A program made the translations under genes and the position numbers. A model generated the notes under the pieces. It saw only the letters and a list, made by a program, of their open reading frames with translations. It had not been told where the DNA came from and searched no databases. From the NCBI RefSeq assembly GCF_900169305.1, contig NZ_FWDP01000004.1, forward strand, positions 806,001 through 870,000: 64,000 bases of DNA, in the 5' to 3' direction. Origin of the DNA: Marinilactibacillus piezotolerans (GTDB lineage Bacteria; Bacillota; Bacilli; Lactobacillales; Carnobacteriaceae_A). Of this stretch, positions 1 to 64,000 are shown piece by piece; the stretch's first letter is position 1; each line of letters starts with the position of its first letter.

Positions 1-924
<924 letters not shown>

Positions 925-1878
925 TTAATAGGGAAATTTGGTTGAAATCAAGGTATGTTCTATTTTTTGACCATTCAGCATTTTATACAAAGTATTCATG
1001 CCGACTGCTCCCCATTCTCTTTTTGAGTAGGCAACACTTTTGATCGGCGGAGTGATGTAGCGGCTGACGAGCAGATCATCAAAGCCGGTTATCCTTACTT
1101 GTTCTCCAAGCTTATAGGGTGTGTGACTAAAGTAATTATGAGCACCGATGCCCATTTCATCATTCAAGGCTAAAATTTCAATGTTGTCCAGCTTATGCTG
1201 TTTTGCTTCTTTTTCAATCTCGCGAGCCGCTTGAAACCCTGATATCTCAGTAAATTCCCCTTTATATATACGGAACTGTTTGCCAATTCTGGATATTTCC
1301 TGGGTAGCAGCTTCTAACCGTTCTTTTGTATCGAAATTTCCTTTTGGACCGCTGATAATTTCTATCGTTTCCGCTGGAGACTGTTTCAAATGCTGAACCG
1401 CTTCGCGGATCCCTTTTTTATTATCTAAAAGGACCTGACGAATATTGGGATGATCAAGCTGTCGATCTAATACGACGATCGAATGCCCCGCATTTGCATA
1501 TTCAAGCAATTGCTCGTCATGGTAATACCAGTCCATTACGATAATCCCATCGATCATTCCTTGAGGAAGAAACAATCTAGAACGCTCTCCTGAACAGGCG
1601 ATGATATCATACTGCAGTTCTCGTGCCATGTGCTGAATCCCGTCCAGCAATTCACCATAGAAACTTCCGCTGTAACTGGAAAGATATACACCGATAATAT
1701 TATTTTTTTTATTCCGCAAGTTCTGACCTGCGCGGTTTGGAACATAATTCATATTTTTAGCTATCGTTAAAATGCGATCCCTTGTTTTTTCACTTACTCT
1801 GGGACTTCCATTCAACGCATAGGAAACGGTGGATATGGAGACGTTGGCTTTTTTAGCAATATCTTTGATTCCTACCAT
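925..1878 (-). CDS. LacI-family transcriptional repressor
   Basis: Sugar-responsive DNA-binding repressor of the LacI/GalR family. The N-terminal helix-turn-helix (IKDIAKKANVSISTVSYALN) and the hinge helix precede a periplasmic-binding-protein-like effector domain. I chose the ATG at 1878 over the in-frame ATG at 1905. It gives the usual family N-terminus (MVGIKDIA), has AAGG eight bases upstream, and the promoter at 1917-1945 would put the transcript start near 1910, leaving no room for a leader before 1905. It lies downstream of the GH94 phosphorylase gene and a strong hairpin. By position it should control the beta-1,2-glucan operon, probably through the CG-centred palindromes at 10927 and 11781. 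That target assignment is inference. Confidence 0.93.
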   Translation of the reverse strand: MVGIKDIAKKANVSISTVSYALNGSPRVSEKTRDRILTIAKNMNYVPNRAGQNLRNKKNNIIGVYLSSYSGSFYGELLDGIQHMARELQYDIIACSGERSRLFLPQGMIDGIIVMDWYYHDEQLLEYANAGHSIVVLDRQLDHPNIRQVLLDNKKGIREAVQHLKQSPAETIEIISGPKGNFDTKERLEAATQEISRIGKQFRIYKGEFTEISGFQAAREIEKEAKQHKLDNIEILALNDEMGIGAHNYFSHTPYKLGEQVRITGFDDLLVSRYITPPIKSVAYSKREWGAVGMNTLYKMLNGQKIEHTLISTKFPY

Positions 1879-1916
1879 ATGGCTTACCTTACTTTCTTTT
1901 TTCATTCTTAGTTTCT

Positions 1917-1945
1917 ATTGTATCTGCAAAAGAAAGGCTTTACAA
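1917..1945 (-). promoter_or_regulatory. Predicted sigma-A promoter of the LacI gene
   Basis: On the minus strand a -35 box TTGTAA (plus 1940-1945) and a -10 box TACAAT (plus 1917-1922) are separated by 17 bp. Transcription would begin near 1910, which supports the start codon at 1878 rather than 1905 for the downstream regulator. Confidence 0.6.
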
Positions 1946-2037
1946 GATAATATAAAAGCCTAATTTGGATCCAGCTTCATTTTAAGATGGACGAGAAAGG
2001 TCTAAGGCGCCCCTTTGACATTTTTGATAGTGAAAGA

Positions 2038-2081
2038 CTGTTCATTAAAGCCTTCCTCAATTGGTCAGCTTTAATGAACAG
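2038..2081 (-). terminator. Hairpin after the GH94 phosphorylase gene
   Basis: A perfect 14-bp stem (CTGTTCATTAAAGC and its complement, plus 2038-2051 and 2068-2081) lies 64 bp past the phosphorylase stop. The T-tract is weak (TCTTTC), so it may be a partial terminator or an RNA-stabilising 3' hairpin that separates the operon from lacI. Confidence 0.6.
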
Positions 2082-2144
2082 TACTTTTGCAACTTCAGTC
2101 TATTTACTTAAACCCTATTTCCTGACTATTTAACGTCAGTTTCG

Positions 2145-5100
2145 TTATCCATAAACGGGATACCGTACTTCGATCACGGTCTCTGAATCGTCCAAGCTTT
2201 GTTCTAGAGCCGCTGGAGCAATTCGAACACCGGCATTCCGGTAGGGATTAGAGATTGTTTCTTGATCGACTGTTGACCCATTAATGGTTACTCTTAACTG
2301 TTCTTCTTCTGTATAAAGATAATGAATCGTCAGTGGATGACCGTTAAATCGGTACTGTATCTGCAGTCCGTCCATTTCTTTTGTCAGTACCGGATCCAGT
2401 ACAAGGGACTTTCCTTGTACCCGAAAACCTAGTCCGCTGGCAATGAGCTGGTTCAGATAAATCCCTGGTCCGCTGGAATAAATTCTCCAGCCGCCTTTGA
2501 CTTTTACTTCACCTTTTTTAACAAGATCAAAGTTCTTCTGCGCTTCATAGCGGTCTGAGAAATCCGCATCTGAACTGCTGAAATAGTTGTTGCTCTGTCT
2601 GATTTCTGCATTTTCGACGACTTCAGGAAGGTTGATTGGATTAATAGTCTCGAACCCTTTCCAGACTTCATCCGCTTTACCGATTTTTGCCATGGCTTCA
2701 ATATAACGAATATGCGCATGTACATACATCAATCCAATCTCACGACCAAAGTTCGCTGCTTGCTCAGCTCGCTTGAACTGATGGCTCACGCCTCCGCGGT
2801 ATGTTGCCGGACGATTCATCAGCCGCACGCCGTCTGGTGTATTCAAGTGTTTTTGGATAACTTCATAATGCGCCAGTGCTTGTTCTTTGGAGAACAGTTC
2901 ACTGATCATACCACGAATCATCGGCAGCAGACGATACTGAATGCCGGTCGTCTGATCATCTGGATGAATCATCTTCTCTACTTCTTTTTCACTTGGCATA
3001 TAGACAAATCCAGGTACCACTTCATTTGAAGAAATGTAGCGATCGAAGTCTGAGCGGATTTTTTCTGCCAAGGTCTTAATAGTTTCAGACCATTTATCTT
3101 CTTGCTTTTTCAATACTTGAGCAAATTTTGTAAGTGTCTGATACGTCAACGCAATCGTCCAGCTGCTCGCCATATATTTTTTCAAACTTTGGTCATGCGG
3201 CTGCAGGGTATCATCCCAGTCTCCATCGCCATAGGAAGATAAAAATGTATCCCAAAGAAAATGCGACTGTATATAATCAATCTGTTTCTGGACGTGATCT
3301 CTGATTGAAGCCGTTTGGGCAGTCCGTTCTTTTGTCGTCTTGTCAAAATAAGGAACCTCAACGTCTAAAATGCTGACGTCATTTGTCGCCTCAATATAAT
3401 CCGACAGCATTTTAAGCGGCCAGACGATGACATCTCCATGACTCTCATCTGCCTGTACATGCGTATAAGAATCGAACATGAACCATTGCGGCCAGTTGCC
3501 ATCTTGAACATGTTGATGACCGTATACGCGCTTAACCACTTCTTTTAAGCTGTCATATTTCTGCATCGCCAGCAAGTACTCTGAAGGTCCCTGAGAGACA
3601 TCTCTGGTTCCCCAAGCTGCACCGCCGAATTGTTCTAAGCCATGCGGTACCAGATAATGAACCAGCATATTGTGCGTGTACCACCAAGTCGTCAAATTCA
3701 TTTTATCTGAAAGCTTTTCTACTGCATCGGGTCCTGACCATTCCAGTCCATTACTCATTGTTTCAAAAAATTGATGGAAAGCAATGACTTCTTCTGCAAA
3801 AGACAGTTTGACATCCGGGAACGATTCACCTTTAAGCGATCCTTGCATCAGCAGCTCAAAACGTTCTGTTTCCGCAATCTTGAAGTTGACTAGATTAGCT
3901 GTTCCTTCTCCAGCACCTTCCAGAAATACTTCTTCGCCGACAACTGTGTAGTCAGCTTCTTTAATAGAAAATCGGTATGTCAGATTGGGCAGCTTCTCAT
4001 GTGCAGCAGTATGCTCGTCAAAGGTAAAGTAAACGCCATCCGCTTTTTCTTCATACCAGATCGGTGTCTGATATTCTCGACTGTTCAGTGTCATCTGATT
4101 CGTTACTAAATATTCGTAAGGTTGTCCGCTGGTACTTTCAACCGATAGCTGAATCGCTGATTCATTTGAAGAAGATAAGTTTGTAACAATAAATGTCTCA
4201 TCGGCTGTTTTGTAAAGCCATTTTACATAATTGATGCCGATCTCCATCAAAGAAGGCAGCGCCAGCAAGTGATACTGTTCATTAATCCAAACATAGACGC
4301 GCTGTCCGCTTGTCTTGAAATAATTGACAGCATTTCGTGCATTAGATACTGCTTTATTCATGTCCGTATTGCCCATGACCAACTGAGCATTGAAAATGCC
4401 GTACATCCATGACGTTGTACTCATGATCGATTCATCCGGTACAGTATGATTATGCGTAAATAATATTTGTCCATGCGGACGTTCCAATCGTACTTCTTTT
4501 TCCTTTAAAGCAACATGCGCTTTTTGATCCGTGAAAAATGACAGCAGTTCACCATCCATTTTTTCTTCTTGGGTTCTAGAAGGATACAGTTCATCCAACT
4601 CCGCTTTCGAATATGCTGCAGTGCTCAGCGGTTGTCCAAAGATCGGGTTCTTTTTGACTGGTTCTACCGGCTCTACGGTTTCTTTTGCCAATTGCTGATA
4701 GGCCGTTTGAATTTGATCAATTCCTTCAAGTTTTTCAACGGCTTCCGGATGCGACGGCTGATAGTATTGATAGAAAACAATGTTGGTCTGACCCTCTAAG
4801 TTGACTTTTTTTGATTTCAATACACTGTAGGCAAATTCATACTGCTTGTTTTTATTATACAGCTCGGCATTCAGCAGCGCTTTTGGAATAGCCGTTTCTT
4901 TGTATTCTGTTCCGAAGAATTGGAATCCGTCAGTTAGAAATCCGTCCGCTCCTGTCAGACTCCCTTCCTGCAGATAAGGATGCTTCCCATCTTGCGGCTG
5001 GTTTTGTCTGGAACTGATAGAATAGCCTAAATCGGATTCAATGATTTTATGATCTACATATTGGGCAACATAAGCTTCATTCGCTTTCAGTGCTGCTTCT

Positions 5101-5504
5101 CCTGCCAACCCTAAGTCTTGTCCATAGATCACGTCGACTGTCTGCTGCGCACCGGAAAGTTCTACTTCCCAGAACCAGACTGATTCCTCTGCCAAGCTGA
5201 ATCGAACCGTATACTCGATTTCTTCAGCCGTTCCCGTCCAGGTTGCCTGGGATTGGCCGGCTGAAAAAGTACTGTTGGATCGAATACCGAGTAAAGGTGT
5301 ATAGGATTTTATCGTACCGTCTTGGTCGTATGTTCTTAAATACAAATTGTTCAAGGAACCGTCAATCATGTTGCTTTCGACCTGATTGATCATGATGTCT
5401 TGGTGTGATAATTTATAAAGATCCCCAGATTGTAAAAAGACTGCTTCAGTGTTTCCCGACGTCAGCGTCGTCATCTGTTCTGCTGATTGCTCTAATTTTT
5501 TCAT
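2145..5504 (-). CDS. GH94 phosphorylase, probable 1,2-beta-oligoglucan phosphorylase
   Basis: Large cytoplasmic GH94 phosphorylase of 1119 residues. The family splits beta-glucosides with phosphate to give glucose 1-phosphate. The order (alpha/alpha)6 barrel after a long N-terminal beta-sandwich part is consistent with the length. The motif GDGDWDDTLQP (near residues 758-768) matches the segment with the catalytic general acid Asp in cellobiose-phosphorylase-like enzymes. Size and neighbours (GH3 glucosidase, ABC importer, LacI regulator) match the Listeria innocua lin1839 locus, whose enzyme is a 1,2-beta-oligoglucan phosphorylase; I assign the same role by similarity of size and context. 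A cyclic-glucan or other beta-glucan phosphorylase is the main alternative. ATG start follows AAGGAG with normal spacing; 92 bp separate it from the upstream GH3 gene. Confidence 0.85.
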   Translation of the reverse strand: MKKLEQSAEQMTTLTSGNTEAVFLQSGDLYKLSHQDIMINQVESNMIDGSLNNLYLRTYDQDGTIKSYTPLLGIRSNSTFSAGQSQATWTGTAEEIEYTVRFSLAEESVWFWEVELSGAQQTVDVIYGQDLGLAGEAALKANEAYVAQYVDHKIIESDLGYSISSRQNQPQDGKHPYLQEGSLTGADGFLTDGFQFFGTEYKETAIPKALLNAELYNKNKQYEFAYSVLKSKKVNLEGQTNIVFYQYYQPSHPEAVEKLEGIDQIQTAYQQLAKETVEPVEPVKKNPIFGQPLSTAAYSKAELDELYPSRTQEEKMDGELLSFFTDQKAHVALKEKEVRLERPHGQILFTHNHTVPDESIMSTTSWMYGIFNAQLVMGNTDMNKAVSNARNAVNYFKTSGQRVYVWINEQYHLLALPSLMEIGINYVKWLYKTADETFIVTNLSSSNESAIQLSVESTSGQPYEYLVTNQMTLNSREYQTPIWYEEKADGVYFTFDEHTAAHEKLPNLTYRFSIKEADYTVVGEEVFLEGAGEGTANLVNFKIAETERFELLMQGSLKGESFPDVKLSFAEEVIAFHQFFETMSNGLEWSGPDAVEKLSDKMNLTTWWYTHNMLVHYLVPHGLEQFGGAAWGTRDVSQGPSEYLLAMQKYDSLKEVVKRVYGHQHVQDGNWPQWFMFDSYTHVQADESHGDVIVWPLKMLSDYIEATNDVSILDVEVPYFDKTTKERTAQTASIRDHVQKQIDYIQSHFLWDTFLSSYGDGDWDDTLQPHDQSLKKYMASSWTIALTYQTLTKFAQVLKKQEDKWSETIKTLAEKIRSDFDRYISSNEVVPGFVYMPSEKEVEKMIHPDDQTTGIQYRLLPMIRGMISELFSKEQALAHYEVIQKHLNTPDGVRLMNRPATYRGGVSHQFKRAEQAANFGREIGLMYVHAHIRYIEAMAKIGKADEVWKGFETINPINLPEVVENAEIRQSNNYFSSSDADFSDRYEAQKNFDLVKKGEVKVKGGWRIYSSGPGIYLNQLIASGLGFRVQGKSLVLDPVLTKEMDGLQIQYRFNGHPLTIHYLYTEEEQLRVTINGSTVDQETISNPYRNAGVRIAPAALEQSLDDSETVIEVRYPVYG

Positions 5505-5595
5505 TATACTACTCCTTAAAACGAATGCTTTTTCTTGTCATACTGTTTTATCATCCTGCTAAAATGATTTGAATACTTGCTTTAACTGCTTCTGG

Positions 5596-7746
5596 TTATT
5601 TGGTCAATCGAAAAGCATGTGTCAATTCTAGAGAACTATTAGAGCCGATCCCGACTAAAAATTCTCCTGCATCACTTTTCACTGCATGATCTGAGTGTGT
5701 ATACCGCAGTTGTTCTTCTGATAGACTGAACGTAATGGTCTGACTTTCTCCTGGTTCTAGTGTTACTTGTTTGAAATCAATCAATTCTTTTACAGGACGA
5801 ACGACTTCGCCCGCTTTATCTCTTGCATACATCTGAACTGTTTCAGTACCTGAACGTTCACCGGTATTTTTCACCGTAACGGACAGCTCAATCGCTTCTT
5901 CGTTTGTCATTTCTGTATCAGACAGTGTTAATGCAGAATACTCAAACTGAGTGTAGGATAGTCCATACCCAAATGGATAAAGCGGTGAATTAGCACGATC
6001 GATATAGCGAGAAAAGTATTTTTCGCTTCCTTTGTCTGCTGTAAAAGGTCGGCCGGTGCTGTCTTCGTTATAGAAAATCGGGACTTGTCCAACTGAGCGA
6101 GGGAACGTCATCGATAATCTTCCGGAAGGACTGGTTTTTCCATATAAGAGATTGAAGACTGCCTGAGCTCCAGCTGTTCCCGGGAACCAAGCTTCAATCA
6201 GACCATCGACCAGCGGCACTACATCTGTCAGATCCAGCGGACGTCCATTGAATAAGACCGCAACCACTTTTTTATTTAATGCTTTCAACTCTTTAAGGAG
6301 CAGCAACTGTGATTCTGGCAGCTTAATGTTCGTTCTGCTGGCTGCCTCTCCGCTCATTTCAGAAGTTTCTCCAAACGCTACAATAATTGTGTCCGCTTCT
6401 TGTACATCATTCATCAAAAAGCTGTGTGCGCCATTGAAGATTTCAGCTTCTTCGACGATAGTCAACTGTTCTGTCGGTACTTGTGCCGCTAGAATATCTT
6501 CCAGTGTCGCCGTTTTCGAGCGATCACCTTTCCATGACCACGCACCCAGAAGATCATTGGACCGTTTCATTGGACCCGTCAAAATAACTTTTTCTTCTTT
6601 TGTTAACGGCAATACGCCGTTGTTTTCAAGTAAAACGAGTGACTGTTCAGCCGCTTTTAAAGCAACTTGCTGATTCGCTTCACTATAAATCTCAGCCTCT
6701 TCTTTTGCTTGATCTGCTCCTCGATAAGGCTGTTCAAAGAGTCCCAGATCATTTTTCAGTGTTAAAATATTCATGACCGTCTCATCCAGCAAGGCTTTAA
6801 GCGTTGAATCTGTCTCGACTAATTTGACAAGATGTTCACTGTACGCAGCTGACATCATCTCAATGTCTACACCGGCTTCCATCGCCAGTTTGGCAGCTTG
6901 TTCAAGATCTTCTGCCACACCATGCGGTACTAATTCGCCGATTGCACCCCAGTCAGAGATCAATACCCCGTTAAAGCCCATTTCTTTTCGTAAAATGTCT
7001 CGCATCAATCTTTTATTTCCAGTTGCCGGGATATTATCGATCGTATTGAAAGCCGTCATGACTAACTTAGCCCCGGCATCTATTCCCTCTTGATACGCCG
7101 GCAAGTAATGCTCTCTCAAGGTATTTTCGTTTAGATCCACAGAATTATAGTCCCGTCCGCCTCGCGGTGCTCCGTAACCGGCAAAATGTTTCACACATGC
7201 TGCCAGCTTCGTAAGATCCTGCTTTAAATCGTCTCCCTGATACCCTTCAACAAAAGCTCGGGCATGCCGTTTGTTTAACAGTTTGTCTTCTCCAGTAGAC
7301 TCCATAACTCGGCCCCATCTTGGATCTCTGACAAGATCGACCATGGGTGAGAAGGTAATATGCAGCCCTTGTGCTGCTGCTTCTTTAGCTGCAATACTGG
7401 CTGTTTCTTTAACCAATTCAGGATTCCAAGTCGCGCCCAGTCCTAACGGGATCGGAAAGATCGTGTGATCACCGTGAATAACATCCGCCATAAACAGCAA
7501 AGGAATATTTAATCGATGCTGTTCCATAAAGCTTTTTTGCAATTCAATCGTTTCATTTGCGCCTGCTACACCTAATACAGATCCGACTTGATATTTCTTT
7601 TCTTCTGTCATCGCCATTTCATTCATAGGGCCCGTGATATCTTCAGACTTATCTGAGAAAAAATCCGCTGACAACTGGATTGTCTGACCGACTTTTTCTT
7701 CAATCGTCATTTCATCTAGTAATGCTTTCAGTTCTTCTTTTTTCAT
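5596..7746 (-). CDS. GH3 beta-glucosidase (probable sophorose/beta-1,2-oligoglucan specific)
   Basis: BglX-like glycoside hydrolase family 3 enzyme of 716 residues with the usual TIM barrel, alpha/beta sandwich and C-terminal fibronectin-III-like domain. The nucleophile lies in GVLISDWGAI (Asp about residue 265) and the likely acid/base Glu in SGEAASRT. KHFAGYG and the N-terminal GRVMESTGED substrate motif are also present. No signal peptide is seen, so it works in the cytoplasm on imported oligosaccharides. It sits between the permease genes and the GH94 phosphorylase, as lin1840 does in L. innocua, where the enzyme prefers sophorose. The substrate is inferred from this context; the family assignment is secure. 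The start follows AAAAAGGAG. Confidence 0.92.
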   Translation of the reverse strand: MKKEELKALLDEMTIEEKVGQTIQLSADFFSDKSEDITGPMNEMAMTEEKKYQVGSVLGVAGANETIELQKSFMEQHRLNIPLLFMADVIHGDHTIFPIPLGLGATWNPELVKETASIAAKEAAAQGLHITFSPMVDLVRDPRWGRVMESTGEDKLLNKRHARAFVEGYQGDDLKQDLTKLAACVKHFAGYGAPRGGRDYNSVDLNENTLREHYLPAYQEGIDAGAKLVMTAFNTIDNIPATGNKRLMRDILRKEMGFNGVLISDWGAIGELVPHGVAEDLEQAAKLAMEAGVDIEMMSAAYSEHLVKLVETDSTLKALLDETVMNILTLKNDLGLFEQPYRGADQAKEEAEIYSEANQQVALKAAEQSLVLLENNGVLPLTKEEKVILTGPMKRSNDLLGAWSWKGDRSKTATLEDILAAQVPTEQLTIVEEAEIFNGAHSFLMNDVQEADTIIVAFGETSEMSGEAASRTNIKLPESQLLLLKELKALNKKVVAVLFNGRPLDLTDVVPLVDGLIEAWFPGTAGAQAVFNLLYGKTSPSGRLSMTFPRSVGQVPIFYNEDSTGRPFTADKGSEKYFSRYIDRANSPLYPFGYGLSYTQFEYSALTLSDTEMTNEEAIELSVTVKNTGERSGTETVQMYARDKAGEVVRPVKELIDFKQVTLEPGESQTITFSLSEEQLRYTHSDHAVKSDAGEFLVGIGSNSSLELTHAFRLTK

Positions 7747-7798
7747 CTGTCTGCTCCTTTTTGTATTGCTTTTAGTTTCTCCTGATATCCAAAAGTGC

Positions 7799-8620
7799 TT
7801 ATTTGCCGCCGGAAATATTAAATCCGCTGAGGATATATTTTTGGAAGATGATGAATATGATCAAGATCGGAACCACCATGAACGCTGCTCCTGCCATTTG
7901 TAAGGCAAAGTTTGTAGCATGCTGTCCCTGCAGCAACTGAAGGCCTACAGATAGTGTGTAGAAGCTTTGATCATTTGCGATAATCAACGGCCATAAGAAA
8001 GAGTTCCAACCGGCGATAAAGGTTAAGATCCCTTGTACAGCAATAATTGGTTTGGACAACGGCAAGGCAACTCGGAAAAACACATAAAAGTCACTGGCTC
8101 CGTCTAATCTCGCTGCTTCAAAAAATTCTTCAGAAATACTAGAGAAAAATTGTCTAAACAAGAAAATTCCGAATGCGCCGGTCAGACCCGGCAAAACGAT
8201 CCCTAGGTAGGTGTTTGTCAATCCCATTTGATTCAGCAGCAAGTACACTGGAATCATCGTTACTTGTCCTGGGATCATCATCGTCGCCAGCACTAATATG
8301 AATAAGAAGTTTTTGAATTTAAAATCATAATGTGCGAACGCAAAGCCTGCCATGGCGTTAAGGAATAGCCCAACGAAGCCAAGCAGCGTAATGATCGCTG
8401 TATTAACTAGATAAACATCGAAGTTCAGACGCTGAAACAGCTCAGCAAAGTTCGCAAGTGTCCATTCACTTGGAAAAAGGTTGGGTTGAGTCGACACGAT
8501 TTCAGCATTGGTTTTGAAAGCTGATAAAATCATCCACAAAAATGGAATAACGGTAACCAGTCCCCAAAGCCCCAAGACGACCCCTATCGTAATCTTTAGT
8601 TTTTTACTGATATTAATCAT
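7799..8620 (-). CDS. ABC sugar transporter permease (MalG/LacG type)
   Basis: Second inner-membrane subunit of a carbohydrate uptake ABC transporter (CUT1 family), 273 residues with six predicted membrane helices. The EAA loop (EAARLDGASDFYVFFRVALPLSKPI) that docks the ATPase is clear. It begins 16 bp after the partner permease and precedes the GH3 gene. No ATPase gene is in the operon; CUT1 systems of Firmicutes commonly share a multi-sugar MsmK/UgpC ATPase encoded elsewhere. Substrate is probably sophorooligosaccharides, by context. Confidence 0.92.
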   Translation of the reverse strand: MINISKKLKITIGVVLGLWGLVTVIPFLWMILSAFKTNAEIVSTQPNLFPSEWTLANFAELFQRLNFDVYLVNTAIITLLGFVGLFLNAMAGFAFAHYDFKFKNFLFILVLATMMIPGQVTMIPVYLLLNQMGLTNTYLGIVLPGLTGAFGIFLFRQFFSSISEEFFEAARLDGASDFYVFFRVALPLSKPIIAVQGILTFIAGWNSFLWPLIIANDQSFYTLSVGLQLLQGQHATNFALQMAGAAFMVVPILIIFIIFQKYILSGFNISGGK

Positions 8621-8635
8621 TGATTGATCCTCCTC

Positions 8636-9517
8636 TTAATTCTGTCCACGTCTTTGCAGTCTTAACTGAATCATAGTCGCTGCAATAATCACAACGAATA
8701 AAAGCAGTGAACCTGCTGCGGCATAACCGAACTGGTTATTTTGGAAACCGTTGCGGTAGATAAATAGCGCCACACTCATTGTACTGTTCAACGGACCTCC
8801 GTCTGTCATTACAAATGGCTCTTCGAAGAACTGCAGCCATCCGATGATCGTAGTGATCGTAACGAATGACGTTGAGAATTTAAGCTGAGGAATCGTAATA
8901 TGCCAGATTTGTTCCCATTTTGTTGCGCCATCCAGTTCGGCAGCTTCATACATGGTTTTGGGAATGTTTTGCAAAGCTGCTGAGAAAATCAGCATATTAA
9001 TCCCGATCCCTCTCCAAACTGCAAGGATAACTAGTGAAAATTTTGAAACATCAGTGTTTGTCAACCAGCCGATCGGTTGAATGCCCACTGTGCTTAACAT
9101 TTGATTGATCAATCCGATACTTTCACTAGGGTTAAATAGAAACGCCCAAACAATGGCAACAGCTACAATATTCGTGATTGATGGAGAATAAAACACCACT
9201 CTCATAAAGGAAAAGTACTTCGTTTTCCCCATATTGATCAAGATCGCTATCGTCAGTGAAAAAAGAATCACCAGGGGAACACCAAACAAAACATAAAATA
9301 AGGTGTTGGTAATAGATTGAATAAAGACATTATCCTGCAAGATATTTTGATAATTTTGCAGACCAAGAAACTCAATTCTTGAATAATCTGCCAAGCCAGC
9401 TAGGCTCATATCTGTAAAACTGATCAGCAACGCAATCAGGATAGGGAAAATGGAAAACATCAGCAGTAATATAATAGCTGGTGCAATAAAGAAATAGGGT
9501 GCTTTTTTACTCTTCAT
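8636..9517 (-). CDS. ABC sugar transporter permease (MalF/LacF type)
   Basis: First permease subunit of the CUT1 sugar importer, about 293 residues, with six predicted helices and the EAA motif YEAAELDGATKWEQIWHITIPQL. I place the start at the ATG of MKSKKAPYFF (9517), preceded by AGAGGA at eight bases; a TTG 24 bases further upstream would lie before the binding site. It works with the downstream permease and the lipoprotein encoded just upstream. A stable hairpin separates it from the binding-protein gene, a common way to make more binding protein than membrane subunits. Confidence 0.92.
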   Translation of the reverse strand: MKSKKAPYFFIAPAIILLLMFSIFPILIALLISFTDMSLAGLADYSRIEFLGLQNYQNILQDNVFIQSITNTLFYVLFGVPLVILFSLTIAILINMGKTKYFSFMRVVFYSPSITNIVAVAIVWAFLFNPSESIGLINQMLSTVGIQPIGWLTNTDVSKFSLVILAVWRGIGINMLIFSAALQNIPKTMYEAAELDGATKWEQIWHITIPQLKFSTSFVTITTIIGWLQFFEEPFVMTDGGPLNSTMSVALFIYRNGFQNNQFGYAAAGSLLLFVVIIAATMIQLRLQRRGQN

Positions 9518-9540
9518 ATAAAACGTCCTCTCTAAAATCA

Positions 9541-9583
9541 AAATTCAGAGAATGAATAGGATCTATTCAATTCTCTGAATTTA
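9541..9583 (-). promoter_or_regulatory. Intercistronic hairpin between binding-protein and permease genes
   Basis: A perfect 13-bp stem (AAATTCAGAGAAT and its complement), extended by an inner GAATA/TATTC pairing, lies between the solute-binding-protein stop and the permease ribosome binding site. There is no T-run, so it probably stabilises the upstream message or attenuates partially rather than fully terminating. Confidence 0.6.
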
Positions 9584-9613
9584 TGGAGTTTACTTTTCTA
9601 ATAATCTGATTGA

Positions 9614-10870
9614 TTATTCGATGATCGATTGTACTTCTTGGTTCAAGTTATCCAGCGTTTCTTGAATGTCTGATCCACCAACCATAATTTGTTCGAAACT
9701 TGAAAGATAGGCTTGTGAGACTCTATCCCATCCAACGATCAATGGCATATGTTCAGAGTTTTCAAGCTGTTCTCCAAAGACGGCAACTTTTTCATCTTGG
9801 AACGGCTCTTCTTCCCAAGCTGACATCAATGCCGGCAGAGAACTAGTTGTATCATAGTAAGTCAATAAGCTTTCCGTACTGACAATATGCTCAATCAAAT
9901 CAATTGCCTGATCCGGGTTGTCTGATCCTTCCCATACGGCTAAGTTTGCGCCGCCGGTGTTAGAAACGTTGCTGACAGGTCCTTCTGGAAGTGTTCTGAT
10001 ATCCCATTCACCTTCAATATCCGTCGTCTGATCTTCAATAGCTGTAATTGACCATGGTCCGGAAATAAACATTGGAACGATTCCTTCACCACCGAAGCTT
10101 TGAGAAATTTCAATACCTAAGTCCTGCATCGGTGAAGCTCCTGCTTCTGCAAAACTGTGAAGATATTCAATGGCTTCTACAAATTCTGGTTCATTCATTA
10201 CAGCAGTATTGTCTTCTGTGATCACTTCAGAACCATTTTGCATTGCGAACATAGGTCCAAAGGTCTGCTCTTGTAAGTTGATATCAAATCCGTACATGTT
10301 GTCGCCGCGTTCTGATAATTGTACAGCCGCGTCATATAATTCATCCCAAGTGCTCGGTCCTTCTGGATAACCAACTTCTTCCAGCAAATCTGTTCTGTAG
10401 TATAGCGCACGTGTTTCTGTATACCAAGGTACAGCATAATAGTTGTCTTCAAACATTGTTGTCGCTACGTTTCCTTCAAAAAAGTTATCAGGACTGAGCG
10501 CTTCTTCAGATTCAATATATTCAGAGATATCCATCAATGCACCTGCATCAACAAATTCAGCCATATAAGTTGATCCCATTTGCACAACATCCGGACCTTC
10601 TCCGGAAGCTACAGCCGTTAATAAACGGTCATGAACAGCTGACCAAGGAATACTTTGAAGATTGACTTCTACGCCAGTTTCTTCTGTATATGCGTCAAAA
10701 ATCGGTTGAACAGACTCATTTCCGTCTCCCATTACCCAAACAGATAATGTATCTGACCCGCCTTCTGAAGCACCTTCATCTCCGCCATCTCCACCGTTTC
10801 CGCATGCTGCTAGCAAACTCATTGATAGTAGAGATGCAGTTCCAAATACTAATTTATTCATTTTTACCAT
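9614..10870 (-). CDS. Sugar ABC transporter substrate-binding lipoprotein (probable sophorooligosaccharide-binding)
   Basis: Extracellular lipoprotein of 418 residues that delivers oligosaccharides to the two permeases encoded downstream. A signal peptide ends in the lipobox LLAAC with the lipidated Cys near residue 22, followed by a Gly/Asp/Glu/Ser-rich linker and a family 1 extracellular solute-binding fold (GPDVVQMGSTYMAEF, YAVPWYTETRALYYRTDLL). ATG start follows GGAGG by seven bases. It is the first gene of the beta-1,2-glucan operon, corresponding in position to lin1841 of L. innocua. Transcription should start at the promoter at 10974-11002, with the palindromic operator inside the leader. 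The ligand is inferred from context. Confidence 0.93.
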   Translation of the reverse strand: MVKMNKLVFGTASLLSMSLLAACGNGGDGGDEGASEGGSDTLSVWVMGDGNESVQPIFDAYTEETGVEVNLQSIPWSAVHDRLLTAVASGEGPDVVQMGSTYMAEFVDAGALMDISEYIESEEALSPDNFFEGNVATTMFEDNYYAVPWYTETRALYYRTDLLEEVGYPEGPSTWDELYDAAVQLSERGDNMYGFDINLQEQTFGPMFAMQNGSEVITEDNTAVMNEPEFVEAIEYLHSFAEAGASPMQDLGIEISQSFGGEGIVPMFISGPWSITAIEDQTTDIEGEWDIRTLPEGPVSNVSNTGGANLAVWEGSDNPDQAIDLIEHIVSTESLLTYYDTTSSLPALMSAWEEEPFQDEKVAVFGEQLENSEHMPLIVGWDRVSQAYLSSFEQIMVGGSDIQETLDNLNQEVQSIIE

Positions 10871-10926
10871 TGTGGTTCCTCCTAATTTTTTCTTATTTGA
10901 TCATTTACGCTAATTTTGAAATCTGG

Positions 10927-10946
10927 TTGTCGAAACGTTTCGACAA
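10927..10946. promoter_or_regulatory. 20-bp perfect palindromic operator of the beta-1,2-glucan operon
   Basis: TTGTCGAAACGTTTCGACAA is a perfect palindrome centred on CG, the typical form of a LacI-family operator. It lies about 57 bp upstream of the binding-protein start codon and 28 bp downstream of the predicted -10 box. The same 14-bp core occurs at 11781. The likely binder is the LacI-family protein encoded at 925-1878; the partial likeness to a CcpA cre site is noted, but the perfect symmetry and A-tract favour a local regulator. Confidence 0.8.
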
Positions 10947-10973
10947 AACTTCAAAAAAATTTAATTCACCTAA

Positions 10974-11002
10974 AATATAGCATGTTCTTTTATAGTTGTA
11001 AA
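10974..11002 (-). promoter_or_regulatory. Predicted promoter of the beta-1,2-glucan operon
   Basis: Minus-strand -35 TTTACA (plus 10997-11002) and -10 TATATT (plus 10974-10979) with a 17-bp spacer. The -35 box lies directly after the stop codon of the esterase gene. The operator at 10927-10946 is downstream of the expected start, where a bound repressor would block elongation. Confidence 0.65.
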
Positions 11003-11005
11003 CCC

Positions 11006-11764
11006 TTACGTGTTTAGCTGTTCTTTTTCAGTCAGCCAATCTAAAGCTGATATAATCTGCTGATTCCAGAATTCCCAATTATGGTCTCCTTCGTCTTCCA
11101 CATATTGATGAGGATAGTCTGCTTGCTTCAGATATGCGTGAAATTCTACATTATCTTTATACAAAAAGTCACTAGTCCCGCATGCCATATAAAGTGCTGG
11201 TTGCTGACCGCTGTTTTCCGCTAAATGATATAAATCCATTTCATCCGGCATATCTGCTGTCTTGTCACTTCCAATTAATACTTTCATAATGCGATCCGGA
11301 TAAGTATGCGTCGGATCTTCCGGCTTCCTAGTCAAGATCCGGCTGGATAGTGCAGCAATTTTACTAAATGTCTGATCATAGTACAGACCATTTCTTAACG
11401 CTCCGTATCCGCCCATCGAAAGTCCAGCAATCCATGTATCTTCTCTCTTCTCAGAAAGCGGAAATAAAGATCTAGTTTCTCTTACTAATTCTTCTCCAGT
11501 AAGCTTTCCGTATCCTAATCCGTTTGGATGATCAACATAGTAACTGTTCTCTCCATTAGGCAGGATGACTGCAATGCCATAATTCTCTGCCAACTGTTCA
11601 ATCTGTCCTGCATATAACCAATCTTTACGATCACCACTGTATCCATGTAAAAGATAAAGTGTCTGCAATGCACCCGATGCTCTGTTATTTTCAGGAATAA
11701 TAGCAGAAAAGCTGACTTTCCTTGTTAAATTCTCTGAAAAAAATGAAGCATCAATGATTGTCAT
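11006..11764 (-). CDS. Esterase, tributyrin-esterase / S-formylglutathione-hydrolase-like
   Basis: Cytoplasmic alpha/beta hydrolase of about 252 residues of the EstA (tributyrin esterase) type. The nucleophile Ser sits in GLSMGGYGALRNG (about residue 116), and the catalytic His in DEGDHNWEFW near the C-terminus. I take ATG 11764 as the start, although TTG 11770 is closer to AAAGGA (5 rather than 11 bases). It is a paralogue of the next gene upstream. Its promoter carries the same palindrome as the beta-1,2-glucan operon, so it may remove acyl groups from imported glucan; this is inference. A housekeeping acyl-ester hydrolase is the alternative. Confidence 0.87.
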   Translation of the reverse strand: MTIIDASFFSENLTRKVSFSAIIPENNRASGALQTLYLLHGYSGDRKDWLYAGQIEQLAENYGIAVILPNGENSYYVDHPNGLGYGKLTGEELVRETRSLFPLSEKREDTWIAGLSMGGYGALRNGLYYDQTFSKIAALSSRILTRKPEDPTHTYPDRIMKVLIGSDKTADMPDEMDLYHLAENSGQQPALYMACGTSDFLYKDNVEFHAYLKQADYPHQYVEDEGDHNWEFWNQQIISALDWLTEKEQLNT

Positions 11765-11780
11765 ATCCAACCACGTCCTT

Positions 11781-11794
11781 TCGAAACGTTTCGA
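11781..11794. promoter_or_regulatory. 14-bp palindromic operator at the esterase promoter
   Basis: TCGAAACGTTTCGA repeats exactly the core of the operator at 10927. It begins eight bases after the -10 box and abuts the AAAGGA ribosome binding site, so a bound LacI-type repressor would block initiation. Confidence 0.78.
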
Positions 11795-11801
11795 TAAATG
11801 A

Positions 11802-11830
11802 ATTATATTAAATCAAATTTATTTTTGCAA
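11802..11830 (-). promoter_or_regulatory. Predicted promoter of the proximal esterase gene
   Basis: Minus-strand -35 TTGCAA (plus 11825-11830), 17-bp spacer, consensus -10 TATAAT (plus 11802-11807). The palindromic operator covers the expected transcription start. Confidence 0.7.
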
Positions 11831-11861
11831 GCCTTTTCTTAAAGATGAGATTTTTTTAATA

Positions 11862-11902
11862 AAACGGTTTCGCTGAATCCATTAATTTGCAGCGAAACCG
11901 TT
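11862..11902 (-). terminator. Hairpin terminator after the distal esterase gene
   Basis: A 13-bp perfect stem (AACGGTTTCGCTG and its complement) with a 14-base loop lies 20-55 bp after the stop of the upstream esterase. In minus-strand reading it is followed by TTTATTAAAAAAA rather than a clean T-run, so termination may be moderate. Confidence 0.6.
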
Positions 11903-11917
11903 CTCTAATATTTCCCT

Positions 11918-12700
11918 TTATTCTTCTACCATCCACTGTGCTGCTTGCTCTATATAATGGTCCCAAAAATCCCATTCGTGACCACCGGCTGAAGTTTTAT
12001 AAATGTGATCAATCTCATTTTCATTTAAGTACCTATGGAGCGCTTGACTATCTTCATAAATAAAATCTTCTGTTCCGCAAGCAATGTATAACTCTGGACG
12101 AGGTTGCCCCAGCACAAGCTTGTAAATATCCATTTCTGGCTTGAGATCCTTGTAGGAGTTGGAGCCTATGATCGATTGTAGTTTAGAGTTTAATCGATCC
12201 GTAGTGGACAAGTCGTGCAGCGGCTCATCAGCTTTAAGCACTCTACTGGAAAACGCAGCAATTTTTGAGAAGGTTTCCGGATAGGCTAAACCATTTCGCA
12301 AAGCACCATATCCTCCCATAGAAAGTCCGCCGATATAAGTTTCTTCTCTTTTAGACGACAAATTAAACAGGTGTCTTGTTTCATTAATCAGTTCTCCCCC
12401 AATAAATTTTCCATAATTTTCTCCGCTCGGGTGATCCGCATAGAAACTGTTCTCTCCAGAGGGCAAAATCACTGCAATCCCAAACTTCGTTGCTACCTCC
12501 ACAATCCTGGAATTTTGAATCCAGTCATCGTGATTTCCGTCCCATCCATGCAGAAGATACAAAGTTTTAAAAGGCCCTTGCGTCGCATATGCCTCCGACT
12601 GCGGGTCATAGATCGATTTTGTGCTTGAAGGAAGAATCGCGGAGAATGTTACTTTACGCATCAATTCCTTCGACTGCATCGTTCCAGTAAATGTTGCCAT
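11918..12700 (-). CDS. Esterase, tributyrin-esterase-like, paralogue of its neighbour
   Basis: Alpha/beta hydrolase of 260 residues with the nucleophile elbow GLSMGGYGALRNG and the His motif AGGHEWDFWDHY. It shares long stretches with the adjacent esterase (FGIAVILPSGEN, DHPSGENYGK, SKREET), showing an old tandem duplication. ATG follows AAGGAG. Unlike its neighbour it has no TCGAAACGTTTCGA operator upstream and it has its own terminator, so the two copies appear to be regulated differently. The substrate is unknown; short-chain acyl esters are likely from the family. Confidence 0.88.
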   Translation of the reverse strand: MATFTGTMQSKELMRKVTFSAILPSSTKSIYDPQSEAYATQGPFKTLYLLHGWDGNHDDWIQNSRIVEVATKFGIAVILPSGENSFYADHPSGENYGKFIGGELINETRHLFNLSSKREETYIGGLSMGGYGALRNGLAYPETFSKIAAFSSRVLKADEPLHDLSTTDRLNSKLQSIIGSNSYKDLKPEMDIYKLVLGQPRPELYIACGTEDFIYEDSQALHRYLNENEIDHIYKTSAGGHEWDFWDHYIEQAAQWMVEE

Positions 12701-12829
12701 TCAATTCACTCCTTATGTAATTGCTTTCTTTACTTTCAGTTTAGAGATTTTTATTTAGGAAAGCAATTCAGAAGATAGATGGAGCTTGGTATTTTAAAAG
12801 GTGGTCATAGAGATTTTAGTCCGCTGCTG

Positions 12830-13325
12830 CGGAGTTTCATATGTCGGTTTAAGAAGATGTTTTTGGTGCTGAGTTGGAAATTTGATCTGACTTCTTAGGC
12901 GAAGTCGCGAATTTTTGGTGCTTAACTTGAATGCTGTGGTGAATTGGTAGAATGTGTTGCGGATTGTCGGTACTCGTTTTGAGTGCTGCGGTGAGTTGGT
13001 AGAATACGTCGCAGTTTCTCGGTACTCAATTTGGATGCTGGATTGAGTTCGTAGAGTAGTCCGCCCATTTTTGGTACTCATCCTGTTTGTTGGCTTGAGT
13101 TCGCAGAATAAACCGCAAATTCTCGGTACTCATCCTGTTTGTTGGCTTGAGTTCGGAGAATAAGCCGCCTATTCTCGGTGCTCACCCTGATTATTGGCTC
13201 GAGTTCGCAGAATAAGCCGCCTATTCTTAGTACTCACGCTAAACGCTGGCTCGGCTTCATAGAATAGCCGCCTATTTTCGGCACTCAGCATAAATTACGA
13301 TATGAGAGCGCAAAATAAGGAACGG
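12830..13325. repeat. Intergenic 52-bp tandem repeat array A
   Basis: About nine and a half degenerate units. The marker GGTACT or its variants occurs at 12865, 12917, 12969, 13021, 13073, 13125, 13177, 13229 and 13280: every step is 52 bp except the last (51). Each unit carries an imperfect inverted repeat, TGAGTTCGCAGAATA then about 7 bases then TATTCTCGGTACTCA, joined by a linker of about 15 bp. The array lies between the distal esterase and the osmC terminator. An apparent 95-codon reading frame inside it is a by-product of the repeat, as 52 is not divisible by three. Confidence 0.9.
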
Positions 13326-13403
13326 TTCTATGCTGCTTAACGTAACATTCAACTAAGGCCTACAGTATTTGCTACTGGACTTCACTATTATCCTATTGAA
13401 AAA

Positions 13404-13451
13404 AGCCTCTTTCACTTGTCGTTAAATACGATCAAAGCGAGAAAGGCTTCC
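13404..13451 (-). terminator. Terminator of the osmC gene
   Basis: AAGCCTCTTTC pairs with GAGAAAGGCTT around a long loop; on the minus strand it is followed by TTTTTTC. It lies directly after the osmC stop and before repeat array A. Confidence 0.7.
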
Positions 13452-13462
13452 CAACATTCAAT

Positions 13463-13885
13463 TTAATTTTGTTCGACTTCTTCTCCATTTAAAACGACTT
13501 TATAACTCAATTCAGCTTTCAATGAATTAGCCACTGAGCAGTATTTTTCATCGCTTAACTTTACAGCACGCCATACACGGCTTGCCGGAACATCTCCGTC
13601 TACATGAACGGTTACTAAGACTTTTTTGAAATATTTTGGAGGTTCTTCATTTCTTTCGCCGTCTGTTTCGATTTCAATATTTTCCAATTTCTCTTGATAG
13701 GGTTTTAATATCATATACATATCAATGCCCATACATCCGGCTAGTCCACCCAGAACAGCTTCCATTGGAGAGACTCCATTGCCGTTACCGCCGGCTGCTT
13801 CTCCAGCATCCATTTTCAGTTCTTTTCCTTTGCCATTATTCATTGTGAAAGCCAGATTGCCTTCCCATTTCGTAGATACTTTCAT
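13463..13885 (-). CDS. OsmC family protein (peroxiredoxin-like)
   Basis: Cytoplasmic protein of about 140 residues of the OsmC/Ohr superfamily, which reduces organic hydroperoxides with a pair of cysteines. Both cysteines are seen (GLAGCMGID and DEKYCSVAN). The block GVSPMEAVLGGLAGC is typical of the YhfA/OsmC subgroup rather than Ohr. I chose ATG 13885, which has GGAG at eight bases, instead of the GTG nine bases upstream. It is a single-gene unit with its own terminator. Physiological substrate not determinable. Confidence 0.9.
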   Translation of the reverse strand: MKVSTKWEGNLAFTMNNGKGKELKMDAGEAAGGNGNGVSPMEAVLGGLAGCMGIDMYMILKPYQEKLENIEIETDGERNEEPPKYFKKVLVTVHVDGDVPASRVWRAVKLSDEKYCSVANSLKAELSYKVVLNGEEVEQN

Positions 13886-13994
13886 GTCTACCACTCCATC
13901 TCATTAGTCTTATCGTCATTATATGATAATTCGTCTTACTTTTCTATAGTAGTTAAGAATCCATGTCACCTTTTCAGCAAAAAAAGGAATTTTC

Positions 13995-14003
13995 TGATAT
14001 AAT
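13995..14003 (+). promoter_or_regulatory. Extended -10 promoter element of tRNA-Arg
   Basis: TGATATAAT (13995-14003) is a full extended -10 box, 41 bp before the mature tRNA 5' end. No good -35 is seen, as is usual for extended -10 promoters. Confidence 0.55.
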
Positions 14004-14043
14004 AGTTGAGTTACATTCGTTTATTGATTTTTTAAACTGTCAT

Positions 14044-14117
14044 GACCCTATAGCTCAGTAGGATAGAGCAAGTGCCTCCTAAGCACTAGGTCGGGGGTTC
14101 AATTCCCTCTAGGGTCG
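14044..14117 (+). tRNA. tRNA-Arg, anticodon CCT
   Basis: A 74-nt cloverleaf is visible: acceptor arms GACCCTA and TAGGGTC, D arm GCTCAGTAGGATAGAGC, anticodon stem GTGCC/GGCAC-type with loop CTCCTAA (anticodon CCT, reading AGG), and T arm GGGGGTTCAATTCCCTC. The discriminator base is G; the CCA end is not encoded. It is a lone tRNA gene between osmC and repeat array B. Confidence 0.95.
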
Positions 14118-14192
14118 TTTACTTTTCCCTCCGTTTACTTTTACACCACGTTTTGACGATTGCTCGTTTTAAGCCTTTTGAGGATGCGAAAA

Positions 14193-14660
14193 ACTACTAA
14201 TTAGACTTTTATTCCATATGTTATTTTCAATATTCATACTTATCTCGACGAATAGGTTCATTATTCGGTACGTTATTTCCAATCTTATCTTTTATCTCAC
14301 TGTATTCATCCTTTATTCTGCATGTTATTCAAATCTCTAACCGATAAGTCGTCGAATCAAGTCATTATTCCACACGTTATTCTCAATATAGATCCGTATC
14401 TCGTCGAATACGCATCTTATTCCACACGTTGCTTTAAATTTATCTTCGTAAGTCGTCGAATCCTGTTGTTATTCTACACGTTATTTTCAGTATAGAACAG
14501 TATCTCGTTGAATCTATCCTCTATTCACCATGTTACTTCACTTATGCAACGCTAAGTCGCTGAATTTCCCCTTTATTCTACATGTTATTTTCGAGAAGAA
14601 TCATTAACTCTCCGAATCCTCCCTTTCGCCCTCGTATTATTTTAAAATCTAACCGTACCG
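14193..14660. repeat. Intergenic 52-bp tandem repeat array B with 104-bp alternation
   Basis: Nine units of exactly 52 bp. The phase marker TCGTCGAAT or variants lies at 14193, 14245, 14297, 14349, 14401, 14453, 14505, 14557 and 14609. The unit core is TCGTCGAAT, six bases, then TTATTCNACACGTTATT. Units alternate in their last bases (ATC, AAG, ATC, AAG) and in their linkers, giving a 104-bp dimer from about 14297 on. The array fills the gap between the tRNA and the ABC exporter terminator. It resembles arrays A and C in period and in the GAAT/ATTC dyad but not in overall sequence. Confidence 0.9.
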
Positions 14661-14692
14661 CTCTTCACTTTTCTCCAAAAACAAAAAGGAAT

Positions 14693-14720
14693 GCTGAGAC
14701 ACTGCTCAACATTCCTTTTA
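14693..14720 (-). terminator. Terminator of the ABC exporter operon
   Basis: Minus-strand hairpin AAAAGGAATGTTGAG/CTCAGCATTCCTTTTT, immediately after the exporter stop codon, ending in a T-run. Confidence 0.8.
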
Positions 14721-14723
14721 ATA

Positions 14724-16481
14724 TTATGAGACCATTTTTACGCCTTTTTTCTGCATTTGGTACATTTCTGCGTAGGCGCCTTTTTGTGACAGCAAACTAT
14801 CATGGTTGCCTTGTTCGATGATTTCTCCTTGATCCAATACTAAGATCTGGTCGGCATGTTGGATCGTAGATAGGCGGTGAGCGATGATGAATGTCGTTCT
14901 GCCCTCTTTCAACACGTCCATGGCATGCTGGATGATGTCTTCTGTTTCAGTATCAATGGAGCTGGTTGCTTCATCCAGGATCAAAATCTTCGGATTAAAG
15001 GCTAAGGCTCTGGCAAATGAAATCAATTGCCGTTGACCGGAGCTTAAGGTGCTGCCTTTTTCGACGACCGGTTCGTCCAGTCCTTTTTCAAATTTTTCCA
15101 GCATTTCTTCTCCGCCGACATCTTTCAATGCTTTCATTGCGGTTTCTTTAGAAATATTAGGATTGTCCAATGTGATGTTAGACAAGATGGTACCCGTAAA
15201 CAAGAATGGATCTTGAAGAACGATCCCCATTTTTTCTCGAACGGACTGTCTTGAATACAGCTTAGTATTCTGTCCATCTATTTCAATGGTCCCTTCTTGC
15301 GGATCATAGAATCTGAACAGCAAGTTCATGATTGAGCTCTTACCTGATCCTGTATGTCCGACTAAAGCGACGGTTTGTCCGGGTTCAGCAGTGAAATCAA
15401 TTTGTTTCAATACTTGTTTTTCTTCATTATATCCGAATCCGACATTTGTAAATTTCACTTGTCCATTTGTCATGGTCATTTTTTCTGAAGCATTCTCTTC
15501 GGGTTCTTTGTCCAGCAGCTCAAATACTCTATCTCCAGCTGCAATGGCTTGCTGTACAAATGTCATTTGCTGAATCGTTCCTTTGATCGGTTCATACAAA
15601 CGACTGATATAATCGCTGAACAAGTAGAGCATCCCGACTGAAACACCTAACGTACCGCCGATGAATTGAGTACTGAAATAGACGAATACAATTAATAGGG
15701 TCAGTCTTCTCAGCAGATCGGCTACTGTAAATTGGAAGCTGGCATCGAGTATCACGTATTTTTTCATGACGCCGTACCATTCTTCATTGATTTCTGAAAA
15801 CTCTTCTTCAATCTTGCCTTCTTGTTCAAAAGCTTGAATAATCGGCATACCCTGGATCGACTCGTTTAATTTAGCATTGATATCTGAGTTTAAGTCCCGT
15901 TCTCGGCGATTATATTCACCTGCATATTTCGTATAAATCTTGTTCCAGAAATAAATGACTGGGATCAATAGCAATAAGAGCAATCCAAGCGTTTGGTTAA
16001 AGATCGTAATAGCCGCGTACGTTCCGACGACATACATGACGTTCATCAGGATTTGCCCGATTGCAGTAACGTAAAAGCGCTGGCGAAGAGACTCCGTATC
16101 ATTAGTGATTCGGGCTACGACTTTTCCAGCCGGCAGATTATCAAAGTACTGGACCGGCATTTTTTGAACTTTTTCATATACTTCATCACGAATCATTTTT
16201 ACGGAACCATTAGCGGCTTTCATTCGAATGATTTGGCTGAAGTACCTGAGTACAGCTGTAGAAAACATCAAAATGGCATAAATGATGACCAGCTGCATCA
16301 GTACAGGACCGAATGCTTCTCCACTTTCGGCGGCCGGTGTAATGACATTATCAATGATTCTTTGTGCAATGATCGGTGCACTTAAATCTGTGATGGTTGC
16401 AAAAAGCAGTAATAAGATACCGATTCCAAACTGCCATTTAAAATATTTCATATATGAGAGGAGTCGTTTGACTGTTCGCAT
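14724..16481 (-). CDS. Heterodimeric ABC exporter subunit with catalytic site (BmrD/LmrD-like)
   Basis: Fused membrane and ATPase subunit of a type IV ABC exporter, 585 residues, six predicted helices then a nucleotide-binding domain. Walker A is GHTGSGKSS, the signature is the atypical LSSGQRQL, and Walker B is ILILDEATSSID with a proper catalytic Glu. The partner encoded 3 bp upstream has Asp at this place, the hallmark of asymmetric heterodimers such as BmrC/BmrD and TM287/288. Such pumps export drugs or lipids from the membrane. Expression should be set by the leader-peptide attenuator at 18317-18526. Confidence 0.92.
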   Translation of the reverse strand: MRTVKRLLSYMKYFKWQFGIGILLLLFATITDLSAPIIAQRIIDNVITPAAESGEAFGPVLMQLVIIYAILMFSTAVLRYFSQIIRMKAANGSVKMIRDEVYEKVQKMPVQYFDNLPAGKVVARITNDTESLRQRFYVTAIGQILMNVMYVVGTYAAITIFNQTLGLLLLLLIPVIYFWNKIYTKYAGEYNRRERDLNSDINAKLNESIQGMPIIQAFEQEGKIEEEFSEINEEWYGVMKKYVILDASFQFTVADLLRRLTLLIVFVYFSTQFIGGTLGVSVGMLYLFSDYISRLYEPIKGTIQQMTFVQQAIAAGDRVFELLDKEPEENASEKMTMTNGQVKFTNVGFGYNEEKQVLKQIDFTAEPGQTVALVGHTGSGKSSIMNLLFRFYDPQEGTIEIDGQNTKLYSRQSVREKMGIVLQDPFLFTGTILSNITLDNPNISKETAMKALKDVGGEEMLEKFEKGLDEPVVEKGSTLSSGQRQLISFARALAFNPKILILDEATSSIDTETEDIIQHAMDVLKEGRTTFIIAHRLSTIQHADQILVLDQGEIIEQGNHDSLLSQKGAYAEMYQMQKKGVKMVS

Positions 16482-16484
16482 AAA

Positions 16485-18242
16485 TTATTCTCCTTCCTCA
16501 TCTATTGATTCTTTGGACTTGATTTCTTGTCGGAGGAACTGTTCATAATACCAGCCTTGCTGCGCAATCAGTTCATCATGCGTTCCCCGTTCAATGATTT
16601 TCCCATTATCCATTACAATGATTTCATCGGCTTGTTTCACTGCTGATAATCTGTGTGTAGTGATAATGGTGGTTTTGTTTTTTCTGACTTCCTGGATATT
16701 TGAAATGATATTCTGTTCCGTTTTGGCATCCACTGCTGATAAGGAATCATCTAAGATCAGTATCTGCGGATCTTTCAGCAATGCTCTTGCGATTGAAATT
16801 CTTTGTTTTTGACCGCCTGAAATGGACATACCTTTTTCACCGATCAATGTATCTAAACCGCGCTCCATTTTTTTCAAATCTTCTTCAAATGATGCGTAGC
16901 GAATGCTGGTCATAATTTCTTCATCCGTTGCACCCGTTTTACCAAAGCTGATATTTTCACGGACACTGCGGCTGAACAAAACGTGGTCTTGCGGAACATA
17001 CCCGATCAGACGGCGCAAGGCCGGATCTTGATAGTGATGATAAGCATTTCCGCCCATATTGAAGGCGCCTGAACCAATGGGATACTGATTCAGCAGTTGA
17101 CGAATCAATGTTGTCTTTCCTGAACCAGTTTTCCCGACAATACCCAGCATTTTCCCTTTATTCAGATCCAAATCCAGGTTTTCAAGATTGATGGATTCAC
17201 TGGATCCATAGGTGAAGTTAAAGTGATTAAACTCAATGTCTTCTACTTCTGATATATCTGCTTTTCCATTTAGGTTTACACCATCAGTTGCATCCATAAT
17301 TTCTTCTACGCGGCGCATTGAAGCACTACCCTGACGCAAAATCAAAATCAGTTCTGAAACGGCAATAATCGGCCAGATTGTCATCCCCAAGTATAGTTGG
17401 AACGCTACAATGTCTCCTACCGAGAGTGCTCCAGATGCAACCAGGAAGCTGCCGTAACTTAATGCAACGATTACACTGATGCCTTCAAAAGTTTTGACTG
17501 TCGGTCCGAATATCGCACCGGTTTTTGATACTCGATTATTTTTCTCGTATAAATCTTGTGTTTGCTGTTTGAATTTATTGATGAAATCTTCTTCTTTAAC
17601 ATATGCGCGGATGACTCGTGTACCGTCCACCATTTCCAAAACATCATCATTGACTTTAGAAAATGATTGCTGTGATACTTCGAATTGTTCATCGATTTGT
17701 GCACCCATTTTTCTAAATACCAGAATAATCGGAATCAGCGGCAGGATCGTAGCTGCCGTCAACGTCCAGCTGACAGATACGCCCATCATCACGATGAGTA
17801 CACCTAGATAAACAGTAGAAGTCATCAATACTTCCATTCCGTAACCAGCTGTATCTGCTAAGGCACGTATATCCTGCGTTCCGCGGGCCATCAGATCCCC
17901 TGTTCTGAATTGTTCAAAATAAGGGGCACGCATCCTTAATAGGTGACGCATCATTTTGCTGCGCATTTGTTTTTGAAGTTTGTAAGCTCCAGAAAATAGT
18001 CCGAATACCCAAGAAAAATCTAGTAGGTACGTGATAATAATGAGTGCAGCAAATGCAATACTGTACATTTGCAACCGCTGGGTATTCATTGCTCCACTGA
18101 CAATATCATCGATTATTCTACCAACAATGTAAGGAATGGTTACTGCACAAAGATTCCCTAATCCTAAGGCGATAAATGATAATATGTACTGAAGAGCATT
18201 TTCTTTGAAAAAGAATTTCAGTTTTTTGATTACATCGAACAT
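16485..18242 (-). CDS. Heterodimeric ABC exporter subunit with degenerate site (BmrC/YheI-like)
   Basis: First gene of the exporter pair, 585 residues, membrane domain then ATPase domain. Walker A is GKTGSGKTT, the signature ISGGQKQR is canonical, but Walker B reads ILILDDSLSAVD with Asp replacing the catalytic Glu, as in BmrC. The partner has the reverse combination, so one of the two composite ATP sites is weak. ATG follows AGAGGA. Upstream lies a translated 32-codon leader and a terminator hairpin. In Bacillus subtilis the bmrCD genes are induced by ribosome-targeting antibiotics through such a leader; the same role here is inference. Confidence 0.92.
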   Translation of the reverse strand: MFDVIKKLKFFFKENALQYILSFIALGLGNLCAVTIPYIVGRIIDDIVSGAMNTQRLQMYSIAFAALIIITYLLDFSWVFGLFSGAYKLQKQMRSKMMRHLLRMRAPYFEQFRTGDLMARGTQDIRALADTAGYGMEVLMTSTVYLGVLIVMMGVSVSWTLTAATILPLIPIILVFRKMGAQIDEQFEVSQQSFSKVNDDVLEMVDGTRVIRAYVKEEDFINKFKQQTQDLYEKNNRVSKTGAIFGPTVKTFEGISVIVALSYGSFLVASGALSVGDIVAFQLYLGMTIWPIIAVSELILILRQGSASMRRVEEIMDATDGVNLNGKADISEVEDIEFNHFNFTYGSSESINLENLDLDLNKGKMLGIVGKTGSGKTTLIRQLLNQYPIGSGAFNMGGNAYHHYQDPALRRLIGYVPQDHVLFSRSVRENISFGKTGATDEEIMTSIRYASFEEDLKKMERGLDTLIGEKGMSISGGQKQRISIARALLKDPQILILDDSLSAVDAKTEQNIISNIQEVRKNKTTIITTHRLSAVKQADEIIVMDNGKIIERGTHDELIAQQGWYYEQFLRQEIKSKESIDEEGE

Positions 18243-18316
18243 AACATCTTCCTCTCGTCCTTTTCCTCAAGTGAATGAGGTAGTTGTGTGACCCTAACTT
18301 TTTTGTAATTGAGTGC

Positions 18317-18359
18317 AAAAAAATACAGTCTACCCCTCGAAACTCGAGAAATAGACTGT
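18317..18359 (-). terminator. Attenuator terminator upstream of the ABC exporter genes
   Basis: Minus-strand ACAGTCTA and TAGACTGT (plus 18352-18359 and 18325-18332) close a hairpin with an inner CTCGA/TCGAG stem, followed by ATTTTTTT. It lies 75 bp before the first exporter gene and 68 bp after the leader peptide stop. Its 5' arm contains TCTATTT, complementary to AAATAGA in the last leader codons, which could form a competing antiterminator. Confidence 0.82.
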
Positions 18360-18427
18360 GGTCACTATGTGTGTTCCTTGAGGTTTTCTATGCGTGCACA
18401 CTGACACTCATCACTCAAAAAACAAAA

Positions 18428-18526
18428 CTACCATTCTATTTGGGAAAAGGAGGTTTTTGGTCGTAAAATATTAACGTATAATGAATTTAGACTCAGCTGC
18501 AATTGAGTAATAATTAAATTTTTCAT
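18428..18526 (-). CDS. 32-residue leader peptide of the ABC exporter operon
   Basis: A small frame MKNLIITQLQLSLNSLYVNI... ending in QIEW-stop. It starts nine bases after a full AAAGGAGG ribosome binding site (plus 18536-18543), far better than chance for an upstream ORF, and is followed by an attenuator terminator before the exporter pair. This is the arrangement of bmrB in B. subtilis, where ribosome position on the leader decides between terminator and antiterminator. Codons 24-27 contain CCTCCTTT, the exact complement of its own binding site. No function beyond regulation is expected. Confidence 0.78.
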   Translation of the reverse strand: MKNLIITQLQLSLNSLYVNILRPKTSFSQIEW

Positions 18527-18561
18527 GATGCAGCGCCTCCTTTCTATGTATGAAATAAACC

Positions 18562-18592
18562 ATTATAATTGCTATTGCTAAGGTAAAGTTAA
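18562..18592 (-). promoter_or_regulatory. Candidate promoter of the leader-exporter transcript
   Basis: Minus-strand TATAAT (plus 18562-18567) lies 19 bases before the leader ribosome binding site. A -35 is weak: TTAACT at a 19-bp spacing is the best match. The rest of 18592-18727 is AT-rich with no other signal I could see. Confidence 0.45.
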
Positions 18593-18727
18593 AATAAATC
18601 ACTTAACAAAATTTACTATACACAAATTCAATTTCAAAAACAAGCCTTTATTTTAAAAAAATTTAAAAAGTTAAATATGTCCCTTTTTAAAACTAGTTAT
18701 ATTTCATAAAGTGTTCAATTTTACAGT

Positions 18728-18764
18728 AAAAAACGCTTATGAACCAACGTCGATCCATAAGCGT
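18728..18764 (-). terminator. Terminator of the PTS IIB gene
   Basis: ACGCTTATG and CATAAGCGT (plus 18733-18741 and 18756-18764) pair; on the minus strand the stem runs into TTTTTT. It lies 13 bp after the IIB stop. Confidence 0.8.
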
Positions 18765-18776
18765 CTTTCTTATTCT

Positions 18777-19112
18777 TTATTGGGAAAGTTCTCCCGTTTT
18801 ACTTACCTGCATGGCTTTTTCTAATATTTTTTCTCCGTTTAGCATACCGTAATCCTTGATCTCTATCACGTCTACAGCAATGTTTCTTTCTTTCAATGTC
18901 TTGGTGTATTTGGATCTCATGTAACGAACTTGAGGGCCCAAAAGCAGTACATCAATTTCTCTGGTTGCCAGTTGAGCCTGGGCATCACTAGCAGATACAG
19001 CCGTTATAACCGCGTCTATTCCCTTTGCATCAGCAGCTTTTCGCATTTTAGAACTCAGCATTTTAGAACTTAATCCTGTAGCACAAATCAACATGATATG
19101 TGTGGCAGCCAT
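18777..19112 (-). CDS. PTS lactose/cellobiose-type IIB component, orphan
   Basis: Small cytoplasmic phosphocarrier of 111 residues, family PTS_IIB chitobiose/lichenan. The phosphorylated Cys is residue 10 in LICATGLSSKML, and LLLGPQVRYM is the usual surface loop. Such proteins pass phosphate from IIA to the sugar bound by the IIC membrane channel. No IIA or IIC gene is present anywhere in this window, and the gene has its own terminator, so it is an orphan that must work with partners elsewhere or play a regulatory part. ATG follows GGGGAG. Confidence 0.9.
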   Translation of the reverse strand: MAATHIMLICATGLSSKMLSSKMRKAADAKGIDAVITAVSASDAQAQLATREIDVLLLGPQVRYMRSKYTKTLKERNIAVDVIEIKDYGMLNGEKILEKAMQVSKTGELSQ

Positions 19113-19205
19113 ATTCCTTCTCCCCTTTATGGAATCCCCTTGACCCTTTCACTGATACACGTCATCGAATGCTGGATAATCAACTATATCTTTATTTTAC
19201 CTTAT

Positions 19206-20216
19206 TTACTGCTTCCCGTCATTAAAAGACAATTTTGCACTCGTTCTTAGTTTAAACAGCGTACGGTTTACGGCTTTTCCTAATTCTGTCCACTCTGCCA
19301 ATTTTTCTTTTGATTCTGGTTCTTCTTTCTGGTTGATCACTTTAGCAAAAGCTTTTGCTTCTTCATAGAGTGTGTTCTCAGCTGCTGGGTGAATGTCCAC
19401 TTTAGATTCTGATCCATCTTGAGTACTGATTTCTTCCAGCGCTTCGATTCCTACCACGCCATTTAATCTCAACGTTTTTTCGATACTGTAAATTTCTGAT
19501 GGCAAGGTGGATGTTGCCGTTTTTCCAAAAATCAATGTGATGTCAAAGTCAGTATATCTTAAAATCGCAGTTCCTTTACCATCAACTCCTGTGCGAACTT
19601 TCTGAGCAAAGTAATGCGCTTCTTCAGGCTCTCCAAACCAGCTGACCGCTGCATATAACGTATAGATCCCAAGATCCATTAATGCCCCGCCGGCAAATTT
19701 CGTAGAAAAGATATTCGGTTCTTCGCCTTCCAGTACCAGATTGTACCTTGAGGAGTACTTCATATAAGTCAAAGTCGCTCCTTGAATACTGTCCAGCTGA
19801 CTGATTTTTTCTTTCACAGTATGAAAGTTATCTTCGTGAATATGTCTGGCTGCTTCCACAAGGACCAGATCATTTTTTTCAGCAAGCTGACTGGCTTCTT
19901 CCCACTGATCAGGATTGGTAAAAGCCGGCTTTTCAACGATGACATGTTTCTTGCCGTTCAGTGCCGCCATCGTCTGTTCAAAATGCAGTCCGTTTGGCGA
20001 AGCAATATATATGACATCCAGGTCCGGGTGTTGGACAAACTGCTCAAAGTCATCAATATACTCTTCTGCATTAAATGGTTTCCCAAATTTTTCCGCTTTT
20101 TCTTTTGTTCTTGAATACACTGCTTTTAATGTATACGCCTCCGTATCCAGCGCCGCTTGAACGAAAACCTCGCTGATACTGCTTGTCCCGATAACACCTA
20201 ACTGTAGTTTACTCAT
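19206..20216 (-). CDS. Gfo/Idh/MocA family NAD(P)-dependent oxidoreductase
   Basis: Soluble dehydrogenase of 336 residues. The N-terminal Rossmann fold has GVIGTSSISEVF (a G-x-G-x-x-S variant with Thr/Ser), and the catalytic-region motif VEKPAF is seen with the usual Lys. The C-terminal half forms the substrate domain (GGALMDLGIYTLYAA). Members oxidise sugars, inositols or related polyols; the substrate here cannot be read. It is preceded by a metallophosphoesterase gene 40 bp upstream, with which it may be cotranscribed. Confidence 0.9.
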   Translation of the reverse strand: MSKLQLGVIGTSSISEVFVQAALDTEAYTLKAVYSRTKEKAEKFGKPFNAEEYIDDFEQFVQHPDLDVIYIASPNGLHFEQTMAALNGKKHVIVEKPAFTNPDQWEEASQLAEKNDLVLVEAARHIHEDNFHTVKEKISQLDSIQGATLTYMKYSSRYNLVLEGEEPNIFSTKFAGGALMDLGIYTLYAAVSWFGEPEEAHYFAQKVRTGVDGKGTAILRYTDFDITLIFGKTATSTLPSEIYSIEKTLRLNGVVGIEALEEISTQDGSESKVDIHPAAENTLYEEAKAFAKVINQKEEPESKEKLAEWTELGKAVNRTLFKLRTSAKLSFNDGKQ

Positions 20217-20256
20217 ATCATCGCCTCTTTCATTAATTATTTTAGTTTGAAATCCT

Positions 20257-21111
20257 TTAATTTAATGTAATCAATACTAGTTCCGGTCGGTTATTCAATC
20301 TGAAAGGAAAACTGGAATTCCCGATACCTCTTGTGATGATCATTCTTTTTGAAGCATCTTCTTCATCTGAGAAAATACCGTAGTCATATTTCGGTAAAAA
20401 TCCTTGTCCCGGGGCAAATGCTCCTCCTATAAAAGGCACTCTCATCTGACCGGCATGGGTGTGCCCAGCCAGTGTTAAAGCAGGAGCTTTGGTTTTATCG
20501 TCCAGATATTCTTTGAAATGTTCCGGACGGTGCGCTAATAAAATCTTGGGCTGTTTGCTCATTTCTGGCGTCAGCTCAATATATTTCAGTCTCGGTCTGG
20601 GAACTTCTGCCGTTTTGGCACGTTCAGCGAGTCCCATCAGCACAATGCCGCCTTCCTTTTCTCCAAAATCAATCCATTCCGCCTCATCTAAAAGTATTCT
20701 TACCCGGGACGTATTCAATACAAAGGTTAAATCTTCAAATTTTGCCGTCTGGATATCGTGATTGCCTGTTATAAAATAAGTAGGGGCAATCGATGTCAAT
20801 CCATCACATAATTTTCGTATTGGTACATCCGTTAAATCTTCCAGACCAGCTTGAACCAAATCCCCAGTCAATACAATTATATCCGGTTCACAGTCTTTAG
20901 ACTTTTGGATGATTTGTTCAATATAGCCCTTATTGTATCGAGGTTTTAAATGTATATCAGAAAGATGCAAAATCTTTTTCCCTTTTAAATTTGTATGTAA
21001 CTTGGGAATCGTTACTGTGTACTGATTTATTTCCAAGTAATAATTCTGCAGATAAAGGTATATCAACAATCCAATACTGAATACTACTAATATAATTAAA
21101 AGCCAATCCAT
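20257..21111 (-). CDS. Membrane-anchored metallophosphoesterase (YkuE/YaeI type)
   Basis: Calcineurin-like phosphoesterase of 284 residues. An N-terminal membrane helix (residues 3-21) precedes the metal-binding motifs HLSDIHL, VLTGDLVQ, ITGNHD and LAGHTHAGQ, which coordinate two metal ions. YkuE and YaeI relatives act on phosphate esters of lipids at the membrane (YaeI hydrolyses UDP-diacylglucosamine in some bacteria); the substrate here is unknown. ATG follows AGGAGGAAGAACG. Confidence 0.9.
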   Translation of the reverse strand: MDWLLIILVVFSIGLLIYLYLQNYYLEINQYTVTIPKLHTNLKGKKILHLSDIHLKPRYNKGYIEQIIQKSKDCEPDIIVLTGDLVQAGLEDLTDVPIRKLCDGLTSIAPTYFITGNHDIQTAKFEDLTFVLNTSRVRILLDEAEWIDFGEKEGGIVLMGLAERAKTAEVPRPRLKYIELTPEMSKQPKILLAHRPEHFKEYLDDKTKAPALTLAGHTHAGQMRVPFIGGAFAPGQGFLPKYDYGIFSDEEDASKRMIITRGIGNSSFPFRLNNRPELVLITLN

Positions 21112-21309
21112 CGTTCTTCCTCCTATGCTCCCTCTAGTTTACCATATTTATTGGTTTATTCTTATGAGAATCGATCGGCAGCATATCTATTTTCCGCTTA
21201 TATTCTTCTTCATTGTATCACAGAATCGTTTCGTAAGCGCTTTTTAATTTTAGATGATACAATAGAAATAGATTTGCGATGAAAAGAAAAAACAGAAAGG
21301 TGGATAACG

Positions 21310-21549
21310 ATGCCAAACTCAGATGATCCGTTATTTAAAGGACCCTATCCATTAGGAGACCACAGTGATCAAAACGGTCATATACCTGACCGTGATAAAT
21401 CCTTATTAGGCGATGAAAATTTTTCGGAAATGAATCACAATGAGGAAGAAACTCGTCCAGAAGATTTTGAAAAATTTGATGTAGACAAGATCGACCAACT
21501 GGAAAAAGAAAAAGAAGAAGAACGCAAAGATAGAAAAGAACGAGAATAA
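21310..21549 (+). CDS. Small acidic hypothetical protein
   Basis: A 79-residue, highly charged and probably disordered protein with no signal peptide, membrane helix or cysteine. The C-terminal third is a Glu/Lys/Arg-rich helix (LEKEKEEERKDRKERE) that could form a coiled coil. It has a convincing ribosome binding site (AAAGGTGG seven to eight bases before ATG) and a downstream bidirectional terminator at 21641-21695, which argue that it is real although I recognise no family. Confidence 0.7.
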   Translation: MPNSDDPLFKGPYPLGDHSDQNGHIPDRDKSLLGDENFSEMNHNEEETRPEDFEKFDVDKIDQLEKEKEEERKDRKERE

Positions 21550-21640
21550 CGAAAATAAGAAAATATTCGAAAAGATCAATAATAGACTTATCATTTTATA
21601 AGCACTTAAACTTCGCCATCCAATCTCTATATACAGCAAA

Positions 21641-21695
21641 AAGCACAATCGGCTTATATATCTAGCAGTTAGATATATAAGCGATTGTGCTTTTT
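21641..21695. terminator. Bidirectional terminator
   Basis: A very long near-perfect stem (AAGCACAATCG..CTTATATATCTA and complement) with a GCAG loop, T-rich on both strands. It serves the small acidic gene on the plus strand and the unknown gene at 21724 on the minus strand. Confidence 0.85.
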
Positions 21696-21723
21696 ATTGA
21701 GACCTTGCCTCATCTTTAAAAGA

Positions 21724-21987
21724 TTATTTATTTAATCTTAAGTTTTCAAATGAAATACTTCTGATCAATTTACGGGCGCTGCAGGCTTCTTCCATCAATG
21801 AAACTGTCGCAACTTTCATCGCAAATAAATCTTCTAACCCTAATTTGTATTTACTGAGTACAGAGTCCAAAGGACAATCGATTTCACCATCTGCATTTTC
21901 CAAAATCTCATTGTCTTCAATCAGCAATTCCCTTGACTCTGTAGCGGTTTCTATGACATAAATGAATCTTTTTTGTTGTTCTTGCAT
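21724..21987 (-). CDS. Hypothetical protein
   Basis: About 87 residues, beginning MQEQQKRFIYVIE; I recognise no family. The frame could extend upstream to a GTG at 22029, but that GTG has no ribosome binding site, whereas ATG 21987 follows TAGG by ten bases. The protein is mixed alpha/beta in character, with two cysteines and no membrane segment. It ends just before the strong bidirectional terminator. Confidence 0.55.
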   Translation of the reverse strand: MQEQQKRFIYVIETATESRELLIEDNEILENADGEIDCPLDSVLSKYKLGLEDLFAMKVATVSLMEEACSARKLIRSISFENLRLNK

Positions 21988-22029
21988 CACTTTACAGCCT
22001 ACTCTCTTAAAACAGTCATAAATATCCAC

Positions 22030-22408
22030 AATATTTTTTGCAGTTTTTTAACGAAGCTCCGTTCATCGCTTATCGATAAATAAAATTATACAACAATCTT
22101 TATTAAATGTCTGTGTCCATTTTGCGACTTCTTCTAGTTCACAGTTGGACTATTGTTTCCACTGCTTATCTAACAGGACTCGTCAGCAAATATTCTACTG
22201 TATATTCATAAGATATTAACTAACACTTCACTTTACAACCGCTTTATCCTATGTTGGCGTGGCGGCTTTTGTTCATAATGTAACCGCTGTATTCAGCGTC
22301 TTTAATTAAGTTAAATTTGAATCAACAAGTTCAAATGTTTTCAATTTTTGTCATTTCTGTGTCGATTTTTTATGGATTAATCAACTGTAAAATGGTCGCT
22401 GTAAACAG
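22030..22408. other. Intergenic stretch without clear features
   Basis: About 380 AT-rich bases between the hypothetical gene and the terminator of the TM_helix protein gene. I see short inverted words (CGCTGTAAACAGC near 22397) but no gene, RNA structure or 52-bp repeat. Confidence 0.5.
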
Positions 22409-22444
22409 CAAAAAAAACACGACTTCCCTTATTAGAAAGCCGTG
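22409..22444 (-). terminator. Terminator of the mechanosensitive-channel-like gene
   Basis: Minus-strand CACGGCTT/GAAGTCGTG hairpin followed by eight T residues, 50 bp after the stop codon. Confidence 0.8.
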
Positions 22445-22494
22445 CTTTATCCACCTCTATATCATTAGAAACGATCAGTCATCTGTCTATTTCC

Positions 22495-23832
22495 TTATTG
22501 AGGTTTATTTGGTTTTTTTGGTAAATCTGGTTTTGGGTCTTCATTTTTTGATGCTTTTGGCATTGGGTTGTCCAAGTTTGGTTTTGCGTTCGGATCTCCA
22601 GTTTTTTGTGCTTCTTCATCAATTTTTTGATCTAAACGGTGTAATTGTTTCTTAGCAAATTCTCGTCCGCCTAAACCGAATGATAGTGCAAAAGCAACAG
22701 CTAATCCACCAATGATAAAGATGAAGGCATATTGAACGATTTGAGAAGCAAAGTTCAATTGATCAAGTGCCATAAAGATTGAAAAGACAATCAAGATATA
22801 TTTCGTTACAAGTCCAGCCATCATGCTGCCTGTTGTACTCTTGATTGCAGAAGCTAACAATTGGCCTCCGATAAACCCAAGTCCAATAATAATCACTGCG
22901 AACAGGACATTTGGAAGGTAACCAATCACTACATTAAGAATCTGGTTCAACATTTCAAGATTTAATGCATTCAATGCTTCAACTAAGAAGAACAAGCCAA
23001 TTAGTACAGCGACAGTTTGTCCAATAATCTTCGCAAGATCAATATTCATGTTGCTGGATTTTTTCATATAAGAAGTATATCTGTTGACGCCTGTACTTTG
23101 CAGCAGATCTGTCAGGATATCCCCAGTAAACTTAGCAATAGCAAATCCTACTGCAAGCAGAACGATTGCTACTAAAATGTTTGGAATCGCTGAAAGAATT
23201 GTGTTCAAGACAGAACTAATCGGTTGAGCGATCGTATCAATGTTCAAGACGTCCAATGCTACAAGTATAATTGGAATCAAAATCAAGAAGTAAACGATAT
23301 TTGCAACCACTGAAGCAAGTGTACCTTTATTTTTCTGGATGTTAGGAGAGTTTTCACCTTGTCCAGTTAATTTAGAAAGATGCTTATCAATGTTTGCAGC
23401 CAATAAGATGTTATACACCAGATTCTTAACAAACTTAGCTGCGACAAATCCTACTGCCAATACAATTGCGGCTGCAATCAGACTTGGCAAGAAGTTCAGT
23501 ACAGTATCCATCATATTTGTGATTGGCTGACTGATTGAATCTAACCCGAATGCAGAAAAGATTGCCGGTAAGAATAATACCCATACTAGATAATAAGCTA
23601 CTTTGCCTAGTGTATCGACCATTGATGGTGATGAACCATCTGAATCTGAATTCCACATTTTCTCCATGTGCTTTCCAGCACCTGTTGCTTTCAACCCTTT
23701 AGTAACTGCTTTACCTACTAATGTAGCAATAATCCAGGCCACTAATATAAGAATAATACCCGAAACTAACTGCGGTAAATAGTTAATAAACGATTGTAGT
23801 GCATTTTGGAACATGTCTCCTATGTTCTCCAT
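22495..23832 (-). CDS. Mechanosensitive-channel-like TM_helix repeat protein (CmpX type)
   Basis: Membrane protein of 445 residues built from four repeats of an amphipathic-plus-transmembrane unit, each starting LPxL/IPNI and containing a GFxxAK-like end (LPQLVSGIILILVAW, LPSLIAAAIVLAVGFVAAKF, IPNILVAIVLLAVGFAIAKF, LPNVLFAVIIIGLGFIGGQL). This is the conserved TM-helix family related to MscS. The MscS C-terminal beta domain is absent; instead there is a charged Pro/Asn/Lys tail. Such proteins are linked to osmotic or envelope stress. ATG follows AAAGGAGAGG. Function as a channel is inferred, not shown. Confidence 0.88.
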   Translation of the reverse strand: MENIGDMFQNALQSFINYLPQLVSGIILILVAWIIATLVGKAVTKGLKATGAGKHMEKMWNSDSDGSSPSMVDTLGKVAYYLVWVLFLPAIFSAFGLDSISQPITNMMDTVLNFLPSLIAAAIVLAVGFVAAKFVKNLVYNILLAANIDKHLSKLTGQGENSPNIQKNKGTLASVVANIVYFLILIPIILVALDVLNIDTIAQPISSVLNTILSAIPNILVAIVLLAVGFAIAKFTGDILTDLLQSTGVNRYTSYMKKSSNMNIDLAKIIGQTVAVLIGLFFLVEALNALNLEMLNQILNVVIGYLPNVLFAVIIIGLGFIGGQLLASAIKSTTGSMMAGLVTKYILIVFSIFMALDQLNFASQIVQYAFIFIIGGLAVAFALSFGLGGREFAKKQLHRLDQKIDEEAQKTGDPNAKPNLDNPMPKASKNEDPKPDLPKKPNKPQ

Positions 23833-23916
23833 TTGAACCTCTCCTTTTTGTTTTTTTCTTAACTACTACTTAGTATATAGACAGTGTTTTCTGTATACAA
23901 ATAATACGCTTATACA

Positions 23917-23957
23917 CAAAAAAACCATCCAGCACGTTGATGCAGGATGGCTTTTTG
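23917..23957 (-). terminator. Terminator of the degV gene
   Basis: GCCATCCTGCA/TGCTGGATGG hairpin with a T7 run on the minus strand, 28 bp after the DegV stop. Confidence 0.85.
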
Positions 23958-23984
23958 TGTAATTTATTTTTATAGTTTGTATGT

Positions 23985-24860
23985 TTATTCTTCTATATAC
24001 AAATATGTTTCCGGCTCCTCATCGAAGTAAAAGACACCGACGCCTCCGATTCCTAGATGGGCTGCCAGTACTGCACCGATATCAAAAATCTGCGTAGAGG
24101 CATTGGGTAAAGCTTCTTTGACCATCTCTTCCAATTTTTGAGCAGATGCCAGATCATTAACATGACTAACGGTAACAAGTTGATCATCAAAGGTTCCGAC
24201 TCCCTGTTTAACGTCTTGGATGATCTTTTTATAGATTTTTTCTTTTCCTCTGACCAGTTTTTTAACGATAATACCCGTGTGATCGACCGTTAGATAAGGT
24301 TTAATGTTTAAGGCAGTTCCAGCTGCACCGGCTACTCTTGATAAACGCCCGCCTTTTACCAGCCAATTCAAGTCACTCAATGTGAAATGATAGCGGATAT
24401 GCTTGGCATTCTTTCGTGTCTGCTCAACAACGGTTCTAAAAGGCACATTTTGCTTGGCCATTTCCATTGCCTGAAGCGCCAGTAATGCACCTCCACCAGA
24501 TCCGCCGAGAGAATCTACAAGTTCAACATTCATCTCCGGGTGGTTGGTTTTATACTCATTGATCAGAGAATGCGCCACTTGGAAAGTACCGGAAAATTGG
24601 CTGTAGATAGAAATATAGAGAACATCTTCTCTATTTCTTCGGCTTTCTTCAAGAATATCCAGTAAAGACTGTGGAGAGATTTGAGAAGTCTTCGGAAGAA
24701 TGCCTTGTCTCATATATTCATGAACTTGCTCCAGTGAGATCTCTTTTTGATCCAAGAAGTCTTTTTCATTAATGATGACGCTAAGCGGAAGAAATTGATA
24801 ATCATACCGTATTCTCATAAATTCATTTTGGTCAATTCCCGAGTCTATTACGATGTTCAA
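23985..24860 (-). CDS. DegV family fatty-acid-binding protein (FakB-like)
   Basis: Soluble 291-residue protein of the DegV/FakB family, which binds a fatty acid for phosphorylation by FakA. Seen are DSGIDQ near the N-terminus, TSQISPQ, the SQFSGTFQVA loop and a C-terminal ALPNAS...GAVLAAHLGIGGVGVFY block that closes the lipid pocket. The start is TTG (24860), with AGGG seven bases upstream; no ATG fits the family N-terminus. It lies 24 bp after an unknown gene that is itself close to ylxP, so the three probably form one transcript ending at 23917-23957. Confidence 0.9.
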   Translation of the reverse strand: MNIVIDSGIDQNEFMRIRYDYQFLPLSVIINEKDFLDQKEISLEQVHEYMRQGILPKTSQISPQSLLDILEESRRNREDVLYISIYSQFSGTFQVAHSLINEYKTNHPEMNVELVDSLGGSGGGALLALQAMEMAKQNVPFRTVVEQTRKNAKHIRYHFTLSDLNWLVKGGRLSRVAGAAGTALNIKPYLTVDHTGIIVKKLVRGKEKIYKKIIQDVKQGVGTFDDQLVTVSHVNDLASAQKLEEMVKEALPNASTQIFDIGAVLAAHLGIGGVGVFYFDEEPETYLYIEE

Positions 24861-24884
24861 GGTAGATCCCTGCTTTCCTTCAGA

Positions 24885-25535
24885 TTATTGATCAGATAAT
24901 TGATCATTTATAATGTATTCAATCTCCTGAGGTGTCAACTGTTCTGTGTAGTAGCGATTCCAGACAGTGGAAAGATATTCTGGGGATACATTCCCATATA
25001 TGTTCTCAGCATTCTGTTTCCATTGATGCAGAAGTGCATAAGATCCTGCTTCTTTATTGAATGTATCCCTTACTGCAGCACCTTCTTCAACGACTTTCGG
25101 ATCCAGTTCGATAAAAGCTGTTTCTACCTCATCTGTACTCGTATCATTTTGTGTAGATTCCCAAAGTTCATCTGGAATGACCAGCACCAGCAAGTCGTCT
25201 TGCTGATAGACAAAGAATATTCCTTTGTTGATCAGGGGAGCTAGCCTTTCTAATTGCTCAACATTGCTGAAGCCTGTCGCTTGTTCCATTTCACTGCTGA
25301 ATTTATCCAGCAGATCCATAACGACTGGTTTATAAAACTGTTCAAACTTCAGTTGAATGTCTTCAGTAAGTGTATTGATCAACACTTCTTTTTTCGAGCT
25401 TTTTTTGATCTCACTTGCAGCTTCTCCTGCTAGTGCCACCAGTTGCGGCTTGGTATAGTTTGCTAATGATCCTGCTAGTGACGTACTGATTTCTTTCGTT
25501 ATGATTGGAAAACTTGCCTGCAGTTTCACGTTCAT
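24885..25535 (-). CDS. Hypothetical protein in the ylxP-degV cluster
   Basis: Soluble protein of 216 residues, acidic, no cysteine, signal peptide or membrane segment, mainly helical (ELDPKVVEEGAAVRDTFNKEAG). I recognise no family. The ATG follows AAAGGATGAA. Spacing to ylxP (35 bp upstream) and degV (24 bp downstream) suggests one operon. Confidence 0.75.
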   Translation of the reverse strand: MNVKLQASFPIITKEISTSLAGSLANYTKPQLVALAGEAASEIKKSSKKEVLINTLTEDIQLKFEQFYKPVVMDLLDKFSSEMEQATGFSNVEQLERLAPLINKGIFFVYQQDDLLVLVIPDELWESTQNDTSTDEVETAFIELDPKVVEEGAAVRDTFNKEAGSYALLHQWKQNAENIYGNVSPEYLSTVWNRYYTEQLTPQEIEYIINDQLSDQ

Positions 25536-25570
25536 TTCATCCTTTACTATAAACTTGACCTATAATATGA

Positions 25571-25858
25571 TTAATATTCCATCATTTCTGTTTCAATGAT
25601 CTCAACTTCATAGTTTGCTTCTATAAAGTCAATAGTTTTACGCAGCACTTTTTCACAAAGTACGCGATTATTTCCGACGATTCCAATACCGATGACTGCT
25701 TTATTCAATGTATCCAGCTCGTCGATTTCAGCTGTACTGACATTATATTGATTGCTTAATTTGTGAAGAATACTTTTAATGACACTTCTTTTGTCTTTTA
25801 AAGAATAAGCGTCAAATAAAAGTATTGTCAGCTGCATGCCCATCAATACCATTATCAT
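25571..25858 (-). CDS. ylxP: YlxP / DUF503 family protein
   Basis: Small protein of up to 95 residues. The signature SLKDKRSVIKSILHKLSNQYNVSTAEID is that of DUF503, known as YlxP in Bacillus, where it is encoded near infB and rbfA and is thought to help ribosome assembly. Here it lies away from that operon. Several in-frame ATGs (25858, 25852, 25843, 25837) crowd the start; family members usually begin close to MQLTILLF, so the true start may be inside. Confidence 0.85.
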   Translation of the reverse strand: MIMVLMGMQLTILLFDAYSLKDKRSVIKSILHKLSNQYNVSTAEIDELDTLNKAVIGIGIVGNNRVLCEKVLRKTIDFIEANYEVEIIETEMMEY

Positions 25859-26081
25859 CCCTGCCTTTTATGTTTGAAAAGTGGCAGTATTCATAAAATG
25901 CCACCCTCTTCTTTTAGACTATTTAGACTTGTTTCAACTTAATTATCATACCATATTTTTTATTCTTGTAGAAATTGAATTCATAGAATGTAAGCTGTCA
26001 GGTAAATAATTTGTGTTTTTAGTCTATCTTCGATAGTTTTCAATATAGACGCTATATTTTATCTCAGCAAGGAGACCGACA

Positions 26082-27398
26082 ATGAAAAGCTCTCGTACAT
26101 TTAATATAGAAAAATTAACTTATATTGCACTGGGTATTCTGATTGGATCAATAGTAGGATTGGTGATCAGTGTATTCCGTATCATCGTCGTCTTCTTTTT
26201 AAACCACTTAGGAAGCTGGTATCAAATCATTAAAAGTGATCCCCCTCTTTTAATCGGGTGGATTTTATTCATGACAACATTAGGACTCATTGTTTCAAAG
26301 CTCAGTAAAGATGAACCGGATATAAAAGGATCAGGTATACAAAATATCGGCGGTCAGCTTTATGACTTATTTGAAATCAACTGGTTTTCTGTAATGTGGC
26401 GCAAGTTCCTCGGCAGTCTGATTGCTCTAGGAGCAGGACTGGCTTTGAGTCGAAGAGGCCCAGCTATTCAGGTTGGCGGAGCGATCGGTCAAGGCATTAA
26501 TGCTTTCATAAAAGGTGACTTAACGCAGAAAAAAATCTTGATTTCTGCTGGCGTGAGTGCAGGCCTTTCTGCTGCGTTTAATGCTCCGATTTCAGGGATA
26601 GTATTTATTCTGGAAGAAATTCATCATAAGTTTTCCAGTATTTTACTGCTTTCCGCTTTCTCTGCATCTATCATGGCAAATTTTGTTGTATTGAAGATTG
26701 TTGGTCTCAAACCGCCTTTGCAGATCGAAACCTTACTGCAGTTTCCGATCGAACACTATCTTCATTTAGTCATTATGGGCATAATGCTTGCTGTTGCTGG
26801 AAGAATTTATCAAGCTTCGCTTCTATTTACGCCCAATTTATATCAGAAATTGCCGATTCCTTCCCACTATCATGGTGTTATTCCATTTCTGCTGGTTATT
26901 CCAATTGGTCTTTTTCTACCTGATCTGCTTGGTGGCGGAACCAGTGTCATTACAATGATCACTTCGACACGTTTTCCAACGATCGCTTTACTGGGGATCT
27001 TTCTGGTTCGTTTCTTGTTTTCTCAGTTGTCTTATGGTTCTGGCTTACCAGGCGGTATCTTTATTCCAGTGCTCAGTATTGGTGCACTGATTGGAGGAAT
27101 TTATGGGAACGGTGTATTACATTTTACTGGGATAGAAGATGCTTTTATACGCAGTTTCATCCTTTATGCCATGGGTGGATTTTTGACAGCTGTTACGAAG
27201 TCTCCTCTGACCTCTATAATATTAATGATCGAGATGACAGGCAATCTTGCTCAACTGATGCCTCTGGCTATTGTCGTGTTAAGCGCTTATATCGTCGCAG
27301 ACTTGATGGGCTCTGAATCGATTTACGAAGAATTATTGAATCAAAAACGCGCGTCTCTTAGTGCTTATCCAGATCGTCCGGATTCTTCAAAAAATTAA
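26082..27398 (+). CDS. CLC-family chloride channel/transporter with altered gate
   Basis: Integral membrane protein of 438 residues in the ClcA family, with the three selectivity-filter regions GSGIQN, SRRGPAIQ and GGIFIP. In typical CLC exchangers the second motif is GREGP, whose Glu is the external gate and proton acceptor; here this residue is Arg. The internal glutamate region (FNAPISGIVFILEE) is kept. The protein is otherwise full length, so loss of the gate Glu suggests an uncoupled channel or different selectivity. ATG follows AAGGAG. Single-gene unit. Confidence 0.9.
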   Translation: MKSSRTFNIEKLTYIALGILIGSIVGLVISVFRIIVVFFLNHLGSWYQIIKSDPPLLIGWILFMTTLGLIVSKLSKDEPDIKGSGIQNIGGQLYDLFEINWFSVMWRKFLGSLIALGAGLALSRRGPAIQVGGAIGQGINAFIKGDLTQKKILISAGVSAGLSAAFNAPISGIVFILEEIHHKFSSILLLSAFSASIMANFVVLKIVGLKPPLQIETLLQFPIEHYLHLVIMGIMLAVAGRIYQASLLFTPNLYQKLPIPSHYHGVIPFLLVIPIGLFLPDLLGGGTSVITMITSTRFPTIALLGIFLVRFLFSQLSYGSGLPGGIFIPVLSIGALIGGIYGNGVLHFTGIEDAFIRSFILYAMGGFLTAVTKSPLTSIILMIEMTGNLAQLMPLAIVVLSAYIVADLMGSESIYEELLNQKRASLSAYPDRPDSSKN

Positions 27399-27715
27399 TT
27401 ATCAAAGTTCTTTAATCTGTTTCTTTAAGCTTCTATGGCTTATCACTTTCTGGATTATTTAAGTTAAAGTTTCTATTCATTCGTATCATTCAGATTTAAT
27501 TGTTCCTTATTTTGATAAATTTATCCAAGTTTCATTTTTAATGCATCGTTTTGATTCTTAAAATGGCGAAAGTCTTTCTTGTTTGTCTTATTAAACGATA
27601 ATCGTTTCAGTATTTGTCATCCTTCTTTTAAATTTTTCCGGATTCTTTTCGTTTAATTGTGATAGAATGTAATCTGTGTTCTAAGTTCTATATTCATAAG
27701 TTAAAGGAGAAGATT
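27399..27715. promoter_or_regulatory. Intergenic region with popT-type gene promoter and a palindrome
   Basis: Contains a perfect 15-bp palindrome AAACGATAATCGTTT (27593-27607), an extended -10 box TGATAGAAT (27660-27668) and the AAAGGAGA ribosome binding site (27703-27710) of the DUF368 gene. The palindrome lies about 55 bp upstream of the -10 box, so it could be an activator site. No other feature seen. Confidence 0.5.
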
Positions 27716-28645
27716 ATGCACTATATATGGATGATCATTAAAGGAGTTTTCATTGGGATCACGAATGTCATACCAGGCGTTTCTGGCGGCACTATGGCTG
27801 TTTCATTTGGTATATATGATGATGTGATTCATGCAGTTACACATATCAAAAGCGAGTTCAAGTCAGCTAGTAAGATTTTAGGACCATTATTTATTGGAGC
27901 TTTGATTGGGGTTGCTGGTTTTTCATACTTCATCGAATTATTGTTGGAACAGTACACATTGGCAACGGCGATCGCTTTCATCGGCTTGATTTTAGGCGGT
28001 CTGCCAATTCTCTGGAGCGCTTTCAAAGAAAGCATGCAAAGAGAGCAGCAACAGCTTAATGTTATTCATGGCTTGTTTTTTCTGTTCTTTTTTGGAATTG
28101 TGGCATGGATGGCTTTCGTCGAAACCGGCGGCAACACCGGACAATCAATTTCTTTTAGTGTTGGCCATATGATTGCCATGTTTTTAGTCGGACTTGTCTC
28201 GGCAGCGGCAATGGTCATACCTGGTGTCAGCGGATCTTTACTGATGCTGATCCTTGGCTACTATTATGCTGTAATTTTTGCAATCAATGGATTTACCGAA
28301 GCATTGTCAGCAATGAATTTTGATGCATTGTTAACTTTCGGTACGCTGCTTGGGGCTTATGCTTTAGGTATGCTGTTTGGAATTATTCTGATCAGTAAGG
28401 CAATTGATTATTTCTTTAAAACAAAACCGACATATACCTATGCCAGTATTTTAGGGTTAGTTGTCGCTTCACCGATAGCTATTTTAACGAACACCAATTC
28501 TCTAGCAGATTTTCAGTCTGACAAATCAATCTGGTATTTCTTGATTGCCTTAATTTTAGGCATTGGATGTTTCGTATTAACGTTCGCTTTAGGAAACACG
28601 AAAGATACGGGTGCTTCAGTCGAGCCAGCTCAAGCTGCCGACTAA
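27716..28645 (+). CDS. DUF368 family protein, probable polyprenyl-phosphate translocase (PopT)
   Basis: Membrane protein of 309 residues with about eight helices and two copies of the signature NVIPGVSGGTMA / MVIPGVSGSLLM, typical of DUF368. This family (PopT) has been shown to return undecaprenyl phosphate to the inner side of the membrane for cell-wall synthesis. I chose ATG 27716 behind AAAGGAGA; a GTG 57 bases upstream overlaps the -10 promoter box and cannot be used. Single-gene unit with a bidirectional terminator. Confidence 0.9.
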   Translation: MHYIWMIIKGVFIGITNVIPGVSGGTMAVSFGIYDDVIHAVTHIKSEFKSASKILGPLFIGALIGVAGFSYFIELLLEQYTLATAIAFIGLILGGLPILWSAFKESMQREQQQLNVIHGLFFLFFFGIVAWMAFVETGGNTGQSISFSVGHMIAMFLVGLVSAAAMVIPGVSGSLLMLILGYYYAVIFAINGFTEALSAMNFDALLTFGTLLGAYALGMLFGIILISKAIDYFFKTKPTYTYASILGLVVASPIAILTNTNSLADFQSDKSIWYFLIALILGIGCFVLTFALGNTKDTGASVEPAQAAD

Positions 28646-28718
28646 AAAAAGACGCAAACTTGGTCAGGTACTGTTCAGCATTTGCTGATTCATTCCTTTC
28701 AAGTAAGCGTCTTTTTTT
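28646..28718. terminator. Bidirectional terminator between the DUF368 and ywbE genes
   Basis: AAAAAAAGACGC...ACTTG pairs with CAAGT..GCGTCTTTTTTT around a long loop. It has T-runs on both strands and so serves the converging genes. Confidence 0.8.
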
Positions 28719-28742
28719 AGTTGATTTCTTTTAGTCTATTAG

Positions 28743-28952
28743 TTATTTTTGATGTTCTTTTACTATTTCCTGGACTCGTCCTACTTGATCTCCCTCTTCC
28801 AGCATTACTTTAATGCCATGCGGATGAGTAGGACTGTTAGTTAAAATCCGCTTAACATGCCCTCTTGTCAAGTTCCCAGAACGCTGATCTTTTTTCAAAA
28901 CAATATCAACTAATGCGCCGATTTGAATATCCGCTCTTTTTTTACCATTCAT
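28743..28952 (-). CDS. ywbE: YwbE family protein
   Basis: Basic protein of 69 residues matching YwbE (DUF2196): VDIVLKKDQRSGNLTRGHVKRILTNSPTHPHGIKV with a short C-terminal GRVQEI strand. It is probably an SH3-like nucleic-acid-binding fold; its molecular role is unknown. It is the last of three close minus-strand genes (macro domain, DUF305, ywbE). Confidence 0.9.
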   Translation of the reverse strand: MNGKKRADIQIGALVDIVLKKDQRSGNLTRGHVKRILTNSPTHPHGIKVMLEEGDQVGRVQEIVKEHQK

Positions 28953-28988
28953 GAGTTGCTTTTGCCTCTTTTCTATCTTTCTGTTTTC

Positions 28989-29492
28989 TTATTCAGCGTT
29001 ACTCGCTGATTTTCTCGTGCTTGCTTGATTATCCTCTTCTTCATCTTCATTTTCAAGGTCTTCGATCAATTGATTCATTTCTTCAATTTCACTTCTCTGT
29101 GCACTAATGATATCATCAGCCAGTCTTTGTACCCTCGGATCAGAGATGTTCGCACGCTCACTTGTTAAAATGGCGATAGAATGGTGCGGTATCATCGCTT
29201 TCATATATGAAACATCTTCCACTGTCGTCTGACTTCTAACCAGCCACAGTGATACACCGAATACCAATGCAGATACTGCAAGGATGATCCCGTTCAATTT
29301 TTTATTTTTGTACATTTTCCACATGAACAGCATCATGATGACTGACATAACTGCTCCCATCATAATGGCCATGTAGATTCTTGTTTCACTTAAATGAATA
29401 TGAGCGAAATCGAAGACGTTCAAAAACATTAAAAAGTACATAATAACTGTAGATGTTAAAATCATTAATCCAAATCTGATATATTGTTTCAT
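28989..29492 (-). CDS. DUF305 domain membrane protein
   Basis: Protein of 167 residues with three N-terminal membrane helices (residues about 5-25, 35-57 and 68-85) and an outside DUF305 part containing the MIPHHSIAILTSERA motif, whose two His residues are conserved in this ferritin-like helical domain. DUF305 proteins often accompany metal resistance genes; none is seen here. The Glu/Asp-rich tail is probably disordered. ATG follows AGGAGGAG; 18 bp separate it from the macro-domain gene. Confidence 0.87.
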   Translation of the reverse strand: MKQYIRFGLMILTSTVIMYFLMFLNVFDFAHIHLSETRIYMAIMMGAVMSVIMMLFMWKMYKNKKLNGIILAVSALVFGVSLWLVRSQTTVEDVSYMKAMIPHHSIAILTSERANISDPRVQRLADDIISAQRSEIEEMNQLIEDLENEDEEEDNQASTRKSASNAE

Positions 29493-29509
29493 GTTTCTCC
29501 TCCTATTAA

Positions 29510-30043
29510 TTACGAATGATATTTATTATTGGCTTTAATAGCCGCCAGTTCCGTTTCATACCGCTGTTTTGTGTGAGCATCAAAAGCCACAAGTATAACT
29601 TGCTCTATCGTTGGGTAAGAATTAAGGCTTTCATTGATGGTTTTAACGGCAATTTGTGCAGCTTCTAAAGCCGGATACTGATAAATCCCCGTGCTGATCG
29701 CCGGGAATGCGATTGTTTTGATCTCATGATCTGCGGCAACTTTTAGTGAGTTGCGGTAACAGGCTGCCAACTGTTCTGGTTCCCCTTGGTTGCCGTCTTT
29801 ATAGGCTGGGCCTACAGTATGAATCACATAATCTGCCGGCAATTGGTACCCCTTTGTCAACTTAGCCTCTCCAGTTTCTGCACCATTCAATGTCTTACAT
29901 TCTTCTTTCAATTGAGGACCAGCAGCTCGGTGAATAGCACCGTCGACTCCGCCGCCTCCAAGCAGTGAGTGATTCGCCGCATTTACGATGGCTTCCGCTT
30001 CCAGTGTTGTAATATCGCCTTGCCAAACCTTTATTTTCTCCAT
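29510..30043 (-). CDS. Macro-domain O-acetyl-ADP-ribose deacetylase (YmdB-like)
   Basis: Cytoplasmic macro-domain protein of about 177 residues. The nucleotide-binding motifs [23 protein letters not shown] and [12 protein letters not shown] identify the MacroD/YmdB class, which removes acetyl or ADP-ribosyl groups from O-acetyl-ADP-ribose or proteins. I chose ATG 30043, which follows GGAGG by seven bases, rather than a GTG two codons upstream. First gene of a likely three-gene unit. Confidence 0.92.
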
Positions 30044-30120
30044 TTCCACACCTCCTCGCTTATCTATTCTGCTTCTATGACGTTAACTTTATACTATATC
30101 CTTAAGTAATCATGAGCAAA

Positions 30121-30181
30121 CAAAAAGCTTAGACAGAATGAGCAGAACCGCTAAAAGGGCTTCTCATTATGCCTAAGCTTA
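30121..30181 (-). terminator. Terminator of the NhaC-family transporter gene
   Basis: Minus-strand AAGCTTAGGCATAATGAG pairs with CTCATTCTGTCTAAGCTT, ending in TTTTTG, immediately after the transporter stop. Confidence 0.8.
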
Positions 30182-30188
30182 TTAGGTT

Positions 30189-31922
30189 TTATTCTATTAC
30201 TTCTTTACTGAGATTTTCCGTTGTATCTACTTTACTGCCGAGCAAGTAGACCATAGCGACTACTGCTGCTAACGTAAGCGGCAGAGATAGCCAGATACTC
30301 AATCCCATAGCTACCGGCAAATATCCAAATAAAATGGAGATCCCGCCAACGGACACTGCATAAGGTATTTGTGTTTTCACATGATCCAGTAAGTTTGAAC
30401 CAGCACCCATTGAAGATAAAATCGTAGTATCCGAGATTGGAGAACTATGATCTCCAAAAATCGCACCGGTTAACACTGCTCCAGCTGACATAATGACAAA
30501 CTGCGGATCTTCAGGGCGCATTCCTGTGGCCAATGGTATTGCCAGCGGCATCAAAATCCCCATCGTTCCATAAGAAGTTCCTGTGGAAAACGAGATAATG
30601 GCACCAAGCAGGAAAATCACCGTTGGCAAAAGAACTGACGGCATCGTATCACCAAGCAGCGATACTAGATAATCAGCCGTGCCTAACTCGTTCATCACAC
30701 TTGATAATGACCAGGCAAGCAACAAGACAACCCCAGTGATCATCAGCGTTTTCATCCCATTGACCCAAATTTCGATCCCTTTAGCAAAATTGAATATTTC
30801 CTGTGACACACCCATAACCATTGCAATTATACTTGAAATCAGTGCTGCCTGAAATAGTACAACAGAAGCATCTGAAGCGCCAAACGTTTCTCTAATCGTA
30901 CTGAAAGAGAAAGGAGCATTGGAAATGCTTTGTGCTAGTGCAGCATTGTCGCCGCTTAATATCGCTGAGCGGCCATTCATGTAAAATCCGATAAAACTAA
31001 ACAAAATCAGACTTCCAATTGGAACTAATGCATTCATAATAGAAGCTTTTTCATTTACCATGCTCTCTTGTTCTTCTTCGCCGCTTTCAACTTCTGAATC
31101 TTCTGCTATCAGCAGTCCAGTATCTCTAGCGCGTTCCTGTGCTTTTTTCATTGGACCAAATTCTCTTAATGTAAGGGAAGTTACAACAACAAAGAACAGC
31201 ATCAGAATGTTATAGAACCGATAAGGAACGGTTTCTAAAAAGATACCATATGCATTGACATTTTCACCTATTGATTGATAGGCATCGTTGATCAACCCTA
31301 CTTCATAACCGATCCAAGTAGAAACTAACGCGATCCCTGCAATTGGTGCTGCAGTCGCATCGATCAGAAATGCTAACCGTTCTCTTGAGATGTTCACTTT
31401 ATCTGAAACCGGCCGCATGATTGGACCAACAATTAGAGCATTGGCGTAATCATCAAAGAAAATCAATACTCCGAGTGCCCATGTGATCAATTGCGTACTG
31501 ACCGGCCCTTTAGCTTTTTTAGCCAAACTTTCTGCCACTGCTTGAGCACCGCCCATACTCGTAATCAGTGCAATCAGTCCGCCGATCGTCATCACTTGTA
31601 GAATGATTCCCGCATTCCAAGGATCCGCTAAAGACCCTAAAATATAGTCAACGATCGCTGTAAATCCGTTGATCAGCGCCATCAGCATATTTTCTCCCAT
31701 AGAGAACTGAATGATGATTGATCCAGAAAAAATGCCTACAAATAAAGACAAAACCACATTTTTTGTAACAAACGCCAACAATATAGCTAGGATCGGCGGT
31801 ATCAATGTCAACCAGCCGATTGATCCAGCCATGCTGGCTTCTACCTCTTCCGCATGAACTGTCTGCGGTATTAACCATAAGATGCTCATCAGAATCAACA
31901 TACCCCATTTTAATCTTCTCAT
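30189..31922 (-). CDS. NhaC-family transporter under lysine riboswitch, probable lysine importer (LysW-like)
   Basis: Polytopic membrane protein of about 577 residues of the Na+/H+ antiporter NhaC superfamily, about 12 helices, with the motifs FFDDYANALIVGP and SFSTGTSYGTMGILMPLA. A lysine riboswitch directly upstream shows it responds to lysine, as for the NhaC-type lysine transporters called LysW in comparative studies of L-box regulons. I placed the start at ATG 31922, where a signal-like first helix (MRRLKWGMLILMSILWL) begins and AGAGG/GGAG precede; ATG 31943 is also possible. The frame upstream to 32018 runs into the riboswitch terminator and is not coding. Confidence 0.87.
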   Translation of the reverse strand: MRRLKWGMLILMSILWLIPQTVHAEEVEASMAGSIGWLTLIPPILAILLAFVTKNVVLSLFVGIFSGSIIIQFSMGENMLMALINGFTAIVDYILGSLADPWNAGIILQVMTIGGLIALITSMGGAQAVAESLAKKAKGPVSTQLITWALGVLIFFDDYANALIVGPIMRPVSDKVNISRERLAFLIDATAAPIAGIALVSTWIGYEVGLINDAYQSIGENVNAYGIFLETVPYRFYNILMLFFVVVTSLTLREFGPMKKAQERARDTGLLIAEDSEVESGEEEQESMVNEKASIMNALVPIGSLILFSFIGFYMNGRSAILSGDNAALAQSISNAPFSFSTIRETFGASDASVVLFQAALISSIIAMVMGVSQEIFNFAKGIEIWVNGMKTLMITGVVLLLAWSLSSVMNELGTADYLVSLLGDTMPSVLLPTVIFLLGAIISFSTGTSYGTMGILMPLAIPLATGMRPEDPQFVIMSAGAVLTGAIFGDHSSPISDTTILSSMGAGSNLLDHVKTQIPYAVSVGGISILFGYLPVAMGLSIWLSLPLTLAAVVAMVYLLGSKVDTTENLSKEVIE

Positions 31923-32002
31923 ACCTCTTTTTACTCCAATCATCTCTTTTTGTTTCGACGCTCTCAAACGATCGAAAGGTGCAGTATACTCTCTATTTTT
32001 GC

Positions 32003-32226
32003 TCAAAAAAAAGAGCATTCAAGGCCTTATCACCCTAAATGCTGTTATCTCTGCACATAGCTTGATAGTGCTCCACGAAATTCGTGACAGTTGCCCGCTT
32101 CTTCAACGGACCCCCAGCAAAATGGTTTGACGAATCCACCCTGCTTCGGCAAAGAACCCTTTCTGATCCCTTCATCGGCTGTCCGCCTCCAGCATCATAC
32201 TGATTTTCCCCGCACCTCTATCTGTA
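32003..32226 (-). promoter_or_regulatory. Lysine riboswitch (L box) with terminator
   Basis: Reading the minus strand, the leader has AGATAGAGGTGCGG, then AGTAT, GATGAAGGGATC, TTTGCCGAAGCA, TCGTCAAA, TTGCTGGG, AACTGTCACGAA and GTGGAGCACTATC in that order, the ordered signature of the L-box aptamer. P1 pairs GATAG (plus 32218-32222) with CTATC (32064-32068). An intrinsic terminator follows (AGCATTTAGG/CCTTGAATGCT then T8, plus 32005-32044). Lysine binding is expected to promote termination and switch off the transporter gene. Confidence 0.93.
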
Positions 32227-32425
32227 TTTAATTACCTAAAATAGTTTACAAGGAAATTAAAGGGAATGCAAGGGATGATTAGAATTTGTTATATTTTGAA
32301 AATGTCGTTCATCAGTTTACTGTTCATTCTGACTTTAGTTTAGGAATCCCTTTAACTTGTATATCCTCATGTTTAGGTCTGACGGATCTTATACTAGGTA
32401 TTCTTAAGATTTGGCATTTTTTGAT

Positions 32426-32996
32426 TTTAATGCTGAGGATTTGTTTCTATTTTCTGGACTTTGTCTATTTTTCATTTTGAGTAAAGAGAATTTTGCTTCT
32501 ATTTTCGGTACTCGCTCTCTTTCCGCTTTGAGTACGGAAAATTTTGCGCTTATTTTCGCCACTCACCCTATTCCTAACTTTGAGTACGCATAATTCGGCT
32601 TCTATTTTCGGCACTCATCTTCTTTCCATCTTTGAGTACCTAAAATTCCGCTACTATTAACAGCACTCGTATTCTTTTCTGTTTTGAGTACGAAGAATAT
32701 CACGCCTAATTTTGTTACTCATGCCATTTCCTGTTCCGAGTTCAAACAATTCCTCTCCTATTTTCGGCACTCACACCTTTTTCCACTCTGAGTTCAAACA
32801 ATTCCTCTCTTATTTTTGCTACTCGAACCCTTTCCTACTCTGAGTTCAAACAATTCCTCTCTTATTTTTGCTACTCGAACCCTTTCCTACTCTGAGTTCA
32901 AACAATTCCTCTCTTATTTTCGCTACTCGACTTTTTTCCAACTCTGAGTACAAACAATGCACCTCCAGTTTTCCCCACTCATGCATTATTCAATAC
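32426..32996. repeat. Intergenic 52-bp tandem repeat array C
   Basis: About eleven units. The marker CGGTACT or variants lies at 32454, 32506, 32557, 32609, 32661, 32713, 32765, 32817, 32869, 32921 and 32973, all 52 bp apart except one 51-bp step. The unit resembles array A and has the same orientation: TGAGTACGGAAAAT, about 8 bases, then TATTTTCGCCACTCA, then a linker. Units near 32786-32925 are almost identical to each other, which shows recent amplification. It lies between the lysine riboswitch promoter area and the terminator of the SDR gene. Short frames inside it are artefacts. Confidence 0.9.
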
Positions 32997-33078
32997 TCAG
33001 CCAGGAAATTTCCTATCTCATCTTCCTTATTCTCAGCACTGTCTGTTTTGTCATACGACAAAACACCCTTTTTAAACA

Positions 33079-33125
33079 AAAAACTAACCTTCTCAATTGA
33101 TTACTCAATAGAGAAAGGTTAGTTA
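33079..33125 (-). terminator. Terminator of the SDR gene
   Basis: AACTAACCTT(T)CTC and its complement pair around a long loop; the minus strand continues TTTTTTG. Confidence 0.8.
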
Positions 33126-33136
33126 TGTTCAGTAGA

Positions 33137-33922
33137 TTAATAAGCTTTGACCATGCCGCCGTCTACTAAGATCGTTTGACCGGTTAAATAAGTGTTGGCT
33201 CCTGATACTAGGAATGTTGCGACTTTTGCAAATTCTTCTGGTTCACCGTAACGTCCCAGCGGAATTGTTTTTTCCATTGCTTCGGTAACTTCTTCTTGCG
33301 TTTTGTTTTGTTTTTCAGCTTTTTTTGAATCCAGTTCGACGATACGGTCTGTTTCGATACGTCCAGGTCCGATCGTATTGACTAGAATTCCGTCCGCTGC
33401 CAATTCTTGGCTTAAACTTTTAGATAATCCTGAGATACCCATTCTGAACACATTGGACAATGTCAGTCCGTCAATCGGCTGTTTGACGGATGAAGACGTG
33501 TTATTCAGTATATGACCACCTGTTTTTTTCAAATCAGGCAGCACTTCTCTGATCGTTCGGATAAAGCTGAACAGGGTTAAATCAAATGCCTTTTGCCAAT
33601 CTTCATCATCAAAATCTTCAAAGGTTCCCCCTGGAGGACCTCCAGCATTATTGACGAGTACACTGATCGGACCAAATTCAGAACGAGTATTTTCAACTAG
33701 ATTTTTGATATTTTCTGCATCTGTAATATCTGCCACTGTATAGGCAACTTTTCCTACAGCTACTTTTTCAATATCTTTTTTGGCTGCGGCAAGCTTTTCC
33801 TCATTACGGCTGGTCAGCATTACATTAGCCCCTTCTTTAGCCAGCTCTTTGGCGATCGCTTTTCCAAGACCAGAACTGGAAGCCAGTACAAGGGCAACTT
33901 TTCCTGTTAAATTCAAATCCAT
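33137..33922 (-). CDS. SDR family oxidoreductase lacking the YxxxK pair
   Basis: Soluble protein of 261 residues with the short-chain dehydrogenase fold: LASSSGLGKAIA (cofactor loop), NNAGGPPGG, NNTSSS and a C-terminal TGQTILVDGGM. In ordinary SDRs the catalytic Tyr and Lys form YxxxK; here the aligned stretch is SNVFRMGISGL with no Tyr/Lys pair, as in an SDR subgroup annotated as 3-oxoacyl-ACP reductase-like. The substrate is unknown and catalysis may be altered. ATG follows AAAGGAGG. It follows the glycine cleavage genes' orientation but has its own terminator. Confidence 0.88.
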   Translation of the reverse strand: MDLNLTGKVALVLASSSGLGKAIAKELAKEGANVMLTSRNEEKLAAAKKDIEKVAVGKVAYTVADITDAENIKNLVENTRSEFGPISVLVNNAGGPPGGTFEDFDDEDWQKAFDLTLFSFIRTIREVLPDLKKTGGHILNNTSSSVKQPIDGLTLSNVFRMGISGLSKSLSQELAADGILVNTIGPGRIETDRIVELDSKKAEKQNKTQEEVTEAMEKTIPLGRYGEPEEFAKVATFLVSGANTYLTGQTILVDGGMVKAY

Positions 33923-33975
33923 TTAGTGATCCTCCTTTATCTTGATAAACAGTTATTTTCATTATAAATAAAATC

Positions 33976-35433
33976 TTATCTTTGGTAAATGACTTTGGGT
34001 TTTCTCGCAGCAGTAACTTCGTCTAATCTGCGGACGGCTTTTGATATGGGTGCTTCATGCAAGACTTCTGGCTGTTCTTCTACTTCTTTTGCAATGGTGA
34101 TCATTGCATCCGCAAATTCATCCAGCATTTCTTTAGATTCCGTTTCTGTCGGTTCGATCATTAGACATTCTTCAACAATCAGCGGGAAGTAAACGGTCGG
34201 CGCATAAAAGCCATAGTCAAGCAGTCGTTTTGCAATGTCGAGCGTCCTTACGCCTTGTTTTTTCTGGCGTAGTCCGCTTAATACAAATTCATGCTTGCAG
34301 TGCTGCTTGTAGGGTGTGTCGTAATAATCTGTCAATCTGGCTTTCAAATAGTTGGCGTGCAGGACAGCATCTTCTGAAACCTGCTGCAATCCTTCTGCAC
34401 CCATTGAACGAATGTATGCATAAGCTCTGACGTTTACCCCAAAGTTTCCAAAGTAGCCTTTAACTCGACCGATTGATAGTGGATAGTCGCTATTCAACAA
34501 GTAGTGATCTCCATCTTTTTCAATTCTAGGCACAGGTAAAAAAGGTGAGAGGAAAGATTTAACGCCAATCGGACCAGAACCTGGGCCGCCTCCACCATGA
34601 GGCGTACTGAATGATTTGTGCAAGTTCAAATGGACCACATCAAATCCCATTTCTCCTGGCGTTGATTTTCCTAATATAGCATTGGCGTTGGCACCATCAT
34701 AGTACAACAAACCGCCTGCTTCATGAACGATTTCTGCGATTTCAACGATGTCTACTTCAAATAATCCCAAGGTGTTCGGGTTGGTCAGCATCAATCCAGC
34801 AGTATCTGGTCCAAGCGCAGCCTTCAAAGCTTCAACTCCGACCGTGCCGTTTTCGTTAGATTTGATCTCAACGACATCATACCCTGCTACGGCCGCACTG
34901 GCAGGATTGGTTCCATGCGCAGAGTCAGGTACTAAGATTGTTTTGCGTGTTTGCCCGTCGCCATTCTGCTCATGATAGGCTTTAAATACAAGTAGTCCAG
35001 CCCACTCGCCTTGTGCCCCCGCTGCTGGCTGTAATGAAATCTCATCCATTCCTGTAACTTGTTTCAAATCTTCTTGGAGTCCATACATCAGCTGCAATGC
35101 GCCTTGTGTGGTCTCAGGATTTTGCAAAGGATGGATATTGGCAAAGCCATCTAATCTGGCAATATCTTCATTGACCTTTGGATTGTATTTCATTGTACAA
35201 GATCCTAATGGATAGAAGCCGGTTTCGATACCAAAATTATTGTTGGCAAGGGCAGTGTAATGGCGCATCAGCTGCAGTTCAGAAACTTCCGGCAGTTCTG
35301 CTGCTGCTTTACGCGATAAATGCTCCGGCAGTTCTGCTGAAAGGTCATACATTTCAACATCATTTTCCGGTAAACTGTATGCTTGTCTCCCTGTTTTTGA
35401 CTGTTCAAATATCAGTTTTGTTTCCTTCATCAT
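33976..35433 (-). CDS. gcvPB: Glycine dehydrogenase (decarboxylating) subunit 2
   Basis: Subunit 2 of the split P-protein, 485 residues, which with GcvPA decarboxylates glycine using pyridoxal phosphate and hands the aminomethyl group to GcvH. The PLP lysine is in [18 protein letters not shown] (about K273). The start (tandem ATG at 35433 and 35430) overlaps the gcvPA stop by four bases, typical of translational coupling of subunits, and follows GGAGGTGG. Confidence 0.96.
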
Positions 35434-36788
35434 CTTTTTGCCACCTCCGCTAATGCCTCAACGAACTGGTCGATCTCTTTTTTCGTTCTTTTTTCTGTTG
35501 CACATAACAAAACAGCATGGTCTACTCCAACTAGTTCAGACACATCATAGCCGCCGATAAAGCCTTTTTCTAGTAATGCTTGATTGACTTCTTCGATCGG
35601 CAGACTCAGTTTCAATATAAATTCATTAAAGTAAGCAGACTGGTTCAACACTTCAAAGCCTTTCTCCTGAAGTTGTTTGGCTAGATAATGAGCTTTGTTG
35701 ATGTTCTGCTGAGCCATTTCTTGAACACCGACTTTGCCTAGAGCAGACATGAATACAGAGCTGGCCAATGCATTTAATGCCTGGTTTGAACTCATATTGG
35801 ATGTCGCTTTTTCTCGACGGATATGCTGTTCTCTTGTCTGCAAGGTCATTACAAATCCGCGTTTTCCTTCGATATCGACGGTTTCTCCTACGATTCGGCT
35901 GGGAACTTTTCTCATATATTTGCTTTTAACAGTAAAGTAGCCGCAGTGTGGTCCGCCATAAGACATGGAAAGTCCAAGCGGCTGCATATCTCCCACTACA
36001 ATATCGGCACCAAGATTCCCAGGAGCTTCAAGTTTAGCTAAGGCAAGTGGATTCGCCACCACAATCAGCAGTGCCTTCGTTTCTTTCATCCGCTCTTTAA
36101 TGGCTTTCAAGTCTTCGATCGATCCGAAAAAGTTAGGATACTGGATAACAACAGCGGCTGTTTCATCATTTAATTCATTTTCCAGCTGCTTCAAGTCTGT
36201 GACCTCTGTGTCCAGACCAATCGGTGTGACCGAATACTCCATTCCATAAGCATATGTACCAACCACTTCTTTTGCTTGCGGATGAAGTGCAGCTGACATC
36301 AGAATACGGTTCTTTTTAGTCACAGCGGCAGCTAGATTGCACGCTTCGCCTAAGGAAGTAAAGCCATCATATAAACTGGAATTAGAGACATCCATTCCGG
36401 TCAGTTCGCAGATCATCGTCTGAAATTCAAATAAAGCCTGCAGTTCTCCCTGGCTGGCTTCCGGCTGGTAAGGTGTGTAAGCTGTCATAAATTCTGACTT
36501 CAATGTTACATGATTTACAACACTCGGAATAAAATGATCATACGTCCCTGCGCCTAAGAAAAACGGATAATCAGTTGCCGTTTTGTTTTGATCAGCCAAT
36601 TTCTTCATATGCTTGACCAGCTCAAGTTCACTTAAAGAATCTGGCAATTCAATCGCCTTTTGATCCGTTGCTCTTGTAGAGACGGGGATATCTGAAAATA
36701 ATGCCGCCACAGAGTCTACGCCGATTTCAGCCAGCATTTCTTTTCGGTCTTGTTCAGTTGTCGGTAAATTCTGATGTTGATGGGTCAT
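35430..36788 (-). CDS. gcvPA: Glycine dehydrogenase (decarboxylating) subunit 1
   Basis: Subunit 1 of the split glycine decarboxylase, about 452 residues, without the PLP lysine of its partner. [17 protein letters not shown] and [20 protein letters not shown] are family blocks. I chose ATG 36788, which follows AAGGAG(TG) by six bases; the open frame upstream to 36884 covers an intercistronic hairpin and is not coding. Third gene of the gcvT-gcvH-gcvPA-gcvPB operon. Confidence 0.95.
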
Positions 36789-36823
36789 CCCTAACACTCC
36801 TTGTTTAGTTGAATAGGTTCCAA

Positions 36824-36861
36824 TACAAAAAGAGACTTCTCCGCTAAGTGAGAAATCCCTT
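36824..36861 (-). promoter_or_regulatory. Terminator-like hairpin between gcvH and gcvPA
   Basis: Minus-strand AAAAGGGATTTCTC and GAGAAGTCTCTTTTT pair with two mismatches and end in T5. Placed inside the operon, it should reduce expression of gcvPA-gcvPB relative to gcvT-gcvH, or mark a regulated read-through point. Confidence 0.6.
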
Positions 36862-36902
36862 TTAGACTCTCCAGTGTCATACATTTTAACTTCTAATCAG
36901 GC

Positions 36903-37289
36903 TTATAACCCGCTCACGTAGGTATCGTAGGCATCCGCATCCATCCACTCTGAAGTATCCAGTGCTTCAGTCGTCTGAACTTCAACAATCCAGCCTTCCC
37001 CAAATGGCGACTCATTCAATTTTTCTGGTTCATCTTCCAAAGCATCATTCACTTTTGCGATTTTCCCAGTCACCGGTCCATAAATCTCAGAAGAAGACTT
37101 CACCGATTCTACTGTCGCAAATTCATCTTCTTTTTCCATCTCATCATTCAAAGCCGGCAAATCAACGAAAACTACATCGCCCAGTTGCTCAACGGCATAA
37201 TCTGAAATACCGATTCTGACATAATCCTCATTCACTATTTCAATCCACTCGTGTTCCTTTGTAAAATACAACGTTTCTTTTTCTGCCAT
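36903..37289 (-). CDS. gcvH: Glycine cleavage system H protein
   Basis: Lipoyl carrier protein of 128 residues that shuttles the aminomethyl group between P, T and L proteins. The lipoylated Lys is K64 in ATVESVKSSSEIYGP, with the usual KEHEWIEI start. It lies 18 bp after gcvT. Lipoylation must come from ligase or octanoyltransferase genes outside the window; in Firmicutes GcvH also acts as a lipoyl relay. Confidence 0.96.
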   Translation of the reverse strand: MAEKETLYFTKEHEWIEIVNEDYVRIGISDYAVEQLGDVVFVDLPALNDEMEKEDEFATVESVKSSSEIYGPVTGKIAKVNDALEDEPEKLNESPFGEGWIVEVQTTEALDTSEWMDADAYDTYVSGL

Positions 37290-37307
37290 CTTGATCGCCC
37301 GCTTTCA

Positions 37308-38432
37308 TTATTGTTTAATTATTTTCAACCAATCTTTTTTCGTGATTCGTGCTTCAATTCTTTTCTTTCTCACTTGAATCCAGACAGATTCACCCAGCTC
37401 AGCTGCCTCTTTTTCCACCAGCATCATCCCGATACTTTTATCTAGCGAAGGAGATTTTGTTCCCGACGTCACCACGCCGATCTCTTCGCCATACGCATCT
37501 AACACCGGATATCCCGAGCGCGCAATCCCCTTATCCACACACTCAAATCCACGAGAAACCCGCTTCAACCCTTCCGACTTCTGCTGTTTCAAAGCCGCTT
37601 GTCCGACAAATGATTCAGACTTGTCCACTTTGACCGCAAAGCCAACCCCGCCTTCAAGCGGTGAAATGTCTTCGGTCAATTCTTGTCCATATAGAGCCAT
37701 CCCGGCTTCCATACGCAACGTATCTCTGGCACCTAAGCCGCATTCTATCAAATCAGCTGATGACCCTGCATCCAGCAGTGCTTCCCAAAGTTGGCGTGTC
37801 TGCTTCCAAGGGACATAGAGTTCAAATCCATCTTCCCCTGTATAACCGGTTCGAGCAATCAATATTCCTTCTATACTCGCTGCAGTTTCATCCGGAAGAA
37901 AATGATAAGATTTTAAGTCTGGCAATCTTGCATCAGTTATTCTTTGCAGGATTTCTGCTGCTTTCGGCCCTTGCAGAGCAATCAGCCCATAGTCACTGGA
38001 CACATTTTGCAGCTGAATTTCATCTGTCTGGTGCTCTTTCATCCATTTCCAGATTTTGTCTGTATTCCCTGCATTCGGTGTCACTAAGAAATGCTGATCT
38101 GAATATTTGAAAAGAATCAGATCATCCAGTGTACCGCCCGCTTCATTCGTCATCGTATTATATTGCGCCTGACCTGTCCTCATTAAAGACACATCATTTG
38201 TCACTAAACTGTTCAGCCACTCGGCAGCTTTCTCCCCTGATACATCAATCTCCCCCATATGAGAGACATCGAACAGGCCGGCTTTTTGTCTGACAGCCTG
38301 ATGTTCTTCACCGATTTTTGAAAATTGTACCGGCAATGCCCACCCGCCAAAATCAACCAGCTTTACTTCCTTTTCTAAATAATACTCATACAGCGGCGTC
38401 CGCTTGAGCGTTTCTGTTAATGATCCAGACAT
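37308..38432 (-). CDS. gcvT: Glycine cleavage system aminomethyltransferase (T protein)
   Basis: T protein of 374 residues, tetrahydrofolate-dependent aminomethyltransferase releasing ammonia and forming 5,10-methylene-THF. Family blocks: VDFGGWALPVQF, FDVSHMGEI (with the catalytic-region Asp), ALQGPKA, RTGYTGEDGFELY and GLGARDTLRMEAGM. First gene of the operon; ATG follows GAGGGAG. No glycine riboswitch is visible upstream, unlike in many Firmicutes; a 17-bp palindrome at 38572 may be the control site. Confidence 0.96.
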   Translation of the reverse strand: MSGSLTETLKRTPLYEYYLEKEVKLVDFGGWALPVQFSKIGEEHQAVRQKAGLFDVSHMGEIDVSGEKAAEWLNSLVTNDVSLMRTGQAQYNTMTNEAGGTLDDLILFKYSDQHFLVTPNAGNTDKIWKWMKEHQTDEIQLQNVSSDYGLIALQGPKAAEILQRITDARLPDLKSYHFLPDETAASIEGILIARTGYTGEDGFELYVPWKQTRQLWEALLDAGSSADLIECGLGARDTLRMEAGMALYGQELTEDISPLEGGVGFAVKVDKSESFVGQAALKQQKSEGLKRVSRGFECVDKGIARSGYPVLDAYGEEIGVVTSGTKSPSLDKSIGMMLVEKEAAELGESVWIQVRKKRIEARITKKDWLKIIKQ

Positions 38433-38466
38433 CTAACTCCCTCACAATCTGCTTTCATCCCTGCCT

Positions 38467-38588
38467 GTCACAAGATTTTGGTTATCTTACCGTGACTGAA
38501 GAGCTGGTAGAAGCATCGTATTCCTTGTTATGTATTCCTATTTCTTTGCTTAATTGTTGTTTGAAACTAGCAACTCATTGAATGAGTT
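38467..38588 (-). promoter_or_regulatory. gcv operon leader with hairpin and palindrome
   Basis: A perfect 17-bp palindrome AACTCATTGAATGAGTT (38572-38588) sits just downstream of a candidate -10 box (TAGAAT on the minus strand, near 38593). A hairpin GTCAC..AAGAT/ATCTT..GTGAC follows at 38467-38495. The ordered glycine-aptamer motifs are not seen. The stretch 38496-38571 shows nothing more. Confidence 0.5.
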
Positions 38589-38662
38589 CATTCTATCAGA
38601 TTCTTATTCGTACTGAAATAGAAAATCGATTAATTTTTGATAGATAATCCGCTTTCTTTTAA

Positions 38663-38710
38663 TAATATTCGAATAAAAAAAATATAAATAATGATATTAT
38701 TCGTATATTA
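38663..38710. promoter_or_regulatory. Inverted repeat upstream of the alcohol dehydrogenase gene
   Basis: TAATATTCGAATAA (38663-38676) and TTATTCGTATATTA (38697-38710) form 14-bp inverted arms with one mismatch, 20 bp apart. The first arm itself contains the 10-bp palindrome TATTCGAATA. This looks like a paired operator for a dimeric regulator of the gene starting at 38840. Confidence 0.5.
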
Positions 38711-38839
38711 TAAGGTGTAACCCGCTTTCAACTTTATTTTCTTTAAAATCTGATCGTTTTTTGTCGATTTGCTTTCATATTTTTACAATCGCATTTTGTG
38801 ATACAATGGACTTACTTAATAAAAAAGGAGCGCTATATT

Positions 38840-40036
38840 ATGCAGCAGGAAGTCGCAAATTTTATTTTTCATAATCCTACAAAAATTGTTTTTGGAAAAG
38901 ACCAGATTCCATCTCTTTCAACATTGATCCCTAAAGATAAAAAGGTTTTGATTACTTATGGTGGCGGAAGTGTCAAACGCTTTGGAACATTGGATCGTGT
39001 TCGTGAAGCATTAGCAGACTATGAGATTGGTGAGTTTGGCGGAATTGAAGCAAACCCGACTTACGAAACTTGTATGCGAGCTGTTGAGCTGATTCAAAAA
39101 GAAGGTTACGACTATATACTAGCAGTCGGCGGCGGATCAGTCATTGACGGATCTAAATTTATTGCGGCTGCAGCTGAATTTGACGGTGACCCTGTCAATA
39201 TTTTCGCTAAAGGCGTTGGAACCGGTGAAGAAGTGAAGTCCGCTCTGCCTCTTGGTACGATTCTGACATTGCCGGCAACGGGATCAGAAATGAACGGAAC
39301 AGCTGTCGTTACTTTCAAAGAAAAAGAAGCAAAAGTCAGCTTCAACAGTATCAAAGTTTATCCGGCATTCTCCATTTTAGAGCCTGAATTAACGTATACT
39401 CTGCCGAAAAGACAGTTGGCGAACGGCGTAACCGACTCATTTGTGCATATTTTAGAACAATACTTAACCTATCCAGTCGGTGGTGCACGTGTTCAAGATG
39501 GTTTCTCAGAAAGTCTGTTGCGGACACTGATCGAAATCGGTCCAGAAGTTATTGATGAAGAAAAACAAGATTACGCTATACGTGCTGACTTTATGTGGAC
39601 AGCTACGATCGCTTTGAACCGCCTGCTTTCTACCGGAGTTCCAGGAGACTGGTCAACCCATGCACTAGGTCATGAGATCACAGTGCTGAATCACACCGAT
39701 CACGCCCGTACGCTCTCAGCGATTCTGCCTGCTGTCTTATCGGTTCGTAAAGAAGCGAAATTTGACAAACTTGTTCAATATGCTGAAAATGTCTGGAATA
39801 TCCAAGAAGGTTCTGATGAAGTAAAAGCGGACGCAGCCATACTGAAAACAGCTGCTTTCTTGAAATCTATCGATATGCCTGTGTCTTTAACTGAAATCGA
39901 TGTAAAGCAAGAAGATATCGATTATTTAGTCAAACAGCTTGAAGCTCACGGCAATACAGCAATCTCTGAACGCGGCGATCAGACATTAGCAGTTTCAAGA
40001 GACATTTATGAAAAAGCATTATCACTAGAAATTTAA
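38840..40036 (+). CDS. Iron-containing alcohol dehydrogenase (YqhD/BdhA type)
   Basis: NAD(P)-dependent alcohol dehydrogenase of 398 residues, group III. GGGSVIDGSKFIA is the cofactor motif; metal ligands are seen as Asp and His in NGVTDSFVHILEQY and two His in HALGHEITVLNHTDHARTL. Relatives reduce aldehydes (butanal, methylglyoxal and others) with NADPH. I chose ATG 38840, preceded by AAAGGAG at ten bases, over an upstream start at 38798 that lacks a binding site. A long inverted repeat upstream suggests dedicated regulation. A lipoprotein gene follows 35 bp downstream. Confidence 0.93.
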   Translation: MQQEVANFIFHNPTKIVFGKDQIPSLSTLIPKDKKVLITYGGGSVKRFGTLDRVREALADYEIGEFGGIEANPTYETCMRAVELIQKEGYDYILAVGGGSVIDGSKFIAAAAEFDGDPVNIFAKGVGTGEEVKSALPLGTILTLPATGSEMNGTAVVTFKEKEAKVSFNSIKVYPAFSILEPELTYTLPKRQLANGVTDSFVHILEQYLTYPVGGARVQDGFSESLLRTLIEIGPEVIDEEKQDYAIRADFMWTATIALNRLLSTGVPGDWSTHALGHEITVLNHTDHARTLSAILPAVLSVRKEAKFDKLVQYAENVWNIQEGSDEVKADAAILKTAAFLKSIDMPVSLTEIDVKQEDIDYLVKQLEAHGNTAISERGDQTLAVSRDIYEKALSLEI

Positions 40037-40071
40037 TCACACCAACTATACAGATTCCTAGGAGGAAAAAA

Positions 40072-41205
40072 ATGTCCTATCAATCGATGTTCAAAAAAAT
40101 GGCTTTCCTATCCTTATCTGGTCTTGTGCTGGCTGCTTGCTCAGATGAAGCTCAGCCGACAACAGAAGATACTACCGAACAGACAGATTCGGCTGCCGGA
40201 ACAGATACTGATACCAATACAGACAGCTCAACAGATGAAGAAACTACGGAAAACCTTTCGCAAAATATGCTTGACTGGATTCCCATGAACGAAAATACGC
40301 GCTACGTCTACGAAGGTGAAGGCGCGGAAAGTGCTGCTTACACGGTCTATCCGCAGTTCACACACAGCGATACTCTGCAAGTCGTCCAGTCTGGGACTGG
40401 TACTGATTCAGTGAAAGTTTACGAATACGCAGAAAATGAGGTCCGCGAAGTCTTTTTAAGAGGCGAAACTTACTTCCGCGATGATGTGGTGGATACTGGA
40501 TTGACCAGCGAACAGGATCAATACGAAGTTCTTCTTCAGGCACCTATCGAAGTCGGACACAGCTGGGAGAGCCCATCTGGTTCAATTTCTGAGATCACTG
40601 ACTCAAATGTTTCCATTGAGACACCTGCCGGAACCTATGATGCTCTGGAAATTACGCGCACACTGAATGACACAACGACCCTGTTATATTACGCACCGGC
40701 AGTTGGTATGATCCAAAGTATTTATGAACCAGATGGTGATATGACGGTAACTTCTACATTGAGCCAGCTGGAAGATGAAGTACCGGAAGAAATACCGTTG
40801 ACGGTATATGAATTGAATGAAATGGCTACTGCTCTAAATACTGTTGAAACAACGTTGGAGCTGTACACCAACGATCCGGCTCGGTTAGCGTTGACCGAAA
40901 TCTTAAATGGCAGCACAGATGTAATGTCCGTTCCTTCTCTAACAGAAAATGTTGAACTCAACTATTTGTATATGGGAAATGATGGAATCGTGCATGCTGA
41001 CTTCTCTGAAGAACTGATTACAGAAATGAATGCAGGTTCAGGGATAGAAGCACTCCTGCTGCAAAGTATCGTGAATACAATCGGCGGTTATTATCAGACC
41101 GATGAAGTATTGGTGACTGTTGAAACAGAACCGTATGAATCAGGACATATTGCTATGGATGAAGGTCAAACGATGCAAGTAGATCTTTCTTCTGTAGAAG
41201 AATAA
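40072..41205 (+). CDS. Lipoprotein with C-terminal GerMN-like domain
   Basis: Secreted lipoprotein of 377 residues. The signal peptide ends in the lipobox LVLAAC, followed by a Thr/Asp/Glu-rich linker of about 45 residues. The middle part is a beta-rich domain (residues about 70-220), and the C-terminal part (LTEILNGSTDVMSVPS, LYMGNDGIVHADFSEEL, LLLQSIVNTIGGYY) resembles the GerMN domain found in spore germination and cell-surface proteins; here, in an apparent non-sporeformer, its role is unknown. ATG follows AGGAGG. Possibly cotranscribed with the alcohol dehydrogenase gene. Confidence 0.8.
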   Translation: MSYQSMFKKMAFLSLSGLVLAACSDEAQPTTEDTTEQTDSAAGTDTDTNTDSSTDEETTENLSQNMLDWIPMNENTRYVYEGEGAESAAYTVYPQFTHSDTLQVVQSGTGTDSVKVYEYAENEVREVFLRGETYFRDDVVDTGLTSEQDQYEVLLQAPIEVGHSWESPSGSISEITDSNVSIETPAGTYDALEITRTLNDTTTLLYYAPAVGMIQSIYEPDGDMTVTSTLSQLEDEVPEEIPLTVYELNEMATALNTVETTLELYTNDPARLALTEILNGSTDVMSVPSLTENVELNYLYMGNDGIVHADFSEELITEMNAGSGIEALLLQSIVNTIGGYYQTDEVLVTVETEPYESGHIAMDEGQTMQVDLSSVEE

Positions 41206-41214
41206 GCGTTATCT

Positions 41215-41263
41215 AAAAAGAGCAAGCGACTTAGTTTGAATCACTAAGCCGCTCGCTTTTTTC
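41215..41263. terminator. Bidirectional terminator overlapping a small gene end
   Basis: AGCAAGCGACTTAGT pairs with ACTAAGCCGCTCGCT, with T-runs on both strands. The stop codon and last codons of the minus-strand small membrane protein gene lie inside the stem. Confidence 0.8.
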
Positions 41264-41599
41264 ATTTGTTGTTGAAAAGAATCTGTAAAAGAAGTATGTA
41301 TTCATTAGTTCTAAAAATGAATACATGGCAATAACCACAAAAATATTGCTTTCATTGTAGGTGGCTAAAACGGAAACCAGGACAATCAGCACAACCGAAA
41401 TTTGAGTTTTATAAGGATGACTGTAGACGGTCCGGTCAACTTCTGCAAACCAGCGGCTGATCCCTTTTCTTAAAAGGACTACAATGATAAAAATCCCAAT
41501 ATACACAGGCCAATTCTGATCCGTTCTTTCAGCGCCATATAAAAGCATAAAACCTATAGCTAAAACGATGATATCCCCCAATAGCATCTTTTTAAACAT
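41231..41599 (-). CDS. Small hypothetical membrane protein
   Basis: Protein of 122 residues with about four hydrophobic helices (residues 7-22, 32-46, 68-82 and 86-106) and a polar C-terminal tail. I recognise no family. ATG follows GGGGGAG. Its 3' end is encoded within the bidirectional terminator, which suits a single-gene unit. Confidence 0.75.
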   Translation of the reverse strand: MFKKMLLGDIIVLAIGFMLLYGAERTDQNWPVYIGIFIIVVLLRKGISRWFAEVDRTVYSHPYKTQISVVLIVLVSVLATYNESNIFVVIAMYSFLELMNTYFFYRFFSTTNEKSERLSDSN

Positions 41600-41772
41600 G
41601 TTCTCCCCCCATTTTGCATGATTTCTTAATAGTGTATCACAACATTCGTTCAGTTCGATCAGTTATTTTGATTCTTTTAATCGTTCTTTTTTATAGAAAA
41701 ATAAACTGAACCGATAATGGCTTTTCTATACATCTTTCTATTCCTTTCGTTGAAATAATGAATTTATATGTA

Positions 41773-41812
41773 AATAACGCTCTGTATGCATCGTAACATA
41801 CAGAGCGTTATA
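41773..41812 (-). terminator. Hairpin after pepV
   Basis: A perfect 15-bp stem (ATAACGCTCTGTATG and complement) with an 8-base loop, directly after the pepV stop. It lacks a clear T-run, so termination may rely on stem strength. Confidence 0.65.
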
Positions 41813-41822
41813 ATTGTAAAGA

Positions 41823-43232
41823 TTATTTTACTAATTCATAGATTGCTTCAGCGTAAATGGCCATCGCGTTCATAAGATCATCTACCGCCATAAATTCATT
41901 GGCCTGATGCATAGTGTCAACACTATCAGGGAACATTGCGCCATATGCAACGCCTCGTTTCATCAGACGTCCGTAGGTTCCGCCGCCGATGACCTGTTCA
42001 GTCGCTTCTAAGCCAGTCTGACGGTGATAAACATCTAACAAAGTGGTCACTAACGGATCATTGCCTGGAACATAATGAGGGACTTTTCCTTCTGGCAATG
42101 TCACTGTAACGTTGTACTGAGACATTTTTTCTTTTATGCGGGTACCAATCGTCTCTTCGTCCGTTCCTTGCGGATAACGCATATTGACAGTAATCTGTCC
42201 GCCTTGATCAACGTTGAAGTTGAAGACTCCTGTATTGGAAGTCAGTTCACCCATTACGGCATCAGTGTGTGCAATTCCCAATTTTTCGCCAGCAGGATCT
42301 TCATGCAAGTATAATGCAATGACTTGGATAAAGTCTTGTGCGTCTCCTCCGAAATTATAATCGGATAAGAAACGAGCCAGATAGGTTCCGGCATTGACCC
42401 CTTTAGCCGGTGTACTTCCGTGTGCAGCTTTTCCGACTACTCTGATCGTTACTCGATTGCCGTCAACAGCTAGATCGCCTGTTACAGATTGTCCGGATAA
42501 GAAATCCTGGAACCCACTTTCTAATTCTGAAGGATCTTCAGAATCAATGACAGCGACTGCATCTTGCGGTACCATGTTCGGGCGCAGACCAGATTCGAAT
42601 TCAACAAGCTTGTGCGTACCGCCGTCAGCATTTCCTTCAAAGGCTAACTGCGCTGACACATTCCCTTTTTCTCCATTGATGATCGGGAACGCTGCATCTG
42701 GTGAAAAGCCGAAGTCAGGTTCCGGTTGTGTTTCAAGGTAATGCTTGATTCCTTTCCATTCACTTTCCTCATCTGTTCCAAGAATGAAACGGATTTTTCT
42801 AGATACTGGCAGTTCCAGCTCTTTAATCATTTTGATTGCATAGTAAGCAGCCATTCCCGGACCTTTATCATCACTTGAGCCGCGGGCATATAATTTGCCG
42901 TCTTTGATTACTGGATCGAAAGGATCTGTTTCCCAGCCTGTACCTGTTGGAACAACGTCCACGTGCGCAAGTACGCCCATTGTTTCATCTCCGTCACCAT
43001 ATTCAATATGTCCAGCCCAGTTATCGAAGTTTTCAGCCTTGAACCCGTCTCTTTCTCCGATTTTCAAGAATGCTTCTAACGCTTCTTTTGGTCCCGGACC
43101 TACCGGAGCATCTTCTGTTGCTTTTGAATCATCTCTAACACTGTCGATTCTAAGAATCGTAAACAAATCTTCTAGAAAGTCCTCTTTGCGTTTTGCCGCT
43201 TCTGCTTTCCAGTCAATTGATTGATTGGCCAT
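41823..43232 (-). CDS. pepV: Dipeptidase PepV (M20 metallopeptidase)
   Basis: Cytoplasmic dinuclear zinc dipeptidase of about 469 residues, which splits dipeptides late in peptide use. Metal and catalytic motifs: GVLAHVDVVPTG, ARGSSDDKGPGMAAYYA, LGTDEESEWKGI, SPDAAFP and the C-terminal IGGGTYGRLM. The lid domain runs from about residue 185 to 390. I chose ATG 43232, which follows GGGAGGAA by seven bases. Single-gene unit. Confidence 0.95.
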   Translation of the reverse strand: MANQSIDWKAEAAKRKEDFLEDLFTILRIDSVRDDSKATEDAPVGPGPKEALEAFLKIGERDGFKAENFDNWAGHIEYGDGDETMGVLAHVDVVPTGTGWETDPFDPVIKDGKLYARGSSDDKGPGMAAYYAIKMIKELELPVSRKIRFILGTDEESEWKGIKHYLETQPEPDFGFSPDAAFPIINGEKGNVSAQLAFEGNADGGTHKLVEFESGLRPNMVPQDAVAVIDSEDPSELESGFQDFLSGQSVTGDLAVDGNRVTIRVVGKAAHGSTPAKGVNAGTYLARFLSDYNFGGDAQDFIQVIALYLHEDPAGEKLGIAHTDAVMGELTSNTGVFNFNVDQGGQITVNMRYPQGTDEETIGTRIKEKMSQYNVTVTLPEGKVPHYVPGNDPLVTTLLDVYHRQTGLEATEQVIGGGTYGRLMKRGVAYGAMFPDSVDTMHQANEFMAVDDLMNAMAIYAEAIYELVK

Positions 43233-43484
43233 TGGTAAAATTCCTCCCATTGCATTATCTGAATCGTAAAGACCGCGTTTTTTAAAATACGTACACGATC
43301 TTTGCTTCTGTATACCATTTTAGCACTTTTTCCGTTAAACACCAATTTTTCAATTACTAAGGAAAAGTGTCATAAGTGCAAAGGTAAATGGATTATCGTA
43401 AAATAAGCTTTAAAAGCATTATGGTGTTAAGTCAAGAGAATAGATTAAAATGACAACCTATTTTCATAAAAAAGGGTACACTGA

Positions 43485-43520
43485 ACTAAACCGCCACGTA
43501 TTCGAAAATACGTTCGGTTT
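43485..43520 (-). other. Hairpin near the IS110 right end
   Basis: AAACCG...ACGTATT, a CGAA tetraloop, then AATACGT..CGGTTT. It lies 38 bp after the transposase stop and may be a terminator-like or end-recognition structure. Confidence 0.45.
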
Positions 43521-43557
43521 ATATCTTCGGATAGTCGTCCTTAAGAAATAGTTTCTC

Positions 43558-44817
43558 TTAAGACTCCATCGCCTCCGATCTTGCGATATAGAGTTGGTGA
43601 TCGCTTAGGAGTGCAAACACCAGACGCACTAATTTTCGTGCAGTTAAGACGAGGGCTCGTTTGTGTTGTGTTTTCGGTACTTCTTTATATTTTTTCTGGT
43701 AATAGGCTTCATACTCAGGAATATATCGTCTTACAGAGTTGGCAGCTTGAACTAAGTAATAACGTAAATAACGGTTTCCTGACTTAGACATCGGTGTCTT
43801 TTCTTTTTGATAGTTACCAGATTGATGTTTTGGCCAATAAAGACCAGCGTATTTTGCCAGTTGAGCTTCATGGTTAAATCGGTCAATTTGACCAACTTCA
43901 GCGATAATGCCTGCGGCATAAACAGGTCCAATGCCTGGAATGCTTAACAATGTTTTGGCGCTATCGATGGTTTCCATAATATTCTCAATGGCTTTATCAA
44001 TGATTTTTATTTCTTGTTCAAATCCACGTATAACACGCATTTGAACACCTAGATTGATATCAATACTGTCTTGTGCTAATTTGCCTAAGCGATAAGAGTC
44101 TGAGACAGATTTTCTAATGACTTTAGCTAATTTGACAGGATCTTTAAAGCGTCCTCGTCCAAACTTTTGAAGTAAAGCAGCTAGCTCAACGCTATTCATT
44201 GTCCGAATCTCAGCCATTGAAATGTCGCCATTCATTAATTGAATCATCGTTGAACTAAACACAGACGTGCTTATATTTTCAGCTTTTAAGTCACTCGAAA
44301 GAGTGTTGCACTTGTAATAAAGATTTTCCACGTAGTGCTGCTGGGCTTCGGTCATCTGTCGAATCAACTGATAGCGTGTACGAGTAAAACGTAGAAGAGC
44401 AACGAATTTTTCTTCTCGTGGTTGAGATTTCGTATGCTTTCCAGTTGTCAAAAACTCTGCAATGATTTGGGCGTCTAATTTATCATTCTTTTCTTCTGTC
44501 CAGACTTTAGAAAAACGATGAATAACCCGCGGGTTTTCTACAATGGTTTCAACGTTAATCAGTTTCAACTCTGGATCATTTGAGAAGAATAGGGACGGGT
44601 GCATACTGTATTGACCCGTCGCTTCCATACCTACAAGTATTTTGTCAAAATCCAACTCCTCGTGAAAGCGAAGGATTTTATCTTTAATCATTGTGGCGCC
44701 TGACTCACTATTCGCTACTGTCTCTTGCCAAAGAATCGTATTGGTATCATCTTCACGTAAGAGAAAACAAGCATCAAGCTTCGCTTTACTTACGTCTAAA
44801 CCGACAAATAATTTCAT
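43558..44817 (-). CDS. IS110 family transposase (DEDD recombinase)
   Basis: Recombinase of about 419 residues. The N-terminal RuvC-like DEDD domain is clear (GLDVSKAKLD, VGMEATGQY, DKLDAQIIAEFL) and the C-terminal Tnp domain has SIPGIGPVYAAGIIAEVG and the Ser-containing GLYWPKHQSGNYQKEKTPMSKSGNRYLRYYL. It appears intact. I chose ATG 44817, giving MKLFVGLDVSK and preceded by GGGGGAA. These enzymes integrate circular elements guided by a bridge RNA made from the non-coding end. Inserted between pepV and nnrD. Confidence 0.95.
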   Translation of the reverse strand: MKLFVGLDVSKAKLDACFLLREDDTNTILWQETVANSESGATMIKDKILRFHEELDFDKILVGMEATGQYSMHPSLFFSNDPELKLINVETIVENPRVIHRFSKVWTEEKNDKLDAQIIAEFLTTGKHTKSQPREEKFVALLRFTRTRYQLIRQMTEAQQHYVENLYYKCNTLSSDLKAENISTSVFSSTMIQLMNGDISMAEIRTMNSVELAALLQKFGRGRFKDPVKLAKVIRKSVSDSYRLGKLAQDSIDINLGVQMRVIRGFEQEIKIIDKAIENIMETIDSAKTLLSIPGIGPVYAAGIIAEVGQIDRFNHEAQLAKYAGLYWPKHQSGNYQKEKTPMSKSGNRYLRYYLVQAANSVRRYIPEYEAYYQKKYKEVPKTQHKRALVLTARKLVRLVFALLSDHQLYIARSEAMES

Positions 44818-45110
44818 GGAAGGGTTCCCCCTTTCGTTATAAATTTGGAAGGTAAGCTTGGTCACTCCGGGCTATCCCTGTAACACAATGCGTGCCTTAA
44901 CCTCGAGCATAAGTATTTAACTCGTTTCTTGTGTAGCTGCCAAGACCGAAGGTTTCCTAAGACCAACGGACACAAGAACCAAGCCATACAGCTTATGAGT
45001 AAATAGTCTCAACATTGTGACGGGAAGCATGCTTAATGAGTAGTCGAACTACAAGGAGGGGAAAGCTTCATCCCATTTAGAACCATCTTCCATCTAGTTC
45101 TATTTTACAC
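44818..45110 (-). ncRNA. Predicted IS110 bridge RNA region
   Basis: About 290 gene-free bases upstream of the transposase, less AT-rich than the other intergenic regions. It contains a stem CTTGTGT/ACACAAG (plus 44970-44976 and 44928-44934) enclosing a 35-base structured loop, as expected of a target- or donor-binding loop. In the IS110 group the bridge RNA is transcribed from this side. Exact ends and guide sequences cannot be fixed by eye. Confidence 0.5.
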
Positions 45111-45202
45111 AGAAACAGCACGGAATGACCAAGCGATAACCAAGATATTTAATTATCAAAGAACTAAAGTGAATGGATCATCAAAAGCGACTTTTTGAAA
45201 TT

Positions 45203-45279
45203 TTTCTCCCCCATGGGGGAGAAAGCTCCATTCTTTCAAACAGTTAATCCATCAACTAAGTTAAGAACAATTCTTAACT
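45203..45279. promoter_or_regulatory. Two palindromes upstream of nnrD
   Basis: A perfect 22-bp palindrome of C5/G5 type at 45203-45224 (arms TTTCTCCCCCA) lies inside weaker TTTGAAA/TTTCAAA arms, followed by AGTTAAGAA-CAA-TTCTTAACT at 45259-45279. The second has operator character; the first is the most GC-dense palindrome in this AT-rich window. Confidence 0.5.
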
Positions 45280-45309
45280 ACAAACTTATTATACGAGGAG
45301 GGTTTCAAC

Positions 45310-46140
45310 TTGAAACCAATAGAAAAATCACTTGTTGAAAAGGCTATTCCTGTCAGAAAAGAGAATAGCTATAAAGGAAATTTCGGTAAACTGCTTTTTG
45401 TGGGCGGCAGCGCGCAGATGGGCGGAGCCATTATTATGTCATCGTCCGCAGCAGTCTATTCTGGTGCTGGTCTAGTGACTGTTGCCAGTGCACCAGAAAA
45501 TGTTCACGCTTTACACGCCAGATTACCTGAAGCAATGTTTTTGAATATGTATAATCTAGAAGCACTGGGTAATATGGTAGAAAAAATGGATGGTATTGTA
45601 ATGGGGCCTGGTCTTGGTCGAAATGAAAAAGCCACAGAAGTATTCAAAACGGTTTTAACCCATTTAAAAAAAGAGCAATTTTTATTGATTGATGGAGATG
45701 CCATTTCAATCTATAAAAATGAGCAAATGCCTCATCCAAATGCACAAGTCGTGTTTACCCCGCATGTCGGTGAATGGAAAACACTCTCCGGACTAAGTAA
45801 AGAGGAAGAAAATGAAGAAGATAATCGCAATAAACAGAAAGCGTTAGATGCCATCATTGTATTGAAGAAAGGACAATCTGAAGTTTATTTTGATGATGAA
45901 GTATGGCAGAATATTCCTGGCAACCCTTCTATGGCAACAGGTGGTATGGGAGATACTCTGGCTGGAATGATCGCCGGATTTATGGGACAGTATGAAGACC
46001 AGCATCTTGGTATCCTATCGGCTGTGTATCTTCACAGTGATATCGCCAATACTTTATCCAACACACACTACGTTACTTTACCTACTATGATCATTGAAAA
46101 GATACCTGAAACGATGCACGCCTACGCACAAAGACAGTAG
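45310..46140 (+). CDS. nnrD: ADP-dependent NAD(P)H-hydrate dehydratase
   Basis: Repair enzyme of 276 residues, YjeF C-terminal/CARKD family, which restores NAD(P)H from its hydrated form using ADP. Motifs: YKGNFGKLLFVGGSAQMGGA, MGPGLGR, FTPHVGEWKTLSG and GNPSMATGGMGDTLAGMIAG with the catalytic Asp. The epimerase half is absent, as in the single-domain form. The start is TTG, placed seven bases after GAGGAGGG; no ATG is available nearby. Confidence 0.93.
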   Translation: MKPIEKSLVEKAIPVRKENSYKGNFGKLLFVGGSAQMGGAIIMSSSAAVYSGAGLVTVASAPENVHALHARLPEAMFLNMYNLEALGNMVEKMDGIVMGPGLGRNEKATEVFKTVLTHLKKEQFLLIDGDAISIYKNEQMPHPNAQVVFTPHVGEWKTLSGLSKEEENEEDNRNKQKALDAIIVLKKGQSEVYFDDEVWQNIPGNPSMATGGMGDTLAGMIAGFMGQYEDQHLGILSAVYLHSDIANTLSNTHYVTLPTMIIEKIPETMHAYAQRQ

Positions 46141-46196
46141 ATTTCCTCTTTTTTCTTCGTTATACTGGATGAGAGAAAAAAGAAAGGTCGAGTTTG

Positions 46197-46448
46197 ATGA
46201 ATAAAAAATTAATAGGGTTTTGTGCAGGTGCTTTTATTTTAGGATTTCTATTGATGTATTATGGATTAGAAGCCGGATTCTTTTTGGGAATGGTTTTAAT
46301 CGCATTATACAGCTTTACTGCTGGTCCTAAATATGATCAGAATCCGGATGATGAAGCCTTTAAGCGAGACAGACAGCGGATCATCATCATGATGTGGGTT
46401 GGCTTTTCATATGTACTATCTGGATTTTCAGCTTTGTTTATTGGATAA
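46197..46448 (+). CDS. Small hypothetical membrane protein
   Basis: Protein of 83 residues with two N-terminal hydrophobic helices, a charged middle (PDDEAFKRDRQR) and a third helix near the C-terminus. I recognise no family. ATG 46197 follows AAAGG by nine bases; a TTG directly before it is possible. It lies 57 bp after nnrD and ends before a strong terminator. Confidence 0.7.
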   Translation: MNKKLIGFCAGAFILGFLLMYYGLEAGFFLGMVLIALYSFTAGPKYDQNPDDEAFKRDRQRIIIMMWVGFSYVLSGFSALFIG

Positions 46449-46470
46449 CCGTATCTGGACATGACTAGGA

Positions 46471-46523
46471 AGCATACTCGTCCTTCAGCTGAAAGGCTGA
46501 CGCTTTGCGAGTATGCTTTTTTA
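46471..46523 (+). terminator. Terminator of the nnrD unit
   Basis: AGCATACTCG and CGAGTATGCT pair around an inner AGC/GCT stem-loop, then TTTTTT. Confidence 0.85.
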
Positions 46524-46578
46524 TTATTGCTTATCCTGTTTATGCTTTCTTATAAGTCCTATTTGTCAGGATCCTATT

Positions 46579-46615
46579 TAAAAAAGCTGCCTCAAAGATT
46601 TCCTTTAAGACAGCT
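46579..46615 (-). terminator. Terminator of the murJ-like/rsuA unit
   Basis: Minus-strand AGCTGTCTTAAAGG...CTTTGAGGCAGCT hairpin followed by TTTTTT, five bases after the pseudouridine synthase stop. Confidence 0.8.
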
Positions 46616-46620
46616 CAAAC

Positions 46621-47340
46621 TTATTCAGCTTTTAATTGTGCAATCTCCTCTTTTGTGCATTCTCGATATGCACCCAGTTCCAGATGCGGATCCAGTGTTA
46701 AAGGTCCCATCGAAAGTCGTTTTAGATAAAGCACTTCTTTTCCGACTGCGTGGAACATTCTTTTGACTTGATGGAACTTGCCTTCTTGAATAGTGATCTC
46801 AATGTTAGAAGTCTGACTTTCTTCATCTACAGCTAAAACCTTTAGCTCGGCCGGCATGGTCTGATATCCATCATCTAATTCTACGCCTTTTCTGAAAGCC
46901 GCAACATCTTCTTCGGTTACGATTCCTTCAATCTCAGCCAAGTAAGTTTTATCGACATGATGTTTTGGAGACAATAAACGATGAGTCAGTCCCCCATCAT
47001 TTGTCAGCAGCAGCAATCCTTCTGTATCGATATCTAATCGGCCGACAGGATGCGGTTCTTGAACAATATCGCTGAGCTCAAGCAGATCTAGCACGGTTTC
47101 ATGCATCACGTCTTCCGTGGCACTGATGACACCTGCTGGCTTGTTCAGCATAAAATAAACAAACTCTTGATAGTCCAGTTGATCCCCAGCTATCTTGATT
47201 TCATCCTGGTCAGGATCTACCTGTGTCTTCGGATCCTTCACGATTTCGCCATTAATCTCTATAATAGACGATTTAAGCAGTTTCTTGACTTCTTTTCTTG
47301 TTCCTAATCCACTATGAGCTAATAATTTATCAATTCTCAT
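46621..47340 (-). CDS. 16S rRNA pseudouridine synthase, RsuA family
   Basis: RNA-modifying enzyme of 239 residues. An N-terminal S4 RNA-binding domain (MRIDKLLAHSGLGTRKEVKKLLKS) precedes the catalytic domain with GRLDIDTEGLLLLTND, whose Asp is catalytic, and FHQVKRMFHAVG. This is the RsuA/RluE group; the expected target is 16S rRNA position 516 by analogy. It follows the flippase gene by 45 bp with no terminator between, as in many Firmicutes. Confidence 0.92.
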   Translation of the reverse strand: MRIDKLLAHSGLGTRKEVKKLLKSSIIEINGEIVKDPKTQVDPDQDEIKIAGDQLDYQEFVYFMLNKPAGVISATEDVMHETVLDLLELSDIVQEPHPVGRLDIDTEGLLLLTNDGGLTHRLLSPKHHVDKTYLAEIEGIVTEEDVAAFRKGVELDDGYQTMPAELKVLAVDEESQTSNIEITIQEGKFHQVKRMFHAVGKEVLYLKRLSMGPLTLDPHLELGAYRECTKEEIAQLKAE

Positions 47341-47385
47341 CTAGTCACCTCACTTTCAGTGTACCGTATTTCTTTGAATTTCACA

Positions 47386-49050
47386 CTATTTCATTCTTAA
47401 TTTATTTCTGACAGAAGCAGCTTGTGAGCCTATGAGTCTATCTGCTAAGCGTGTTTTTAAAGAGAGATAGCCGTATACTGCAATTCCGACAGCAGCCATA
47501 ATCGGCAGAGATAAACCGGCCTGTACTTTGTTCTCGAAATCTAAGAACAAACTGACACCTTCTCGTGTCACCATTGTGACTGCTCCCATAACGAGCGATA
47601 AGATCAAGATCAACAAGGATCGTCTGAACAGCAGACTCGCAGAGTAGTTTGTCGCTCCGTGCATAATACGCATCATCAGCCAGCAAGTAACGCCAAAACC
47701 GGCGATCGTAGAATACAACATCCCGTAAGCACCTAGTCCCATTATTCCCACAAATAGAGGTTGAGTAATCAGCTTTACTGCAAAACCAATCATCAGCGTT
47801 TTGATTGCTGGCCTAGTTTGACCTGCAGCTTGAAGCATATTTCCTAAAACAGCATATAACGCAATAAAAATACTCATATAAGCAGAAACGACTGTCACGG
47901 AAGTCCCCAGATCACTCGCAGGGAAAAAGACATTGTATAACGGTTCCGCTACAACAGCCATACCGACTGCTGCAGGAAACATTGCGAAGAATAATAATTG
48001 GACGCCTTTAGAGAACTGTTTGCTGACTTCTTTAATGTCTCTTTTCGCCATTAGGTTACTGATCAGCGGAACAGTGGCAATCGACAATGCTGTACCGAAG
48101 GACGTCAGTATCATAATCAATTTATGCGCATTCGCTTGGGTAATCCCATACGTTTCTTCAATGGCATCTTTGCTTAACTCTGAGAACCATTCCATGATCG
48201 GTGCATAAGTGATCTGATCGATCATCTGGAAGATTGTAATGCCTGTTGCAATAATAATAAAGGGTATAGAAGTTTTTATAATTCCTTTAAGCAAAGCATT
48301 AGAGGAGACTTCTACTTTTCCGGTACTTTCTTCTGCTCCATAGTTGAAAGCAGTATCAATTCGTTTAATTTTCCAAGCTAAATACAGTAGTGAAAACAGC
48401 GCACCGATAAAAGCAGCGAATGTAGAATAGGCTACTGCTGTAACCATTTCCCCTCTAAGCAGCTGAGTGATCATGAAAGCAGATGACAGCATAAATAAAA
48501 TTCTGGCAAACTGTTCTATAATCTGTGAGATTGCCGGACCCGCCATTGTATTGTGCCCTTGAAGAAATCCTCTTGTTACGCTTTGAGATGGAATAATCAG
48601 CAATGCAGGAACAAGAGCCCGCATGACTAATACGGCGTCATCTGTACTTTCGGAAGGACTTGTGGTCGCTAAAACAGGTGCTAAAATATATAACGCCACT
48701 GCGGAAATGAGTCCAGTTAAAGCCATTAGTTTAAGTCCCTGTTTATAAATCGATTTGGAAACTTCATATTCACCGAGTGCGTTATAATGACTGATTTGCT
48801 TGGAAATTGCTGATGGTACGCCGGCAGTAGCTAGTGCTAGAAAGAATGCATAGGGCGTGTAGCCGATTTGGAACAGTGCATTTGCCGCATTCGCCTCCGC
48901 ACCCATCCAAGCCATCCAGGGAATTATATAAATGATTCCCAATACTCTGGAAACCATGCTGCCTGCGGTCATCCAGGCAGAGCCGCTGACCATTTTCTGA
49001 TCATTTGATAATTCTTTTTTTATAGGTTTTGAAGTTGTTTGATTGTCCAT
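47386..49050 (-). CDS. MurJ/YtgP-like polysaccharide flippase (MATE/MOP superfamily)
   Basis: Membrane protein of about 554 residues with about 14 helices, family SpoVB/YtgP. The N-terminal block SGSAWMTAGSMVSRVLGIIYIIPWMAWMG is typical. YtgP of B. subtilis works as a lipid II flippase (MurJ/Amj background), so a role in cell-wall precursor export is likely. I chose ATG 49050, behind AAGAAGG at ten bases, instead of a TTG at 49110. Cotranscribed with the pseudouridine synthase. Confidence 0.9.
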   Translation of the reverse strand: MDNQTTSKPIKKELSNDQKMVSGSAWMTAGSMVSRVLGIIYIIPWMAWMGAEANAANALFQIGYTPYAFFLALATAGVPSAISKQISHYNALGEYEVSKSIYKQGLKLMALTGLISAVALYILAPVLATTSPSESTDDAVLVMRALVPALLIIPSQSVTRGFLQGHNTMAGPAISQIIEQFARILFMLSSAFMITQLLRGEMVTAVAYSTFAAFIGALFSLLYLAWKIKRIDTAFNYGAEESTGKVEVSSNALLKGIIKTSIPFIIIATGITIFQMIDQITYAPIMEWFSELSKDAIEETYGITQANAHKLIMILTSFGTALSIATVPLISNLMAKRDIKEVSKQFSKGVQLLFFAMFPAAVGMAVVAEPLYNVFFPASDLGTSVTVVSAYMSIFIALYAVLGNMLQAAGQTRPAIKTLMIGFAVKLITQPLFVGIMGLGAYGMLYSTIAGFGVTCWLMMRIMHGATNYSASLLFRRSLLILILSLVMGAVTMVTREGVSLFLDFENKVQAGLSLPIMAAVGIAVYGYLSLKTRLADRLIGSQAASVRNKLRMK

Positions 49051-49132
49051 CTGAATTGAACCTTCTTTCAATAATTCGGGCTTCATTAAGTGCAGCTTAT
49101 AATTGATCAACTGGTATTCATTTAAAGCATAG

Positions 49133-49159
49133 AAAAAGGAGCCGCTGAGCGCTCCTTTT
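49133..49159 (-). terminator. Terminator of the single ABC exporter gene
   Basis: Minus-strand AAAAGGAGC, 7-base loop, GCTCCTTTTT, 110 bp after the exporter stop. Confidence 0.75.
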
Positions 49160-49269
49160 CAACTAGATTCTATTTTACTGTTTTACCGTATGCGTTGCAA
49201 TCTCGTTTCACGAGAAAAGTCTATTTTATTGAAATCTTAATGCTTTTGACTTATTTAAGACAGAACTAA

Positions 49270-51042
49270 CTAGTTCAGTTGCTGTTTCGCAAATAATGCG
49301 TACAATGGATGATCCGCGAGCAATTCTTCATGCGTTCCCATCCCAGTAATTTCTCCATCTTCTATGAATAAAATCTTGTTTGCATCAATGATAGTGCTGA
49401 GACGGTGAGCGATCACAAACGTTGTCCGCCCTTCCATCAACTTATTCAAAGCTTGAGAAACGATTCTTTCTGATTGACTGTCTAAACTAGCGGTTGCTTC
49501 ATCCATCATCAAAATCTTCGGATCGCGTAAGAAGGCTCTGGCAATATTGATCCGCTGCCTCTGACCTCCAGAGAGCTTGATACCGCGTTCGCCAATCATT
49601 TCATCCAGTCCATCCGGGAAAGATTCAATAAATCCTCTGGCGTACGCCATTTCAGCGACCTTCCATAATTCTTCATCTGAAACATCTTTTTCTTCCGGCA
49701 ATCCGTAACAAAGGTTTTCCCGAATCGTTCCGGACATCATTGCATTTTCCTGCGAGACATATCCGATCTGACTTCTCCAGGACTGAATAGAAATGCTTTG
49801 GATCGGCGTATCACCGACTGCAATTTCTCCAGACTTCGGTTCATAGAACCGTTCGACCAACGCAAAGAGTGTTGTCTTTCCACCGCCGCTTGGTCCGGCA
49901 AAAGCAATTTTTTCACCCGGAGCAGTTGAGAAGGTTATCTGTTTTAAGATAGGATTATTTTTATTATAGGCAAATGAAACATCTTTGAAATGGAGCGGAA
50001 GGTCCGTAATGTTCACTTCTTCTCCTATATCGTTAGGCTCTTCCGGCTCATCTAAAATAGAAATAATTCGGTTGGTCGCACCTGCTGCTTTTTGGATCTG
50101 CATGAAGAAATTCATGAAAGTGACTGCTGGAAAGATCACTTGAAACAGATAAAGCAGAAAAGCTACCAACGAACCAGTGGTCATGACACCTTGAGCTACT
50201 CGATATCCGCCGTAACCGATAACAACTACAATAATACCCATCATCATTGTGTACATCAGCGGTGCAATAAAAGCCATGTATCTTGCTTCTTTTAAACCGA
50301 TTTTATATAACCGGTTGACGCCTTTTTTTCCTTTTTCCTTTTCATAAGATTCAGCAGTCGATGACTTCATCAGTCGTGCTTCAGAGATTGTCTGCTGAAT
50401 TCTTCCTGAGAATACTGCCGTCTCGTCTTGCATTTCTTTGGATATAGAAGCAATTTTATTTCCCAGCGGCTTGATTACAAACGTTGCCAGCGGAATGGCG
50501 ATCAGCATAACTAATGTCATTTGCCAGTCCATAAAGATCAAGATAAAGAAAACACCGATAACCGTGACGATCCCTGTAACAAACTGCGGAAAGAATGCAG
50601 TAATCAGATTCTGTACAATAATCGTATCATTCGTAATTCGGCTGACAATCTCACCAGAAGCGTATTGATCAAAAAATCTAACGGGCAGCCTCGTGACTTT
50701 ATTCCATAGAAAAGTCCGTAAACCGGCGATAACTTGATGTCCTACTTTGTGCAGGATATAATTGGACATTGCGTCCAATAATACTTGCAGTATAAAGACA
50801 CCGACAATTCCCGCAATCATCCATGGTGTGAAAAAGTCCAGTTCTACTCCGTCAATGAATCTCTGGGTAACGAGAGGGATCATCAATTGGGTCATTGTTG
50901 TCAGAATACTGCCCAGCAAACCGAAAATCAGTAAAGATTTTGATAGGTTTGTTGACCAGATCAGTCTAATAAATTTTTTCATATCATGTTTGCTTAAGTT
51001 TTGTTGTACGATCAGTTCATTTTGCATAAAATTTTGTTGCAT
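49270..51042 (-). CDS. ABC exporter, fused membrane and ATPase domains
   Basis: Homodimer-type ABC exporter of about 590 residues: six helices (about residues 40-330) then an ATPase domain with Walker A GPSGGGKTT, signature LSGGQRQR and Walker B ILMMDEATASLD with the catalytic Glu, so unlike the pair at 14.7-18.2 kb both ATP sites should be active. Similar to multidrug or lipid exporters (MsbA/LmrA/YknV group). I chose ATG 51042 behind GAGGAG rather than an upstream start at 51114. Substrate unknown. Confidence 0.92.
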   Translation of the reverse strand: MQQNFMQNELIVQQNLSKHDMKKFIRLIWSTNLSKSLLIFGLLGSILTTMTQLMIPLVTQRFIDGVELDFFTPWMIAGIVGVFILQVLLDAMSNYILHKVGHQVIAGLRTFLWNKVTRLPVRFFDQYASGEIVSRITNDTIIVQNLITAFFPQFVTGIVTVIGVFFILIFMDWQMTLVMLIAIPLATFVIKPLGNKIASISKEMQDETAVFSGRIQQTISEARLMKSSTAESYEKEKGKKGVNRLYKIGLKEARYMAFIAPLMYTMMMGIIVVVIGYGGYRVAQGVMTTGSLVAFLLYLFQVIFPAVTFMNFFMQIQKAAGATNRIISILDEPEEPNDIGEEVNITDLPLHFKDVSFAYNKNNPILKQITFSTAPGEKIAFAGPSGGGKTTLFALVERFYEPKSGEIAVGDTPIQSISIQSWRSQIGYVSQENAMMSGTIRENLCYGLPEEKDVSDEELWKVAEMAYARGFIESFPDGLDEMIGERGIKLSGGQRQRINIARAFLRDPKILMMDEATASLDSQSERIVSQALNKLMEGRTTFVIAHRLSTIIDANKILFIEDGEITGMGTHEELLADHPLYALFAKQQLN

Positions 51043-51342
51043 CAAAGTTTCTCCTCTGTATAAAACTAAAAATTCAATCCAGTGATTTATGTATTTAGCA
51101 TAGTGCACTAACATTTTAACAAACTATTCTAGTCTATGCACTTTTATTTTAGAAGTGATTATACTACCAGGTCAACAATTGTTTAATTTACCCGCCTTTT
51201 GAGTATATCTAAACAAAATGATATTAACCATTTCAAAACTCTTAATTCTTTGATAAGTTTTTTCAAATTTGTTTAAAAAAGTATAAAAGCAGCAGGAGTC
51301 CATTTGATAGATGCTCCTGCTGCTTTTTTTACTGTAAATTGA

Positions 51343-53763
51343 TTAGTTTGGTGCTACTATATTGACGAGTTTTCCGGGTACGACGATCACTTTGCGAACC
51401 GTTTTCCCTTCCAGATGTTCTTGAATATTTTCATTTTCCATTGCCATTTTCTCAAGCTCTTCTTTTGAGATTGATTTCGAAGCCGTTGCTTTACCGCGGA
51501 CTTTACCATTAATTTGGAAGACCACTTCTACTTCATCTGTGACGAGTTTTGATTCATCATACGTTGGCCATGCTTCATAGGAAACACTTTCGCCGGTTTG
51601 AGCGATGCGTTTCCACAATTCTTCTCCCAAATGCGGAGCAATCGGTGCCAGCATTTTAATGAATCCTTTGATATAATCGATTGGCAGTCCATCTGCTTTA
51701 TAAGCTGCATTAACAAAGACCATCAACTGAGAAATACCTGTATTAAACTGCAGCTGATCAAAGTCATTAGTGACTTTCTTAACAGTCTGATTATATACAA
51801 CATCTAAGGTTCCATCGTTAAAGGTCGTAATCCGGTCTCTTACATGATCATTTTCATCGATCAGCAATCTCCAGACACGGTCCAGGAATTTTCTAGACCC
51901 TTCCAGTCCATCTGTACTCCATGCAATTGCCGCATCAAGCGGCCCCATAAACATTTCATACACTCTCAATGTATCCGCTCCGTACTCTTCGACTACATCA
52001 TCCGGATTGACAACATTGCCTTTTGATTTAGACATTTTCTCGTTGTTTTCTCCCAGTATCATACCTTGGTTGTATAGACGTTCAAACGGTTCTTTTGTAG
52101 GAACAACTTCAAGATCATACAAGAATTTATGCCAGAAGCGTGCATATAGCAGATGCAATACAGCGTGTTCAGCTCCGCCAATATACAAGTCGACTGGAAG
52201 CCATTTTTTCAGTTTTTCTGGGTCAGCCAATTGATCCGGATTTTTTGGATCAATAAATCTTAGGAAGTACCATGAGCTTCCTGCCCATTGCGGCATTGTA
52301 TTTGTATCGCGTTTCCCTTTTTTGCCGGTTTCCGGGTCTACCACATTTACCCAATCTTCGATCACAGCAAGCGGTGACTCGCCTGTGCCTGATGGTTTGA
52401 TGGCATCTGTTTTCGGCAATTCGATCGGCAGTTCCGATTCTGGAACAGTAGTGGTTGTGCCATCTTCCCAGTGGATTACTGGTATCGGCTCGCCCCAATA
52501 TCTCTGACGGGCAAATAGCCAGTCGCGCAGACGATAGGTCACTTTTCTTTCGCCGACTTTCAAATCTTCAAGATATGCAATCATCTGATTGATGCCTTCT
52601 TCTTTGTTCAATCCATCTAGAAAGTCAGAATTAATGTGTGGACCATCTTCTGTAAAGGCTGCTTCCTCTACATTGCCGCCTTCTAGTACAGGAATGATGG
52701 GCAAATCATATTTTTTCGCAAATTCCCAGTCGCGTTCGTCATGCGCTGGTACTGCCATGATTGCACCCGTTCCATAAGAAGCCAGTACATAGTCAGCAAT
52801 ATAGATTGGCAGTTCTTCACCATTTACTGGATTAATAGCATACGCTCCAGTGAAGACACCGGATTTATCTTTATTCAAGTCAGTTCTTTCAAGGTCTGAC
52901 TTATTATTCGCTGTTTGGATATAGTTTTCTACTGCTTCCTTCTGTTCGGCTGTTGTAATGCTGGAAACAATCTCTGATTCTGGCGCTAGAACGGCATAAG
53001 TTGCACCGAACAATGTATCTGGACGAGTCGTAAAGACAGTGAAGTTAAGTTCTGAGTCTTTGATTTTAAAGGTGACGTTTGCCCCTTCAGATTTACCGAT
53101 CCAGTTGCGCTGCATATCTTTAATGTGCTCCGGCCAGTCGACGTCTTCCAAGTCTTCAAGCAAACGGTCGGCATAAGCTGTAATCTTCAGCATCCACTGT
53201 TTCATTGGTTTACGGTAAACAGGATGTCCCCCGCGTTCTGATTTTCCGTCGATGACTTCTTCGTTTGCCAGAACGGTTCCAAGAGCCGGACACCAGTTGA
53301 CCGGTACTTCTGCTTCATAAGCCAGTCCTTTTTCATAAAGCTTGATAAAGATCCACTGTGTCCATTTATAATAGTCAGGATCAGTCGTATTGATTTCTCT
53401 ATCCCAATCATAGCTGAATCCTAGTGAATTGATCTGACGCTTGAATGTCTGAATATTTTTGGCTGTAAATTCAGCAGGGTCGTTTCCGGTGTCCAGTGCA
53501 TACTGTTCAGCCGGCAGTCCAAATGCATCCCACCCCATTGGATGAAGGACGTTATATCCTTGAGCACGTTTCATACGGGAAACGATATCTGTAGCTGTAT
53601 AGCCTTCGGGGTGACCAACATGCAGCCCTTGTCCAGAAGGATAAGGGAACATATCCAGTGCATAGAAGTATTCCTTATTTTCATCTTCTGTGGCTTTAAA
53701 TGTTTTCTGTTCAGCCCAGTAATTCTGCCACTGACGTTCGATTGTTTTATGGTTGAATGACAT
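51343..53763 (-). CDS. leuS: Leucyl-tRNA synthetase
   Basis: Class I aminoacyl-tRNA synthetase of 806 residues that charges tRNA-Leu. The HIGH motif is in [21 protein letters not shown] and the KMSKS loop in [13 protein letters not shown] (about residues 576-580). The CP1 editing domain lies between them, with [12 protein letters not shown] and the editing Asp block [14 protein letters not shown] follows AAGGAGAG. Controlled by a T-box leader with terminator directly upstream. Confidence 0.98.
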
Positions 53764-53796
53764 TGTATTCTCTCCTTATACATTAATTAAATTGAA

Positions 53797-54050
53797 TAAA
53801 AAAAGCCCTATAGACTATACAGTTGTATAGTCTATAGGGCGTTATTAACGCGGTACCACCTAATTTTATCGTCTCATAAGAAGACGATCTCAAATCCTTA
53901 ACGCGGATAAACGGATCAAGCTAATAGAACTGGATCGTCCTTTCACTTGAGCAACTTCCAGGCGAGTTCTGTCTCCTTTATGTGCATTTCCACCAGCCAT
54001 GCACTCTCTAGAAAAAAGGGTCAACGTACTATTCCTGTTTATCGTTTTTA
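53797..54050 (-). promoter_or_regulatory. T-box leader of leuS
   Basis: The T-box word GGTGGTACCGCG (minus strand, plus 53849-53861) is followed by a long terminator hairpin (GCCCTATAGACTATAC and complement, plus 53804-53840) and T7. Stem I is recognisable from GAATAGTACGTTGA through AGAGAGTGC and GCTGG to the specifier region AGAACTCGCC, where CTC (Leu) is the likely specifier codon. Uncharged tRNA-Leu should stabilise the antiterminator and switch leuS on. Confidence 0.93.
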
Positions 54051-54153
54051 TGATTTGATTACTCAAATCTATTTTATGTTGGATTTTCTTTATCTTACCA
54101 AAGGGATTGCATACCTGCAACATCTTTTTGGTGTTGATTAATCTGCCAGCTTC

Positions 54154-55935
54154 TTATAAAGATAACAATTGATCAACAAAGATCAAGTCTGAAGACAGTT
54201 TGTTTTTCTCTTTCAATTGCTGGATCGTTGTATCAAACTTGCGGGCAATACCAGACAAAGTGTCTCCGCTGACTACACGATACTGATTCTTTGTTAAATC
54301 GGTCTGTTCAGCATTTGGCTTATCTTTAATAGTCTTATTTGATTCAGCGACTTGACCGACTGTTAATTTTTGACCGATGTAAATGGTATCTGATTCAAGT
54401 TTGTTCCACTCTTTTAGTTTCGCTACTGAAGTTTGATAGTCCAAAGCGATCTTGTAAAGTGAATCTCCTGATACAACTGTGTAATTTACAGCTGTATTGT
54501 GTGAATCTTCTTTTTCAGAAGGCTCGGACGATACTTGCTTGTCCGTTTTCTGTGTCTGGTTTTCAGCCTGAGGCACTGACAAAGTTTGACCGACAAAAAT
54601 CAGATCTGATTTCAATCCATTAGCAGATTTCAAAGCAGCTACTGTTGTGTTATATGTTTTAGCTAATCCAGATAAGGTATTACCCGGTTCTACTGTAATC
54701 TTTCCTTTTGATTGAGCCGTTTCACTATCTGTTTTATTCTCTGTTTCTTTAACGGACTCTGCTTTTCCACTAACTTTCAACGTTTGACCAACGAAAATCA
54801 AATCTGATTTTAACTGATTATCGCTTTTCAGTTTGGCAACTGTCGTGTTATAGCTGCGAGCGATACCGCTGAGCGTGTCGCCTGCTTTCACTTTATGTGT
54901 GCCGGTAATGCTGGCTTCTTCAGAAGGTTTAGTTGTTTCCACTGGATCAGCAGATACAACTGTTCTATTGATAGACAGCGTCTGATTTACAAAAATCAAA
55001 TCGGTTTTAAGTTGATTAGTCGACTTGATGGCTGATACCGTTGTGTTGAATCGTCTTGCAATTCCAGATAGTGTATCACCCGCTTTAACGGTATAACGCG
55101 TTTCTTTCGCTGTTTCAGAATTATCGGGTTTTGAAGTTTCCGTATTTCCTGCTGAAGCATTTTCACCCGTTTTCCTTGGAACCGCTAGTTTCTGATTCGC
55201 AAAAATCAAGTCAGAAGTTAAGTTGTTCGCTTTCTTGATTGCTGACACGGTTGTACTGAATTTTCTAGCTATCCCCGAAAGCGTATCTCCGCTTTTCACT
55301 TGATAACTGGATTGTATTGTTTCTTGCTCTTGTTCTTTTTCTGGAGCCGTTGGTTCTTTTTCATTGGTCTCTGCTAGTTGACCAGAAAGTTTTAAGGTCT
55401 GACCTACATAGATCATATCAGATGATAGTTTATTGGCCGATTTGATTGCTGAAACGGTCATATTATAGCGTCTCGCTATCCCAGAAAGTGTATCTCCGGC
55501 TTTAATCTTATAAGTCGTTTGAGTAGTGTCAGGTTTTGTTTCAGGCTGCTGACTCTCTGAAGGCGCAGTCTCTGCAGCTTTTCCAGGAATCATTAATGTC
55601 TGGTTCACATAAATCATATCTGACTTCAAGTTGTTTGCGGATTTAATTGCAGATACAGTTGTTTTATATTTTCTGGCAATACCTGATAATGTATCTCCGC
55701 TTTTTACTTTGTAAGCTGACTGACCAGCTTCTGGTTTAGTTTCCGGAGTTGAAGGTGAAGATGGTTCTGTTACTTTATCATCCTCTGTTTCTGATAAAGA
55801 ACCCGGAATCAATAAAGTCTGATTTACAAAAATCATATCGGACGTCAGCTTATTCGCTGATTTAATTGCTGAAACGGTCGTATTGTATCTTCTTGCAATT
55901 CCGCTTAACGTGTCGCCGCTGACCACTTTGTAATT
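54154..55935 (-). repeat. Nine in-gene LysM repeats of about 195 bp
   Basis: The 3' half of the autolysin gene is a tandem series of about 195-bp units encoding LysM modules and Ser/Thr/Glu linkers. The first five or six are very alike at the protein level (GDTLSGIAR[RK]YxTTVSAIKSANxLxSD), the last two more diverged, consistent with recent expansion inside the array. Confidence 0.85.
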
Positions 55936-57855
55936 GATGCTATCCGTTTGTTCAGCTGGCGGCGTTGCAGGTTGGGCTGGTTTAGAAGAATCGACCGGCT
56001 TAGATGGAGTAGTTTCATTTCCAGTATCAGGAATGACACCATCGTATTTTGTAAGATTGTATAATTCAATCAAGTTGTTCAACTTGCTGGCATAAGTCGG
56101 ATCTGTAGCGTAACGTCCTTGCAGCCAAGCTGAAGCATCTCTATATGAAGTCGTATTTTCTACCCAAGCTCCTGCATAGTACTCGTTATTCCAACTTGTA
56201 CCATTACGAATCAATCGAGCATTATCTTGAAGCGATTCTGCGTAACTAGGATACTTTTTAAAGTAATCGGTAATGGTAATCCAACCCGTACTATTGTAGT
56301 ATTCTCGGGTTTTCATTGCTACTGACTGACCATTGTATTCTCCTTTGATTCCAAATAAGTTGTGGTTTGGCGGAGACGACAACTGACTTTTTCCATAACC
56401 AGATTCCAGACTAGCTTGTGCAATCATAATAGAAGCATAGATTCCATTTTCTTTAGCTACTGTCTTAGCATATCCAGAAATTTGGTTGATGAAGTCTTCA
56501 GCAGATTGTGCCTTGTTCAAATTACCTGTATTGGCAGCTGTTGTCGTTACTGCTTCTAATCCCGCTGTATTGATTGCCAGTTTCTGTCCAACTTTGATCA
56601 AATTGGCGCTCGCTAATTTATTTAATGAAACGATTTTACTGACCGTTGTTCCATATTGTTTCGAGATTTTATTAAGCGTATCTCCTGATTTTACAGTATG
56701 GACAATTGCTTTTTCCTCAGTCTTGGTTTCTTTTGTTTCAGCTTTCTGAGTTTCGGCTTTTTTATTCTCCGTTATTTCTGCATCAGTTTTTTGAGTTTCG
56801 GTTTTTTCTGTTTTTTTCACTGTTTCTGTTTCGGTCACTTGTTCAGTTTTATCTTTAGAAACAGTCTCAGCTGACTGATTAGAAGAATTAGTTTCTTTTG
56901 CAGTTTCCTCTGCTTCATCTTCAGTATTTACAGCAGTTTCAGCAGCTTTATCTGTTGCCTTTTCTGTCGTTTCAGCGTCTAGCTCAGAGTCATTTTTTGC
57001 ATCTATTTCTGTTATTGTTTCAGCAGAATTTTCTTGAACTGATTTACTTTCATCTGCTGCAGACTCCTCTTGTGAACCAGCAACTTTCACAGAAGCTGCT
57101 CTTGCTGATTCGATCGGTGCTGAATTTACGGGTTCAATGGTTTCATCATCATCAGGTGAAGATGTCACCTGAACATTTTCGGATTGATCTGTTTCTTTTT
57201 CCAGTTCTGCTTCTGTGTTCTCAATAGTATTGGTGGTATCGGCAGTTTCTTTGCTACCAAGTTCTTGTGTAATTTTTTCTTCCGTCTTTTTAACTGGATC
57301 AGATAGATTTTCTTCTGTTTTCTCTTCAGAAACTTCAGTGGTTTCTTCCGCAGCAGCATCTTCAGTTGGCTTTTCTTCAGTATGTTCAACAGCCTCAGTC
57401 TCTACAGCTTTAACAGCGCTGTTTGATTCGGCTTGTTCTAGTTGGTAAGTAAGTAATGTCTCAAAAACGGCATCCAACTCACTAGATGAAAGCTGGTCAA
57501 CATTCAATTGCTCTACTAATGCTGTTCCTCCAGCCAGTTCGATCATTTTGATCAGTTGAGATCTTACAAATGCCATTTCTTCTTTTTCTGCTTCTGTTAA
57601 GACAGGGATATCAGTATCTTCAGTTGAATTTCCATCTGATTCCTGGTCATTGACGGTGGATTGAAGTTCATTATATTGATCATATAATGCCTGTATATCT
57701 TCTTTATTTAAATCGATTTCTTCAGCTTGTACCGCTTCTCCAAAGGCAGAAACAGCTACCATACTCGCTAAAATACTGGAAGACATTGTCAGCTTTAATG
57801 CACGCTTATTCTGTTGTTTTTTGTATAAAGCTAACTTTTCACTTCGATTGATCAT
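54154..57855 (-). CDS. LysM autolysin: GH73 N-acetylglucosaminidase with ten LysM modules
   Basis: Secreted peptidoglycan hydrolase of 1233 residues. A signal peptide (cleavage after VQAEE region, about residue 44) is followed by a long acidic Thr/Glu/Ser-rich region (to about 380), one LysM (about 383-430), a GH73 glucosaminidase domain (about 455-602; catalytic Glu in AQASLESGYGKS) and nine more LysM modules of about 65 residues to the C-terminus, each with GDTLSGIAR and SDxIxVxQTL blocks. The plan resembles enterococcal AtlA/muramidase-2, which has fewer modules. It should separate daughter cells. ATG follows GAGGGG. The gene is single and lies just upstream of the leuS T-box. Confidence 0.93.
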   Translation of the reverse strand: MINRSEKLALYKKQQNKRALKLTMSSSILASMVAVSAFGEAVQAEEIDLNKEDIQALYDQYNELQSTVNDQESDGNSTEDTDIPVLTEAEKEEMAFVRSQLIKMIELAGGTALVEQLNVDQLSSSELDAVFETLLTYQLEQAESNSAVKAVETEAVEHTEEKPTEDAAAEETTEVSEEKTEENLSDPVKKTEEKITQELGSKETADTTNTIENTEAELEKETDQSENVQVTSSPDDDETIEPVNSAPIESARAASVKVAGSQEESAADESKSVQENSAETITEIDAKNDSELDAETTEKATDKAAETAVNTEDEAEETAKETNSSNQSAETVSKDKTEQVTETETVKKTEKTETQKTDAEITENKKAETQKAETKETKTEEKAIVHTVKSGDTLNKISKQYGTTVSKIVSLNKLASANLIKVGQKLAINTAGLEAVTTTAANTGNLNKAQSAEDFINQISGYAKTVAKENGIYASIMIAQASLESGYGKSQLSSPPNHNLFGIKGEYNGQSVAMKTREYYNSTGWITITDYFKKYPSYAESLQDNARLIRNGTSWNNEYYAGAWVENTTSYRDASAWLQGRYATDPTYASKLNNLIELYNLTKYDGVIPDTGNETTPSKPVDSSKPAQPATPPAEQTDSINYKVVSGDTLSGIARRYNTTVSAIKSANKLTSDMIFVNQTLLIPGSLSETEDDKVTEPSSPSTPETKPEAGQSAYKVKSGDTLSGIARKYKTTVSAIKSANNLKSDMIYVNQTLMIPGKAAETAPSESQQPETKPDTTQTTYKIKAGDTLSGIARRYNMTVSAIKSANKLSSDMIYVGQTLKLSGQLAETNEKEPTAPEKEQEQETIQSSYQVKSGDTLSGIARKFSTTVSAIKKANNLTSDLIFANQKLAVPRKTGENASAGNTETSKPDNSETAKETRYTVKAGDTLSGIARRFNTTVSAIKSTNQLKTDLIFVNQTLSINRTVVSADPVETTKPSEEASITGTHKVKAGDTLSGIARSYNTTVAKLKSDNQLKSDLIFVGQTLKVSGKAESVKETENKTDSETAQSKGKITVEPGNTLSGLAKTYNTTVAALKSANGLKSDLIFVGQTLSVPQAENQTQKTDKQVSSEPSEKEDSHNTAVNYTVVSGDSLYKIALDYQTSVAKLKEWNKLESDTIYIGQKLTVGQVAESNKTIKDKPNAEQTDLTKNQYRVVSGDTLSGIARKFDTTIQQLKEKNKLSSDLIFVDQLLSL

Positions 57856-58099
57856 TACTTTGTACCCCTCTCAAAAAAACAGGTCTTCTATTGTGTATTT
57901 TCCAGTTTATTATACAATTAGTAAAGAGCAAAAGGAATAAGAAGCTGGTGATTTTGTAAAATGTCATATGATTGTAACAGTGTCAATGATCTTATAAACG
58001 TTCAACACTGCACAGTAAATTGGCAACGATCACTAAAATTCCAGCAATACATTAGACACTCGCATATTTACAATTATTTAAAAAGATAGGAAGATGAAA

Positions 58100-58669
58100 A
58101 TGCTGCTTTCACCTTTAAAATTCAGTCATACTTTGTTGTCGCAACTGGTTTCTCCAGGTGACCACGTTGTTGATGCTACAGTTGGTAACGGTCATGATAC
58201 GATTAAACTGGCTCAACTTGTTGGGAAAACCGGAAAAGTTTATGGATTTGATATTCAGCCTCAGGCAATTGAAGAAACACAGAAAAAAGTCACTTTAACC
58301 GGGCTTACAGAACAAATTGAATTGTATTGTAAAGGTCATGAAACGTTGGATAAAACCCTTCCTGAATCAGTGACACTGCAAGCAGTCGTATTTAATTTAG
58401 GCTATTTACCTAAAAGTGATAAATCCATTATCACTTTGCCTGAAACGACGATATCAGCTATTGAGCAAGGATTGAACCGGCTTGCTATTGGTGGAACTAT
58501 TCTGATCATGGTCTACTATGGTCATGAAGGCGGAACAGATGAAAAAAATGCAGTAAAAAACTACTTGCAAAAGCTGCCGCAAGAACAATATGCTGTTTTA
58601 GAGTATGGATTTATTAATCAGAAAAATAACCCGCCATTTTTGTTGGCTATCGAGAAAAAAAGGCATTAA
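58100..58669 (+). CDS. Class I SAM methyltransferase, MnmM/YtqB family
   Basis: Soluble methyltransferase of about 189 residues. The SAM-binding motif DATVGNGHDTIKLA and FNLGYLPKSDK are hallmarks of the YtqB family, identified as MnmM, which methylates the wobble uridine side chain in tRNA (mnm5s2U pathway) in Gram-positive bacteria. Two ATGs (58094, 58100) follow AGGA; the second has the better spacing. Single-gene unit ending at a bidirectional terminator. Confidence 0.9.
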   Translation: MLLSPLKFSHTLLSQLVSPGDHVVDATVGNGHDTIKLAQLVGKTGKVYGFDIQPQAIEETQKKVTLTGLTEQIELYCKGHETLDKTLPESVTLQAVVFNLGYLPKSDKSIITLPETTISAIEQGLNRLAIGGTILIMVYYGHEGGTDEKNAVKNYLQKLPQEQYAVLEYGFINQKNNPPFLLAIEKKRH

Positions 58670-58709
58670 AAAAAGCTGCGTCAGGTTTTATTAACCGGAC
58701 GCAGCTTTT
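58668..58709. terminator. Bidirectional terminator between the methyltransferase and nucleoside importer genes
   Basis: AAAAGCTGCGTC.GGTT and AACC.GACGCAGCTTTT pair around a 5-base loop; both strands end in T-runs. Confidence 0.88.
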
Positions 58710-58718
58710 GTTTTCTAT

Positions 58719-59675
58719 CTATTTTGTTTTAACGTAAGTTTCGCCTAATTTAGCTGGTGCTTCAGATCGTCCAATTACAACGACCAATACAATGATTGTC
58801 AACAAGTAAGGCATAATCAGAAGCAAGATAGACGGAATGTCTTGGATAATCGGAATATACGTACCGATTCGCGCCAAACTCTGTCCAAATCCGAAGAAGA
58901 TTGCAGCACCCATAACACCGATAGGATTCCATTTACCAAAAATCATCGCAGCCATTGCGATAAATCCTTGTCCGGCAATCGTTAAAATACCAAACTCATT
59001 TGAAATCGCTTGTGCTTGGATCGCACCACCCATACCGCCTAATAAACCAGATAGCATAACTCCTGAATATTTCATAGCGTACACTTTGATTCCTAGAGTC
59101 TCAGCTGCATGCGGATGTTCTCCCACAGAGCGCAGGCGAAGTCCGAAAGTCGTCTTGAATAAAACGAACCATGAGATAATGGCTATAACGATCCCGAAAA
59201 AGGCAGGAGCTGATGTATTTCCGAAAAGAATCGGTCCTATTATAGGAATTCTATGCAATAAAAAGATATTTGTGATTCCGAATGATTCCGGAAGCGGTCC
59301 AGTTTGTGCTGCTCCAAAAATAGCTCTTGTTAAGAATACACCTAGCGCTGGAGCTGCCAAATTAATGACTGTTCCTGAGATAATATGGTCTGCTCTCAAG
59401 TTGATTGTAGCAACGGCATGAATCAGAGAAAACACAATTCCTATTATACCTCCGGCCAATAAACCAAGCCATGGTGTCCATCCTCCGAATGTAGAAGCAA
59501 AGAAAATATTAAAAATGGCTGACATGAAAGCGCCCATAACCATGATACCTTCCAGACCGATATTAACGACACCGCTTCGTTCAGAAAATGTTCCGCCTAA
59601 TGCGGTCAAAATCAAAGGAGCAGCATAAATCAATGAGCTGGATACGATCAGTTGAATAATATCTAATGCGTTCAT
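58719..59675 (-). CDS. Nucleoside ABC transporter permease (NupQ/YufQ-like)
   Basis: Permease of 318 residues with about nine helices, branched-chain/BPD_transp_2 family. GVVNIGLEGIMVMGAF and LRSVGEHPHAAETLGI are typical of the BMP-type nucleoside importers (B. subtilis NupNOPQ, Lactococcus BmpA-NupABC). Its ATG overlaps the stop of the preceding permease by four bases. Last gene of the importer operon. Confidence 0.93.
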   Translation of the reverse strand: MNALDIIQLIVSSSLIYAAPLILTALGGTFSERSGVVNIGLEGIMVMGAFMSAIFNIFFASTFGGWTPWLGLLAGGIIGIVFSLIHAVATINLRADHIISGTVINLAAPALGVFLTRAIFGAAQTGPLPESFGITNIFLLHRIPIIGPILFGNTSAPAFFGIVIAIISWFVLFKTTFGLRLRSVGEHPHAAETLGIKVYAMKYSGVMLSGLLGGMGGAIQAQAISNEFGILTIAGQGFIAMAAMIFGKWNPIGVMGAAIFFGFGQSLARIGTYIPIIQDIPSILLLIMPYLLTIIVLVVVIGRSEAPAKLGETYVKTK

Positions 59676-60763
59676 TCTTCTCCTCCTCTTGTTGCTGTTG
59701 TTGGTGATTGATCTCGAGAAGCTCTCTTCTCAATAAAATAACGAATAATGTAATTAGCACCTATAAAGAATATGATAGCAGCTGTTACAATGCTTGCCAT
59801 TTCATCTGGAACTCCTGCACGATTAGGCATAAATGCAGCACCTACATTAAGGACGCCGAATAAAATGGATGAGAAAAAGATTCCGATTGGATTTCCTAAT
59901 CCCAGCAGTGCTACTGAGATACCGTCAAATCCTATAGAAGGCAATCCAGTTTGAGTGAAAATGTTGCCGAATGTTCCTAGTCCATGGATCGCTCCGCCTA
60001 AACCTGCCAAAGCTCCACTTAAAAACATAGAAAGGATAATATTTTTCTTAGCACTCATCCCAGCATACGTTGAAGCGAATGAGTTCAGTCCTACAGCGCG
60101 AATCTCAAACCCGGCAGTTGTTCTAGTAATAAAGATCCAATACAAGATAACCACAGCTATTGCAATGAATAATCCGGCATTTAATCTCGATCCTTGGGTT
60201 AAATCAGTCAGCCACTGTAAGGATAAACTTGCGTTTTCTCCAACACTCTCTGTAGAGTTTCCAGTTTCTGAAAGAATATCTCTAATAATAAAGTTGGTTA
60301 ATTGTAAAGCCGTATAGTTCAACATGATCGTTACAATAACTTCACTTGTTCCGAAAAACGCACGCAAGGTACCTGCAATCGATGCCCATAATGCACCGAC
60401 AAGCGTACCTGCTAAAATACTTAAGGGCAACAATACGAGCTGCGGCAATTCAGGAAAAGCTAAAGCTACCCAAATCGCACTAACCCATCCAGCTAAAGCT
60501 TGACCGGATACCCCAATGTTGAAGAAGCCTGCTTTATAAGCTAAAGCGAATCCTAACCCGGTAAACGTCAGTGATGTTGCTTGTCTTAGAGCTTCACCAA
60601 GAAAGTACTGACTTCCAAACACACCAGATATCATTGCATCATAAGCTACAACTGGGTTATATCCAAATAACAGCATTAATATTGCACCGAAAACGAATCC
60701 GAAAATGATGGATAAAATGGGTACAACCAAACTACTTAAAAAGCCTCTAGATTGACGAATCAA
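59672..60763 (-). CDS. Nucleoside ABC transporter permease (NupP/YufP-like)
   Basis: Permease of 363 residues, partner of the following gene; FNIGVSGQALAGWVSA and LRAFFGTSEVIVTIMLNY match the family. The start is TTG 60763, inside the end of the ATPase gene (17-bp overlap), with GGAG ten bases before; no in-frame ATG lies near. The overlap points to translational coupling. Confidence 0.92.
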   Translation of the reverse strand: MIRQSRGFLSSLVVPILSIIFGFVFGAILMLLFGYNPVVAYDAMISGVFGSQYFLGEALRQATSLTFTGLGFALAYKAGFFNIGVSGQALAGWVSAIWVALAFPELPQLVLLPLSILAGTLVGALWASIAGTLRAFFGTSEVIVTIMLNYTALQLTNFIIRDILSETGNSTESVGENASLSLQWLTDLTQGSRLNAGLFIAIAVVILYWIFITRTTAGFEIRAVGLNSFASTYAGMSAKKNIILSMFLSGALAGLGGAIHGLGTFGNIFTQTGLPSIGFDGISVALLGLGNPIGIFFSSILFGVLNVGAAFMPNRAGVPDEMASIVTAAIIFFIGANYIIRYFIEKRASRDQSPTTATRGGEE

Positions 60764-62327
60764 TTGTCTCTTTCTCCTTTCCTTTTGAATCTGCTTTTTC
60801 CTTCGCTTCTTTTAACGGTACTCCTGCCATTAAAAGACCTAATTCAGACTCATTGGTTTCATTCGCGTTAACAATCGCGATAATTTTTCCATCGTACATT
60901 ACAGCGATTCTATCAGAAACGTTCATCACTTCATCTAACTCATAACTCATCAGCAAGACGCCTTTGCCGTTATCTCTCATTTCGATCAAACGACTATGAA
61001 TATATTCTATTGCGCCTACATCCAATCCTCGTGTGGGTTGAGCCGCAATTAATAGCGCTGGATCTCTATCCACTTCTCTTGCGATGATTGCTTTTTGCTG
61101 ATTCCCGCCTGAAAGAGAAGCTGCTGAATGCTCTTCGCTTGGCGTACGTACATCAAACTCCTCGATCAATCTCTTGGCATGTTGTTTGATTTCTTTATAA
61201 TTTAAAAATCCGTGGCTGCTGAAAGGTTTTTGATAATAAGTTTGAAGTGCAATATTTTCTTCAAGGGTCATTGGTAAAATCAGTCCGTATTTTTGACGGT
61301 CTTCTGGAATATGCCCCAAACCTGTTTCTGTGATCTTTCTAGGTTTTTTATTTGTTATATTATTTCCATCTAAATGAATACTGCCGTTGCTGGACTTTGT
61401 CAGTCCAGTGATAGCCTGAATTAATTCTGACTGTCCATTTCCATCAACACCGGCAATCCCAAGGACTTCCCCTGCTTTCACTTCAAAACTGATACCTTTT
61501 ACAGCATCAAAGCCGCGATTGGATTTAACGGTCAGATCTTCAACTTTTAAAACAGCCTCTTTAGGTGTTGCTGGCTTTTTATCTACTTTAAATGAAACTG
61601 AACGACCGACCATCATGTCTGCTAATTCTTGTTGAGAAGTCTTAGAAACATCAACGGTATCGATACTTTTTCCTCTGCGGATCACTGTACATCTGTTGGC
61701 AACTTGCTTAATCTCATCCAACTTATGCGTAATCAAAATGATTGATTTATCTTCATTTACCATCTTATGCATGATACCAATCAGCTCTTCGATTTCTTGA
61801 GGCGTCAGTACACCAGTTGGTTCGTCAAAAATTAAAAGATCTGCACCTCGGTACAACGTTTTTAAGATCTCGACCCTTTGCTGCATGCCGACACTGATAT
61901 TTTCAACTAATGCACTCGGATCCACTTTTAAACCATATTGGTCTGATAAAGCTTGAACCTCTTTTTCAGCACTCTTTTTATCGATGTAGCCGAATCTGCT
62001 TTTTTCTCTTCCCAGCATAATATTTTCTGCTACTGTAAATTTATCTACAAGCATAAAATGCTGATGCACCATTCCGATACCTAATTCATTCGCAACATCT
62101 GGGGAGGTTATGTTAACAGATTTACCCTTTACTTTGATTTCACCTGAAGTAGGTTCTAAAAGACCTGATAGTATATTCATCAATGTTGATTTTCCTGCAC
62201 CATTTTCACCTAATAATGCATGGATTTCACCTTTTTTCAAATCAAGATGAATATCGTCATTTGCTCTAAACGAACCAAACTCTTTCGTGATCCCATTCAT
62301 TTCGATTACACGTTCTGAAGTCGGCAA
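60747..62327 (-). CDS. Nucleoside ABC transporter ATPase, duplicated domain (NupO/YufO-like)
   Basis: Cytoplasmic ATPase of 526 residues with two fused ABC domains. The first has a full Walker A (GENGAGKST) but the signature is NISVGMQQR; the second has a changed Walker A region (GVDGNGQSEL) and a good LSGGNQQK signature. This asymmetry is normal for sugar/nucleoside ATPases of this class. The start is TTG, six bases after AAGGAGGG; ATG only occurs at codon 10. Confidence 0.94.
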   Translation of the reverse strand: MPTSERVIEMNGITKEFGSFRANDDIHLDLKKGEIHALLGENGAGKSTLMNILSGLLEPTSGEIKVKGKSVNITSPDVANELGIGMVHQHFMLVDKFTVAENIMLGREKSRFGYIDKKSAEKEVQALSDQYGLKVDPSALVENISVGMQQRVEILKTLYRGADLLIFDEPTGVLTPQEIEELIGIMHKMVNEDKSIILITHKLDEIKQVANRCTVIRRGKSIDTVDVSKTSQQELADMMVGRSVSFKVDKKPATPKEAVLKVEDLTVKSNRGFDAVKGISFEVKAGEVLGIAGVDGNGQSELIQAITGLTKSSNGSIHLDGNNITNKKPRKITETGLGHIPEDRQKYGLILPMTLEENIALQTYYQKPFSSHGFLNYKEIKQHAKRLIEEFDVRTPSEEHSAASLSGGNQQKAIIAREVDRDPALLIAAQPTRGLDVGAIEYIHSRLIEMRDNGKGVLLMSYELDEVMNVSDRIAVMYDGKIIAIVNANETNESELGLLMAGVPLKEAKEKADSKGKEKETIDSSI

Positions 62328-62490
62328 ATGAAGCCCTCCTTGTTATGATTTACTTATTTTTTACATTCCTACTTATTATCTATTATCACTTAAAACTATT
62401 CAAGCTGCTTTAGAAAATTGTTTTAAACCTCTATTTCATTTGTACTAAAAATGACAAATTTAATAAAGCATACTAACTTATTATCGCTCT

Positions 62491-62523
62491 AAAAAAGCGC
62501 TAGCCATACGACCAGCGCCTTTT
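62491..62523 (-). promoter_or_regulatory. Hairpin between the nucleoside-binding lipoprotein and ATPase genes
   Basis: Minus-strand AAGGCGCTGGT...GGCTAGCGCTTTTTT, 32 bp after the binding-protein stop. As a leaky terminator it would give more binding protein than transporter. Confidence 0.75.
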
Positions 62524-62554
62524 CTATTCAATTGAATAATTTTAATGAAATTGC

Positions 62555-63622
62555 TTATTCAGCAGGTGCTACCGGCACTTCGATTTCGCCATCGATAATG
62601 GCTTGTCTTGCTTCTTCAACTGCAGTCCAAGCTTCTTCAGGCATATTTCCTTCAGTGATTCCAACACCATCATCTTCTAACCCATAAATAATGTTTTCTC
62701 CACCTGGGAAACCTTCTTCTCTAGCTCTCTCTGTTGCCAATTGGATAGCTGTTCCAACTTGTTTCAGTGTAGAAGTTAATGTTAGATTTCCTTCTTCCCA
62801 TTCGCCTAGTTCAGCTTGGTCTCTATCTACTCCGATAACCCATAACTGATTCTCTGAACCAGATTCCATACGGTTGGTTGCTTCAGTAAATACACCGTTT
62901 CCTACTGCACCAGAAGCATGATAGATAATATCAGCACCTGAGCTGTACATACCAGCAGCAATTTGTTGTCCGATAGCAGCATCTGAGAATGATTCAGCAT
63001 ACTGAATATCGATTTCGATATTAGGGTCTACAGATTCAACACCTTCAACAAATCCAGCTTCAAATTTGTCGATAACTGGACCAGCTACGCCTCCGATGAA
63101 ACCAACTTTATCTGTTTGAGTAGTGTTTGCTGCTGCAACACCTGCAAGGTATGCAGCTTGGTTATCTTCAAAGTTCAATGAAACAACATTGTCTGCTTCA
63201 ACAACAGCATCAACAATTCCAAAATGCTGATCAGGGTTCTGACTAGCAACATCTGTTACAGCATCTGCTAATTGAAATCCTACTCCATAAATAATGTCAT
63301 AACCATCTTGTACTGCTGTATTTAAGTTTTGAACGAATTGAGACGGGTCATCTGATTGATAGTAGTTAACAGCATCATCGCTGAATCCTGCTTCTTCCGC
63401 CCAAGCTTGCATACCTTCCCAAGCTGACTGGTTGAATGAACGGTCGTCTACTCCACCTTCGTCAGTAACCATACCTAGTGAAAATTCGTCAGTTGTTTCT
63501 TCAGTATCTCCGCCTGCTGATTCTCCTGAACCGCCTGTAGAGTCACCAGCGTCTTGTCCACAAGCTGCTAGTAAAAGTGCTGATGTTCCAATTGCAAAAA
63601 GATTTCTTAACTTTTTCGTCAT
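62555..63622 (-). CDS. BMP-family nucleoside-binding lipoprotein (NupN/PnrA-like)
   Basis: Surface lipoprotein of 355 residues. Signal peptide with lipobox LLLAAC (Cys about 21), a Gly/Ser/Glu/Thr linker, then the BMP fold with GGVDDRSFNQSAWEGM and GVDRDQAELGEW, where purine nucleosides bind in PnrA. First gene of the four-gene importer. ATG follows GGAGG by nine bases. Confidence 0.94.
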   Translation of the reverse strand: MTKKLRNLFAIGTSALLLAACGQDAGDSTGGSGESAGGDTEETTDEFSLGMVTDEGGVDDRSFNQSAWEGMQAWAEEAGFSDDAVNYYQSDDPSQFVQNLNTAVQDGYDIIYGVGFQLADAVTDVASQNPDQHFGIVDAVVEADNVVSLNFEDNQAAYLAGVAAANTTQTDKVGFIGGVAGPVIDKFEAGFVEGVESVDPNIEIDIQYAESFSDAAIGQQIAAGMYSSGADIIYHASGAVGNGVFTEATNRMESGSENQLWVIGVDRDQAELGEWEEGNLTLTSTLKQVGTAIQLATERAREEGFPGGENIIYGLEDDGVGITEGNMPEEAWTAVEEARQAIIDGEIEVPVAPAE

Positions 63623-63892
63623 TATGAAATTCCTCCAATTAAAATGGTCGTAGACATGTGGCAGAATAAGAAGTAAAGCATAAACATCAAAATGAATAAG
63701 TGCCGTCCATCCCGTTCACAACGTCTTCGTTTTTTATCTCGAACTAATAGTAACATCTTTGTAAAGAAAAATAAAGTTAAAATACGATTATTTAATGACT
63801 GAATATATCTGATTGTTCACTTGAAAACGCTGTAAAACCGTACGTTCTTTAAATTCGCCTCGATTTATCCTTAAATTAGCTGATCATTCAAA
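63623..63892. other. Upstream region of the nucleoside importer
   Basis: AT-rich, no coding frame. On the minus strand TTTACA and TACTAT words occur but at wrong spacing, and I see no purine riboswitch. No repeat units of the 52-bp type are present. Confidence 0.4.
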
Positions 63893-63927
63893 AAAAGAAC
63901 CCAGCTCTGCAGCTGGATTCTTTACAG
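63893..63927 (-). terminator. Terminator of the gene entering from the right edge
   Basis: Minus-strand AAAGAATCCAGCT/AGCTGGGTTCTTTTTT hairpin, 11 bp after the stop of the partial gene. Confidence 0.8.
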
Positions 63928-63937
63928 AATATTTACT

Positions 63938-64000
63938 TTAAATCTCTGTTGGTGTTTCAGATGAAGTCGGATCTAATTCTGCCTGAACCAGCACCTCTCT
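63938..64000 (-). CDS. C-terminal end of an unidentified gene, truncated by the window
   Basis: Twenty codons and a TAA stop are readable (REVLVQAELDPTSSETPTEI). The tail is acidic and Thr/Ser/Pro-rich, probably a disordered C-terminus. The terminator just downstream supports a real gene end. Identity cannot be told. Confidence 0.5.
   Translation of the reverse strand, partial: REVLVQAELDPTSSETPTEI

Follow-up and report, generated by a model that had tools for sequence, protein, structure and literature searches.

Noncoding tandem repeats of 52 nt are known in Bacillus and other Firmicutes (Subirana and Messeguer 2021, PMC8161180). The accessible text of that paper characterizes them by a constant length combined with a species-specific sequence, in runs of 4–14 units that are partially conserved between strains. 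Their function is described there as not known, and roles involving a nucleoid protein or a small RNA have been suggested. The 52-nt repeats of B. coagulans are transcribed (PMC8625621). The literature searched contained no paper on such 52-nt repeats in Marinilactibacillus.

The analysis described here concerns a window of 64,000 nucleotides (C1:806001-870000) from a Marinilactibacillus genome of 2.29 Mb in four contigs. One of its repeat arrays, array C, proved to be a genuine member of the 52-nt noncoding tandem repeats ('satellites') of Firmicutes, displaying each of the class features that were tested. The repeat length is constant across arrays (51–53 nt, with a period of 52 and an occasional 51), the position is noncoding and intergenic, and the number of units lies in the published range of 4–14. 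Several sequence families of equal length (types A, B and D) coexist in the genome, short signals are common to all of its repeats, often alongside their reverse, and the sequence is species-specific. These traits are shared with the repeats of Subirana and Messeguer, as far as the accessible text describes them. Unlike the Bacillus repeats presented in that text, those described here belong to a lactic acid bacterium outside Bacillus, with about 22 arrays in 2.3 Mb, and their core is defined to the base level. Their association with terminators and with group IIC intron remnants finds no mention in the accessible part of PMC8161180.

Array C was detected by both TRF and a repeat search, with a period of 52 bp and a single 51-bp step (Table 1). 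Each unit comprises a 37-bp imperfect dyad followed by a 15-bp pyrimidine-rich linker, and the unit starts lie at 32478, 32529, 32581, 32633, 32685, 32737, 32789, 32841, 32893 and 32945. An earlier note on this DNA had placed the array between a lysine riboswitch and an SDR gene and had held that local gene function does not explain it; the placement was confirmed and the second claim supported, and the motif that the note quoted was located at about 32529-32565. The recent expansion that it proposed is borne out by the stretch 32785-32868, an exact copy (84 nt) of the sequence 52 bp downstream. Its wording of three nearly identical units was slightly generous, since two are identical and the third is 88% like those. 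Among named relatives, the SDR protein is closest to those of Marinilactibacillus piezotolerans and M. psychrotolerans (81–82%). A search of array C against plasmids gave zero matches, and BLAST against 60 relatives gave just short weak matches outside the source genome.

Table 1. Repeat arrays of the window and features adjoining array C (window positions).
Feature	Position	Strand	Remarks
Array A	12838-13313	+	Type of array C (TGAGT half-sites), 52-bp period
Array B	14159-14675	+	Other type, half-sites TTATCTCG / CACGTTAT; core, register and 52-bp period as array C
Lysine riboswitch	32058-32228	-	Belongs to antiporter gene 30189-32018; far side of array C
Degenerate partial unit	32426 (about)-32477	+	Left edge of array C; 51-bp offset
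Array C	32478-32996	+ (pyrimidine-rich strand)	Ten 52-bp units
Recent duplication in array C	32785-32920	+	Exact 84-nt repeat, lag 52
Intrinsic terminator of SDR gene	33082-33124	-	Array C starts ~85 nt past the terminator
SDR (short-chain dehydrogenase) gene	33137-33922	-	Upstream of terminator 33082-33124

At least 22 array loci, all with a period of 52, were found in the genome by BLAST with three arrays, by autocorrelation without a motif over about 850 kb of sampled sequence and by a pattern search; this count is a minimum, the pattern-search loci being among the matches listed. In the sampled DNA, all of the stretches with r ≥0.8 had a lag of 52, 104 or 156. The arrays fall into three sequence types, A, B and D, with one dyad-symmetric core common to all, and at C1:786900-788580 type A units change to type B units inside a single run. 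Autocorrelation was the only method to detect two of the loci, C1:540387 and C3:307391, and both carry the core as well, indicating that the core is not solely a product of the BLAST queries. The overlapping reading frames are short ORFs of 83–109 aa, plus one 506-aa overlap call (C3:370768), and the noncoding nature of the arrays follows from a period that is not a multiple of three together with their location between genes.

Three weak autocorrelation matches (C1:751136, 860529 and 1340363) lack the core and were rejected as arrays. The second of them is coding and falls within a gene with LysM repeats: the large glucosaminidase gene at window positions 54154-57855 has ten LysM domains, and these repeats account for the autocorrelation near C1:860529. 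A T-box leader (Rfam) is present at 53832-54051 of the window, upstream of the leucyl-tRNA synthetase gene (51343-53763).

The units of arrays A and C share a mean identity of 52% (maximum 67%), compared with 26% for shuffled units, which confirms the earlier claim of a common motif in the same orientation. Across the genome, units from different arrays are 46% identical on average, and 163 of the 185 units have their nearest relative within their own array; arrays A and C thus have a common skeleton but did not arise by recent copying. The sharing between arrays that had been proposed therefore stands for the core motif and is not borne out as recent copying. In the same way, the element does occur at several loci in one orientation, at 22 or more of them rather than at two, and array B, in the same window, represents a further variant of this element.

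The core consists of A3, AT13-14, ATT24-26 and T35, with the dyad centre at base 19. Seven positions (A3, A13, T14, A24, T25, T26 and T35) are invariant in all 22 array consensuses, and G11, A12 and C27 are nearly so, being mirrored about base 19 like the invariant positions. The register was set on bases 11-14 and 23-27, so that conservation there is partly by construction and A3 and T35 alone are independent of that choice. A double-unit core pattern matched the genome 131 times forward and 111 times in reverse, versus 0 + 0 for a reversed control. When 870 kb were surveyed, 83 core matches lay inside arrays and five outside, the latter at chance level (0–6 for control patterns), and dispersed single core sites acting as operators were rejected on this count. 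Core positions 3, 13, 25, 35 and 55 are separated by 10, 12, 10 and 20 bp, spacings that would approximate whole helical turns. The half-sites within single units are often imperfect, as in C3:307391. Dyad symmetry is seen in 18 of the 27 Bacillus 52-nt consensus units given in the accessible part of PMC8161180. In a wedge model, the intrinsic curvature of the arrays did not exceed that of column-shuffled ones (mean z 0.01).

Comparison with the sister species shows no array at the orthologous OsmC and antiporter loci in any of the four other genomes of the genus. G003 has short arrays elsewhere, with nAAT/ATTn cores in the same register, and the arrays of G001 and G002 use GATA/TATC in that register. 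The AAT-type double-unit pattern gave 9 + 12 matches in G003 and 0–1 per strand in the remaining sister genomes, and the ATA-type pattern gave zero matches in the source genome and in G003. Both half-sites differ jointly between sisters (AAT/ATT here versus ATA/TAT in M. psychrotolerans), and a core that differs in both halves at several loci would fit a trans-acting recogniser. Dyad arrays were also seen outside the genus: a short 52-bp one of different sequence just downstream of the SDR terminator in Alkalibacterium sp. MB6 (L080:5926-6045), and a dyad array of nine units with period 53, adjoining an SDR gene, in Bacillus tianshenii (L135:4409-4885).

In most cases an intrinsic terminator, usually that of the right-hand gene, lies 28–150 nt from the array. 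This position right after terminators is also that of group IIC introns, and four type-D arrays lie within remnants of such introns: their flanks are 71–85% matching to the group IIC intron in the SDR-antiporter gap of G003, and the flank at C2:81665 exceeds the Rfam threshold for RF02001. Reading of the sequences indicates that the type-D array replaces part of the 5' domain of the intron. A weak group II match at C3:340080 was set aside, being without an array. The arrays of G001 and G002 have a flank in common with an IS256-family element end; a transposase of the IS256/Mutator family (PF00872) is encoded at L223:1561-2778, and related ends flank these 52-bp arrays.

The gap occupied by array C differs among relatives. 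It is empty in M. psychrotolerans, contains a transposase-like gene (judged by eye) in M. piezotolerans, and in G003 is filled by the group IIC intron itself (L210:8147-9390), directly after the SDR terminator and with a shortened intron-encoded ORF of 194 aa. Array C itself has no recognisable intron or IS remnant: the window gave no match to an intron in Rfam, and no shared flank was found. The earlier suggestion that the element had moved or been seeded thus draws evidence from the intron-remnant subtype and from the sister-species arrays beside IS256-family ends; for array C itself, the evidence extends to its being an insertion relative to M. psychrotolerans.

It is proposed, with belief and doubt in roughly equal measure, that the arrays are rows of predicted binding sites for dimers of a dedicated protein, with a DNA specificity that depends on the species. 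Each unit would be a putative site for one dimer, and the 52-bp period, at about five helical turns, would bring each dimer onto the same face of the helix as the one before, so that they could assemble along the array in the way that Subirana and Messeguer, in the accessible text, proposed for the nucleoid. The invariance of A3 and T35 in 22/22 consensuses, outside the register-setting bases, argues for protein sites, as do the core counts inside and outside arrays, the half-site symmetry, the different cores of the sister genomes and the dyads of the published Bacillus units. On the other side, some of the common core could reflect shared descent of the arrays, half-sites are often imperfect, and the argument from one-face spacing transfers only imperfectly to the published Bacillus units, which vary in arm spacing in the accessible part of that work. 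Arrays grow and shrink by whole units, identical units being found one to three repeats apart, and unequal recombination or slippage would probably be responsible. They lie in gaps just past terminators, and their co-location with group IIC introns and with IS ends suggests that some may have spread within the former or next to the latter.

Duplication by unit steps would equally be expected of a functionless satellite that originated through unequal recombination or slippage, was dispersed by chance along with mobile elements and kept its 52 bp only through descent. The location of arrays in insertion-tolerant gaps downstream of terminators, within degenerate introns and next to IS ends, and their absence from the orthologous loci of sisters, are consistent with this explanation. 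It is nevertheless considered rather unlikely, because seven positions are invariant in all 22 consensuses despite a mean inter-array identity of 46%, the period remains 52 across unrelated sequences and species (in the accessible text of PMC8161180), and the two half-sites differ together between sister species.

The dyad could also belong to an RNA, with the arrays transcribed as a hairpin chain that serves either as a protein sponge or as a small RNA. For each of the two strands, array RNA gives a better fold than shuffled sequence (z about -3.5), and a precedent exists in the transcribed repeats of B. coagulans (PMC8625621); however, equal folding of both strands is expected of any dyad. 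Arms from the same array are complementary at 9.36 of 14 positions, versus 7.39 of 14 when permuted across arrays (0/5000 permutations), an excess that is gone within types (9.36 versus 9.56; p 0.89). Double changes at paired positions retain pairing in 7/21 cases, about the chance rate, so that the symmetry appears as a property of the half-site type rather than of base-pairing maintained by each array. No hairpin covariation was detected within types, compensatory changes are absent within types and between units, positions 6, 8 and 9 in the interior of the arms mostly lack a pairing partner, and the arrays are located past terminators. Together, these data make an RNA element improbable.

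Loop and linker agree on orientation in 19 arrays, and in 18 of these the pyrimidine-rich strand is the strand of negative GC skew; the four G003 arrays, scored by overall pyrimidine content, all follow the same rule. Such polarity would suit an element with orientation-dependent action at the replication fork, comparable to a KOPS- or Ter-like signal. The array at C2:196706 is oriented with replication and opposed to both neighbouring genes. However, gene direction also agrees with array orientation nearly everywhere, so this single array separates the two and favours replication. The array at C1:540387 is an exception, the loop and linker signals conflict at C1:772788 and C1:786900, and part of the pattern could come from the purine bias that leading strands show in general. 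A role of this kind is held to be very unlikely.

A REPIN-like system, in which hairpin units are amplified in single-stranded form by a Y1 (HUH) transposase, shares with the arrays intergenic imperfect palindromes and a replication-linked orientation but almost certainly does not apply here, given the absence of Y1_Tnp (PF01797) matches from all five genomes of the genus (versus 6/14 control genomes) and the occurrence of the units only in long tandem arrays, with no dispersed single copies. The arrays resemble CRISPR in their regular repeats with a partly palindromic segment, and differ in that unique spacers are absent, the entire 52-bp unit including the linker is repeated and at least 22 loci are present.

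The preferred reading, that of phased sites for a dimeric protein, can tentatively be extended. It is possible, though on the doubtful side, that the arrays are the DNA half of an undescribed two-part system in which a fast-evolving dimeric protein, dedicated to these sites, assembles along the phased dyads, the core that it recognises having been re-set genome-wide between sisters and the arrays spread partly via group II introns and IS ends.

The published 52-nt repeats are an enigma, in that the accessible text of PMC8161180 describes a fixed length, a free sequence and a function that is not known. To this class, the present data add a genome-wide core, the joint difference of the half-sites in sisters, a placement by terminators and an orientation that mostly follows the replication strand. 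They also add a subtype in group IIC intron remnants, sister arrays beside an IS256-family end and the comparison of the array C gap. How arrays are placed and spread is suggested by their association with terminators and with group IIC introns, and the mirror-symmetric core, common to all arrays of the genome and different in its sisters, would provide a defined bait for a partner protein.
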